Shown one piece after another: positions 1 through 64,000 of a stretch of 64,000 nt of DNA. Each line of letters opens with the position of its first letter. Within the stretch, counting starts at the first letter, position 1. Both the position numbers and the translations under genes were made by a program. The DNA is from Clavelina lepadiformis (Eukaryota > Chordata > Ascidiacea > Aplousobranchia > Clavelinidae). The notes under the pieces were generated by a model that did no database searches, was not told where the DNA came from, and saw only the letters and a list, made by a program, of their open reading frames with translations. The DNA lies in contig NC_135241.1 in NCBI RefSeq assembly GCF_947623445.1, positions 16,928,501 to 16,992,500 on the forward strand, written 5' to 3'.

Positions 1-498
1 TGCACACTTGTGCAGTCCGTCTTATCTGGTTAGGACTATTTTTAGTGCAAGTTATTGCTGCTTAGATTAAAGGCAGAGTAGAACGGATGCGAAAAAACAA
101 CGTCACAAAATACACACAACATATCGTCTACGTCTAGAAATAAAACCGAAACTTTACCAAAAGAAAAGTGCATTTAATTTCTCTTTTTGTACAAAAATGC
201 TAAAGTACAATACACTGCAAATTTCATTAAAAATACACTACTTTTTTAAATTGTAACTTAACGTACATAAAGAAATGTTGCAACTTTTTAAGTGGGACTG
301 CACACCACACTACGTAGTTCAGACCGGCTCATTAATCAGTTCCTTTTACATAAAACCGCTCTTCTAATGGAATAGACACAGGCAGAGCTGTGAGAAGCGC
401 AGTAAAGAAATAAAATTAAAGACAGTGTTGAACTTAGATACACAATTTCCGAAAGTAAGGAATAATTTTTTCTTCGCAATTGAATGTCATCGTGTTAA
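1..498 (-). other. 3' flank / 3' UTR of the myosin gene
   Basis: No coding sequence is seen. A minus-strand ATTAAA (plus TTTAAT near 174) is the only obvious poly(A) signal candidate downstream of the myosin stop. Confidence 0.4.
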
Positions 499-3400
499 TT
501 ATTTGCCGGGGGCCACCTGCAGATATTTGAGAAGCTCAATAAAGGTAGTGCGCCATGGCATAGGATATTTGCAAAAAAGGAAGACAGTGACTTACCACCA
601 GCAAAGACTTGCCGTTTTTCGCTTTTACAACCGATACGTCTTGGCCAACTGCGTATTCTATTGTACCTTGTTTACCGCCAGCCATGTCATGAACGATGCT
701 GCGATAATGACGTAAGTATTACTGTGGGTGTGACGTATTCCCACTAAACTATGATATACATTACCACTTCCTACCTTCCGTTGTCCACTACTTTTACGTC
801 GTTGTTCTTTTTGGCGATACTGGCTAGCTTGGTAACCGTCTCAATTGCAAAAGTACTCTGCACGATTGCATCGCCCTTTTCTTTGTTCTCAGACGGAGCG
901 TGCAGGACGAACACGTTGTCACCGAGACTACTTGTCGAAATACCTGCAAAGATTAACTTTTTTATATTCCTGTAAATTGCGTATTTACGCAGCATAACCT
1001 GCATGTACTTGTTGTTTTTTGTAGTAGCTTTATTCTCATTCATAACTACTTTGTCACCTTTCAGGTCGGAATGTTCGATTCTCTGTTTTAATTTTCCATC
1101 TTTGCTGTCAAACAAGTAAGTAGCTTTACCGGTGATCACTAAAGTTCGCGACCTCGGGTGGTAACCGTGACGATCGTATTTGGTCACTGTGCAGCAGTAG
1201 CGAGCATGCTCACCAGCGTCAATCATAGTCATCATCTTGGGTTTTAACTCTGTTGCAACATACAAAATGCAACTTTAAAGATAAAATCATTGTGCTACGT
1301 AAAGCAATTTTAATACCTTGGTATTTAAAAAAATGAAACCCAAATATAGGTAGGGATAAGGAGGATAACTCACCGTCTCTTTTTTCTACAAAGGGTTTAG
1401 CGATGCTTTCTTCGTATCCTTTCTTCTTCTGTCTGAAGATTTCACTGGCCAATACCTTCTCTTCCATCGCTGCCTTGCTCTCTGGTGTGATGTTCTGCAC
1501 ATATTTTTTCACCATGTTCCTCATGTTCAATTTCTGGAGGAGTTGTGCGGTCTGCAGTAAGCACAAAACGTTACAGCGTTTCAATATTCTCTTTAAAAAC
1601 CTCTAAATAGCATTTGTTATGCACGCTGAATATAAAAGTCAAATTTGCAATAAAATCAATGTATTAAATGAACATCACTAAACACACATAAACATCACTA
1701 AATCGGTTAGGAATTAAATCAAATCGTTTAAAAATCAAACCTACACTGGCAATAAATGATGGAGGCTATTTCATTAATATTTTATTAATATACTATTTGC
1801 CTTTATGATATGGATCTATTTCCTATTGGGGTCGAAATGTAACATGTGCTTCAACGTTACTAATGTTACTTTCTCTCACAACCCTACAAATCGGCGTCAT
1901 AAAATACGTTTTAATTAAGTAGATACTCGCCTCCGCCAAAGCAGCAGGAGGTGAGAGCCAGTTTTTGTCGAGAACATTCTTGGGTATGTTATCTCGGCAA
2001 CGTTCTAGGTATGAGATTCTGACGTAATCAAGAAAGTGGGCGTTTTCCGGGCAACGTGGCTGCAATCTCGTCATAAAACCAATAATGAACCTGTAATACA
2101 TGGTATGTCATGTAGGAAAACTGATAAAAATGTGAATGGGATAAAATGCACTTAGTTTACAACCACTATCAGCCTGGGTCCAAGTATACTCCATTACTCC
2201 TACTACGCTAAGATAATAAATAATAGGCTGCCACTATTTCACCGGAAAAAATCAAGCGTTCAAAACTCTTTTTCACAGTTTCTTGTAAAGCTAAGTAAAA
2301 TGTCATAACATAGTAACCTAAGCCTAAGCCTAACTCTACCTTCTAATCTACATCTAACTTTAATTAAACCCGAAATAACTAAAATGAAGTTTTGCACACC
2401 AATTCTCCTAACTATGGGCTGCCTACTTTCGGTGAAATATTCACTCTCAAAACAATAACAGTAAACAATTCAAGAAATGTTAACAGTATCCCACTTTCTG
2501 ATTTCCAGGGTTGCTTTCTTTCGTTTTTCTCTCAACCGAATAGCAAGCATACGACGCCAATGAGCGTTTATCAAGGTCACGGCTTCTCGCATACGTCGGA
2601 ATTTCTTCCACTGACTCCAGCCTTTGAACGTAGATTGAATTAATGTCGCCAGCTCGTGTTTACGGATCTAATAAAACAAAAGTGAATTGACATTTTCTGC
2701 CATCTTTAGGGAAACACGGTGTTCTTGGATGACAAATCGTTATCAACCTGGAAAGCATCTTCGGTTGCAAAAAGAGTCCTCGGTAATCTGATGAAGATTT
2801 TGGTCTTTCCAAGCCTGTAGTCTGTATCCTTGTAGTCGAGATACCTGCACAGCTTGTCGACACCTTCCCGTGGAGAACAGTAATACCTGGGCCAAGTGTC
2901 TGGACATAAGCTCTTGTACCTGAAATGTTAAGTTTTGTCATTACTTTGCATGGATTAAAAAAATACAAAACAGGGTGTTGTTGTTAATTCACCAAACCAG
3001 TACAGTGCTTTTATAAAACGAAATGTTTTCGCAATTATAACCCAAACTACTTAACCTGTTAAGGAAGATTTCGTGAGTTCTTCGATAAGCAAACCCAGCT
3101 CTTCGAACGCGAAGATTTTCCATTAGACCGAGGTACTTGACTTGGTGACGTACAAGGTTGTCGTCAAAACGATCTGTAAAATCGTCATTTTAAGTAAAGG
3201 AAAAAGAGCATCTATAACTTTGAGAACGTGTGGATCTTATGTATTCAATCATATGTTAACATTAAAAATCTGTTTCAACTTACCCGCCATTTTGCTATCA
3301 TTGGGTTTAATGCAACGGACGTACGAAGGTTCCTTTGACATAAGAATTTCCATTAACTTGGCCAAGCTAGATCGGAATTGTGTTCCAACTGTATCTGGAC

Positions 3401-6400
3401 GTTTCAGTCTACAATAGTGCGAAGGTTTTTCAATATTAATCAGATGTACATTTTTACAATGTTCCGTGTAACTTGCCTGGAAAGTTCAGATTTGGGAAAA
3501 ACGTCCTTCACAATTTCGTTTGAGGCTTCAGACATTGTCTCCTTTAAATCCCTATAAAGGAGGTCGTTGTTCTTGTCCAAGAAGCCTGTAAAAGAGAAAT
3601 CAACAAGGTAAAAAACAAACTCAACAAATGCCTCCGTAATAACAACATTAATATAATTCATTATAATTAATGAGTAACAAGTAACAACAAATTTGGAGAG
3701 AATGCAAAACTTTTACCTTCTATGCTGTAGGTGACTTCTCCTGCATAATGCAACAATCTAAACTGGTCATACCCAATGGTCTTTCTCAACTTTGAATCAC
3801 CAAGTTTATGTCTGAAAACCATAAAGAATACTGAACATATCTGCAATAGTTATGAACTTGTGATAAAAAAATGGGAGCTTACGTCACAAAATGAGGATGT
3901 TCTCCAACAGTTTCTTCAAGCTTTTGGAGAAAAGTGGTATCAGTAGCATCACCTGGACGCAGGCACTCTTCATCAAGGATGTCAATGATGCCACGATGTC
4001 TTTCTTCCACTAGATCGCAGATGATTTTGTTATTGAAATATTCTACTGGCTCCCACTGCAAATAAAAAAATGAAATGTGTTTAAGTACAAGAGTAGGTAG
4101 AAAAAAATGCAGTATACTGTATTTGCAAACAATCTGTGTAACAAATCACTGACTGTGCTGCTGCTGCAATTTTTCACATTTCAGAACGTACTTAAATATG
4201 ATAAGAGTATTTAAAACTCACAAAATGTTTTCTTTGTTATCCGTATCTCTTGAATTTTCAATAACACCCACATGCAAACAACGCTCTCATATCTAAGCAA
4301 GCAATCTACCTCAATTCCTTCAGCTCTGTATTCCTCTTGTTCCTGCTTGAGTGTGAGCTCAATGAAAAGTTGTTGCAGCTTTTCGTTGCAATAGTTAATG
4401 CAAAATTGCTCAAAGCTGTTGGCTTGAAAAATTTCAAACCCGTAAATGTCTAACAATCCAATTACATTTTTCCTGGTCACATCCTAATAATAAAAAGTGT
4501 TTCTGCATAAATATGTCAAAGAAATCATCACCAAAGTTATACAATTGTTAACATATTTAAGCTTCAGATTTATGTTCAATCACAATACAATTAATTATCA
4601 TTTAGACAAAAAAATGCATTTGTGATGAACTAACGATGCAAGTAGTAAACAGTTACAAAGGGACAAATGGGCAACTTAATAGTGGTAAGAGTCAAACAAA
4701 ATGATTTCAATGAAAATTCAGTAAACATTAAAAAGTTTGCCAAAAGTTACAAACAAAAGAAACCCAAAGTAAACTGAACTAATTAAACTAAAAGAAAGAT
4801 ATATATATAAATTGAGAAAAAACATCAACACTTTTGAATCAAAACAGTCAAAACAGCAGAAAGTACACCTTTTACTTTTTTTAATACAAATTCAAATGTT
4901 ACGAACACAACATTATTATGAAGCAAAAGTTACATTGTATTTATTATTCTATTAATCCGAATATAAGTTCTACCTTACATACAATAAATGTAAAACTGTA
5001 ATGTATCTTTTATGCTAAATTGAGTGGTATTAATTAACAATGTTCAAACAACTTTTATCTCATCACAGGGCAAGTTAAGTATCAACAAATAAAAGATAAC
5101 GTACTGATACCAGGACAATGAATAACTTCACTGTTGGTAAATTATTACCAAATTTCTGAAGGGTAAAAGTTATCGTGTACAAACAATAGATTGTACCTTG
5201 TTTGTCAAGGAAGAGTTAAGTTTCTCCACAAGCCAACTGAACATGCGCCCATACACAGCTTTTGCAAGAGCATCTCTAGCATAGGTGGCCTGATCAACTG
5301 TGAGGGGTGAAAGCATCTTCTCTCGATTAGCCTCGATTGTTCGATGAGTCAAAGATTTCATCAGTTTATCAAACGGACATCCAACCAACTACATTTAAAA
5401 AGATACAAGTACAGTATTCAAATTCTGGTAATTTATTGTTAGTATTAACTTGTAATCTATTAATTGTAACTGTAACTGTAAATGTACTCTGCAAATTATT
5501 AACGAAGAATTTGAAATTTGAGCAGGTAGTAGTTTAAAATCAAACTATCTCTATTGGTTAAGCTCATATTTTATAAAAGACATCACAGAAATTGCGGCTA
5601 CATTTCCTTACGTTGGCAATCTTCTGCACCGTGTGGTCTTTCTCAACAACAGCATGCCCCTTATCGTTTCCACAATATGTGATGTTTCCAAGATGAAGGA
5701 CACTTGCCACAGTTGCAAAAAGATTCTGTAAAGCATGGGTTGAATTAATAAAGATGCTTTAGACATGATGGCTAAACTTAGAAGTATGCCAATTGTTATG
5801 AAACTTTAACCTTTAACAAAATGTAATCCGCAGTATCGGTAATACAATGGGTGCACAATTAAGTGCATAAAATATGCAGACAGCAGACAGCCTTGAAAAA
5901 CACTGATTTCACTAAAATATTCAAAAAGTAACTCACTTCAATAGTTTCCTTCGAGAAATCCAAGATCTGCAAGGCCTTTTGAACATCACGGAAATCGTTT
6001 CTGTCATTGATCGATGAAACTTTTGCACATTTACCCTACACATATTGAAAAAACGACTTAAAAATCACACAAAGCAATACAGCTGTGAATGACAAACAGG
6101 TAAAAAGGAAAGCAAACAACAGACTAACAAGATAGAGATATTTTGTAAAAGTAATGATTCAATAACAAGACAAATTTCCTGAACATATATATGTAATTTA
6201 TGTATATTATGGTTCAAAGGCAAGCAAAACAATCCATACAGAAGGTAAAGTTTGTTAACCTGCAACATGTAGTAATATTTGTCTGGTGTTTTCTCAAGAT
6301 TTAGTTTGTTTAACAGGTTTTCATCAGCACCTTCTAGAAGTTGGTAGAAAATGTGAAAATTTCTTTCGCCATGTGCCTGGTGAACCTGAGTTAAGAAGCA

Positions 6401-9400
6401 TGGCATTTATGAATAAAAAGGCCTTACCGCAGAAAAACTCACATAGTGTGAACCTAGTTACCCTCATCAATTAAATTATATATTATACAAATGACAGGCT
6501 TATCTTAATTTTCAACAGGTGGCAAACAGAGAATGGTAAACCATTATTATAAATTACAGTTTAAAATGGTTCGGGTTAACAGTAAGTACAGACACGATAG
6601 GCAGCCAAACATTTATCAATCTACTATGTTTTGAATGAATAAAGACAGCAACAACTTTCAGGTATTTTAACAATGTTTACTTACAACTCTTGATTTTTCA
6701 AGGAGATAATTTAAAATTTTGCCACCAGCTGGTGCACCTTTGAAGTCAAACTGAATGTCCATGTACTTGCCAAATCGAGATGAATTGTCATTCCGGTGAG
6801 TTTTTGCATTTCCAAATGCCTAAAATATACAAACAGTTAACATTAATACCATTAGCAGGAAGCAAAAATAGCTAGCAATAAAAATAAAATTAGCTTTCTA
6901 GAAAATAAGCCAAACTCTACCAACTTCTTTTTACCTTGTATTTGTGAAATAAAATTTTTACAATCACTATAACCACTCAAACAATTTATGGAAGATTACT
7001 GTATGAAGTCATACCAAAAACAAAGATGACATAAATCCCTTACACTATTATGTCATCAACAAGGTATTGTCAAACAGATAGTAAAACATTGTCAATGATT
7101 AGCTATCTTTGATCTTCCAGCTAAGGGCAAATAGAATAAGTGTGTACAGACATAAATTGACATGTTTTATGATGCTTGATGTTAACAAAATAATCATCAC
7201 AATTTATATCAGTAGTAATTGCGTACTTGTAAATTACCAAAACTTGGGTGCATAAACATTGCACATTGTAATAAAACTTATTGTACATTCAAACCTCTGA
7301 AGATGAAGTGAGAATTAGTCTGAGAAGTTACAAAACCAATTATGGGAAAAACACTACTAGAACTTGTCAGCAGAAAAATTACTTGCAAAGTACCTCCAAA
7401 ACAGGGTTGGATTGCAGCAGCTGGCTTTTAATGTGTTCCACCTTTTCATTTGAAGTACTGCAAACACTCAAGTACTGCAAGATATATTTTGAGGCTTCTG
7501 TTTTCCCTGAACCAGATTCACCAGATATAAGAATACATTGATTCCTTGCTTCATTTCGCATGGACCGGTAAGCATTGTCAGCAATCGCATATCTTTTGGA
7601 GTTTTATAGTGGAATGGTTAATGTTCTGTCACAATATTCATATACTTATATTGCATAAAACTTTACGAATCCTCTATTTATTGCAAACCTCACAGAAAAC
7701 TTACACATGAGGTGGTTTTTCATAGAAGTTAACACCTTTGTAATTTTCCATAATGTATGGAGTGTAGATGGTTAGTTTATGGTATGGGTTCACTGATACA
7801 AGTACTGATCCAATGTAAGTCTGAAAAACAAATTTATAGCAACAAATAACACATAATAAAAAGTATATAATAGTGTTTTCTACTTTACTTACATAAATAT
7901 GTTTTTCCTTGAATCTTTTTCTTAGATTGCCAATGAAAGCATTTTCACTTTGAAAGTCTTCGAGAAGAACAAAATCTTGAACACCAACCCTATCACGGGC
8001 TGTTAAAGCACCTTCCATTGTTGACACAGAATATCTTTCACCACGCTGAAAAATAAATGCAACTTACTGCAATTATACATGAATTTATTGGTAAAGAAAA
8101 CTGCTAACTTTTCAAAGACATTTGAAAACTAGTACTTTTTAATTTCAGATTTATATATAATGCATATTATATATATATTTTCTTAACATATTTCATTCAG
8201 CTAGTGAACAGTGAGATGGTGTTATAATAAAAAAAAATGAAGCCATCTGCCATTTAAATTTGACAACAACTCCATTAAGTCATGAAGTGTTATTTGCTAA
8301 GACAATTACTAGCCATTTCAAGTCATCAGTCCTAAACGGAGGGTTGAAGTTTCTCCAACTTCACCCATAACAACTTGAAAGAAACTGAGAGTTTTCAACA
8401 AGTATCTGCTCTTCAGAGATCAGCGAAATAAAATATAAAGCAAAATTTTATGGCATGTAATCTACCACTGTATCAGAACACAAAAACTTCGAATTGCCTT
8501 AGCAAAAAGTAACACCTTTTTTAGTGCTCTATTTTGAATAGCGGGAGTCATGCGCGTGGTTCTTTGCGTCATACTTCAGCATTCAAACTTAAGAAGTCGC
8601 GAACGGTGAAGTGGATACGACATTACGTCATCCAACATGTTGAACGACGCCTTGTATGTCTGAAAGGCGCGTATATCGAAAAACGTGATTACAACATACA
8701 TGCTCGCCTCGAGGCGCTAAGTATCTGACCTGGGCGTTGATAAGCAACTCTTATACATGGCGATCAATTAAATGCGAGAACTTTGGTTCAGCAACACTTT
8801 AGAATCGACGTTTCTTGTCGTTAATCAGCTTCTGACAGCATATTTTGACAGACAAAACTTCAGTAGTCGTGTTATCTCTCTAGTCTATAGAATTTGATTT
8901 ATGTTTAAAAAAAACACAACTCCGGTAAATACTGTGCACAACAAATACTGTTGTTGGACCTTTCTTAAGTAACGGGACTTGCAAAATGCACAACAGTCAC
9001 ATTGACATCAACACCTCATGGTACAGGTGGTTTCGAAACCTGATTCAAATTTTCATTGCCGAAAAACCATGCCTTAATGATCAGCTGTTAAGCTAATCTC
9101 ACACTTCTTTTCGTAGTGTTAAGAAAACGTCACAAGAACTAAACTTCTTACTTTGCGCATAAGCTTAAAGCTAATACAGCATGTTTTTTACGTGTAAAAT
9201 CCCTCGTCCTGCTTTCCGCTTTTGATCAGCCATATTTGGTCATAAAATAGGCCAACGTAAGTCACGTCGGAATTGCGTCGAATGGCAGGTAAGTAATTGC
9301 GATTGGAGCTTACAACTCCCTTTCAATTATTTACCGGAAAGCTGCGCTAGATTGGTAACATGTGAAAGGGAAGTCATATAGCTTTTAAACAATACCGCTG

Positions 9401-12400
9401 CCCGTTGCCGGTGCTGTTGGACTTCACAATCTCTAGACTCGCTTTAACCCCAATAACAACTTTCTGGTCTTAGTGATTTTCAAACTGGGACTAACTAAGT
9501 TACTAAATGATACTTGCTATGAGCGAGGAGCTTCAAGTGCTTTCTGGAGATAATGCAAGCAATGCCAAGAATTACTGAACCAAAAAGTGGTTAGACGGTT
9601 TTGTCATGCTTCAAAGAAGACCATCGTAAAATTTTCGAAACCAAGCAAAAAAAGTTGAGGTACCTCCCTAATCTGTTACAATCTATACTAGCTCAGACTA
9701 AAAATGCTGCAGCTTTTATCTTGTAGTACTGACCATGAAGATGAACTTTGTTCAAATTATATACTGAAGCCGATCTTTGACATAGTTGAAATTCCATTAC
9801 ACTTATGCGAATGGTGCGAAAATTTTGCAATACCTGAAGGTTGCATCAAATAACTACACTACGGAAACAATGACGAATAACATATGGCGAGCTCTATTGA
9901 AAATTTTAAATAATATGACTCAAAACAATAGACAAGTGACAGAAGTTGTCACATCATCAATGACACGAAGTACATCCTAATTATTGGATAATTGCTTCCT
10001 GCGTGAGTATACCCATTACCTACAATCCATGCAACGTTTAGACTTAGAGGCTTTGCCAGTCAAACAACATCGGAAAAATTGGCGGAGTATTTCTGAAACG
10101 TACACTATACTGTACTCATAGAAAAGGATGTCAATCATCATTACACATCAGCATAACCTCTTAGCGCCGGTAAAACATATAATGCCCTTAGATGGTCAGA
10201 CTAACGGAATTTCTATGATAGAAAATAAAGACCAAAGTCAAATGACGTCAACTCGGTACAGTACTTGTTTCCTACCTAAATACACCAAGCAGTCTAGCTT
10301 ACAATACCGTGGGCAAAAGGGGTATTCCAATACATACAAAGGCCTGATTAAGCTCAGTCTGCATTGAGCAATAACCCTATGAATATCCTGAGATGTACTA
10401 CGAAAACAAAACACGTATTTCAGAAGATACAGTGCCTTCTATCATTTCCGGTATCAACAAATGACGTTTTGGCTCCATCAATCTGTTTTGGGTGTTAGAA
10501 ATTAGAATGATGGAGGCTCGGTCAACTGTAACTAAAATAATTTAAAACTACTTACGTTGAAGAAGCATCTAAGACGTTAAGTCACTAATAACTTACAATG
10601 TGTAGTAAAATCTAAAATATTATCGGTGGTACCTGGACCTAAACTTCGTCAAACTGACATTTTACCATATACGAGCATATCTGAGAAGGCAGACAGACGC
10701 AATGGCTTACACCACGTTTTTGGTAACTTGAAATTACAGCCAAATGAAGACAAAAGAACAGCAGATTGTAATTTGGCAACCTACAGCCTTTTTCGAAAAC
10801 TCCAGTAGCAAAAACGAACGCAAGTTGTAACTTTTTCGAGATGGTTAGAATCTACAACAAATTTCATTTGAAATATTTAGCAGTCTTTCTTTTTCTAAAA
10901 ATTAGTGACGTTTGTAACAATGAAATATGCCTGCCTCATTCCTTTAACGCAAGCTTATTGATCAAAGACAAGTAAATAAATGTAATGACGATGTAGCGAT
11001 GACAATTCATAACCATACAAAGAGGCATCCATTCGATCTGACTGAAATATCGTCACTCCCAAACGCCGTTATGCAAGAAATACCAGAATCAATGTAATCC
11101 TGCCATTAACGACGGCAGTCGGCACCAATAATGGCAAATAAGGTTGCGTTTAAACTAAAGCATGAGTTAAATATATTCAACCAGTTTTATTAGCAGGATG
11201 CTTACAATAGCATGTAAATTTGTGTGATGAAAAAAGCAGGTTAGCGTAGTAGGCTGTCCAACGCTTTGAGCCATAGGATTCAGGCGGCGCTCAAAGTTTT
11301 ACTCTCTGTTGGGCAAGTTGTTGATTGTGCTTGAAGTGCACTTTAACTTGTCAAGTTGCGAAGAAGAGAGATTTTAATCTGAAATGAACTGTTCAATCGT
11401 TTAGCGTCTTCTTTTCTAAAAATACACGCGGACGCTATTGAATGTCGAACACGCATATTGGCGTCGTGAACAAAATTGGATATTTTTTACTTAATCATGT
11501 CACATCTAAAGCTATTTTTATCAAAAATCAACAAGTTTTACTATTCATGACGGACATATAAGGCAATGGTAGAGGCCAATGAATTAATGCTACTAATTCG
11601 TCACGAAAATCATATTATTCGTCTCCTAAATACCAATCGTCACCCAAGCAAGTCGCGTTGTCATTATGAAGATTACTTAATTTATATCCATTAGAAATTT
11701 TAAGGAATCGAGTTCCAAGCCGTTGCTAAGTATTCAAAAATGTCCACGCAAATGCCGCAGGAATAGGGATGGGCCGATACGAACCCAAACCCGAATAGAT
11801 TCGCCGAATATCGCCTTTATGGAAGATTCGGGCGAACACGAATAACAACAATGGCGAAACCGAATACAATATTACTTATAAATTTACTGACTTTTGTTAA
11901 AAATGATGATCTAGTTTCCCGCCAATGCTAAACTAGAGTCAGCATTATTTACAAAAAAGGTCGTTTTCCAAACGATTTTGCTTTTTCAATCGTTTTTTAA
12001 ACACTATTTTTCGAAAGAAAGCGATTTGTTTATCGATTACATCATGTAACAAGCAAGACTTGACCACTTTTGGATGAAATTTTATTGTGTGGTTCTAATA
12101 CAAATAGATTCGGGATTCGTTCGTGTCGACCTTCATGATATTCGAGTTCGCACGAACCCGAATAATCTTCCTCACGGCACATCTCTAGGCAGGAAATTAA
12201 ACGATGTTTGACAACAAAAGCGCTCCGGTACGATATTTGGTTGTTTACAACGTGAATACCAGATCGCAACAGTCTGTGTAGCATTGCCAACTTTTCACAA
12301 CATATCACGTCATACATTTGGAATAATAAACTAACTAATCTCAAATTACAATATTTTGAAAACAGATAAGCGTTCGTATCAAATATGATACTTTGTTTCA

Positions 12401-12725
12401 CAGCATATAGGCTATACAACTTGCTCATTTCAACACTGAAAACACCAAAGAACAATCAACCAAGTATGAACACATTGTGAATCAGACACAGCTCAGCATA
12501 TATGTAAATAAAATAACTCAACGCCGGCGGCCGTAATAAATAGGATGGAAACAGTTACACAGTCTTTTAGAATCAGCTGTAACTCGTAGAGCAGAAGACG
12601 GCCAATCTGCAAACACTGTTCTAAACAGTACGTACCAAGATTTATTACTTAGAAGTCAGCGATTTTAAAAAATTATTAAACAATACCTTGATGCCGTGGC
12701 CATGGTCACCATCGTTGTACGCCAT
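499..12725 (-). CDS. MYO1C: Unconventional myosin Ic (class I myosin), complete, 23 exons
   Basis: Actin-based, membrane-binding motor. Joined exons (minus order): 12687-12725, 7893-8045, 7705-7820, 7394-7592, 6685-6819, 6260-6385, 5937-6035, 5612-5725, 5197-5388, 4310-4483, 3883-4055, 3717-3811, 3477-3585, 3284-3408, 3056-3173, 2748-2919, 2495-2667, 1931-2090, 1374-1551, 1058-1249, 775-943, 596-698, 499-516. Phases close to 1043 codons plus TAA, against about 1030-1063 residues in vertebrate MYO1C. Seen: P-loop GESGSGKT near residue 127, SSRFGKYMD switch [10 protein letters not shown] switch [11 protein letters not shown], then IQ-type neck helices (about 713-770) and a basic TH1 lipid-binding tail (to 1043) with [12 protein letters not shown] and RSRTLVITG motifs. 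The Met of [12 protein letters not shown] (8018) matches the short vertebrate start; the first exon adds 22 residues ahead of it, like the N-terminal extensions of vertebrate isoforms. Two introns use GC donors (after exons 13 and 18). Class I identity is certain; Ic versus Ih is from similarity. Confidence 0.95.
2220..2430 (-). repeat. Dispersed repeat family 1, copy A
   Basis: On the minus strand it carries the family landmarks in order: a GTAGGCAGCCCATAGTTAGG start, TGCAAAA, TAGATTAGAAGG, GGTTACTATGTTAT, and a TTTTTTCCGGTGAAATAG end. The same order appears near 22.2, 30.8-31.7 and 59.3-59.5 kb. It lies in the intron between the myosin exons ending at 2495 and starting at 2090. No terminal repeat or target duplication was found, so the class is unknown. 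Confidence 0.6.
9192..9233 (-). CDS. Candidate alternative first exon of the myosin Ic gene
   Basis: A 42-base open stretch begins with ATG ([14 protein letters not shown]) and ends at a CAC|GTAAAA donor in phase 0. That is the phase needed to join the exon ending at 8045, as the first exon at 12687-12725 also does. An AT-rich TATTTTAT stretch lies about 20 bases upstream of the ATG, and the DNA around it is less AT-rich than the rest of the intron. It would give the motor a different, basic N-terminus. Vertebrate MYO1C also uses alternative first exons. Chance cannot be excluded for so short an exon. Confidence 0.4.
11764..12187. mobile_element. hAT-type MITE in the myosin first intron
   Basis: The left end TAGGGATGGGCCG and the reverse complement of the right end, TAGAGATGTGCCG, form imperfect terminal inverted repeats. 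The 8 bases outside each end are CGCAGGAA (11756-11763) and GGCAGGAA (12188-12195), a 7/8 match. An 8-bp target duplication and TAG-type ends are typical of hAT transposons. The 424-bp interior has no transposase and contains repeated CGAAC/GTTCG words near both ends. Confidence 0.8.
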
Positions 12726-15422
12726 CTTCAAACACTGACAACAAGCCTAGGTGTAAGGTTCTGGGCAATTTTGTGCTAGAGTGCTAATATCAAACCAACT
12801 TTAAGTCACCTTGATTCTGTAATAACACAAACGTACTACTGCAGTACTTGCCAATTGTTTATACAATGCAGGAAATTGAGCTATAAATTACGTTAACAAA
12901 TTGTCAAACATAAACGGTTAGTAACTACTACTACTTGTATAGGGATTTATCCAGTAAGCTTTGCTACGCCAAGCCACCATAAACCAACAAGCAAAGGGCA
13001 TACGCAGCACTTTCTAATTCGCCTTTGGCTGCAAGCTCGCTATGACGTTATCAATTTCATGAATGCCATGATAATGTCAAGACAACCGAAAAAACGCCGA
13101 TTCTGAGAAACGCCGTTCTTTCCTGCGCATTATTCTTAGCTGCAGCTGACAAAACACGCACGATTGCTGACAATTTCAATGCTGCTGGTAAACTTTATAT
13201 TCTTAATGGTATCAATAAAGTTTAAAAACGGAGAAATATAGGCTAATTCAAAATTATTTATCTGCAGTTACCTAACATCGTTGAACTGATCTCTGCAACT
13301 ATTAAATATCGTGGACAACTGGTAGTTAACTAAACGCATAGTTCTTCTCGTTTCATAGCACACAATGGACCCAGTTTAAAGATAAAGCCAAAGTAAAATT
13401 CTCTAAGCAAGCCTTTTTATAGGATGTTAAATAGAAAGGTAAATAAAAAACTTGCCTTTGAAAAAAGGCGCAAAACACCACGCCCCATCAACACACAACG
13501 CACACAAATCTATAAAGCGCTGTTACTCAATAGTTAGGACAGAGCTGAACCAGTACCTGATGAGAAATTTGTCATTCCTAAAAATGAAAGATATGTACTC
13601 AAGTTGGTGATACTTAAATGTTGAATGCTGTTTATTCAAGCGTGCTGCACTCATCAAAATGTTTATTTTCACTGAAGCAATGAAAGTGCGCAACAAACAT
13701 AGTCCCAAAGTTCTACTGTTTCTAAGAACATGACAAAAAACTCTCCCGAAAACAGTTCCTTCTTTAATTATACCATTATGATACTCATTTCAAAGCTTTA
13801 ACCATTGATAAAAACACAATTTTTTGGGTTTATTAAAACAAAATCATGCAAACTTAAAAATAGCGTCCAATGCAAACATGACACACAAAAACAAAACTGC
13901 TATGTATTGTTATGCTTATGTACGATATTCACACATTTCCATCATGCATATCGTACATTGCACATATATGGAAAAAGAATATATATATCACAAGCTTTGA
14001 TTTGCAGATTTCACCAAATAAGCGTGTATCAGTGCTGTTGTATTGATCATATGATATAATCAAATTCACATCACTAAGAATTTATGACAATACTTTTAAT
14101 AGCTTAAAGTGGTAGTCTATTTATTCATCATGCATAATTATTACTCCTTGTTCATATATTTTTATGTTATGATATATAAAGTATGTATAATATATTTTTT
14201 AAGCATAAATCTAGTGATATGTTTAGTATAAAATCAACCTGTAACTGTAAATTATGTAAACATATTGCCATACTGCATGCAAAATTACTCTAAAGTCTAA
14301 GTATTATAAAAGTTGCTCTAAATAAGCTTTCATGCATAATATCTAATATAACACCTATGAATCTGTCTACATTATAACTATGTCTAATCTTATGCATTGC
14401 ATATATAACATTCTAAAGAGAATATGATTATAACTTTAAGTGATATATGTAAACAACAAAACCAATATCAAATGGTTTGCCATAAAAAAATCTAACAGCA
14501 AAATGATCTGTTCCCACAGTTCATCACAGAAAACTGTGAGAAATGTGAGTGAAAAACAGAGTGATTGAATCTAACATGTAAACTGTATAGGCCAAAGCAG
14601 ATAAGAGCATTTTATCGGTGGTGTCATGGACTGCTAGAAAGGCCAATCCATCAGGCTATAGCTTTAGAACATGTTTTTGCCTGAAAGCTTTGAAATGAAA
14701 GACCAAGTTGTACAATTTACCAGCAAAACTAACAGGCTAAATCGGTGGACTAGAAAACTTTGTAAAAAATTATTGGCAGAGTTTAAATAGTAAGCTAAAA
14801 CAGTAAGCTATAGTTGTTCGGCTAGAAAGCGTAGCCTACAGTTTGGTGATAGAATAAATAGATACTGGAGGCCACAAGCATTTCTTTTCAGTATTATTTC
14901 TTTGCATACAAACTTAAGTAAAATCTGAGGGTTGTAAAATATTACTGGAACGTAGTAGCGTTAACGTTTTTACAACATATACTACGCTATGCCTTTTCCA
15001 TTACCGCAGTTAATTAGTTAGGCAATAGCCTACAAAAGTAAGAGTAAATAAGGAAAAAGCTCACCTTATGTTGGAGTTAAATAGATACCCAACATAGATC
15101 ACAATCTTCTAACACAAATTTCAAATGAGATTACAAACACTTGAGGTAATAATAAACAACGAAATTAACAAATGATGAAAGCAAAAAGTCGACATACCAG
15201 ATGTTTTAGCCTGTCGTATTACCCTTAACTACCAAAAAGATTAGAGAATTGTAATTAACTCAGTAGCGACAGCTACCGGTGTGTTTTATAGCATAACCTG
15301 CTGTTTGCTAGAACTCCTAGAGCGTGTTTAGCTTAAAAAGTGTTGTGTGAGGACCGATGAATTGCTTTATTCCTTTAAAATTAGGCTAATATGTTGAAAT
15401 AAAATACAAATGCAATCTACAT
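12726..15422. other. Intergenic: myosin upstream region, no gene seen
   Basis: The first few hundred bases should hold the myosin promoter and 5' UTR; no clear TATA box was found. From 13.4 to 15.3 kb the DNA is very AT-rich with scattered short open frames but no credible exon. A minus-strand AATAAA (plus TTTATT at about 15366-15371) lies about 55 bases past the stop of the next gene and may end it. Confidence 0.5.
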
Positions 15423-16428
15423 TTACCTTATAAGGGCTTCTGTAAACTGTTGCTGGGTGCGTTTTAAATATGCTGCAAGAGTGCAATTGAGCTCTTCTTT
15501 GCACAGAATTTCTGTTTTTAAGCGCGAAGGAAGAAGCTTGCGCTTGACTTTCTGCTGCATCAACATAACCATAATACTGTAAATCAACATAACGAAAAGT
15601 GTTTTTACTGCATTAGCTTTTTTGTCATAAACTCACACATCCGGTAGAAGTAGAACCCATTAAAACTGCATAGCTTACCGCCATACGCCACATCATACCC
15701 AACTAAATTGTGAAACGTTACACAATTGTCAGTCAGGAAACAGTTAAGACTGTGTGGTTAAGATAAAGAACACTGCAAGCCTAAGGGAGCAGTTTATCAA
15801 AAATAACTACAGTAGGTCTATTATTATTATAGGCAAATGCTAAAAATAACCTTTAAAAAGAGAATGAGATGAATTGAATGTCAGGTTAATGGGTAAGTTT
15901 GTGCCTGGATCTTTTGGCTGCACTTGAATTATGTGAACACCGTCAATATCATCATAAGCATCATAGTTTTCGTTGTCGGAAGAAATGGAATTTGTGCGTC
16001 CTTCATTAATATGATCCGAGCTTTGTTTACTGTTCACAAGATATGTAGAAATGGCGCTATCTGCAAAGAAAATTAACCACGTTAGCCTACTTTTAACACA
16101 GCATTGTGTTCTGCAGCAGTCAACTAGTCAGATACTTCTTTTTAGAATGATTTTTATTTAATAGGCGCAACAATTTTTCTTTACAGAAGTAATAAATCTT
16201 CAGCAGCCATTGAGCTTTCATCGTGTAAAAAGTTGTAACTATGTTTTTTAACATTTGTTGTGCAGGACCAACATCACTGACCAGTGACTAGTCACTAATC
16301 TTAAAAGTATCGACGTTTTCACAAATAAGTTATTAAATTAGCCTACAGCTCTGCTCAGCCACAATGTCAAGACTAAGTATTTGCGTACGAATGTTCATAC
16401 CTGTCATCTTCGTAATTCCTCCACCCAT
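15423..16428 (-). CDS. Unrecognised small protein gene, four-exon model (151 aa)
   Basis: I do not recognise this protein. The model joins 16401-16428, 15851-16060, 15639-15702 and 15423-15576 with GT-AG introns, giving 151 codons and a TAA followed by a poly(A) signal. The start reads MGGGITKMT. The second exon is clearly coding-like: acidic, with NYDAYDDIDGVH and QVQPKDPGTNLPINLTF. The last exon reads as a basic helix (QQKVKRKLLPSRLKTE, then CKEELNCTLAAYLKR). Oddity: a second frame of the last exon is also open, begins YYGYVDAAESQAQ, has a good AAG|GTAAAT donor, and could instead be reached from MGSTSTGC (donor GTGAGT at about 15636). The third and fourth exons are therefore uncertain; the second exon is the firm part. 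Confidence 0.4.
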
Positions 16429-18414
16429 GCTTTTTATTCAATAAAAACAATCTTATACCCAAACATAAGTTTGCAGAACAATGCATAAGTTTTTTTTAAA
16501 CGTAAAACGAGTAAAATACTTGCTAACTGCCAATTTTATGGCCGACATGTAGTTATTCCAGGATTATAACGACTTGAATAATGCATTACGTCAAACCTTA
16601 TGCTCTTATACGCGCTTTTCAATTACTGTGGCCCGCCTCGCTATGAAACAATTACATCTACGAAACCACTCAACCTTGATTTTTATAATTAAAAAATATG
16701 TTTGTACATATAGACACAAGGCGAAGATGACAGTGCAAGGCATTTCTACTTGAATAGTATTTTGAAAAACCGATCTACGACAACATTTGTGAAAATCAGG
16801 TTTGGTTTCAGGCTGATTTAACCCAGAGTCTGTAACGTATCGGATATTTCGATAGGTGAGGTGTCGCTGATTTATCTTTTGTAACGCCGATCAATCTGTA
16901 TTAAGTTATCTATTGCTAAGTTCATAACGACCTAACTATCATCTGAGTTAGGCATTCCTTGAGTTGTATTGCTCTGGGTTTAATCGTACATTGGATGAAT
17001 TGACCGGCCACCATCAAGTATAGCTTAAAAACGTTTGGTGGCCGGCATAGATCACATCGTACAGCACTAGTGTACTATTACTGTCTTGCATGTTTGAAGA
17101 TTAAGCTCTTGGACCGTGCCACATTTTCATGTTCATTAATTTTTCGTGAGCATGTTCTCATTTTTGTGTTATAATTGTTACTGGTAACTGCGTGTTAACG
17201 TGTTTTTCATTCCGCCCAATTAAGGGTAAAAAATAAACGATAAGGTAACATGTCCGGACTAAAGTAAAGTAAAAATGCGTCCGCGTTTTGTAAAATCATC
17301 TTTAATAAAAAACCTGAAAAACATTTCCATGATTGCAGAGACATTTTTTGTTCCAATTGGTTGCGGTCTACAAAATTATTATTGTTAAGGATTGCTCACC
17401 AAAACACTAATTTTCCATTTTGTGTAAATATAGCAAGCAACAGCAATTTAGATATACAATGTCGGCCTATTTTCGACTTGTTGCAACTCCAATTAAGTTT
17501 AAATTATTATTGTGTTGGTATTATAAATATCTAAACGGGAAGATAACAAAGAACACGGAAGGTACCAGACAAAATAATAAGGAATCGACGTTTTGAAGAT
17601 GACGAATTGAAATTAACTTTGCGTTAGCGAGATCTTTTTCGAAAATACAAATGAATAGTTTAAAACATGGTAAAAACAACACAATGGCAATGGCAAACGA
17701 GTAAACAAACGAAGTGCAACAGTGATAACTTTGCAAGTTTTCACAAAGCTCATACTTATTACATTGCTAAGAAGCTAATTGTGTGATAAATTAACGAACC
17801 TGGCAAAGAAATAATTAAATAAATCTTTTGAAAAACAGTACTTCCAGATAATGAAAAACAAAAAATGCTAAAATTTCTCAGACATATTTTCTCACTTCAC
17901 GATTTTTACAAACTTTTACTCAATTTCATTTCGCTTTTTAGAATAAGGCAATAGAAAAAGCAAAAGAAAGATTGATAAAATAAGAAACAAAACATTATGG
18001 CAAGCAGAATATTGGATTAAAACGGAAAAGCAGAAAGTAATATGAAAAAGAACTACATTAGGTTGATTAAAAACTTACAACAGTGCTCATACAGTAATTA
18101 AAGGAAGCAACGAAAAGGAGCCACATGATATCTTCTGTAATATACTCTTCATATTTTAAACAAACAAGTGAATCCGAGTGGCATTGCACATGCAGATTTA
18201 GCTCAGTTTGTAAAATCTTTTTTGGAAACTACAATAGATTGGTTTGATTATGGGTAGCATTGAAGCGGGAAATACACAAAACAACACAAAGCTCAGAAAG
18301 CAAGGCCTAGCGTTTTGTGCTCCAACTGACAACAACCTTCATCAAATGATTCAAAAAAGAAAAAGATAAATAGGAAATAAAAAAATCGTTTTATGTGAAG
18401 CCTCAGGAACACTT
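16429..18414. other. Intergenic, no gene seen; one perfect hairpin
   Basis: This is AT-rich DNA without a supported exon. It presumably holds the promoter of the small gene to the left and the 3' UTR of the RILP-like gene to the right. A perfect 10-base inverted repeat (CCGGCCACCA at 17004-17013, TGGTGGCCGG at 17036-17045) with a 22-base loop stands out. Confidence 0.5.
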
Positions 18415-21400
18415 TTATGGCGACAAATCATCGAGTTCCTCAGCATTGGAAGAAAGAGTTGTCATTTCAGATGGTTCCTTCTGTTCGTGTAGAGCACTGT
18501 TTATGTTAATACCAGGTAGAAATTGATTCACCTCTCCTGTATTTACTAAGTTTTCACTGTCTTCTTCACTTTCAACAACTTGATGATGTTGTTGTTTTTG
18601 CGTGATTTGTTTACTATTTCCATGGCGACCAGTCAGATATGAAAAGCTGCAGAAGATTTGCAGTGTGCGTTGTGATTATTACAGAAGTACACATGAACAA
18701 ATAACAACAGAAAAAAAGCCAATTGCAAAAAGTTTGAAAATTTGTTCAATTTCACCATATTTGATGAAAAGTACATCAATAGGAAACATAAAAGAATATT
18801 GGACGAAAATATTTAGATAAGGAGAGGAAGTTACATAAATTAAAAAATTTAAAGAATAACCTACAGTCTTTATACCCAAATTTGTTGGTTTCAATGGTTT
18901 GGTACAATATTACAAATAATACAAAATTAACTTACAATTTACGTATTCCACTTTCGGTTGGTGCCGACTTCGCTTCTTGGTGCTCTTCCGCATAATGGCG
19001 AGATTCTTTTATTTCACTGTCGTTCAGTTCTTCCCACTTTTCATCTCTGTAGAAGAATCAAACTATCTATTTGGCATGGCCAGTATTGCAACTTTTTGGC
19101 AAGTTTACAACCAAATTTATTAATGATATAGATATATATGAAACTGTAGTGTATATATAATAGTTTTGGCAGAAGTAGATTTTCAACTTTATATATATAC
19201 AACTTAGGTTACTTTAACTCGCAACACACCACACAAATAGCAGATTAATAGTGCTATTGTTAATGGTGTAAAACCTGGTATTGTCAAATAAAGAAAACAT
19301 TGCACTCAATATGCATTATTCACATCCCAAATCATTTAAATTTCAAATAATGTGCACATGCAATTTGATGAAGTTATTCTACATTGTTAATTTCTATTCC
19401 TAAAGCTACTGAAAAAAGTTTTCCTGTTATTAATGTATGATAATTTGCACATTGGCCAAAATTATTCAGCATGCAATCTCAAAAGTAGTATACAAGCAAG
19501 GTCCAGATTTGATTGAAATGCTGTTACAATTGTAAACAAACAACTCTAAGAAAAATTGTTCATAACACATGTACTCACATTCCATATTTCCTGGCAATAC
19601 TTCATGCAAAAAAAGAAGTTCATTAAAAAACAAAATTAATATAAATATAAACATGTCTTATCATCATATCACTGTATACTTTATCTTGATACTTTGTATA
19701 TCATCTGGTAACACGATACTGAGGTAATGGCTAATAAAATTGAGGCAATGGATTCTTTAGTGACACACATACAATTACAGATCATGCGCAAAAATTAGTT
19801 TCTTAACCAACAAACTAGCAAAGCATATATAAAAATAGTAAAAGCAACAATTAAATCAATAAAAAACCAAATAAAATGAAGTAGAATTGAATGTTATTAC
19901 TGCACAATGTAGCAACTTTAATAATGATTTAGCACATTTACCCTCGATGGAAAATAAGTTCTTCTTCTAAAAGAAAACACCTTGCTTTTAGCTGATTTCG
20001 ATCATTTAACACTTCTTGTAGCTCTTGCAATGTATACCGGGGTCTGTTGGGATCGGTAAGATCAATAATCTGCTTATTTGACATCAATGGGTCACCTGGC
20101 CACTAAAAGAATTGACAATTTTTAAAGTTAAGGAAGCGTTTGAAAATTTTTAAAAATCTGCACAAAAGGCTGAAAAATATCGACAAAAAAACCTACATTT
20201 TCATCATTAGAATTGACTGATGTAGCACAGTGTTTGGTTTCTAGTGATGAAGTACCACAAAAATTTTTCTCCTGTCGTAACGATCTGAATACAAGTTAAA
20301 CTTAACAAATCAAATAATACAACCAGTTTTATTTTGAACTACGACTGAGAAAACAGATTAGCGAACAATCAACCTAAACTCAAGGCTGCCAGATGGAATA
20401 TTCTAAGGAATAAACTCCAAAGGAAATATAGCAGGAAATCGATTTGTTTTACACTTCAAAACAACATTACCTCATTTGCAAATCTGTGAGTGCATTTCCT
20501 TTGGTAAATAAACGAGCCTCTAGTTCAGATTGTTTTTCAATCAAAGATTTTCCTTGTTGTTCAAGTAAGGCAGCTTTGTTGCGAAGATCAACGTTCAGTT
20601 TTGTCATACGGGTAATTTGTGACTGTAACTGCGGTTGAAATAACACAAATAGTTGCATACAATTATAATGGACTACCTTATACAAGTTAGTTTGGAAAAA
20701 TACTGTCAACGTTACATCAGCTATCAACCTACTGCATCTATTTCTTGTGCATTTTCGTCCAATAGTTTATTTTTGTTTTTTATCTCAGTGCGTTGCTTTT
20801 CCATCTGTTCGGTGAGATTGGCAACAAAAACATTTTGTTGATCATGAAACATTTGAGCATTGTTGTTGTCATTCACTTCAAGCTCCTTTGAGCACAACAG
20901 GGAATTTTATAAAATTTGGAAATTAAACTAGTCTATTACAATCACCAAACAACCTTAAAGTATAAAAAGTGCAAGCAATGTTTGTTTATAATTGTTGTTT
21001 TTACCACTTTACTTGCTTAAGAGTAGTTGCTCTCCTACCTCCAACTTTTCAGTAAGCAATGCAGTCAAGCGTCGATTGTCCTCTTCTAACGTTGAAACGG
21101 TTTCTAACAAACCTCTAGTTTCGTCTTTCCAAGCAGATTCAACTATTTCTACTTCCTGCAATACAATTTTTTCTAATAGATTTAAAAGGTTAAGCCAAAC
21201 CATATATTGACTTCACTATAATGTTGTTACTAAAGAGTATTAAAAGTTCTAAAAAACAAGTTCTTTTTACCTCTTGCTGCTTTTCATCTTTTAACATGCT
21301 ATCCAGCTGTAATTTTTGCACTGCTGCAGTCAGCTCTGTTATCTTATCCATTTTTCCATCCTGTTTCTTTACCAAGTCTTCAAGCATTTCCAATATTCGT

Positions 21401-21965
21401 ATTATTTTTGGCATTACTCCAACAAATATTGCACCTAGTAGAAACAAGTCTCAGTTAATATTTATTCCAGTAAACTCACACAGTTAACTAGTTTATCAAC
21501 TTTTAGATAAAAGCACAAAATAACAACAAATTTTACCAGCAAAAGGTATGGTTGGATTTTATCCTTACATTCACAAAAGTGTCATCCAAAATCTTGTCTT
21601 CACATAACTTATATCTTACCTCCAAAGGCATCAGTTAGTCGTTCAAATTCTCTTCCAACACTTGAAGCAATGCTATAGACATCAATAACAGTCAAAATTT
21701 CAGCTGATTTTTGAAACACAGTTGCCGCATCATCCTTTAAAGCAATGGCTAATAATTATTAATATTAACATGTATATACTTAGGAACAGAACAAATAGTG
21801 ATATACCACACTTCGGAAACAGATATAAATTCAAATTAATTCCACCCAAAATTGGCAAAGAAATGTTTGCCTATAAAAAAAACTTACCACTTGAAATGAG
21901 TACTTTCCACTTAAAGTCAACGGTGAATTACCATCAGAATCAAAATTATTCTGTGGATCAGCCAT
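18415..21965 (-). CDS. RILPL: RILP-like protein (RILPL1/2 type), complete, 10 exons
   Basis: RILP-family coiled-coil adaptors bind phosphorylated Rab GTPases and dynein-linked motors and act in lysosome positioning and ciliary traffic (family knowledge). Exons in minus order: 21888-21965, 21620-21734, 21271-21434, 21039-21155, 20733-20885, 20471-20628, 20197-20284, 19942-20102, 18936-19046, 18415-18646; phases give 458 residues. Seen: an RH1 segment from about residue 34 (LTVIDVYSIASSVGREFERL, then MPKIIRILEMLE), a long coiled coil (about 95-260), and an RH2 segment near 305-345 (DPNRPRYTLQELQEVL followed by DRNQLKARCFLLEEEL), which in the family contacts Rabs. Then comes SGIRKLF, as at the RILPL1 C-terminus, and an acidic Ser/Glu-rich tail. 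The first 26 residues are not conserved. Family assignment is firm; the choice between RILPL1 and RILPL2 is not resolved. Confidence 0.93.
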
Positions 21966-22184
21966 TTCAATAAATTTTCACACTGCAATAGGCTGTTACT
22001 GTAGCAAAGTAAAAGGGTGTCTAATCTTTGTAAACGACAATCCTGTATGGAGAATATCTTTGTTAGACTGAAGGTTTCCAGTGGAGCAACATATTTAAAA
22101 CTGAACACCACTCTGACATAAATTATGCCTCATAATTACTTAGCAATACGTATTCTCAAACAAAGTGACTATTTGACTGTATGT

Positions 22185-22345
22185 AGGTCATGCAACCTGT
22201 TGTTAAAGATAGGCGGTTAGGTCAGAATGGCCATGCAAAAAGTTGATTGTAGCTATTTAAGGCTTTATTGGAGTAACGAGGCTGAGATATAAGTATTATT
22301 TTTTTATTAAGTTTAACATTAACTGGTTTGATGGTTATCCAGAAG
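22185..22345 (+). repeat. Dispersed repeat family 1, copy B (5' part)
   Basis: It begins TGTATGTAGGTCA and reads on through GTTGTTAAAGATAGGCGGTTAGG, TGCAAAAAGTTGATT and a TTTATTGGAG segment. These words occur in the same order at 30.8 kb and 59.3 kb. The 3' half with GGTTACTATGTTAT is missing here. Confidence 0.55.
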
Positions 22346-22384
22346 GGAAAATACGGCAGTTTTCTATGAGAAATCATGTACACT

Positions 22385-22575
22385 CGCAAATTCTGGCATA
22401 ATGGCGTGCACTGAAGCCTCAGTTCTTTGTTTATTTATTATAGACTGGCATTCAAACAACCAGTTTTTCTTTGTTTATTTACTATAAATCGGCGTGATAA
22501 GTAAAACATTCAGCGTGCATGTTGATGAATCTTGTGCATGTAGCTTCCACACTTTTCACTATGGATGGTTGTTAT
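22385..22575 (+). repeat. Dispersed repeat family 2, copy A
   Basis: Shared landmarks with 24.5 and 60.5 kb, in order: a TGGCRTGCACTGAA-like start, TTCTTTGTTTAT, CAAACAACCAGTTTT, a second TTTGTTTATT, GCATGTTGATGAATCT, and a CACTATGG end. Coding potential and terminal repeats are not visible. It could be an old SINE- or MITE-like unit. Confidence 0.6.
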
Positions 22576-23128
22576 CTGTGATTCTTGGCTGTAGAACAAA
22601 ATGGTATGGCTTAAAATATCAATAATTTTGGTTTTCAACAAAATCTTGGCATTCTAAATGTCAACAAACTTTCCAAACAAAATCAATAGTTTAAAAAGAT
22701 TAAATTTTACGATTATAAAACCTTTAAATGTAGATAAAATAATTTAGGTATTGCAATAAAATGTTTGAAATTCTAAGCCATTTAAAGTTCAAACTCTGTT
22801 TGAATGTCTGTCTCCCTGGCACTCAACATATACGGTACTTGGTAAACAGAAACACTGATGCAGTGAAGCTAATGTGAAACAATATCTGTAATATTTCATG
22901 AATTCTTACCATATGCAATACAACCAACAACCCAAGTCCTTGGTTGAAAGAAAATGCCATTTTTGACGATATCTCCAAAGTGCAATTAATGGTTTGCTTG
23001 ACTAGTTAAATGCCGACATGCACCAATCTTAAAATTTTACACTGTGTTTGGACTTTTGGTAACCAATTAGAATTATAGAATGCATAAAGTAGTTTTCCTA
23101 AACAATTCTATATATGCATATACTAGAG

Positions 23129-23376
23129 CAGCGTGGTCCAACTGCAGGCCCGCGGGCCAAAGTTGGCTCGCGAGCACCGATTTTTTGGCCCACGAACTGA
23201 TAGTCAGCTTTGATAGTCGCTATTGTCGAGGAAGAACCTCGACCGCATATGTCACATTGATCAGCATTTAATAGCTAAATAGCTAAGCTATTCAGTTCTA
23301 ATTTAAAAACATTGGCCGGCAAGATAAAAAAATTTTCTGATTTTGGCCCGCGATGAAAAGAAGTTGGACCACGCTG
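23129..23376. mobile_element. hAT-type MITE with perfect TIRs and 8-bp TSD
   Basis: The ends CAGCGTGGTCCAACT and its exact inverse form 15-bp terminal inverted repeats. The 8-base sequence TACTAGAG flanks both sides (23121-23128 and 23377-23384). Just inside both ends are GC-rich GGCCCGCG words. At 248 bp it cannot encode a transposase, so it is a non-autonomous hAT element. It lies between the RILP-like and Derlin genes. The perfect ends suggest a fairly recent insertion. Confidence 0.92.
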
Positions 23377-24198
23377 TACTAGAGTATAAGACATCAATTA
23401 CTCTAATGGCGATGTTATCTGGTTGTGGGTCTCTTTTTTCATTTAGAAGACTTCACCCACCAGTCAGAAGCCAAATATTTTAGCCCATACTAGGCCTAAA
23501 GCAGCAGGCTACTAAATCCTGGTCAACACGATTGGGCTACAGAAAACACCTACTGAACTATTTCATCTACAAATCGAAATCTATTACGCACAAATAGGAA
23601 AACCTAATTACAACAAAGAAACAATTACGAACATAAACGACAAACATGTGTACAGTAAACAAACGAAATGGAAAGTTCACAACATCACATGATAAACCAT
23701 AACTAAACAGAATATTTTGTTTTCACCGTCACGCTCAATTTCTCATAGCGAAAGCAACAAATCAGCTGATTGTTATATGCGTCGTACCGAACGTTTCGTT
23801 TTATTAATCAAGTAAATTACAGAAATTGTATTTTATGAATTAAAAGAAGAACTACTACCAATTGTCACAAGATTATTATAAAATAAAAAGTTTAAAAGCT
23901 TCCTTAAAGATTAGAAAACTGTTTTATCGGAGTATGATACTACACAGATGTTTGTGGAACTATTCCGTATGGTAGCGCTAACGGATAAATTTGCTTGCCC
24001 AATTCAATCTACGGTCGACGTGTCCAATTGCCGTGTAGGAACTTATCAACTGTTACAGAGAAACTGTAATGGCAAATGTAACGTAAGATAAAGTCCCAAA
24101 TTTCTTCACGTTGACATATCACATTGTATACTGACGTAGGTGTTGATTCTCTAAAATATTGTCTTGTGTTTTTGTAATGATATTGATTCTAATTCAAC

Positions 24199-27100
24199 AT
24201 GGCTCACATATCATTCCACGAGGCATACATGCAAGTTCCAGTCGTTACGAGGACGTATGCAACCGCATGCTTGTTTACAACCTTGGCAGTAGTAAGTAAT
24301 AATGGTTAAGGAATAATTTGAGTTATTTTGATTTAATGCATGTATAGTAGGCCTAACAACTAACAAAGTGACTTCATACTGCAGTACTGTAATAAACAAA
24401 ATAAAATGTTTGTGCCAATCAGAACTTGCATAAAACAAGCTCAGTGACTGGCGCTTAAACTATGAGTTTAAGTTATGCAAAGAGTTTCCTTAACTTGAGG
24501 ATAAACATTTTAATACCATTTTGTGAAACCCTCGCCTGATGAAGACACAAGTTTTGGCCTGATGGCATGCACTGAATCAATTCTTTCTTTGTTTATTATA
24601 AATCGGATGAGGATAAACATGTCAGCATGCTTGTTCTTGAATTTCATGCCTGCCAGTGCCACACTTTCCACTATGGCTGAAACCTTAATCCTTCAATTTT
24701 GATATATTATTAGTTAGGCTATAAATTCATGTTCAAACTCCAGCTTTAATGCATTGTGTTGTTATGGATGGCTTAGAAAACGAAGTATCTATTGGTTTTG
24801 CGCTCACAAATCAGGTTTGAATGTTGAAAAATTATACTGGTCAACAAGTTTCCACTTAAACTTTTAATTAGAAAAGCAACTGAACTTCCGTGAATGATTT
24901 TTTGCGCTGATCCCAAATCTGTCTGTTTTTTCTCTAGCACATCAGGCTTTCAAGATACTTGGATTTTATGAATTTAGTGTTATTTTGGATTTAACCAAAC
25001 TTTGTTTCAAATTAATATCATCAGAATGTTTTAAAAATCTTCCTTAAATAGCTTCCGGATATTTTTTGTGTATGGTGAAAGTGCTTTGAACCAATGAAAC
25101 AACAAATTAACTAGAAATGTTGCTGATACATCTTATTCAATTTCCAGAATTGCTATTATGTTATCGGTGGTATTACACTTCTAACATGCAATTAGGCATC
25201 TCGCAAATCGTTGTTGTTCTAGACAAAATCATTGCTTTTAACTCCTCCGCCCACACACAATACTACAAGCAAATTAAGGTTAGCTAAAATTCCTAAAGAA
25301 AAGTAGCTAAACTTCTTGGGCTGTATGAAACTTTTGCAGGCCATTATTTCTTGTTATATTGCGAAGCAGTATAATAGGAAATCGCCATCATTCCAAGAAA
25401 GTGGTCTTTAGGTTTCCTGCATATCATAGGAATAGCAAAAACTATTGCTGGTGTTCGTTTGTTCAGCCAATTACTCGAGCCACTTGAACAAGGAGTTCAT
25501 ATTTGATACGGAGCTCACTGCTTGTCTTCATCTCCCAATGGACAACAGTTGAAATAAAACACTGCTTGTATACTTTTCTCAGATCTGCTCTGATGGCTCG
25601 CCGTTGAGTTTTAAACGTAAAACTACCACAAACATAACAAAACAAGTCTGGACTATTTTTGCACTTTCTTGGAATGATGACGATGAAACCAATGCACATA
25701 CACTATACAGCAATCATACAGCTCTAAAAAACTGATTGTTATTTTTGCGTTCAAATGAAACAACGCTACAAACAACTAAAACTACCGATAATTCAAGACC
25801 TAAAGCATATCACATATGCCCTTAATAATTAAATAAATAAGCAACAAAACAGGAACACAAAGCCATCTCCGATTAAAATTTGCTGTTGATTAGTGTTATT
25901 AATTTTTTCTCTATATATTTTATAACTCTTTTCCACAAAGGCCTTCTTGTAAGAATGCAAAGGTACAACAGACCCAAAAAATGCACAATTAATGTTGAGC
26001 TTCTGTCATTTTTACAGCAATTGGAAGTGATATCACCATTCCAGATCTATTTTAATCCAGAGCTTATCTTCAAGGAATATCAGTTATGGAGGTTGATCAC
26101 AAACTTTCTATTCTTTGGAAAACTGGAGTTTAATTTCTTTTTTAACATGTTATTTTTGTATCCTTTATGAGAATAATTAATTAATTATTAGTTAGTACTG
26201 TGCAATGGGCATAGTAAATATTACTTGTTTATTGGGTATTTCAATTTTGTTTAGATGCTATACAGTAAAATATTTTTTATTTTATCCTTAACTAAATTCA
26301 CTATTAAGATATCGCTACTGTCGTATGTTAGAAGAAGGTTCTTTTCGAGGAAGGACTGCTGATTTTGTTTTTATGTTTATTTTAGGAGGAACGGCAATGA
26401 CAGTATCCTTTAGTTAAGCAGAACTTACAGCTTATAATTGTGTCATTAATTCACTGATTGTATAGATGTTTTCTAAGTTACAATGTCATAATGGATAATG
26501 CTTTTATACGTTAACTAAGGTTTGCATTGAAAACCTTAACTTATCATGTTGACTATGATTTGTAATCAAAATTGAAGGTTTTTGAAGTAGCGAAGTAGGT
26601 TTCCATGGGTGCTACTCCAAGGGAACCAACCCTCTTTTAAAACAAAGTATATTCCTTAGTTATCAATTGACAGCTTGTAGCATTCTTTGTAAATCTGGTG
26701 TTTCTTGGACAAGCTTTCACAATAATGTTGGTGTATATTTGGAGTAGGAGAAATCCATATGTGAGGATGAGTTTTTTTGGTGTGATAACATTCCGGGTAA
26801 GGCAGTCTTGTAATATTTTTACAGCTATAATGTGGTTGGTTATAGTATGCTTTTTCTTAAGTTTGCATTGGCATTACCATGTTTTCTTCAGGCGCCATAT
26901 CTCCCCTGGGTACTAATTGGCTTCTCAATCATGTTAGGAAACTCCATCATTGTTGATGCTATTGGTAAATAACCTGATGTTTTTCATATTTATATTTTTG
27001 GATTACTAAGTAAAAAGTACAATGTTTTGGCTCAGGTGTTGCATGTGGGCATATATACTACTTCCTTGAAGATGCATTTCCTGAGCAACCCGCTGGTTTC

Positions 27101-27345
27101 AAGATTTTGCATACTCCCAGAATATTGTTAGTTGCTGATTACTTTGCTTCATACCCTTCCAATATTTCCTATTCTGACCATATGTTATTACTTCCAGAAA
27201 GTACTTATTTGATCCGCCACCTGATGCTGATGAGTATGCAACCTTGCCAGAGGCAGAAAGACCTGGAGGTTTCGCCTGGGGACAAGCTGATAATGGTCCA
27301 CCACTTGAAGATGGAGGCGATGAACATGGGGGTGAAAATCAATAA
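24199..27345 (+). CDS. DERL2: Derlin (Derlin-2/3 type) ER-associated degradation protein, 7 exons
   Basis: Derlins are ER-membrane pseudoproteases of the rhomboid fold that pass misfolded proteins out to p97/VCP. Exons: 24199-24291, 26018-26157, 26309-26402, 26674-26796, 26892-26964, 27036-27126, 27198-27345, giving 253 residues (Derlin-2 has 239). Seen: the N-terminal amphipathic start with [38 protein letters not shown]-type loop ([20 protein letters not shown]), [31 protein letters not shown], and a C-terminal [10 protein letters not shown] box, the p97-binding region of the family, followed by an acidic Gly-rich end. Six hydrophobic segments fit the known topology. The first exon sits 1.7 kb upstream and was found by splice phase and family match. 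AATAAA lies at 27460-27465. Derlin-2 versus Derlin-3 is not separable here. Confidence 0.94.
24535..24680 (+). repeat. Dispersed repeat family 2, copy B, in Derlin intron 1
   Basis: It reads GATGGCATGCACTGAATC, TTCTTTGTTTATTATAAATCGG, CAGCATGCTTG and ends CACTTTCCACTATGG, matching copy A. The central CAACCAG segment is deleted relative to the other two copies. Confidence 0.55.
25463..25699 (-). pseudogene. Fragment of an unclassified transposon-type gene (N-terminal Cys domain)
   Basis: The minus strand encodes [18 protein letters not shown] followed by FKTQRRAI. This C-x2-C start is, as I recall, the N-terminus of a family that is present in many copies in cnidarian, arthropod and other invertebrate genomes and is best seen as a mobile-element gene of unsettled class. 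The match ends within about 45 residues. The large C-terminal part of the same kind of protein occurs separately at 47.9-48.7 kb. It lies antisense in Derlin intron 1. Confidence 0.55.
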
Positions 27346-27434
27346 GTTTCACAAAAGTGCAATTTAAGTATCTTTGCATGATTTTTTACATCAGGTCATG
27401 CCCGAGATTGAATGGTTCTGCAGTTAGTCAGTTA

Positions 27435-27465
27435 TTTATTCTGAGCTTCTATATATGCCAATAAA
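27435..27465. terminator. Overlapping poly(A) signals of two convergent genes
   Basis: AATAAA for Derlin is at 27460-27465 (plus). TTTATT at 27435-27440 is AATAAA on the minus strand, 136 bases past the stop of the COX7A-like gene. If both are used, the two 3' UTRs overlap by a few tens of bases. Confidence 0.6.
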
Positions 27466-27575
27466 AACCACAAAATATTTCGGATGTACATTTTTGACCA
27501 ATTATATTTATCTCAACTTTAAACCAACAGACAAGATACTCAAATTTCGACTATTCTTTTATGATCAAAAAAATT

Positions 27576-28431
27576 TTAAGAATTTTTAATCATTTCGTAA
27601 TATAAATACATAAAATAAGCAAACAAAATGAATGTTGACCCATAAAAAACTTTGGTTTGGATAGAATCGTATGGTCCAGATTTGTGAACTGGTATGCCTT
27701 TTTTGACCATACTCTGTAAACATTGTACAAACAACCTTGTATAACTTGGTATGGTAATGCAAATAAACAAAGCTATACATTTATACTCACAATGTGATAA
27801 TCTTGTTTTGCAACCATGTGTGGAAAAACTCGAGCCAATTCTTCCCTTGATTGTGTAGTCCAACCTAAATAAGAATCGAGCATAAATATGTTTATATCAC
27901 TGCACAACTGTTGAAAGAGTTACGAATACAGTTGAAAAATTCTCAAATGAATCGATGTCAAACACAAAATCAGTTCCAACCAATTTCTCCCGTTCCGGCC
28001 TCAGTAGGATCTGTAACCTTGGTGGGCTTTGAATTAGGGACCCCATGAACCAAGACTGACACCTTCACTGTATCTGCTGCCTGCAAGTACAAAAATACAT
28101 TGTGATAGTTAAAAAAATAGTTCAGTGGCTGGTGAACAACTAACTCATGCAATTTGCAAACATGTCTTGTTACAAGGCAGCAAGAAATCTACAATACTAG
28201 GCATTAACATAATGATCATAATGCACCAAACATGAGTGGGACATACAATTTTTTTATTATATAATAGCCTATGTTACGTAATTTGCAATGTCATGACATA
28301 TTTCGGATTAGTCATACCAAAAAACAGCCTTAAATCAAAGTTAATACTAAATTGATGCATATCACAACCTTTGCAGCATTAACCAACGGCTGTTGAACTT
28401 TTGAAAGCAATCTTCGAGTAATAAAAGGCAT
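27576..28431 (-). CDS. Small mitochondrial membrane protein, COX7A-like (tentative), 4 exons
   Basis: Exons 28369-28431, 27981-28080, 27791-27864 and 27576-27713 join in phase to 124 residues. The N-terminus MPFITRRLLSKVQQPLVNAA is Arg/Leu-rich without acidic residues, a likely mitochondrial presequence. The middle contains EIGWTTQSREELARVFPHM. The C-terminus has KKGIPVHKSGPYDSI followed by one membrane span (about residues 98-118) ending YYEMIKNS. The GIPVH-K-G...GT...Y pattern resembles cytochrome c oxidase subunit 7A, but the spacing differs and the protein is longer than usual, so the family call is weak. Other single-span respiratory subunits remain possible. It converges on Derlin. Confidence 0.75.
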
Positions 28432-28639
28432 CCTTCAGCCAATGAATAACAGTAATAAACTATATACAAAACCAGTAACCACTTAAGCAGTTCTTAAATC
28501 TTGCTCTTGCCAATTTAACCTGCTTAACACAAGAAAATATTAACTGAGTTACTAACAAACTTGCACAACGCAGACTGCAGAGTTTGGCACATGTACACGC
28601 AATAGTGCTTCTCACTAGCTTCAGTGGCACTTTTAACAA

Positions 28640-29060
28640 GGACAAAACTTCTACGCATTCAATTTTCAATTGAATTAGTCAAACAGCGTAAATTACTGTC
28701 AGATTTTGTAATTATGCACCTAACACTTCCAGTGCGTCCCAGCATTTTTGCGTACACAAAATCTTGCTCCAAGCTGCCATGCTCAGCAATCCGGGGCACA
28801 ACCACATGTTACTATAGTTGTATTTCTATTTCTTCTGCACTAGACCCCATCTCTCAAGTGGGGCTTAACTGAGGCTCGACACAGCAATCATGCAGATGTT
28901 TGCCAGCTGGACTATAGAGTATGATCGTTTTCAGCAAAATTTTGTGTGCACAAAAATGCTTGGATGCACAGGAAATTCGCACTTGGGTCATTAAGTGGGA
29001 AATTACACAATTTCACTAATTCAATCTCTAAATCAATGGACAATTGAGTGAAAACTGTAC
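28640..29060. mobile_element. Foldback (long inverted repeat) element
   Basis: The arm at 28732-28770 (with CCCAGCATTTTTGCGTACAC) is matched as an inverted copy at 28935-28973 (with GTGTGCACAAAAATGCTTGG), about 32 of 37 bases identical. Weaker inverted matches continue outward on both sides (GGAARTG/GGAAATT, TTACAMAAT, CTAATTCAAT), so the arms may reach about 110 bases. No transposase and no clear target duplication were seen. It lies just upstream of the COX7A-like gene. Confidence 0.6.
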
Positions 29061-30796
29061 GAAATTACGCACCTTAAGTACGCTGTGGCAAGAAACACAG
29101 TACTGAGTGCGTTTGTGCCTATCCGAAGCTCTGCAACCTGGTCCGTCAGGATGTCATAACCAAGGTGCATTGCACATGAATTACGCTCAAGATCTTTGGT
29201 CACTTCGGCATGACCTACAGTCAAACAGCATAAACTCTTTTTAGACTTGAGGCAAACATGGCAACTGCAAATTTACTTTGTTCTTGAACCATTTTTCTCT
29301 TGTTAGACAAAAAAGCACGGTGTTTCTTGGTTTAGAATCAGCAGTTGGCATAAATTCTTCTCATAATGTTCGCCAAACTGACCTTCAGCGTACAAATCGC
29401 ACGGAATGTACCCAGGTGTAAGAACAATACAAGAAAATAGGGGTCTAGTATACAAGTTCGCAAACAGACGACATAATATTTTAAGTAGCTGGGGGCATCT
29501 TATGGTTGCGCACTTGTATACAAGATTATATGTAAATTATTACGTCATACTTTAATTTCTTTAGCCTCATAACACCTTCTCATTGAAGACTTCAAGTCGG
29601 AGTGCTGGAAAAAGTAAAAGAGATCCGACCGCTGCCTATATATAGCTCTTGCAGTTGCAGACTGCGCATTTTATAGATTTAGGCTACTGGTATAACTTTT
29701 CTAACAGTTAGTAACTGGCTTGAAAGTTATATACAACATACGTACATCTTTTCTCTATTGGGTATGAGACGAGCTCACGCTGCTAATGAAACAAAACTTG
29801 CACGGTTTAGCTTGTCCTTCACCTTCAAGGAACAGAATATGTTGACAGAATTGTCGAAACCCCGGAACAACTTTAATATTTTTCCAAATAACATAAACAT
29901 CTTACGTGTCACATTAAATACATCAATTCCAGACTTGGACAAGTAGATATTATTCTAGTTGTCTAATTCAATAAATTAGAGCAAAATACCAGTAATTTTA
30001 AATCTAATCTAATTTTCGATTTTGCTAAAAATGTTAGTTTGTCTAACGAAGTCTTTTCGTAAGTGAAACAAGAAGCTTCTTCACGGAACAAAATGATCAA
30101 AATCAAAGTGCTATACGCCTATGCCAAAGTGCCATTGTCAATGTATTACCGGTATAACCTTGTTTTGAATGTTTTTCAAGAAAAAGTGAGGAATATGTTA
30201 AAACACTTTGCGGAAAAGTAAGCAAAGAAAATTTGATTTTTTCAAACGAATTTGATTTTGAATCGCCCTAGTGATAAATCTAATTCTAGTTCAGTTTCTA
30301 GATTTAGCAATTTTAGCAAACAACGTTTTGGATAAAAACATGGTTTTGCGGTTAACAGTCTAATATACCAATTCGATGACATATGGCATGGGTCATAACC
30401 GTTTATTTACCATAAAAATTGTTTCCGCACGTTCGTACTTTTATCTTCTATCTGAACAGTTTTACTCCTCTGGAACTGGTAATCAATCCTCACTTTAGCA
30501 TCAATAAAACTTTGTGCTGTGAGTATGAGCCGATTTGAAATATATTCGGATTCGTGCTGGGAGCAGACTTACCAATGGTAGGTTTCGATATTTGAGCAAA
30601 TCTGAATTCGTTGACCTTCAGCTTAACAAAATAACTAATGACGAGCAAACGAACGATAGGCTACATAAACGAAATGAATAAAAGAAATCTGTTGTTAGCT
30701 GATACAAAATCTTCAAAATATTTTTCAGCCGTTTCACTTTCTGTATGGTCGATCATTTTGATTAAATTAAGATTGAAATTTAGGACTATGTTTCAC

Positions 30797-31725
30797 TGTA
30801 AGTAGGTCACTCAGCCCGTTGTTAAAAATAGGCGTTAGATCAAAGTTAAATTTAGATTAGTAAGTAGACCTAGGATAGGTTTAAGTTATTATTAGGGCCC
30901 GCAAAAGTCAATAAAGTCAAACATTTTTAAGGACCTCGTCTGACCACGAATCAAAGAATAAAGTTGTTTTCAGCACCTAGGGGGGTGTTTCTAAGAAGTT
31001 AATAGGTCAAAATAAAGTCAAAATTTACAATAAAGTCAAAATTTTCAATAAAGTCAAAATTTGTCAAATTATGGGTTTTGACAAAGTTTTTGTGTTTCTT
31101 GAGAGTTATTTTTGTAAAAATCCTCTTGGAAGGATTGTAAATCAGGAACTGCGACACAATTAAACCATATTAACCGATAAAAGCAGGAAATAAGTCACAA
31201 TGCCCACTTGGATCAGCAGTAACTTTTATCGCAAATTGTCCATTGTTTATTCATTGTTACGTATTTAAGTAATCCTTATGCCGAGTGAAGGGGGTTACAT
31301 TACTTCTTCTCTGTTTAATTTGCTGTTTATTAGAATTTACCATGCGGAGAAAATCGAGGTAAAGTGCCCTTTTCATAAGGACAAAATAACACAAGCTATA
31401 CCTAAATCTATCGCCAAAAACACGACGCACTTTTTATAATCCATAAAACACCTTGACTTTTCGACAAAATATTACGTTTGGGTCTGAAATCGACAAAATA
31501 TTATGTTTGGGTAACTGGAGGAAGAACTGTGGCCTCTACAAATAAGCAATTTCGTTAGGTCAAAATAAAGTCAAAATTTGATAAAAATAAAGTCAAAAAA
31601 AATTTTTTTTAGGTCAAAATAAAAATGGCCCTATTTATTATGTTATAACATTTAAGTTTAGTTAACAAGGGGCATGTGAAAAGAGCTACGAACGTACTAT
31701 TTTTCCGGTGAAATAGTAACAGTCT
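30797..31725 (+). repeat. Dispersed repeat family 1, copy C, interrupted
   Basis: The left part (30797-30892) carries GTAAGTAGGTCACTCAGCCC, TTGTTAAAAATAGGCG and TTTAGATTAG. The right part (31634-31725) carries ATGTTATAACATTTAAG and TTTTTCCGGTGAAATAGTAAC. In other copies these halves are adjacent; here a 741-bp element separates them. Confidence 0.65.
30893..31633. mobile_element. hAT-like non-autonomous element nested in repeat family 1
   Basis: Its ends are TAGGGCCCGC and, inverted, TAGGGCCATT. Flanking 8-mers are GTTATTAT (30885-30892) and TTTATTAT (31634-31641), a 7/8 target duplication. Removing it rejoins the host repeat as in its other copies. Both subterminal regions carry the word AATAAAGTCAAA, three times in tandem at about 31011-31075 and twice more near the right end. 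There is no coding sequence. Confidence 0.75.
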
Positions 31726-32289
31726 TTAGAATTTGATACAGGCATATTACATTATAATGGAAGCAATGTTGTGGGAGGAAAATTATATTTTTGACACCTG
31801 CGCATGAAAAGCGTTTAGAAACGTCTAGTATCATCAATAGTATGATATGTTTTGTGATTGTTGATCCCTGACTCAATTTTAACCATTGGCCCCACCCAGT
31901 CTTAGTTCGGTACTGCCCATGTATCAGCTATGTAGTAATGTAAAAGAAATGATTTTTTTTATATATTTTTGGCAACTCGTTTGATCTTACGTCTCATAGG
32001 CAGTCGCCTATAGTTTGCTAAACAGCGCTGGTCTCCCTAAAATCCCCAAATCAAGGTTTAGATAAGTATCGTCCCTTACACTTTGTTATCCAAGACAAAC
32101 AGTTTTGTTTAAGGTTTATAAGGGACACAGTCTATTGTTAACATTTTATTCATAACTTCTTAATGTGAGGCTGGCTATAGCACATTATGTAGAATTGAAC
32201 ATATTTTAATAATGGCTGATTGTTTCAAAAGTTATACTTTTACAGAAATCACGATGTCAAAACGTCTTTTCTCTAGCCTATTTAACTTT

Positions 32290-32770
32290 TTTCAGAGTCG
32301 TAACCAAGTCGTCAAACTCGAGCCGTAAGTCAAGTCGAGCCTTTTGTGAAAAGTGACTCGAATCTAGTCGAGTCATTTTACAGCAAAAACTCGAGTCAAG
32401 TGAAGTTGATTGGTGTCTGAAACCAAGATGTACAAAACGTAAAAACACTGTACCTGCCAACAAAAACGGAAATAGTCTAATTGAAAATTTATTTTGTTTT
32501 GCGGCCCGGAACGCGTTCTTAGATAAACAAACTTGATTTAAAGTTACACATTAATGGTTAGAACGCTAGTAAGAAAAATCGTTTTTCCTTATCCTGAAAT
32601 CTAAACAACAAGGATCGACTCGAGTCAAGTCATCATTTCATGTCATCTTTTAAAGCATTGGCTCGAGTGACGTAAAGTCTTTTAAGTTGTTTTCTACAAA
32701 ATAATTCAAGTGAAGTCTTTGCAAAAACTGACACCAGTCGGACTGTAATCGAGTCACTAACTTTAGTCAT
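32290..32770. repeat. GACTCGAGTC-rich dispersed repeat
   Basis: Words such as ACTCGAGTCAAGTC, GACTCGA and GTCGAGTC recur a dozen times in both orientations in this half-kilobase and almost nowhere else in the window. This resembles the repetitive ends of a DNA transposon relic. Precise ends and target duplication could not be fixed. Confidence 0.5.
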
Positions 32771-34008
32771 TAAGACGCTGGTCTTTTGTTATTTGCAATA
32801 CAATCATACCAAGGCCAATAACATTGCGTGTTCTGTTGTAGAGAGTACCATCACCATGATGTAACTACTGTAACATAATGAGGAATCAAACTTTTCTATT
32901 AGGGGTTTCACATTTATTTTATTTTCATAAATTGGTCGATTTTCGCAAGCAATTTTTTTTCAACTTTGGTACTTTTATTGTTTCGTTTCTTTTATTGTCG
33001 AATGCTTTGGTAATCAGGTACTTAAGAAAATCATTAGATTAAAAAGTAAAGTAGTATTTTTCTATTACAACATTACGAACGAACATCTTAATGCGTATCC
33101 GGTGCCGAACAAGTACAAACACGATTTTTACAAACTCTTTTAAGACATGTTGTATCAGGCAGATTTGGAGGGATAAATAGAATGTTATACCATGACCGCG
33201 CACAGTGGGCGATAAATGTTCATATAAAAGAAACACAACTCTTTTCCTCTCTCCCAGCTTTTCTTCGGCTTGTTGGTTTACTTCGCCTAAATAAATACTG
33301 CGATTACACACGTGTTTCTAGTTCCTAAGCAACCCGACACCGCGGAGAATAATGACAGACTTTTGTTGTGGAAGATGAGATTTAATGCTTTTGTTTGAAT
33401 ATGACCTAACAAAAGTCTAAATATTCTTTAAAATCAAATTCTTTATAAAAGTATTGTTGTCATTCAGTGGAAGTCCTTGGAACTTGGTGAGGGCCATAAA
33501 TCAAATGGAAATCATTTGACAGAATGCCAGAGAAATATGCAGTCACAAAGCAAACATTTTCATCATCTGTGTGTTGGGAAAGTTTGTCAACGATGAGTGA
33601 TCTAGTGTGTTGTCATTTCTTTGTTTTAATCAATACGTTGTTCCACATAGCCTCAGCGGAGGGATTGCTAAAGCTAAGCCTTACCTCACTGAAAATTCTT
33701 GCGTGTAGTTATACAAGTATACTGCCGACATAGTGTCTACGCTACTGCCTAGTACTCTAGTTCTTTAGGAACATGATGCGAGTTGAACGCTTTGCAGTGC
33801 AGTACAGTGATGTTGTTGTTTACTTGTTCTTTTACGTGACAAATTCGTCATTAAACGCAATAATTACCTAAACAATGCATAATTATTCGGAAATTAGGCG
33901 CCGTGTAACAACAATTTGCCGGTTCATAACTCATAAAAGCAGGTAAAGCAGTTTGTGTTCGTTGTTTCAGTTGCTCGCGGTACAGCCTCGCAGTCGAGAT
34001 CAGCAAAG

Positions 34009-37000
34009 ATGGCTGTAGGGGTGAGTGACTTTTTAAGCATTTAATGCATTCTTATATTTGGTCTTCTCTGCATTCATGCGTCTGTGGTTGTAAAAAATCT
34101 TACTGTAGGTACTTAAACTTGCTGTAACAATGTGCTGTTGTTCCGCTCAAGCTTTAATTTTGCGTAGTGTTGTAGTTGCAAAGATTTGATAATTTTGCAA
34201 TATTAGCGTTGATGAATAAGCAGCAATGGCTCTGCCACTTAGGCTATTGTAGCCAACCCTTTTGGACAAAGTGAATTAGCGCAATTTTATTTCGCGCAGT
34301 CTTCAAGCGGCCTGTGTTGCATACTATCAATTGCGTTATTTTATCTATATACAGTGTACTTATTCAGTTTGTCTAATTCTAATCGAAGTCGATTGGACTT
34401 AAAATTTTCTGGATGGAACTTTTGCGATATATTCTGGAATTTTTTCTCGTTTCGTTTTTCAAATTACTTTGTGAGTTTGTGAGATACCGGTGTGTGTGTA
34501 GCCTGAATGTGTCAATGGCCGATTTATCTTACCAAAAGTCGAGGACACTTGTTTCCAATATACATCCATTTGAGTGTGGCAGAGTTCGTAACAAAGTAAT
34601 ATCTATGTATGAAATATATCACTGACTGAGTGCGATGTTTGTAGCAAATTTTAGCGCATAAGCCATGATGAAACCTTTGTGGACATATTCTCCATCAAAA
34701 TTTTCATCTGTATTTTGCGTTTTAATGAACATAGTGAAGATTTCTGCGTTTAGATTAAGATGTTTTAAAACAGCAGTCGTATAACTTTCAATACCAGAAG
34801 TTGTTTATAACTTTCGTGAACGTTGCTATAACACTGTTAATTTCTCAGTAAACTAGGATTTCTGAAGGTACTTCACTGTCAGAATATTGTGTATTAAATA
34901 GTTACGATACTTACTGTGGGGTTGCTGTTTTGTCAATTTTGTCAATGTATAGCTGTTTCAGTGTATTGGGAGTCGGTGACAAATATAAGTTGCCGAAGTC
35001 GTTTGTCAAGATTTAGCTATTGTCATGGAATAAGGGTATGCGTCTCCTTTGTATAAACAGATCAACACAAAAGAAATTAGTACTAACATCGAAAAAGTCG
35101 CGATCTTGTTTTGTAACATCCCTTTAAATTATTTGTGACATAATAAGAGCCATTGTTGCGTCTTGTAAATTCAGTTTGGTTTAGTTTAGGGTGATCGCGT
35201 TTATTGTGAGAAAAATGCTTTCTCACTAAAATGCCCCAAGCATGGGCTTACGTTTGGCGGTACTGTATTTTTAGATGATTGCCATTTGCAAATTACAGAA
35301 TTAAACTCAAACTATAACAGAAGTGTAAGAAAGAAATGATAGACTATGATCAAGAAGTGAAAACGTTTTGTTTTTCAAAGCAGACAGTTTTGGTTCATCT
35401 TTTTCACTGAACAATGCGCATGATAAGGGAAATGTGTGATGTTGTCAACACAATCTTGGCTGCTATCCGTACATGTTGAAATTCAAATCAATTTTTCAAT
35501 GTCGTAAAAGAAAACTATAACCTTCGTAATCTGTTTTCAGATTGAAAAATCAAAATCTTTTCCGTCTGATAACCCGGTGTCAGTTAAAAAAGTGCAAGAT
35601 AGGACAATGTCGAGGTCAGCCGGACCTCGAGGGAGGAAGAAAAATAGTGCTCCACCTCCCCGAGTAGGACCCGGAAGTACTTTTGAATCCGTACCCAGCA
35701 ATGTTGCTCGTCACATGCATCGCTATAGCAACAAAATTGTCATAGACATGGATACAATCAATTTGAAGGTGTGCAAAATAGAATAGACTTACGTTAACTT
35801 TTAAACTTTGTAAAATAGTCATTTTATACTAAGTTTTTTTTAAGTAAGTGGAGGTATTACTGGATCTCTTCCTTTGTAAAGTATAGATATGACCATATAA
35901 TACCGATGTTGGCTTAATGTAGACTAACGGAACTGTTTGGATTGTAACTCTTACTATTGTGATTTTTATTGAAAGGCTTTTCCTGAAGAAGTGTACGCTA
36001 ACGAAGAAGTGGCCATGATGACGCAGATCATCCGAGCTCAAAATAATAAATTGAAAAGATTGCCGAAAAAGATGTCAGATTTGCAAGGCTTGCATGAAGT
36101 AGATGTGCAAAACAACGTAATTGGTTGGTGAATGCAGCCAGCAATTACATGCGTTGTAAACCTACAGTATTCGGCTCGACAGACATCTTATGCATTTTTA
36201 ATTTGATCTATTTTCCTGATTTTATTTTATTCCTAGTTACATTTCATTTTCCTGCTGTTTTTTAAAATGTTTCGTATTCTTTTTGTAGGTGCAATTCCGG
36301 CTTCCGTTTCAAGGTTGAAAAAGCTCTCTTCTCTCAACGTGTCGGACAATAAGCTGAAAACTTTACCGAGAACAATTCATAAAGCTACAGGGCTTGAAAC
36401 ATGCGTCGTATCAAATAACAAAATCAAGAAACTTCCAAAAAATATTGGCCAAAGCCCCAATATGACCATGCTCAATGTATCAGATAATGCTATAAGAACC
36501 CTTCCGAAATCAATTTACCGACTTCCGAAGTCTCTAGACGTTTCCGGAAATTTACTGGAAAGTCTTCCGGCTATCGTGATCACTAAAAAAGGCAAGGGCA
36601 ACATTTCTCAGTTAAATCTATCAAACAATCGCCTGTTGAGTCTACCTGAGGATATTGACCGGCTGCAACGACTAACTTACATTAACGTCGCCCATAACAA
36701 CCTTAACCACTTGCCAACAGGTGTGTAACAAGTGCTTTAAGGTTTAAATTGCGCTTTACCGATTGTTGATTTGAAAAATTTATTGCATTAATATCGCTAT
36801 AATTTGTTGCCTCTAACTAGCCCTGGGTGCCTTAAAATACTTATCTTTTCTGGATGCTTCCCATAATCGCTTGGATACTATCCCAGGGACAATATATGGC
36901 CTAGGGTTTAGTCTGGGAACAGCGAACTTTTCCAGCAACAGGTTAGTTATAATATGCTTTAATTTTTAACATGATATCGAAATGTATCCTCTCAAAAATC

Positions 37001-40000
37001 TTTAAGAGGATCATGCGTTGTTTTGAGCAAACAAGAAAAACATCTTAAACTCACACTTCAAGCTACGTGATTAGGATTCATTTTATTCCGGAGGGTATTG
37101 GCGCTCTCAAGCGCTTAAAGACCTTGCTGCTGGATAACAACCAAATTGAGAAGTTGCCACCGGATTTAAATGAATTACTTTCACTCGAGCAGCTAGATAT
37201 TTCCAACAACAAAATTGCTGGAATACCTGAAATAATAGGTAAGTCGGTAAATTATTACTTAGTAAAGTCTGCTCAACCCTATTGGATACTTAACCTATAA
37301 CTTTTGTTATGTTGTGCAGGATTGCTTCATCTTGAAAAACTGGATGCATCACATAACAAAATAAAATCCTTGCCCGCGGAACTGCAGACATTAAGGTGCC
37401 TCTATCGAGTTTTGTTTTTGCATATACTGATCAATCATACACTTATCATCTAATAGGTGGGTGAGTGTTCTAAATCTCTCGCACAACCAGCTGACTGAAC
37501 TTCCTCCGTCCATTGGCCACATGAAGTCGTTAAAGGAGCTCAACCTTCAAAACAACAAGCTTGAATTACTTCCAACCTCTCTTGGGGAACAACAGCTCTT
37601 ACGCACCCTAAATGTATCCGACAACGAACTCACTGACTTGCCAAGCGATTTGCGCAAATGGCGGACTGTTGAAGTTCTTTTTCTTGCCAGCAATCAGCTC
37701 TCACAGATGCCGGCAAGCTTCAAGTACCTTGAAATGTTGCACACTTTTGATATTAGCAACAACAACTTCGTCACCTTCGCCTTACCACACGGGGCGAGCA
37801 AAGCACTAAAAAATCTAAAACTTGCTGGAAATCCGTGGCGATTGCCACCACCGGGAGGTGAAGATAACCGGAGTCTTATTACTCGAATTCACAGGTATTT
37901 AAATTATTGTGTCCAAAAAAGTCCAATAATTGCAAATGTTCCACTTTCACTTTACCAAGCATTTATTTTGCAAAAGATCTTGAAAATATTGTCTTTTGTT
38001 AGAGAATTGAATCTGATAATGACGTCACTGGATTTGTCCGGAGTCGAACTGGAAGAACTTCCTTTGCATATTTGCATCTGCAGGAACTTGAAGGAACTGA
38101 GAGTCGCTAAAAATGATATTAAAGGTTAATTGATGCATATGCACATAAAAAATTTCAATCTGGGCTTTATTCATGTCGTTTTCACAACTAAATTTCATAA
38201 ACAACTGTTTCTGTAGAGTTGCCATGCAATATAGGAAGACTGCGAGGACTCCACATCTTGGACGTTTCAAACAATGAAATTGTAGCAATTCCCGAACAGA
38301 TAGGATCTCTCGGACAATTACGGGAATTACACGCTCAAAATAACTGCATTGAAGTGTTCACGCCAAATCTTGTCAAATTGAGGTAAACATTCGGGGATGA
38401 AATTTTTAATATTTCTTCTCCTCCCTTCTTGGATCAGGTGTTTGATGAGGATTTTATGTTTGTTCACTTTTCCGCAGATCTTTACAGATACTAAATTTTT
38501 CTGGGAATAAAGTCAAAAAATTGCCAGAAAATTTTGGAGAATTGAAGAAGCTGATAACGATGGATTTATCTGGTACGTTATTTACTCTCCACTCTTGTAT
38601 AAATTTGTAAGTATGCTTGATATGTTGGCATTAAAACTTTCTTTTCAGTCTTCCATTTCACACATGCTTTTATGTAGACAACCGCTTGCCCGAACTTCCA
38701 AACGACCGAATAGATGTTTTGGCCTCGTTAATATCCTTGAATATTTCCTTCAATAGGGTCAAAGTTATTCCATCAGACATGCCATATTTGTACCGAATGC
38801 AGGTAGCGCATGTGCATTAACATATGCTCTGAAACATTGCAAAACACTTAGTCAACCTATGGTATACTCAACTGATTACTGTATCATTAGATTTTGAATC
38901 TATCGAGAAACGATATCTCTGGACTTCCTAATGATATTTGGCGAATGAAATCGCTCACAAAGCTCGATCTTTCAGATAATCTCTTGGAAAGCTTACCGGA
39001 ATCAATTGGAAAACTACCATCTTTAAAAGTAAGCGATAACAATTTGCTGATCGCTATCAATCACATTAAATTGATGGTGTTATTATTGCTATTGCTGATT
39101 TTACCTTATCCAATAAGCGTTTAGCAAACAAACAAAACTTCCATTTTTCTGTCACAGGAGTTAAATGTTTCTGACAACAAAGTACGAATTTGGCCAAAGT
39201 CGATGATTTCGTTAAGGCAGAAGCTGGATGTGAAAGACGATCATCAAAACGAAAAGAAAGTCCGAGAACCATACGAGGATGAGGAAGTAAAGGAACTCCA
39301 TCCGGAACCAGAGGAAGGTAATTTCGGAGGTGGTATTTCATTCTGTTAAGAGATTTCATGTTATGATAATATTCATGTGTAAACTACTTGGCATCCCACG
39401 ACATAAAAACGACTTTTGCATTGGTCATGGAAAATTTTATGTTTTCATGTCCAACATTTCCCCCTGCCATAGCTGTTTGAGTTTCAAAATAAAATATGCA
39501 CAGATTGTGAGATAGTCATTTACTAATCAATTATAATCAATATTATACGTATATTTCCTACTAAGACAAATTTATAGTTTAACGTTTCAGCAATAGCCTA
39601 TGGGCCTTATTATATTTTCACTCTGCTATTGTTTAACACTGCATAGGAATTTACTAATTTCAACCGTATATTTTTCATGTAGACAAGAAACAGAAAGAGA
39701 AAAAAGGGAAGTCGAGTCCAAAGCTAGGCAGAGGTAAGAAGAGTGTTTACGATCTGTGTAGTAATTTTCATCAGTCATGGAAAATTTCATCGTTAATAAA
39801 CTATAAGTTATTATGTTATTGTGAACGTAATTTCACCTTTTAATTGATCTTCATTTTATATGTATCAGCTGCACGACCGAAAACCGCAACCGCTGTTGGT
39901 GAAAAGCGAAAGCAGAAACAAGCTATTAAGCAAACTGGTCTTCAGTCGCAAGGTGGCGTAGGCAAACCGGAAGCAAACACCGTTGCAAAAAACGCAAAGC

Positions 40001-40017
40001 AAGCGGACGTTGTGTAA
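34009..40017 (+). CDS. Large leucine-rich-repeat protein (874 aa), 16 exons
   Basis: Exons: 34009-34020, 35541-35768, 35976-36123, 36289-36720, 36821-36941, 37075-37238, 37320-37395, 37457-37894, 38003-38124, 38217-38382, 38478-38572, 38678-38802, 38891-39028, 39158-39317, 39683-39733, 39869-40017; every junction keeps phase. A basic Ser/Pro-rich N-terminus (about 1-80) precedes some twenty 22-24-residue repeats of the LxxLxLSxNxLxxLPxxIxxL type (SDS22/SHOC2-like), for example LNVSDNKLKTLP and LNLSHNQLTELP. The acidic then Lys-rich tail (about 760-874) has no repeat. There is no signal peptide or membrane span, so it is a likely intracellular protein-binding scaffold. Length and repeat style recall LRRD1 and LRRC40, but I see no death domain and do not assign orthology. 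The four-residue first exon (MAVG) is the least certain part. AATAAA at 40147-40152. Confidence 0.9.
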
Positions 40018-41015
40018 TCTTACACGCTTGTTGTTATGGTGATATCTTTCGCCTGCTCTTTCTTTCATGAATATGGCTCGCGGAAAAATTATTTTCTGTA
40101 TGATAACATCACCTTGGACAGCATCATCTCTATAAAATGGTTTTGCAATAAACCGCAAAATGTATTTACGGAAGTCTTGGCATTTGCATGTGATGAATCT
40201 CTGCTGTAAATTTTTAATTCTATCCTTTTTTCTTTTTCTCTATTTGTAATAGTGATTTTTCTTGATTTCTGCTTTATATATACTGGGAATTGTTGCAGGC
40301 AATGCAGCTAGAACCTAATGCAGTATTTTATGTAGAATATAACAATATACATTTTTGTACGTGTGGGCCCCTCAAGTGCTACCAAAACGTGTGGGAGTTT
40401 CACAGCTGTAATCGTGAGCTCTGTTTGAACGTAAATGTACGTAGATATTCAATTGCTTCTTTATAATTTTCATGCATTCCTATTCCATGCGTTACGCATA
40501 ACTTTTGGCTTTTTTATTTATATCTATACACCGCATATTAAACAAATGCATATATTGTTACAACGGTCAGTGTTTAATTATAGTTGCGCTCATTTTTGTT
40601 CTTTGCTATTGCATACACAGCTAACAACAGGAAGAATATTTAGAAATTACGTGGAAGACCCTTACACAGTATCAGGTGACATGACCATTAAAAATATGCG
40701 TTGGTGAGTTGGCATGTCGCGTGGAAGATGACGAAAGTGTAGTATTCAAAGCGAACTGATGCAAAATTTGCGTCATCGAAATCCACCTCCGCCAGTAGAT
40801 GTTTATTGCGCATGTCGCGATGACGTTTTGACCGCGGCATGACTTCGTTCCATATAAACTCCGTTACGACGCATGTTTAACGCCTTTATAGAGCTGACAG
40901 TGAAGTGACGATCACTTAGTTATAAATGGTTAGAAAAACAAAATTTTCACCTTGTTAAATCGCAAAGATTGTTTTCAAAGTCATTCCTAATTATCGGAAT
41001 TAATTAACTCGAAGC
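40018..41015 (+). promoter_or_regulatory. 3' UTR of LRR gene, then promoter of receptor gene 1
   Basis: The LRR gene's AATAAA is at 40147-40152. A TATAAA box at 40853-40858 lies 158 bases ahead of the receptor ATG, and TGACG-type (CRE/AP-1-like) words stand just upstream at about 40767 and 40821. No exon was found in the interval. Confidence 0.5.
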
Positions 41016-43467
41016 ATGGAGACTACGGCAGCTACGATTTACGTCGCAGAAAATACGATGACAGCTTTTAGTTTCACCCCAAAACCGCCCTATGAGGAGA
41101 TCTATTGGATTGCGTCTGAGGTTATCATAAGTGCTGTTTTGCTTGTTGCCACATATCTTTTGATCTCCGTCAGCGCTTACACAACTCAAGTTGAAAAGAA
41201 GAAGACAACCAAAATTCTATTGTATCTAGTAATCGCGACCCTGGTCACTGGAATCGGACGATTTGTCGCAAATCAAGTTGTAGCTTTTTTAGGCTGGCAA
41301 AAAGATACATACTGTGTCGTTTCGACGTCTATCAGCTTTTTTCTGTATTCGGTTAGTTCTTGTCCAATATATGTGTTCTTATGGCTTCGTCAGAACACTT
41401 TCTACTCCGACTCAAGATTGAGGCAACTTGTGAACAAAAAGGTTCATTATATCAGCAAGCTTTCTCTTTTTCTAATCATCGCAACTGCCGGATCAGTCAC
41501 GATTCTCTTTCAAATTCCAAGCATTACGGGCTGGGATTACAGGGCTACCGATACCGGATGCCGTGACACAAACGACCAGCGTGATTTGGAGATTCTACCG
41601 TTATTGGTGCTTGTCGTTGTCCTATTTTCACAGCTGCTGTTGTTGTCACTGCTCGTTTATCCTTTAGTGCTCACGAAACGAAGACAAGAGCGTATGTTGG
41701 CGTGCAAGCAACCGACAATTCCAAGAATTGAAAACAAATCAATGCGCCGCTTGGCTACACTTGGAAATTTTCGACACCGGCAACAGAGCGGGGAAATGCC
41801 TGATTTCTCAACAACACCACCAGCCTCTCCTACTCCGCTTCAAGCCTCCAACTCTCAGCACACTGATGGTGAAACGTTTGCAGACTTCACAGGTTAGTAA
41901 TGGTTGATGATTATCTAGGCCTCATCTTGTGTATATAGTATACCATCTCTTTTATACGCTTCAAAATGCAAAAAATGAGTGAAATTTTGAGATTTTTATT
42001 CTTGTTTTTGTCCTTCATTTGCATCTTTACCTTGTGTGTTTAGCGAGTGATATGGAAATAGATGTGTATACCTCCCATTCTGAAAGTGAATGTGAAACAA
42101 AACAACCGACTAAGACCAAACGAAGAAGCCTCATCACAAAAGTTATTTACTCCAGGTAAAATGAAACACCGGCAGTATCATCGATTTTTAACTTGACAGA
42201 AGTGTTTACTTATTAGTTATTACCTTTCTTACTGTTTTTTTTTTGTGTGAGTATAGGAAAGCACAAAACATAGCGACAGCCTCTACGAAAACAACCGGGA
42301 AGAAATTTACTACAACCCATCGCCGTAACATTTTCACTTCATCTACTCAACATATGCTTTCGAAAAAAAATGGATCGTTGAAGAAAAATGAAAAGGAAAA
42401 GGAATTTGCCAGGTTAGATAAGTGTTAGAACTGGTTATATACATGGAGCCAATATAGAACAGCTTAACATTGGTTGTACTGAAAAAGTTTAAAGCAACGG
42501 TCACTCTGATTTTTAGAGAAAAGCAGCTGGCCAACCTGATCAAGAAAGTCACAATCTTGGCTTGCGTTTGCGTTTTCTCAGATATCTGCGCAACAGCATT
42601 ACAGTTGCTGCTGGTGGTACCAGAACTTGTTTACCTTGCTCTGTACGACGTCAGTTTGTTTGTCAATATTATTTGCGTGCTGATCTCATTTAAGGAATGG
42701 CCCAAAATGCTTTCCCCTCCGTGTGCAATCAAGTAAGACATTAAACATATCATTTTTGTCTATTGTTCCGTTTTGTACTTGAACAGGATCACATACACTG
42801 TGAATTAAACGTATTACACATCTGAGTGTAAAACGGTAGGCTAATTATAAATCACTACATGCGTAGTAGGTAGTAATCGTAATGAAACCGGCCTCGAAAC
42901 TTACTCCTTCTTACGAAATTACCCAATTTTGAAATAATGTAGGATGTAATATTGTTCATGATGCGCACATTACAGTGACACAAGTTTAATAAAGCTTGTG
43001 GTAACTATCCACGATAAGCTGCAAAGTAAAGTGTTGTCGCAAGGTATAACGTGATATGTACGATCCACATTCTAGCATGCTTAATAACTTCCGCATTCGG
43101 GGCAATATATGGTTATACTATTAATCACTACACGAAGTGTGTTGCAATACGTTATTCAATATTCATCTAAAAATTATTGCAAGATGCGTGTTTTAAATTA
43201 GATATATGAGAGCCTGATACAAGAGTGCTGCCTACAACTTTTGAACATCTCTCTGTTTTTAGATTTTCAAGAAAGCTCAGAAGCAGGTCACTAAATTCTC
43301 AAGCCAGTAGTGTCGAAACAAACTTCACAGTCGTGCCTTTCAACCGTAGCAAAATGCACAAGCGCGGACCGTCTGAAAGTTCATTGATGACAGTGACACG
43401 TCCAAACACACCAGACTCTTTGCCATCTCGAACTGCTACTCCCGATCACATGACTTCACGGATGTAA
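41016..43467 (+). CDS. Orphan seven-transmembrane receptor-like protein 1 (521 aa)
   Basis: Exons 41016-41892, 42044-42155, 42257-42412, 42517-42732 and 43263-43467 join in phase. Hydrophobic helices lie at about residues 30-54, 66-91, 99-124, 146-168, 191-219, 391-414 and 417-440, a seven-span layout with a very long, basic, Ser/Thr-rich third inner loop (about 220-390). Cys100 at the top of helix 3 (KDTYC) and Cys182 in outer loop 2 (DTGCRDTND) could form the disulfide usual in GPCRs. Helix 3 ends FLWLRQN where rhodopsin-class receptors have DRY. The C-terminal tail has RPNTPDSLPSRTATPD. There is no signal peptide. Ligand and family are unknown to me. A paralogue follows at 45.6 kb in the same orientation with the same intron phases. 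Confidence 0.9.
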
Positions 43468-45596
43468 AATCCGATGATAAGCTTCTAAACTTGCTTTATA
43501 CCTAACGTCAATTTATTTATACTAATTGTTAAGTGTGAAAACCGTTCTATAGCGTTGCATAGGCTTGTTATGATATTGTTTTTGTTCATCTAAACCACAA
43601 CATTTATTGTAGCCTACAGCCGGTCTTGTGTCCGACTTTCTGTATTTGGCATTGTTATTTGTAGGTAGTTTTAACCTTTTCGTGAAAGCCGTTTGGAGCA
43701 AACTTTTATGAGTCAAGTTTTGAACAAAAAAATTTAAATTCATTTTAATTTTTTTGGAAATAATTCGTATTTCATTGCTGTTCTTATTGTCGTATTTATT
43801 TGTTTAACAATCGTTACAGGTTTTATCAATGCTTTTGCACTTATAAAATAGCTTTCTGCGTTTTATTGATGAGTGAGTCATGATTTTTTTCAGATTACTT
43901 CAATACGTCTTTGCTAAAAAGTAACCATTTGCCTGTATAGTCTCAGTGTGATAGAATATGTATCAAAATATTTTTTTTATAGAATTTTTAAACTTAACTT
44001 TTTCTAAGCTTTTTACTGACTTTGAAAATTGCTCAAGAACTGTGAAATTTATTACTCAAGTTAAACTCTTAACTTTACATTATATCTAATCGAGTATTAG
44101 TCTTCAACCAACAGAATAGAAACATATGTCTGCACTGCTAGAATTAATTGGATTTTAAGTTTATTAATGTATTTCATCAGGCAAGCTGAGTTACCTCATT
44201 GTCATTAAATATTATTTGAATCTGAGGTTGTGTTTGCTAGGCACATACGCAATATAAAAATTACAATTTCACCTGCATATTCTGTTGTTTGAGATGTATG
44301 ATTGGGTTTGGCTTCCGATCCCGACCCAACAACGTACTTACAGCAAAATAGGCTTTGTTAAATAGACGGGATATTCAGGGTTCGGAGCAAGTGTACAGTA
44401 ATTATAATTATGTGTTGATCGTAGTGATAATTAATTAATGATCATACATACTCATAACATGTGTTTCAAATACCGTTGATTTTTGCATGTTATCAGATTA
44501 TACATCCTTCGTGAGCAGATACAGAATACAACACGCAAAACCTTTTTTATAATATCGGTTGGATTAAAATTTCTATTCTAAAGGTAATAGAATAAGGTTA
44601 GGGTAAAATTAATACGTCATAACGTTTAAGCTAGACTAAGTTAACAAGTAATCCAAACAAGCACTCTAAATGTTATTAGGCTATACAATTTTTGCGGGTC
44701 GAATGGTCGCTGCAATCAAACAGTATAGCAAAGGTAAAAATCCTGTCCTACACTACCTGTAGTCGTGTGCGTATTCCACAGAGTATTTCAATGTATAGCA
44801 TAGATAAAGCAAATATTTTTTTAATTATAAACTTTCAAGGTGATGTAATGTATTACTCATGCTGATTGCGCATTAGTAGCAGACTCATGCAGGGCACATG
44901 ATGGTCTGAATATCCTACACATGACGTCTTTGAAAAGGTTGATTATGCTGTAATTGGGAAAGCTACAGAATTTCTTGTTCTATGTAGGCGAGGTGGCGCA
45001 AGATCAGCTAACTCTATTAATAGAATTCCCATGCCAAGAAATCTTCTGAAGTCCCGAATATACTACCAGCAATATGATTGCAACTATTGTACGGTATATA
45101 TTGCGCTGTCGTGTCGTGGTTATAAGTCCTAACGATAGCCCATTTAGACTACCAGTTTTTGCAGACAGATTGCAAATGCAAAGCGCGAAAGTTACAAGCT
45201 TGCAGTTCATTTGTAATCATCTACATGCCACTTTTGATATTTATATCTACTGTACAGTATTTAGCATTAGAATTAGACAAGAAAATTAGAATTTGTTTAT
45301 AAATCGTATTTCATCGAAGGTGACTTAGTGACTTACACAACGTCCTCTTCGCGACCAGGATATATATAAATCCACATGTGATAAGGTGTTACGAGGTTCC
45401 GTTTTATGTTTGATTGCACCACAATGTCGCTGTTATGACATGTGAGAATTTTCTTCTCTTGTGACATGCAGTGACCATACCCGGATTCATTAGCTCGTTG
45501 AAAGCTTGTATTAACCACCACTATATTACTTCAAATAGATTTCCAGCTAGGTAGTTGGTTTGTCTTATACTTGGTGATATAAAAGTTAACTTGATT
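43468..45596 (+). promoter_or_regulatory. Spacer between the two receptor genes; TATA box of gene 2
   Basis: No exon is supported in this 2.1 kb. The left part is the 3' UTR of receptor 1. A TATATATAAA stretch at 45361-45370 lies about 230 bases ahead of the receptor 2 ATG. Confidence 0.45.
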
Positions 45597-48500
45597 ATGT
45601 TGAATGCAACTGTGCCTCCGCCAGAGCCTTACAACGAGCAATATTGGATTATTTCCGAAGTGTTCATTCTTTGCACTGGACTCTTGGACCTTTATTATCT
45701 GGTCTGCTTAATGCCATATGCCTGCAGTCTTAAACAGAAAGGTGAACATAAAAGACTCGTACTATTGTCCGTTCTAAGTACCGTAATTATTATGGCCCGT
45801 TTAATTACGGATCAAATAGTGGCATTTCTCGGTTGGCGAGCTGACATTTACTGCGTTGGGTCAGTGTCGGCTAGCTTTGTGCTTTACGCAGCAAGCATTG
45901 GACCCGTGTATCTTTTCTTGTGGCTCAGGCAAAACGCATTCTTCTCTAAGCCTCAACTGCAGCATCTGGCCTGTAATACGCTGAAATATACAAGTTGGGC
46001 CACATTGTTCATAGTAGTAGCAAGTGCAACAGTGGTGTGCATTATTTATCCAATTCCAAGCGTAACTGGTTGGTCGTACCAGGCAACAGCACAAGGATGT
46101 AGGGACGTGAATGATACAGAAGATTTGGAAGCAATGCCACTCATCATAAACGGCATTGCTTTTGCTGGACAAATTTCGCTTTTACTGCTCTTGGTCTATC
46201 CCTTGATTTCGTCAAAGAAAAGGCAAAAACGGTTTGCATCACCCAATAATACAGAGCAGGAGAGCGGTCCGCATTCTTCAACTGCCCCCGCAAAACAGGA
46301 ACCTTCCTTACGTCGGAAAGCAATCCTTGGAAGTTATCACAAATGTCAACCAAGCGACACGCAAGTAGTACAGCAGGATATTGAACTGTCAGCTCTTCCG
46401 GTTCATGACCGCTCATCTGGAATATACAATGTTGAACATAGCGATGACGAATTAGACGTCTTCTCGGAGAACGGAACCGGTAATTTTTGATAACAATCTG
46501 TACTTGCACATTTTTAAGAAATATGTATACGTTTGTTATATTAAGCAGATGAAGATGGGAATCTAACGGATGACTTTGCGTCACAATCTGACCTAGAGAG
46601 CGAAGTCGATCGGGCTTCGCCAGGTATTCCGAGGAGATTGAGCCTTTGGAAGAAATCAATCGTTTACATAAGGTGTTTACTTTGACACTTTTGGCAAAAG
46701 CCACTGGAAATGACATAAAGATTTATGTTCTACCAGTTTGCAGAGTTGTGGGCTATGCTATATTGCGCAAGCTATACACTGTGTATCGATTTCAAAGTTC
46801 AAACCTGCAAATTACTCAGTTGTGGTGTAAAGTATAAGCTAAGGATAACTGCAAATTATAACCTGTCCTGTCGGTAGGAAATGTTAATGCCACTGATCTA
46901 ATGAATATCAGCATAAGCCCAAGTATTAATTTACAAGAAATGCAATTTATCCGGCTCAAGATATCTTCCGCACAATGTCTAGCAACCATATAACCCGACG
47001 TCAGCAATTAAAAGAACGAATCAGGTGCTTTGTGGTAGCACTCGTTTGACGAATCAAATGAGGCGAATCAACAAATCATGCATAGTGTAACATCGTTCTG
47101 TCGCAATCATTTTCGGTTTGGGAGATGGTTATAAATCGTCACTGTTTCACCTTATATACAAATCCACGTATTTCTGTTTATCATACGCGTGCTGTAAAAT
47201 TTGCTTAATTGGCTTAAATTGAGCTTTTATTTCCTATAAGATTGATCCATAAATGTAACGAATGGAAACAGATGCAACTGTTAATATCGAGCTTCAAAAA
47301 TCAAATAAGCTTATTCCTTGTTCAAACGTATTGTTAAAACGTCGGTTTTAACAATCAACAAACATTCCTGAAAATAGTACTGACATCATGAACGCGAAAG
47401 TATTAATATATTTTAATAATTGTTTTTACTATATTTATTTATGTGACAGAAAAGCTGGAGTATCTAAAAATCACTACAAGAAAAGCCCCAAAAAGCGTGA
47501 TACCGGTGGCCGCAACAGAAGCGAATCCGCAGGATCGGCTAAAAGCATGATTTTTCGTAAACGTGAAGCAAGAACTGGCCCGCATCGACCCCGCAGTAAA
47601 TCAGAGATACGAAGGTTTATTTATTACACTGGACAACAATTTACAACTTATTTTTTATTCCTCGCTCATTTCAAGTTTACCTAGACTAATTTTGCAATGC
47701 TGAATCCAAATCTGGTCTTAGATTTTTTCTAACACGTCACGTTTTTGAGATATGATATATGCTCACGACAACCCATAACTGTGATTTTGGCTAATTTTGG
47801 CTGAGCGGAACAAAACATTACATGTAATCAACCCAGTAATTTCTATTGAAAATAACAGCATTATCATACTGCACAATTTAACACAACCCAGGATAATTAA
47901 ATCAGACAAAAATAACATTATATTCCCTCAAAAGTGCTTTATACACTTGCTCTTTCGAGTATGTTCAGTGTCAGTTTCACGCTGAAGAAACCAGCAGTAG
48001 TCCCCCATCATGTTTGGGTTAAATCGACCTCTATACCGCGATTCCATCACAGAGATGTCTTGGTGAAATCTTTCCCCATGCTCGTCACTCACATCACCCA
48101 GGTTTGGCGGGAAAAATTCCAAGTGTGAATGAAGAAAATGCAGTTTAACCGACATTCTGCAGCCCATTTCGCGGTATGATTCCAGCAAATTGTCCACTAG
48201 TTCCGAGTAATTTTCTGCCCTGTACTTCCCAAGAAAATTTTGTACAATCTGTACAAATGCATTCCAGGCTTTTAATTCAATTGAATTAAGCTTGGATGGA
48301 AATACTGGGTCACGGATCAAATCACGTATTTGGGGGCCAACAAATATTCCAGCTCTCAGTTTAGCATCACTTGGTATTGCACCAAATTTTTCTTTTATAT
48401 GCAGGAATCCATCTCCATTGAAATCCATTGCCTTCACAAATTGTTTGATCAGGCCCAGTTTAATGTGAAGTGGTGGCAAGTACACTTTGCTCGGATCAAT

Positions 48501-50319
48501 TAGGGGTTGGCACTTAACATTATATCTTCCAACAATGTAGTCCGTTCTCATTGGCCATTCAGTTGTGTCATAGTGGTTTGCATCGTCTCGACTGTCCCAC
48601 AAACAGAGAAAGCACATATGCTTGGTGTAACCCAACTGCAATCCGAGCAAAAGTGACACAACTTTAAGGTCTCCACATATGTCCCCCCCCTACCCCTACC
48701 CCCCCCCTCCCCTCTATAGTCATGGCCAAGAACATTCAAGAATGCATTAATTGTGAAAAGATAGAACATTGCATTTACAAAATAATGTCAATATTAATCT
48801 TACATAACATGCATTGTGACATAATATGACCAAAAATTCGCTGGGAAAGAAAATTGCACAATACCTTGTACTGTAGAACCTTATAATATAGTGCCAATCA
48901 ATGCAAAATCCGAATTTCGTGAATTTTCATATCTTGAAAACCTGACGTGATAGACCAATTCTGATTTCAGATTTGGAATCAGCGTCCCAAAGTTAGTCTA
49001 GGCAGTTTATTTTCATTTGAGGAATAATTTTGCTGTTGTCCAGTGTTATTAATAAAGAGTCTTGCTAAACCCAATTTTGCTTTTACTTTACATAGCCTAT
49101 ATGCTGTTTTACCGCAGATAGGCTACATTGTTTTTAATTGTGCTTTATAACATAATGTTTTAAATCTATAGCATCAGCAGAGGATAGTCGATTGAACAGT
49201 TTAACTTATTTATGTGCTTCCTTTTCAGGGAACGACAGCTAAATAAAGTTATATGGAAGGTTTTTATACTTGCAACAATATGTGTTGTATCTGACATGAT
49301 AGCAACGGCGATTCAACTTATTTTGGTGGTACCTGAACTGGCCTATCTTGCTTTGTATGACGTCAACCTATTGGTTAATGTGACGTGCATTATTATGTCG
49401 TTCAAAAATTGGGACAAGATTCTTACATATCCGTGGAAAAGGTCGGTCGGTATTCATCGCTAATATCCGTGAAACATTAACTAACCAAGCACTTGTTTAC
49501 GCCATTAAAGCGAAACCTTATTCCTCGAGAGAATCGAATTGAAATCACTAACACTGTTGCTACTAAGTATTAACAATTGTTCACATATTAGTATTATTGG
49601 TGCATTGAGCCTCAGAGTGCTGTGGAAATAGAGTATTAAAGTGCAGAGGTAGTCCGCAAAGTGTACTGCGGTGGCAGAGGCTGGTACGGTTGATTCATTT
49701 CACTTACAAGCTATTATGGCCATATATAGTCGGGGTTTGTTACCCATAACGCGTTTACTGATAACAATTCTGTATGACTAATACGGAGAGGTGTAGAAGT
49801 CATTTCGCATAAAAGACTTTTGAAAAGAAAACTTCACTACAAAAAAGTAAAAATGGTAATAATTGCCTTTTTTGATGACTAACTTGTTTTGATGCTATTA
49901 TTTCTTATTACTGCCCTTACAGGATTTTTAAATCACGGATATTGTACGTTTATAATAATAATAATCTGTGCTGTGAGCTTCTGTCACTCTCATTCTAAAA
50001 AACAACAAGGTTTAACTTCATTTTCTATGTGATTTTGTATTTAATTTTCAGATATTTTCGTATCACAAAGCCTCGATCTTCTTCGAACATATCGCAAACC
50101 AGCACAATCTCGGGAAGGGTTACCACGACAACAATTGTCAGATCCGATGTAAAATGTATTGGTCGAAATCGAGTACAATCAGATGCAAGTTCTCTTCGGT
50201 CTATGACAAGTCAGAAGACTGGTTCTTCAACACTTTCTCGCCCAAACACTCCTGACCGTTCAAGCACATTGCCAAGGACATTGCGCCATAACAACAACGT
50301 TAAAGAATCGTTTGTGTAA
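45597..50319 (+). CDS. Orphan seven-transmembrane receptor-like protein 2 (550 aa), paralogue of receptor 1
   Basis: Exons 45597-46479, 46549-46672, 47450-47614, 49229-49441 and 50052-50319. Junction phases match receptor 1 at all four introns. The start is the ATG of MLNATVPPPEPY, aligned with the paralogue. Shared with receptor 1: the (P)Y-E-x-YW-I-SE start of helix 1, QxVAFLGW before helix 3, Cys86 and Cys168, FLWLRQN, the GWxYxATxxGCRDxND outer loop, a long inner loop 3, VVPEL-YLALYDV between helices 6 and 7, and SRPNTPD in the tail. It has a possible N-glycosylation site at Asn3 (NAT). It ends ESFV-COOH, which fits a class I PDZ ligand (S/T-x-V), whereas receptor 1 ends TSRM. Intron 3 holds an antisense transposon-gene relic. 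AATAAA at 50604-50609. Confidence 0.9.
47928..48680 (-). pseudogene. C-terminal part of an unclassified transposon-type gene, antisense in receptor 2 intron 3
   Basis: An uninterrupted minus-strand frame of about 250 codons reads ICGDLKVVSLLLGLQLGYT, then CFLCLWDSRDDANHY, YLPPLHIKLGLIKQFVKAMD, LHFLHSHLEFFPPNLGDVSD and EHGERFHQDI, ending in a stop. I recognise this as the C-terminal half of a family repeated in many invertebrate genomes and thought to be mobile-element encoded. A His/Asp/Glu-rich core could be catalytic, but that is inference. The 5' part is missing: recognisable sequence stops at a G-tract near 48.7 kb. No start codon context or promoter is seen, so it is called a truncated copy, though the open frame suggests it is recent or constrained. 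Confidence 0.7.
48683..48713 (-). repeat. G-rich tract, potential G-quadruplex
   Basis: On the minus strand four or more runs of 4-9 G are separated by one or two bases. It sits exactly where the transposon-gene relic breaks off. Confidence 0.75.
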
Positions 50320-50678
50320 TTCATCGATACGCACCTGTTTTACTCATAGTTTGTTTGTTTCTCAAAATTGTTTATTTATTTTACTTTGGCTACTTTGATA
50401 AAAAAGTGGAATTGTGTAAATTGATATTAATGTTACTGTATATTTTAGGCAATATCAATTTTTTGCTGTTTTCTGTTTCAAGCATTCTGTTAAGCTTTTA
50501 TGCAAGCACATATTGACCAAATTAAAGTTTGCGTTTAACAACTAAGTTATTGCTAAAAGAAAACAGTGAAAACGTTTAAAAATTAAATCTGCATTGAAAT
50601 TTCAATAAAATTTACATCAGAATTTTAAGACACTGATTTTAATTAAAATGAAAGAATGAGCTCAGAAGCGTGAGAAAT

Positions 50679-50855
50679 TTATGTCTTTCTGAAGGAAGCC
50701 AAGCTTGAACATGCAAACCCACTCAGCTCGTAAGGGTGAACTCCATGTTCAAGGAGAAACTTGGCTGACGCACGGCAGGCCAAGTAGCCTGTAGTTCGAG
50801 CACAGTTTGCGTTTCCATATCCAATTTTTGGGTCGGCCAAGCATTCAAATGCCCA
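50679..50855 (-). CDS. Candidate terminal exon of an unknown gene
   Basis: A 58-codon open frame follows a good acceptor (CGTTAG) and ends in TAA, with ATTAAA on the minus strand about 36-41 bases later. It reads WAFECLADPKIGYGNANCAR, then LACRASAKFLLEHGVHPYE and a short tail; AKFLLEHG recalls an ankyrin-repeat helix, and there are four cysteines. Base composition is clearly less AT-rich than the flanks. I could not find upstream exons, so it may be the end of a gene with distant exons or a remnant. It converges on receptor 2. Confidence 0.35.
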   Translation of the reverse strand, partial: WAFECLADPKIGYGNANCARTTGYLACRASAKFLLEHGVHPYELSGFACSSLASFRKT

Positions 50856-51939
50856 CTAACGTTATAAAACTTTAGAGAAAACAACTGTTTTCACCCACTG
50901 CGTCGCTGTGAACCACACAACAACTCATCAATTACTATTGTGTTTAACTTTAAACTAACTTATGACGTATTGAAGTATGAACGATTGCAAATCAACAGTG
51001 AAACAAAATACTGTATAAACGTTTACAGCTACGTTTCGTGTCGCTTATACGTTTATTTCTTTGTGATGCGTTTTCCTGTACTAATCTGAAAAACTGTATA
51101 TTATTCTGGGTTTACACCCAAAATAGTTTTTACGGTAACCCAGTCTAATTTGGACCTTCATCTTTCTAGTACTCAAGCCTATGCTACGTAATGTTGTTCT
51201 AGTCTTTAGTGGAATTGAAATATATTTCGATGTCAATTAATATGGAAATGAGTTGAATGCAAGTTTAATAATACAGTATCAGTTTTCTGGCTCCGGAATA
51301 TTTCACGCCACGTTTCAACGTGGCCACCACACAACGTTTGATTACTATTACTATCACCAAAAGCATTTGGTTATAAACAGACGTCTAGTGGTCCCTTATT
51401 TCATTTTATTTGGTAGATTAGGCTTACACGTCTTACTCCTTCCAAATTATTAAGTAACTACCCTGCTAGTAGCCTACTGCCTTAAAAATCGTACGGCAAC
51501 TACCGATATCCGGATATCTAGTTACGGCTTGGCTGCGGTTATTAAGCCTTACTGACGGGCCATTTTTTTTGAAGACCCGATGACCACCCAGTTCGCACCT
51601 ATTGCTGGGCCTGAAAAGTGGACATGGAAACGGGGAAAAATTGCTGATTTCTATGAGTTTACATGATAATTCATTACTGTGGTTTATTCAGGCAATCTCT
51701 TTGCGTATTATTTCGAATGGTTTTTAGAAAATAGATGTAAAACGGTAAAAATATACTAAGCCATTTTGTACATAAATTTTTAAAATTTAAAATTCGATAA
51801 AATAAATTTTAATGAACGTATTATGTAAAACGTTTAAATATCAAGAATTGATATTTTCGGTAGATTTTTATTACTTCATATAATCAAAAGTTCGTACCCA
51901 ACCATACTCCACGTTAAGTTATCCTTTTTGGATGAAACA
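50856..51939. other. Intergenic, no gene seen
   Basis: No exon is supported. It presumably contains upstream sequence of the candidate exon on the left and the promoter of the uL23 gene on the right. Confidence 0.4.
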
Positions 51940-54796
51940 ATGGCAGTCAAAGGAGGTGGGAGTAATATCTGTGTTTGTTACAAGTTTTTTACCTGTTTAG
52001 TTGTATTACTTTTTACTGTTTATAATTTACCATTTGGGAAAAGTCCTTTTTACATTATTCTATTAAAGATATTCGTCCAAAACTACTTGCTTACATGGAG
52101 AAAATCCGTAAAATGGACTTGAAAAGACTAAATTCTAAAATTCTTTCTGTTATTTGTTTTCTTAACTAAATGTGGTTACTGATGCTGGAATTGAACCCTG
52201 AAGTGGCCATTTTATGAAAATTTATTTGTTTATAAGCATGTGTGCTCTTTGTTGTCATATAACCAGTGTTCAATTTGTGGGCTATAGCTTAAGACTTTGT
52301 TAGAGAATTACTTAAATTTTATGTTAACTTTTAGATTCTAAATATTTTTAAATGCTAGAGTGCTTTACCATATGCAAATTGCAGTAATGTCACGATTAAG
52401 TTATAGCTCAGTATAGTTAAAATGTGTCACGTATTTTATCGCTTCTGCATTAGACCCGTTAAGGCCTGCCAGTCTGCTAAGTTTACAGATTTGTTTAGGG
52501 ATTGCAATTTTATTCAGAAAAATTCCAGTCATTTCAACAGTCTCTTTTTACTTTTTCACTCCCATATCAGAATCAAGTATTGAGGAATTATTATGTCAAA
52601 CTTTTGTATAACTATTATATAAGTTCTAGTTCAAGTCAGAGTGCAAAAGTAGAAGAAACCCAAATTGCGTAGAAAAAGTTCAATATACCAAATTCGCATT
52701 GCAAAATCTTTATCGGTGTACACTTTGCTTCTTAAGAGACATAATTAATTTTCTAATCTAGTTTACGAACTTGTTCATTCTTCACCATAGTGGAAGGATG
52801 TTAACTACATCATGCTCAAGATATTTTAAGACTCTACTTGCTGCATGCCAACATCAACGTTATGCTATATTGCCACCTTTAAAAAGAAGACATTTGGCAT
52901 GGTTCTAATGCTTTTTTAAGACAAAAAAGATCAGTTCACACTTCTAGACAGATTGCACCCCCTCACACAAAACAAGCCGAGAAAGGCTTTACGTTTAACA
53001 TAGGCCTTTGTTATAAACTTTCAAAATTCACCAGGTACATCCTGATTTTGTCCTGTGTTCTGAAATCTCAAAGTCCACTTGGTGCAGATAGATTAAGTTG
53101 CCTAAGCTTTTATACATGAAGAACATATTCCTCATAAAGCCAAACTTTCTTATTTTTATTATCAGGAAGACATGTATATGATTCAAGAAAAAGATTTGTG
53201 AGACATCTGTTGCTTTTTGTTAATATTGATTGCTAATATGACGATGTCTTCAAAACTTTTTGCTATGCAATGACCATGCAAGTATGAGCTTGAGATGGAA
53301 GTTAAAACATCTTTTAGGATATATGTATGTATATACAGTAGTTGGACGTTTCTTGGTTTTATTATAGTATTCTTCAATTGGGTAGTCACTTCCAGTATCT
53401 TTAAGAGTGAAATCAAGGGTCCTGAAAGTACTTGCGGTGCAAGTTGTATAATTTCACTATTTATAATACTCGATAAAAATCAGCCATTTGTTTCATGGAG
53501 TATATCTTTTAAGCTCACTGGAGGTCTATCATGCAACCCTCTTCCACAATGTGCTTATTTTCACGTATCAATTGAATGACTATCTACACTACAGATTGCA
53601 AAACATTAATTGTCCAATTTCCTATTATGCTTCGTAATTTGTTCAAACTGTTCACTTGGAGTGATGAGAAATGCAAATGGTGACATGATATGCAAATGTA
53701 GGCAGAAACAAGAAAGAGTTGTTATTACGTGACAGAAAGATTATAGCACGTGTTCTATGTAATTTTCCAGCGGAGGCTTAATGATAAACATTAAAAGTGG
53801 TAAACTGTTTTTGAAATTCATTATTGATCATAGGTCATGCAACGTCTAGTCAAGATAACTCTAATTCTACTCCATCAGTCATCATTGTAGGATTAACAAG
53901 TGGAACAGATTAGTTATTCAAATAGTTTAAATTGTTTTGTGAAAAGGGATCTTAGCAGTATCCTACTCTATATCTCTATATTTCAATGCAATAACTTGTA
54001 TATTCAGCAAAAGAAAAGGCCCTAAAGGCAAAGAAGGCCGTTTTGAAGGGCCTCCACTCTCATCGGAAGAAAAAGATGAGGAAGAGTGTTCATTTCAGAA
54101 GACCAAAAACACTCAAGTTGCCTAGAGCTCCTAAATACCCTCGCAAAAGTGTTGCCAAGAGAAACAAGTAAATTTTAGTCAATATATTAACAAAGCATCA
54201 ATGAGTAGCATAGTTTAATTTTATCATTTGTATGCTGCCTCTAATCGTTGCGAAAAAATTCTTTTATGCAGAATGGATCAGTTTGTTATTGTCAAGCATC
54301 CGCTGACTACAGAAAGTGCCATGAAGAAGATTGAAGATAACAACACGCTAGTCTTTATCGTCGATATTAAGGTGGGAATGTGTGATGTATATTATTTTAT
54401 TCATTACTTTATATTTTCTATGAATGTTCACTCTATTTACATCTTTTCACAACATTGAATACAAATTTTCAAGAACCCTATAATGAAAGAAATGAACTTT
54501 TTGCCTAAAGCTTTAAAAGCTGTTCCCAAATTTCAGATTTAGCTCATAGCTGATTTTACTTTAAAATTTGTAAATTGAGATGATCCAGTTTTTTTAAGAA
54601 TAGATTGTTAACTGCAGTATTTATTTTTATGAAGGCCAACAAACCACAGATCAAGCAGGCTGTGAAAAAGCTCTACGATATTGATGTAGCCAAAGTTAAT
54701 ACTTTGATTCGTCCCGATGGTCGCAAGAAGGCTTACGTCAAACTTGCGCCAGATTATGATGCCCTTGATGTTGCTAACAAAATCGGCATTATCTAA
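51940..54796 (+). CDS. RPL23A: Ribosomal protein uL23 (RPL23A), 4 exons
   Basis: Large-subunit ribosomal protein near the polypeptide exit tunnel; docking site for the signal recognition particle and nascent-chain factors. Exons 54008-54167, 54272-54371 and 54635-54796 are unmistakable: [75 protein letters not shown] and the conserved end [12 protein letters not shown]. The proposed first exon, 51940-51955 (MAVKG), ends in the right phase and follows a pyrimidine stretch (ATCCTTTTTG) like a translationally regulated TOP start. Its donor (GTGGGA) is weak and the intron is 2 kb, so that exon is tentative (about 0.5). With it the protein is 145 residues, against 156 in human, the difference lying in the variable N-terminal tail. 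The first intron has no recognised gene. Confidence 0.95.
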
Positions 54797-56522
54797 ATTT
54801 TAGTTGTAAGTTTTGAATACAATTGCAACATATGTAGAGTGGTGTAAAGAAAGTTTTCATTAGGCTTGAAACAATTCCAGATTGATCAGTGATCATATTT
54901 ACTGTTGCTGTGCCACAGTGGTAGCTGCTCACTTAATCCGAAATAACTCAACTAGGTAGTATTATGGTGGATATCACAGCATGAAGTTAAAGTCTCTACA
55001 AAAATGGAAATTTGTGTAATACATAAAGAACAATCAATTGACCAAGTTGAGATAGCTCTTAAACAAATGAAAACATACTAAATGCTTTGTAGTGTTATCA
55101 GCAAATTTATTTAAATAAATTATAGAGAAATGGAAAGGTTTTTAGTAAATAAAGAGTACACATCTTTTAGTACACCAGAAGAAGCAAGCTTATACTTGTG
55201 AAAGGTCATGTAGAAGAATCAAAAATAAAGTTAGATCACGAACTTTAAATCTTTTAGTTTACTATATACAGTACTGGGTTGACACAGTTCAGCCACCATC
55301 AGCAAATCGATGTAAATTACATTGAATTGGCTCAATTCAAGTTGAAAATGAAGACTTCCATACAACTTCGCCTGAACAAAATTAAACTCGTGTTGAAAAA
55401 AATGATGCTAATCGTTGAACAAATCATTGGAATAGAGTAAACATTAGGTTTTATGGTATGGAAAGAAATTCAATTGTTTAGATAAGATTATCATGCCATT
55501 TCGCTGTTAAATAAATGCATACTTAAATAGGTAGAAATGCTTTATTACATAAATGAGACCATACAGAAGTTATTTTCTGTGGTAGCCAGCTTCCATGAGT
55601 ATAAATTCAACACGCTGTGAAATATGTATTGGTTTCGGTTCAATCCTTTAAAGTAATAATAATTACATCTCATAATTTTCAGGGCTGGCATCACTCCTGA
55701 ATGTGCCACCCTTTTCTGGTATCTTTCCTTTCACGTTTACTTTTCTGGCCAATTGTGACTCCAAACAGTAGGAGTTTATCTCTCCATCTAATTCCAGTTA
55801 CTTCTGCCATCAACACAAGCGATTTTTAATACGAAATGAAAATAAATAATTTGAAATCACACGATCACAATGCACGTGTTTTACACAAAAAAATCACTCC
55901 AAATAATTCTAAGCAGTCATAAGCAGAAAAGTGGTCCCCAATTGCTGGAAAACATACAGCAGTGATTGATTGTTAATCAAACAACATACTTGGTCAATAG
56001 TAAACTCAAAACCTGTATGCCATGCAGTGAATACGACAACAAGAGGTTCAGTATAATTTCTACAATAACCTTATGACAAAAGTGATGCAAGAATCACCAC
56101 GATCTGCTACAACCAGACAAAAAGAAAGTTGCAATGAAAAAGCAGCACAAAAATACAGTGTTCGCAATAATTGGAAAAAAAACGAAAGACAGGCAATGAA
56201 AAACATTTTGACACACAAAGTAACAACAAAATTAAATCAAGAACAAAACGCTTCATAGTGAATCTAGAAACAGAATTTCATTCAATGCCACTTTTAAGTA
56301 GAAACGAGATTATTGAAAAAATAGCAGGGATTATTAACATAACCGTGTGCCATAGCTACTTCAACCTGCTTTGCCAATAAAGAAAACAAAAATTTGCATA
56401 GAATAAATAAAGAAGTAACCAAATGGAAAATGGACTCATTGAAAACTAACATAATTCTTGGCAGGGCAAGATACGTGCCATATTTTTCCACCATTAGAAA
56501 ACTCTGAAAAGCAACAAAGACG
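54797..56522. other. 3' flanks of uL23 and ATXN7L3 genes, no gene seen
   Basis: Possible AATAAA signals for uL23 occur near 55112 and 55147 (plus). A 39-codon minus-strand frame starting MAEVTGIRWRD near 55.8 kb has no splice context. The rest is AT-rich without exons. Confidence 0.45.
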
Positions 56523-58572
56523 TTATGATAATCCGATAGATTGCTGAGATGAAATTTGGCGCTTTTTGTTTTTCTTTGAATGGGAATGTTTTGTAGTCTT
56601 TTTGGATTTTTTAACAATGCCGCTTGCAGGGGCAACCCCCATCAAAGACTTGCTTCCGTTCCCATCATGCCCAGACAGAGTTGCATTGATGTGTTGTTGC
56701 CATAATGATATAGTTTGATTAATATTTTCATTTCGTTTGTTACTGCTGTCTGGGTTATGTCTAACATTTAAAATACGGATATTATCATTATGGTCCGCCC
56801 TGCGCGCATGAAGTTTAAGATCTGATTGACTACTTGAATGACTGGGACCAGATTTAGGAGAGTTTTTTGATTTTGATGTTCGAGCTAGTCCATTACTGCG
56901 ATCAGCTTTACGTTTCTTTGATTTTCTTGTTGATGTTGATGATTCACAGGCCACAAACCAGTCTGCATCATTTACATCATCTAAGTCATCTTCTGTTCCA
57001 AGGGTATCATTCATAGAGGATGCAAATTTTCTGTAAAAATACACAGATGTCATAGCTCCAAGTTGTAAACTTATAAATATGACCAACAAAGCCAAAGTTT
57101 TCTTAAAAAAATAAACAAGTAATTATTCTTATATTAGTAAAGATGTTCTGAACTGTGCATACATTTCACCTTTTCACATGGTAGTTAAATTTTCTTGTAT
57201 TTTTGTTTTAAAATATGTATATTTTAATCACTATAGTGATGGTTTTAAATGTAAATTAGTTGATGTCTTAGCTTCTTCATATACTTAACCTTAAAATATT
57301 GTGTATCGTGTAAGCCTATACATAAGCATTTCGTGGAGATTAATTTTACTTTTGGAATCTTGCTTAGGGTAAAAAAGTGAAAAAGGTTAAGAACCCCTGC
57401 AATTGAACATTCAGGTCACGGCTATAGCGCCTTTGTCAATCCAAGAACCTTTCTTACTCAAAAACGTCTCATATTTCATAATTCTTCTAGTGTTATTTTT
57501 AATATAGAAACAAACAAAATGGTTATTACATGCATACACAGGATCAAGGAGTTAAACTTCCAGGTAATACAAAAACCAGAGACAGTATAAAGAATCAACT
57601 TTGTTATTTTAATTGTCTGAGATATTTAAAAGGCCAATGTCACAGTGATAAAATACTCAACTAGTCGAACTTACCCACTATTAGCAATCCGTTGCGATGC
57701 AATTCTACTAGAATTTCTACCCATTCCCATACATTTTTCCAAATGTGGTGCAAATCTACTGGCAGCCATATTCCTGTTGCAGTTAGGGCACAAGCATTCC
57801 ACCTACAAATACAGAATTATACTGCAACTGCAATGGCACACCTAAACTACTTGCACAAAATTTCTACAGAATATGTAAACCAGTGTCGGCGAGAAACATG
57901 CAAGTCTAAACCTAAAAACATATACATTTTAAATATTTACATATTCATTAGCATCTTCAAAATTTCTTAAAATGGCTACTTCCATGCCAATTGACTGTAT
58001 GTAAGAAATATCACAGTTTACAAGTAATTGATGCATATGTGTATTATTTCATTTTTAAACAATAACCTAAACTACATAATATAATTTAATACCCAATTAA
58101 GAAAAGTAAGAGATCTTAAAACGTACATGTTTCTTGGAACCTCCGATTGCTTGTCCAAAAATGTCAAGTCCATTTTCAACAACAATTTTGTATTTGGTGT
58201 CATCTTCATCTGATCCATTTTCATCAAGAAAAAGTGTTCTTTTGGTAAGAGATCTGTGTACCTACAACAACAAATGAAAATATTATAATAAATTCCTCAT
58301 AAAAATGGCAAGAAACGAGCCCTAGTTCTGAAACTATCATAATTATTATTTTTTTGTCCAGGAATAACATCATACCAACATAGGCTGAGTCATCGTAAAC
58401 ATTTTGCTGGGCTGCTCAAATGAAATTAAAAATCATTGCCTTTGAGAAATATTTTCACAATAATGCAAAAAAACGTAGGCTATATTGCTCTCACCTCATA
58501 TGAAACACCAAGAATTGCTTCATTTAAAAATTCGTTCAAAAAATGGTCCGCATACATTTGTAGATCAGCCAT
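56523..58572 (-). CDS. ATXN7L3: ATXN7L3 / Sgf11-type SAGA deubiquitinase-module subunit, 4 exons
   Basis: Exons 58495-58572, 58127-58261, 57675-57802 and 56523-57030 give 282 residues. ATXN7L3 activates the USP22/Ubp8 deubiquitinase that removes ubiquitin from histone H2B. Seen: an N-terminal helix ([16 protein letters not shown], then VSYEVHRS) that in Sgf11 binds the module, DIFGQ, and the Sgf11 zinc finger [20 protein letters not shown] followed by [18 protein letters not shown], almost identical to vertebrate ATXN7L3. Then an acidic [11 protein letters not shown] segment and a Lys/Ser-rich tail with nuclear-localisation-like KKRK. The SCA7-like second domain of the vertebrate protein (CGVISEHTKKMC region) is not seen, which fits the shorter length. 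The start Met is well placed and the stop is clear. Confidence 0.95.
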
Positions 58573-59271
58573 AATGTATAGCCTGATTTAAAAGGCTATA
58601 GTTGGCAACATGCATAAGGGCAGGTTGCTGCTGATCTCAAAATCCTTCACAGCACAAATTTGATGGATGTAAAATTGAAATTTCGGTCTTTACAACAGCG
58701 CATTAAAAGTGGTTCATTTATTAATAACTTAGACTCGCTAAAATTGGCATAAAGCCAAGTTAAGACATAACAAAGCGCATTAAATTAAATCAACATTTTT
58801 GTTTTCAAAGTTTGCCACACCTCAGTCAGCCTGCCACGTTATTACTAACTGGTTTTAACACTAATCGACGAAAACAAACCTTTTTAATTTCCAAATAAGT
58901 TGTTTTTAACCCAATTATCCTACACACACGTTTTGTTTGGAAAATCGTAATCGCCAAAACTCACATTCAGTATTCCGCTTTATAATAAACAAACAAGAAA
59001 AATTCTCTTTCTTTTCAAAGTTGCTACAGCGAGTAAATTATGGAGGTCAATTTTTACGGTTCGCTGCACACTGTTTTTCATACACTGGATTGCAATTGCA
59101 CCAGCTAATGCTAGTCTATACATTTCTGCCAAACAGCGCCTTACCATACCATATGTAGATAACGCGTTAGAAACGTTTGCATTTGTCTACACTTTATTAC
59201 AGTGGGCGTTGATTTGATGTTGCGGTCGTCTTTGTTCGATGTATTGATAAAATTGTAATCGTGTTAATGGT

Positions 59272-59510
59272 TAGTCAGGCTGCAGAGTTTGGCTTAACGT
59301 TAGGAGAATGGGTATGCAAAAAGTTGATTCAAGTTATTTTGGTTTTTATTGGAGTTGGATTTAGATTAGAAAGTAAACATACGTTGATTTTAGGTTACTA
59401 TGTTATAAAAATTAATTTAGGGTAATACGAAACCATGAAAAATGGCTTTGTACGTACGATTTTTGGGTCTAGATCCCGATTTTTTATGGTGAAATAGGCT
59501 ATAGTTGCAG
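59272..59510 (+). repeat. Dispersed repeat family 1, copy D
   Basis: It reads GTCAGGCTGCAGAGTTTGG, GTTAGGAGAATGGG, TGCAAAAAGTTGATT, TTTAGATTAGAAAG, TTAGGTTACTATGTTAT and ends ATTTTTTATGGTGAAATAGG. It is the longest uninterrupted copy with copy A and defines a unit of roughly 210-240 bp. Confidence 0.65.
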
Positions 59511-59785
59511 GCATAATCTTATACCGCAACTTTGCATTTGTGGTACCTACCAAAGCAAAACGCTACCTACATCGCTATAGTTTACAAAGGGACTACAAAC
59601 GCAAAGTCTATGCAGCTTATTATTGTACATGCCCGACCATGGGCAATTTCTTTCAAGGTGCAAGTCAGTCACAACTCTATCCATATGATCAAGTGGCAGG
59701 CGACTCAAATCGCTATAACGCTTTGAACAAGACAGAAAGTAAGGACATTATCATAGCAGGGAAAAAGTTACAAGCACCACTTTGA
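59498..59785 (+). CDS. Candidate exon or remnant, tyrosine-rich tail
   Basis: A 95-codon open frame directly follows the repeat copy. From a possible acceptor (TTGCAG at 59505-59510) it reads GIILYRNFAFVVPTKAKRYL, then a Tyr-rich stretch with YAAYYCTCPTMGNFF, QSQLYPYDQVAGDSNRYNAL and ends GKKLQAPL. It looks like the cytoplasmic tail of a membrane protein, but no partner exon was found. It may be a gene remnant or chance. Confidence 0.25.
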   Translation, partial: AIVAGIILYRNFAFVVPTKAKRYLHRYSLQRDYKRKVYAAYYCTCPTMGNFFQGASQSQLYPYDQVAGDSNRYNALNKTESKDIIIAGKKLQAPL

Positions 59786-60464
59786 AAAATGTTTACAATT
59801 ATCAAATTGTTACAAATAAGCAAAGCTGGCTTCATCCATTTAACCATAACGATTGGTTGAAGTTCCATTAGAATCAATGCAAATTCATCCAGCCCACAGA
59901 TAGCCAGAGCCTAAATCAATTGATAAATCTATAGGCTTAGCCTAGTTACAAACTGTGTTAATTAAGATTTGCACTGGAGAAAGACTGAATATGTGCACAC
60001 ATGACTAGTGTGTTTGCACATCCAAGATTTTGGTAAATCCTTTCATGAAATGCAGACCGGCCTGTTACCCAAATTTTGACGTCATTTGGTTGTGCACTTC
60101 TGCATTAGACTGTTCTGACCGCTTACCATACTGTCATGCAATTGTATCATACCAAGTTAAAGAATAAGAGTTATATGCCTATGTACTAGCCTATTATGCT
60201 TATTCAATCCAAGGCTTATTATGCTTATTCAATCCACCTGTATGGAAAGCTTGCATTTTAGCACGGCGATCTACGCCGAAAAAAAATTGGGATTTATGTT
60301 TTACCCAATATTAGAAGTCTAATTATTTTTTTGCTGTAACCAATTCTGATTTTAATAAGTGGAACCAATTTTAAGGCCATTGGCTTCGCCCTGCCTATCT
60401 GTGCCACCGACTGGAAAGTACAGTTGTTTTTGACGTGAAATCGTGCATGCAAAGATGCATATTT

Positions 60465-60640
60465 TGGTATGAAAGTGTGCACTGAAGCGTTAATTCTTTG
60501 TTTATATATAATAAATTGGTGTTCAAACAACCAGTTTTCCTTTGTTTATTATATCTCGGTTTGAAGATAAAAATATTTGATGTGCATGTTGATGAATCTC
60601 ATGTGTACAGGTGCCACGCTTAGCACTATGGCCTCTGCCG
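60465..60640 (+). repeat. Dispersed repeat family 2, copy C
   Basis: GTGTGCACTGAAGC, TTCTTTGTTTATATATAATAAA, TTCAAACAACCAGTTTTCC, GCATGTTGATGAATCTC and CACTATGG follow in the same order as copy A at 22.4 kb. Confidence 0.6.
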
Positions 60641-61178
60641 CTGTCAAGAGAAAAAACTATTTAAAGAGAATTTCACTGCACTTGCAATCTTTACATGTGT
60701 GTGTTTTTGTGACATGATTTTATGGCAATATGCCAAAAAGCTGAAAGCTGATATTTACACCAGTGTTGTAACGATTTTTGCTCCTTCGCCACGCTGAAGA
60801 TTACCAGCGTATCATACAAACCTTCTATACAGGGGCAGTAAGGATTAGAGTACGAGGCTAAGCCCTTACTGGAAAGTTTGTATGATCTGCCTGATTTCTT
60901 TGGCGCAGGAAGTTGGCGGCTGTGCCAATTTTCTGGCACATTTGCCATTTTGCTTTATATTCTATGTTAAAAGCAGTACGTTGACATGGTGAAAATTTTA
61001 GCATTACATTAGGTGCAGCGAGAGCAAAATTACTTTCCTGTAGGGGGCTAGGCCAATGGCGACTTTCAGTCAAATTATTTTACATGTTTTAAAAGGATAT
61101 TTATCAAATTTTTACCAAATATATTATATAAAGGTTGCTAAGCATATAAAATTTGTTTATTCTGTTAAAGTTAACACC

Positions 61179-62423
61179 ATGAATTGGGTGTTCATAGAAG
61201 TTGTACTTTTTACACTGGTGATAGTTCAGTGTTCAAGTCAAGTTACCGCTACCTCAGAGACAGTAGTTTTGAGTTCAACCACAAGTACAAATAACCCTGT
61301 ACTGGTCTATTGTAACGGTTTGAATGAGCCAGGTTCAAATGACAACATTACTTGGGAATATACCAATGCAACTGGGACAAGTAGAATGCTTAGTGAGACC
61401 TCATCGTCATTTAATCTCACTAGCACATCCGATGTGGGAGAGTATACATGCAATCTAAATGGAAATCCTGTGCATAATATCACTGCTGCATACTTGGCTA
61501 AACCTACCTTGGAGGTATACGCATTAGGCCTTGTTTTTTAAGATATTTCGAAATAAGACAAAAAGTAAGATAAAAATATGCTTATATGTTAAACATGCTT
61601 TAAAACCTTTTATGTATATCTTTTTAAAAGCACACTCAACATTCTGTTACATTCAATGATGGTGATAAAAAACGCAAATTAACTTGCACTTGTGTGGGTT
61701 CATATCCTGCTGTTACATTTGAATGGAGCCGACGGAGCGAAGATAAAGGAGCACTCCCAGTAACATTGTCTTCAGGTGGCAACATAACCATTGAAACAAG
61801 TTCAGAAAGGTAACTTAGTCATTCAAGATTTTGTAACATTATATGTTATTAAAATGCATCTACATGTCAGTCATCAATACTTAAGTGCCATTGAAGTTTA
61901 ATGAGAATTTTACGTTGTTTATCGTAATGAGAAATGTTTCTTTTTACATTGCAGATCTGTTCTTACCTTTAATAAGTTGAAATACAACATGCAAGCTTAT
62001 TATGAATGTCAAGTTATGAATTCCGCTGGTAATCAAACAGTTGAAGTAAGCACTGAAGCTCTTATGAACATTTTGTCTAGTATGATAAATATATATATAT
62101 ATATGGATAGATGCTTCGAGTTTTGATTGTACTTAATTTGGACTTTTTTGTGACAGCATGATATGTCAATTACAACACAGCACCAAACATTTAGAAACAG
62201 TTTTTTCACATTTTACTGTTTTTCTTATGTTTGTTTCATGATTGTTTTTCTATTAAGCATATTGTAAAAACTTCAGTATTTATATTTTATGGAAAACTCA
62301 TTCTTTTAGGTACACGTTCGTGTGAAGGACAGACTAGCTGCTTTGTGGCCATTTCTTGGAATAGTATCTGAAGTGGTTATCCTAATAATTATCATATTTA
62401 CATATGAGAAGCGCAGCAAAAAG
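61179..62423 (+). CDS. BSG: Basigin/neuroplastin-like Ig membrane glycoprotein, 3' end not found
   Basis: Basigin-group proteins are plasma-membrane glycoproteins and chaperones of monocarboxylate transporters. Exons 61179-61514, 61631-61809, 61955-62045 and 62310-62423 give the first 240 residues. Seen: a signal peptide (MNWVFIEVVLFTLVIVQCSS), a first Ig domain (Cys45-Cys91, DVGEYTC motif) with N-x-T sites at about 56, 63, 79 and 100, a second Ig domain (Cys131/133 to the YYECQV cysteine), then RLAALWPFLGIVSEVVILI and YEKRSKK. The transmembrane helix with a buried Glu after LGIV is the hallmark of basigin and neuroplastin. The cytoplasmic tail exon(s) are missing: a piggyBac element starts 218 bases after the last exon, and the rest is presumably beyond the window. 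Basigin, neuroplastin and embigin are not separated here. Confidence 0.88.
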
Positions 62424-62637
62424 GTTTGCTTTGGCTATTTTTAATATCCACATATAAATGTAACGCATGACAAGGACTACCGGTAGAAATTTAAGCTTTG
62501 AAATATATGTGTAATCCAACTAAGTCAGTTCCAAACAAGTAAGGTGTTGGGTTGTAGAAACATCAACTGTTACTGAACTTAGAACCCAATACCAGACAGA
62601 CTAAACGCTTTTTAATTCCTGACTAACTCTCGTAAGG

Positions 62638-64000
62638 TTAACACTAGAAGGACGGCAATTTTCGTATACCTAGAAGGACGGAGTGCGTCAATTGACGCAT
62701 AAGGTCAAAACGGCGCAAATCTAACGTTTTTTGTTGAGAAAACTGTGCTGTTGCTCCGAAAAAACTACTTCTATCGCATGTCCGCTTTGTGCATTTTAAT
62801 TAACAAAAGCAATCGCATTGAAAATACAAGCCTCAGTTTGAAACAACGCTTGAAACCAGTGAACACTTATAAGTCCATACTCAAAAATACTTTTCCTAAG
62901 CACACGATTTGCACTTTCTGGTAGCACATCGCCCACATACCGCTTTCTTACAGTCTTGGCACCTTTCGGTGGTACGATTTCTGCACTTTGAGGTAGTGCA
63001 GGTAACGCGTTGTTTGACAACTGGATTGGTAATCGTGGTACTGGGGCCGCAACCGCCTTCTGCTGGACGTTTGCGAGTAATTGCTTCCACACTTCCGGTA
63101 AGCTCTTCTGCTATCTTTTGTATATATTCTCTGCGGCTGATCTTGCTCTGGCAGACGCGTTTGTAGATAATCCAGCTGTTGATAAGAGCCATATCAACTA
63201 CATTGTAAAATACATGCACCGGCCAGCGTCTGCTTGCTGCTTTGACCGAGTACAACCGTGCCATTTGATCAAAAACGTCGACTCCACTTTTGTCTCATTA
63301 TAGTAGAGTATAGAGTCAGGCTTCTTTTTCGGATTTTCGTTGCTTGAAACGTGGACGTCCAGATGTAGGCTGCTCAAAATTGCCACGTTTTTTGCTGCTT
63401 TGCACTGGTATGATGTGAGTGTAATTGCTGTTTGGCCGTCGTGCCTAAACACTTCTGTTTCACGCAACTCCTTTTTCTTCTTGCACTCTTCCGGGACTTC
63501 TCTCCTGTTCTGGCGCATTGTCTCTACGAGGCTGCACTTCTTTTCCGCAAGTCGCAACGCCAGGTCAAGTGAGGTGAAAAAATTATCGCAAGTGACGTTG
63601 TAACCTCCTTGAAAAAGCGGCGCCATGAGTTTCAGTACAACGTCGGTGGGCACACTCACGTGGGGGCTCCTTGCGTCATCTTTTCCAACGTAAGGAAAAC
63701 CGTTGAATAAATATTTGTTTTCAACGTCAACTGCAAGCCAGAAGTTTAGACCAAACTTGTCTGGTTTATTGGCCATATATTGGATGAACTTGCAGCGTGC
63801 CTTACACGGCAATAGTTGCTCATCCACAGTTATCTTCCACTGTGGAATAAATGCTTTTTGGCAGTTTGATATAAAACTGTTCCAAAGTTGTGAAGCGAGT
63901 GCAAATTTATCATGCAATAGATTCCTACGCCTTTCCGTCTTCAGATCGAAGCGAAGGAATCGTATGAGCTCCAGAAACCTGTCTCTTGTCATGGTTTGGG
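62638..64000 (-). mobile_element. piggyBac-family DNA transposon, 3' end and part of body
   Basis: A TTAA target site (62638-62641) is followed by CACTAGAAGGACGG. The word CTAGAAGGACGG occurs at 62644-62655 and again at 62670-62681, then a 16-base palindrome TGCGTCAATTGACGCA at 62684-62699. TTAA duplication plus such terminal/subterminal repeats and a piggyBac transposase frame identify the family. The other end lies past the window. It is inserted just downstream of the last basigin-like exon, probably in an intron. Confidence 0.92.
62896..64000 (-). pseudogene. piggyBac transposase, frameshifted, N-terminus outside window
   Basis: The frame enters from the right edge (in-frame codons precede MTRDRFLELIRFLRFD) and runs through TVDEQLLPCKARC (first catalytic Asp) and YNVTCDNFFTSLDLAL (second Asp). 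At about 63281-63287 one base is missing relative to the family, so the frame leaves the transposase just at the third catalytic Asp region and ends early. The correct continuation is intact in another frame (MARLYSVKAASRRWPVHVFY) to a stop at 62896-62898. It ends in a Cys-rich RING-like C-terminus (CTTSKCRNRTTERCQDCKK, then CGRCATRKCKSC), normal for piggyBac. Apart from the single shift no damage is seen, so it is a recent copy or carries a sequencing error. Confidence 0.9.

What the first reader, a model, noticed from the sequence alone, without database searches (positions are those of the whole stretch)
41016..50319. Tandem pair of orphan seven-transmembrane receptors of an unnamed family
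Two adjacent same-strand genes encode proteins with seven hydrophobic segments, the GPCR-type Cys pair (helix 3 top and outer loop 2), FLWLRQN in place of DRY, a very long basic inner loop 3, and a shared RPNTPD tail motif. All four intron phases match (1,2,2,2), so this is a local duplication. I cannot place them in a named receptor class, and they are the best candidates here for an undescribed receptor system.
Basis: partly seen in the sequence, partly recalled or inferred. Interest (0 to 1): 0.75.

Follow-up and report, generated by a model that had tools for sequence, protein, structure and literature searches.

The report
Sea-squirt orphan seven-helix receptor pair
Two neighbouring sea-squirt genes encode receptor-like membrane proteins from a family of about a hundred genes that matches no catalogued receptor class, and such families are candidates for how sea squirts, which seem to lack the usual smell-receptor genes, sense chemicals.

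Summary
Both genes splice into five exons (521 and 550 aa), GT-AG, phases 1,2,2,2, with seven hydrophobic segments, a Cys pair, FLWLRQN and RPNTPD. The genome fits Clavelina lepadiformis by its nine chromosome lengths. The pair is not isolated: five searches give 103 family loci after merging, 57 in six arrays, many intronless. Pfam gave no convincing match for 64 sequences, and profile tests do not link the family to class A GPCRs (37 of 150 decoys score as well). GPCR-like features are still strong: N-terminal sequons, basic inner loops, a Cys pair in 55 of 63, and Cys-to-Arg spacing of exactly 25 in 53 of 55, as in DRY receptors of this genome. The pair and one other locus form a branch. 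Its outer loops are conserved and its inner loops diverged, the reverse of the arrays, which suggests one shared ligand. [quoted passage not shown] it is probably the same family, but I could not test this. Structure comparison failed (weak model; fold search never ran).

The parts
41016..41892 (+). Gene 1 exon 1: N-terminus, TM1-TM5, start of inner loop 3; Cys pair C100/C182; FLWLRQN after TM3
   Evidence: splice model; alignments
42044..42155 (+). Gene 1 exon 2 (inner loop 3)
42257..42412 (+). Gene 1 exon 3 (inner loop 3, basic)
42517..42732 (+). Gene 1 exon 4: TM6, outer loop 3 (VPELVYLA), TM7
43263..43467 (+). Gene 1 exon 5: tail with RPNTPD, stop
45597..46479 (+). Gene 2 exon 1: N-terminus, TM1-TM5, start of inner loop 3
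46549..46672 (+). Gene 2 exon 2 (inner loop 3)
47450..47614 (+). Gene 2 exon 3 (inner loop 3, basic)
49229..49441 (+). Gene 2 exon 4: TM6, outer loop 3, TM7
50052..50319 (+). Gene 2 exon 5: tail with RPNTPD, ends ESFV, stop

Best explanation
Genes 1 and 2 are two old paralogues in a large, lineage-expanded family of GPCR-type seven-helix receptors of the sea squirt Clavelina lepadiformis. Shown: the gene models, the family and its arrays, the signature residues, the topology bias, and the branch made by this pair with one other locus. Inferred: the N-terminus faces out; a C100-C182 disulfide ties outer loop 2 to TM3 as a lid over a ligand pocket; R125 at the inner end of TM3 and the basic inner loops engage a G protein; the very long, Ser/Thr-rich inner loop 3 carries regulation. 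The family as a whole most likely serves chemical sensing. This pair, whose outer loops are conserved while its inner loops have diverged, most likely recognises one conserved ligand, so it is not a fast-evolving odour-type receptor.
For: Splice models and shared phases. 103 merged loci, 57 of 103 in six arrays. Residues kept in 63 aligned ORFs: W123 60, R125 60, C182 60, Y130 58, C100 56, both Cys 55; Cys-to-Arg spacing 25 in 53 of 55, the same spacing as from Cys to the DRY Arg in 10 of 20 class A loci of this genome. N-terminal sequons in 52 of 66, 4.75 per 100 aa against at most 0.86 elsewhere; K+R per 100 aa 29/24/21 in inner loops 1-3 against 7/10/7 in outer loops 1-3. dN/dS 0.31-0.73 in 13 of 13 array pairs. 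Pair 100/93 and pair plus L009 100/97, bootstrap/SH-aLRT. Gene 1 against gene 2: 70, 68, 80% identity in outer loops 1-3, 18, 35, 29% in inner loops 1-3; in the three arrays measured, inner loops 1 and 2 together are at least as conserved as the outer loops. The model of TM1-5 has a two-strand hairpin at outer loop 2.
Against: No significant profile link to any GPCR class: Pfam, PDB sequences, class A loci of this genome both ways, best E 0.04, hhalign no better than helix-permuted decoys (37 of 150). The DRY acid, W6.48, P7.50 and the TM2 Asp are absent from the family consensus (consensus; class A numbering recalled). No expression, ligand or G-protein data. Outer-loop conservation rests on few sequences: with L009 added the contrast is weaker (outer loops 40-50%, inner loops 1-2 30-36%, inner loop 3 12-27%), outer loop 3 is only five residues as delimited, and TM7 (67%) is about as conserved as the outer loops. 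Some sequons also fall in inner loop 3 (12 of 66) and the tail (18 of 66). Model confidence is low (pLDDT 54, pTM 0.47).
Confidence: 0.6

Rival explanations
1. They are far-diverged class A (rhodopsin) GPCRs whose profile signal has decayed, so the family is a derived rhodopsin branch and not a separate class.
For: Exact C-x24-R spacing (53 of 55) as in DRY receptors of the same genome; outer loop 2 Cys; two TM7 Asn four residues apart, as N7.45/N7.49 (numbering recalled; N432 in 51 of 63); an untrimmed hhalign run is colinear over 288 columns at E 0.006, against 0.07 for the reversed profile; one of 56 members hits 7tm_1 at E 0.014; one blastp pair at E 0.001 (L080 with L043); hairpin at outer loop 2 in the weak model.
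Against: hhalign probability 2.8-3.8%; 37 of 150 permuted decoys as good, a test run on trimmed alignments whose real hit spans only 80 columns; HMM searches both ways non-significant; none of the listed PF00001 places overlaps a family locus, by eye (182 matches, not all listed, 147 of 476 candidates scored).
Confidence: 0.45
2. The pair are ordinary environmental chemoreceptors like the arrays, each with its own ligand.
For: They belong to the same family as the arrays and sit in tandem; in Ciona a 7TM protein said to belong to a tunicate-specific family is enriched at the exposed tips of larval papilla cells (PMC7397655, passages).
Against: Only three loci in this branch; the branch keeps introns; outer loops 68-80% identical between the two genes while inner loops are 18-35%.
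Confidence: 0.3
3. They are not receptors but a seven-helix transporter, channel or enzyme-type family.
For: No receptor family matched; one relative (L089) hits Na_H_antiport_1 at E 6e-4, 19.3 bits against a cut-off of 23.5, over 63 residues.
Against: Cys pair, C-to-R spacing, N-terminal sequons and basic inner loops fit GPCRs; expansion in arrays with dN/dS 0.31-0.73 is of the kind seen in chemoreceptors (the comparison is recalled); the antiporter hit was not seen in the other seven proteins of that call, nor at E<=0.1 among the families listed for the 56 members.
Confidence: 0.1
4. The five-exon models are wrong: exon 1 and exon 4 are separate genes, or one gene is a pseudogene.
For: No RNA evidence here; gene 2 intron 3 holds a repeat insertion.
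Against: All introns GT-AG with matching phases and open frames; intronless relatives carry both halves in one ORF.
Confidence: 0.05

Closest known systems
Tunicate-specific orphan 7TM family of Ciona KH.C3.516 (EvoDevo 2020, PMC7397655; passages read)
   Same: Seven-helix proteins said to have no BLAST hits outside tunicates, tandem relatives, large expansion, suggested as chemosensory receptors.
   Different: The pair described here has five exons, a very long inner loop 3 and a conserved outer face; whether Ciona members share these was not seen.
Class A (rhodopsin-type) GPCRs, Pfam 7tm_1
   Same: Seven helices, N-terminus out by sequons and charge, Cys at the top of TM3 and in outer loop 2, Arg 25 residues after the first Cys, possible TM7 Asn pair.
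   Different: LRQ in place of DRY; no significant profile match; several class A landmarks absent.
TAS2R bitter receptors (recalled, not fetched)
   Same: A similar FL-x-LK-type motif at the inner end of TM3 (recalled).
   Different: TAS2R is not among the families listed at E<=0.1 for 56 members; the conserved Cys pair is not a TAS2R feature (recalled).
Vertebrate odorant receptors (Pfam 7tm_4)
   Same: Large, often intronless, tandemly arrayed seven-helix family (odorant receptors: recalled).
   Different: 7tm_4 finds no match in this genome, but no positive control rang. A review says studies failed to find OR orthologues in tunicates (PMC7776563, its section 9 read).

Membership tests
Class A GPCR (7tm_1) | Profile match of the kind Pfam accepts | tested here: not met
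   64 different sequences scanned (56, 8); 7tm_1 appears in 1, at E 0.014 (bits not shown there)
Class A GPCR (7tm_1) | Profile-profile similarity beyond generic helix composition | tested here: not met
   37 of 150 helix-permuted decoys reach the real score
Class A GPCR (7tm_1) | Cys at TM3 top and in outer loop 2, Arg 25 residues after the first | tested here: met
   Both Cys in 55 of 63; spacing 25 in 53 of 55; the disulfide itself not tested
Class A GPCR (7tm_1) | DRY/ERY motif | tested here: not met
   LRQ at the equivalent place; W123 and R125 each in 60 of 63
GPCR in the broad sense | Seven helices, N-terminus outside | tested here: met
   Hydropathy, N-terminal sequons in 52 of 66 and charge bias; from sequence only
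GPCR in the broad sense | Fold like that of solved receptors | tested here: inconclusive
   Low-confidence model of TM1-5 only; no fold search ran
GPCR in the broad sense | Ligand-dependent G-protein coupling | not testable with these tools
   Needs cell assays
Insect OR/GR type receptors | Inverted topology, N-terminus inside (recalled) | tested here: not met
   N-terminal sequons and basic inner loops point to N-out
Tunicate orphan 7TM family of KH.C3.516 | Sequence homology to KH.C3.516 | not testable with these tools
   No Ciona sequence could be fetched; description only

The most novel reading that the evidence does not exclude
Sea squirts use a seven-helix receptor class of their own, outside the known GPCR classes, as their main chemical sense; it radiated from, or alongside, a small intron-bearing branch (this pair and one relative) that keeps a conserved outer face and reads one endogenous or species-wide ligand.
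Probability: 0.25. Interest if true: 0.85.

Novelty: new variant of a known kind. Interest (0 to 1): 0.55.

Why it matters
A 2020 review (PMC7776563, its section 9 read) states that studies failed to find orthologues of vertebrate odorant receptors in tunicates, that V1R and V2R orthologues are missing, that TAAR claims are disputed, and that alternatives are probable. A family of about a hundred loci with signature residues, array positions and a separable conserved branch gives concrete genes to test. It also gives a way to split the family: intronless arrays as candidate odour-type receptors, and the pair in this window as candidate receptors for one conserved ligand.

Tried and rejected
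Pfam and PDB sequence searches with single proteins and with the family gave nothing usable. In one search, 23 families were each hit by one of 56 members at E<=0.1, the best (DUF4731) at E 0.003, better than 7tm_1. Profile tests against class A receptors of the same genome were negative; I first took the colinear hhalign run as support and gave that up after the decoy test, which was run on trimmed alignments. A tunicate marker test with Pfam GH6 gave no hit and no control rang, so it says nothing; the species call rests on chromosome lengths. The COX1 search did not complete. An RPNTPD-like tail was not found on the gene's strand of the L009 locus. The TM1-5 model has pLDDT 54 and I use it only to note its elements. 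dN/dS of gene 1 against gene 2 could not be estimated.

Counting notes: of 63 sequences in the first alignment, seven (fragments or near-copies) were left out of A1 (56 sequences). The 66-sequence set drops four short ORFs and adds seven of the eight loci; L091 was left out as a fragment. The 103 loci come from all rows and, the rows that I judged new plus a few repeats; loci of one strand within 1500 bases were merged. One place new (C9:4558859) and one new (C2:2391038) are not counted. Some loci have stops or match weakly, so 103 is a count of places, not of working genes; the tool calls its own counts lower bounds. In one search the script printed 11 of 20; I count 10 of 20 because in L080 the Cys and the DRY motif are not in register.

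Full report
The two genes are real as read. At E<=10, gene 1 matches nothing in Pfam better than E 0.06 and gene 2 nothing at all; gene 1 matches no chain in the PDB sequence set.

The window lies on contig C2 of a 209.06-Mb genome of 95 contigs. Its nine large contigs (lengths) agree to within about 0.01 Mb with the nine chromosome lengths given for Clavelina lepadiformis kaClaLepa1.1 (PMC10884593, passages read); the published total is slightly larger (210.1 Mb in 102 scaffolds). The species call rests on lengths, not on a sequence comparison.

Gene 1 exon 1 finds 71 places at E<=1e-3, including itself and gene 2. Four further seeds and merging of neighbouring matches give 103 loci, 57 of them in six arrays on chromosomes 4 (two), 5, 6, 8 and 9. 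A sixth full-length seed added one place by my comparison. Many relatives are single open frames of some 270-440 residues. The TM6-7 exon searched alone returns 24 places; by my reading 22 lie in or beside loci found with the TM1-5 part, 12 of them in one long open frame with it. That is the best evidence here that exons 1 and 4 belong together.

In 63 aligned ORFs the best-kept residues are W123 (60), R125 (60), C182 (60), Y130 (58), P216 (58) and C100 (56). Cys-to-Arg spacing is 25 in 53 of 55. The same spacing, from the TM3 Cys to the DRY Arg, is seen in 10 of 20 class A loci fetched from this genome; the other ten, some truncated or divergent, do not show it in register. Sequons sit in the N-terminus of 52 of 66 members, and inner loops carry two to four times the K+R of outer loops. 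This is the topology of GPCRs and the opposite of insect OR/GR receptors (the latter recalled).

Tests of descent from class A were negative. Of 56 members scanned against Pfam, one hits 7tm_1 at E 0.014, and unrelated families are hit better, down to E 0.003. Eight more gave nothing above a cut-off; the best was Na_H_antiport_1 at E 6e-4 for one of them. Searches between family and class A profiles were non-significant both ways, though one blastp pair reached E 0.001 in the same call. On trimmed alignments 37 of 150 helix-permuted decoys matched the real profile score. None of the listed PF00001 places in this genome overlaps a family locus, checked by eye; 182 matches were reported, not all were listed, and 147 of 476 candidates were scored. 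I therefore do not file the family as class A, although it may be a decayed branch of it.

The pair is a distinct branch. With L009 (contig C2, 6.35 Mb) it forms a clade at 100/97. L009 also has its TM6-7 part in a separate exon. Between gene 1 and gene 2, outer loops 1-3 are 70, 68 and 80% identical and inner loops 1-3 are 18, 35 and 29%; TM7 is 67%. In the three arrays measured the order is reversed or level: for example chromosome 5, outer loops 87, 68, 32 and inner loops 1-2 72, 78; chromosome 4, outer loops 40, 41, 28 and inner loops 1-2 50, 58. With L009 added the contrast weakens (outer loops 40-50%, inner loops 1-2 30-36%, inner loop 3 12-27%); 10 of 25 outer-loop-2 positions are invariant in all three against 13 of 171 in inner loop 3. 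Synonymous divergence of the pair is saturated, so the duplication is old; 13 of 13 array pairs have dN/dS 0.31-0.73. I infer that the pair keeps one ligand-facing surface, while the arrays diversify. This is an inference from three sequences.

A structure model of TM1-5 made from the two window exons has pLDDT 54 and pTM 0.47. It shows long helices and a two-strand hairpin at outer loop 2, as many GPCRs have (recalled), but it is too weak to lean on, and no fold search could be run.

Literature. Poncelet and Shimeld 2020 (PMC7776563; passages, the section on ascidians in full) report that OR orthologues were not found in tunicates, that V1R and V2R are missing and that alternatives are probable. 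Kamesh et al. 2008 (PMC2396169; passages) report no olfactory receptors and no homologues of insect or nematode chemosensory receptors in Ciona. [quoted passage not shown] A 2024 paper names it as a marker (PMC10962819, passages); passages of PMC12176390 did not bear on the family. The term KH.C3.516 occurs in two papers of the library. In the listings of the other searches I recognised no further paper on this family; preprints and most subscription journals are not in that library.

Verdict: real, interesting, partly anticipated. The family is probably the one noted in Ciona. What this work adds is the map of the arrays, the signature residues and the separable conserved branch in this window.

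Noticed in passing
window 47931-48689 (-): A 253-aa open frame inside gene 2 intron 3 is an interspersed repeat: 151 matches reported in the genome (150 of 1527 candidates scored), six rows 100% identical with the same bit score, this copy included. No Pfam match at E<=0.001. A young insertion within the receptor gene.
   Followed up: partly
window 62899-63998 (-): Transposase pieces: DDE_Tnp_1_7 at E 2e-42 in one frame, and a weak match (E 9e-4, below cut-off) to its end in an overlapping frame.
   Followed up: no
window 37431-38126 (+): Leucine-rich-repeat open frame upstream of the receptor pair (LRR_4 at E 2e-20); a second LRR-like frame at 36237-36725 was seen by eye only.
   Followed up: no
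L081-L088 (contigs C1, C2, C3, C5, C7, C8): Open frames from PF00001 hits that mostly lack a DRY motif at the usual spacing from a Cys; four that I read look alike. Possibly another expanded, divergent receptor group in this genome.
   Followed up: no
G000 C8:2080336-2131395: Array of eleven family loci with near-identical copies, including two 338-aa frames with 100% identity about 8.5 kb apart; suggests recent duplication or conversion.
   Followed up: no
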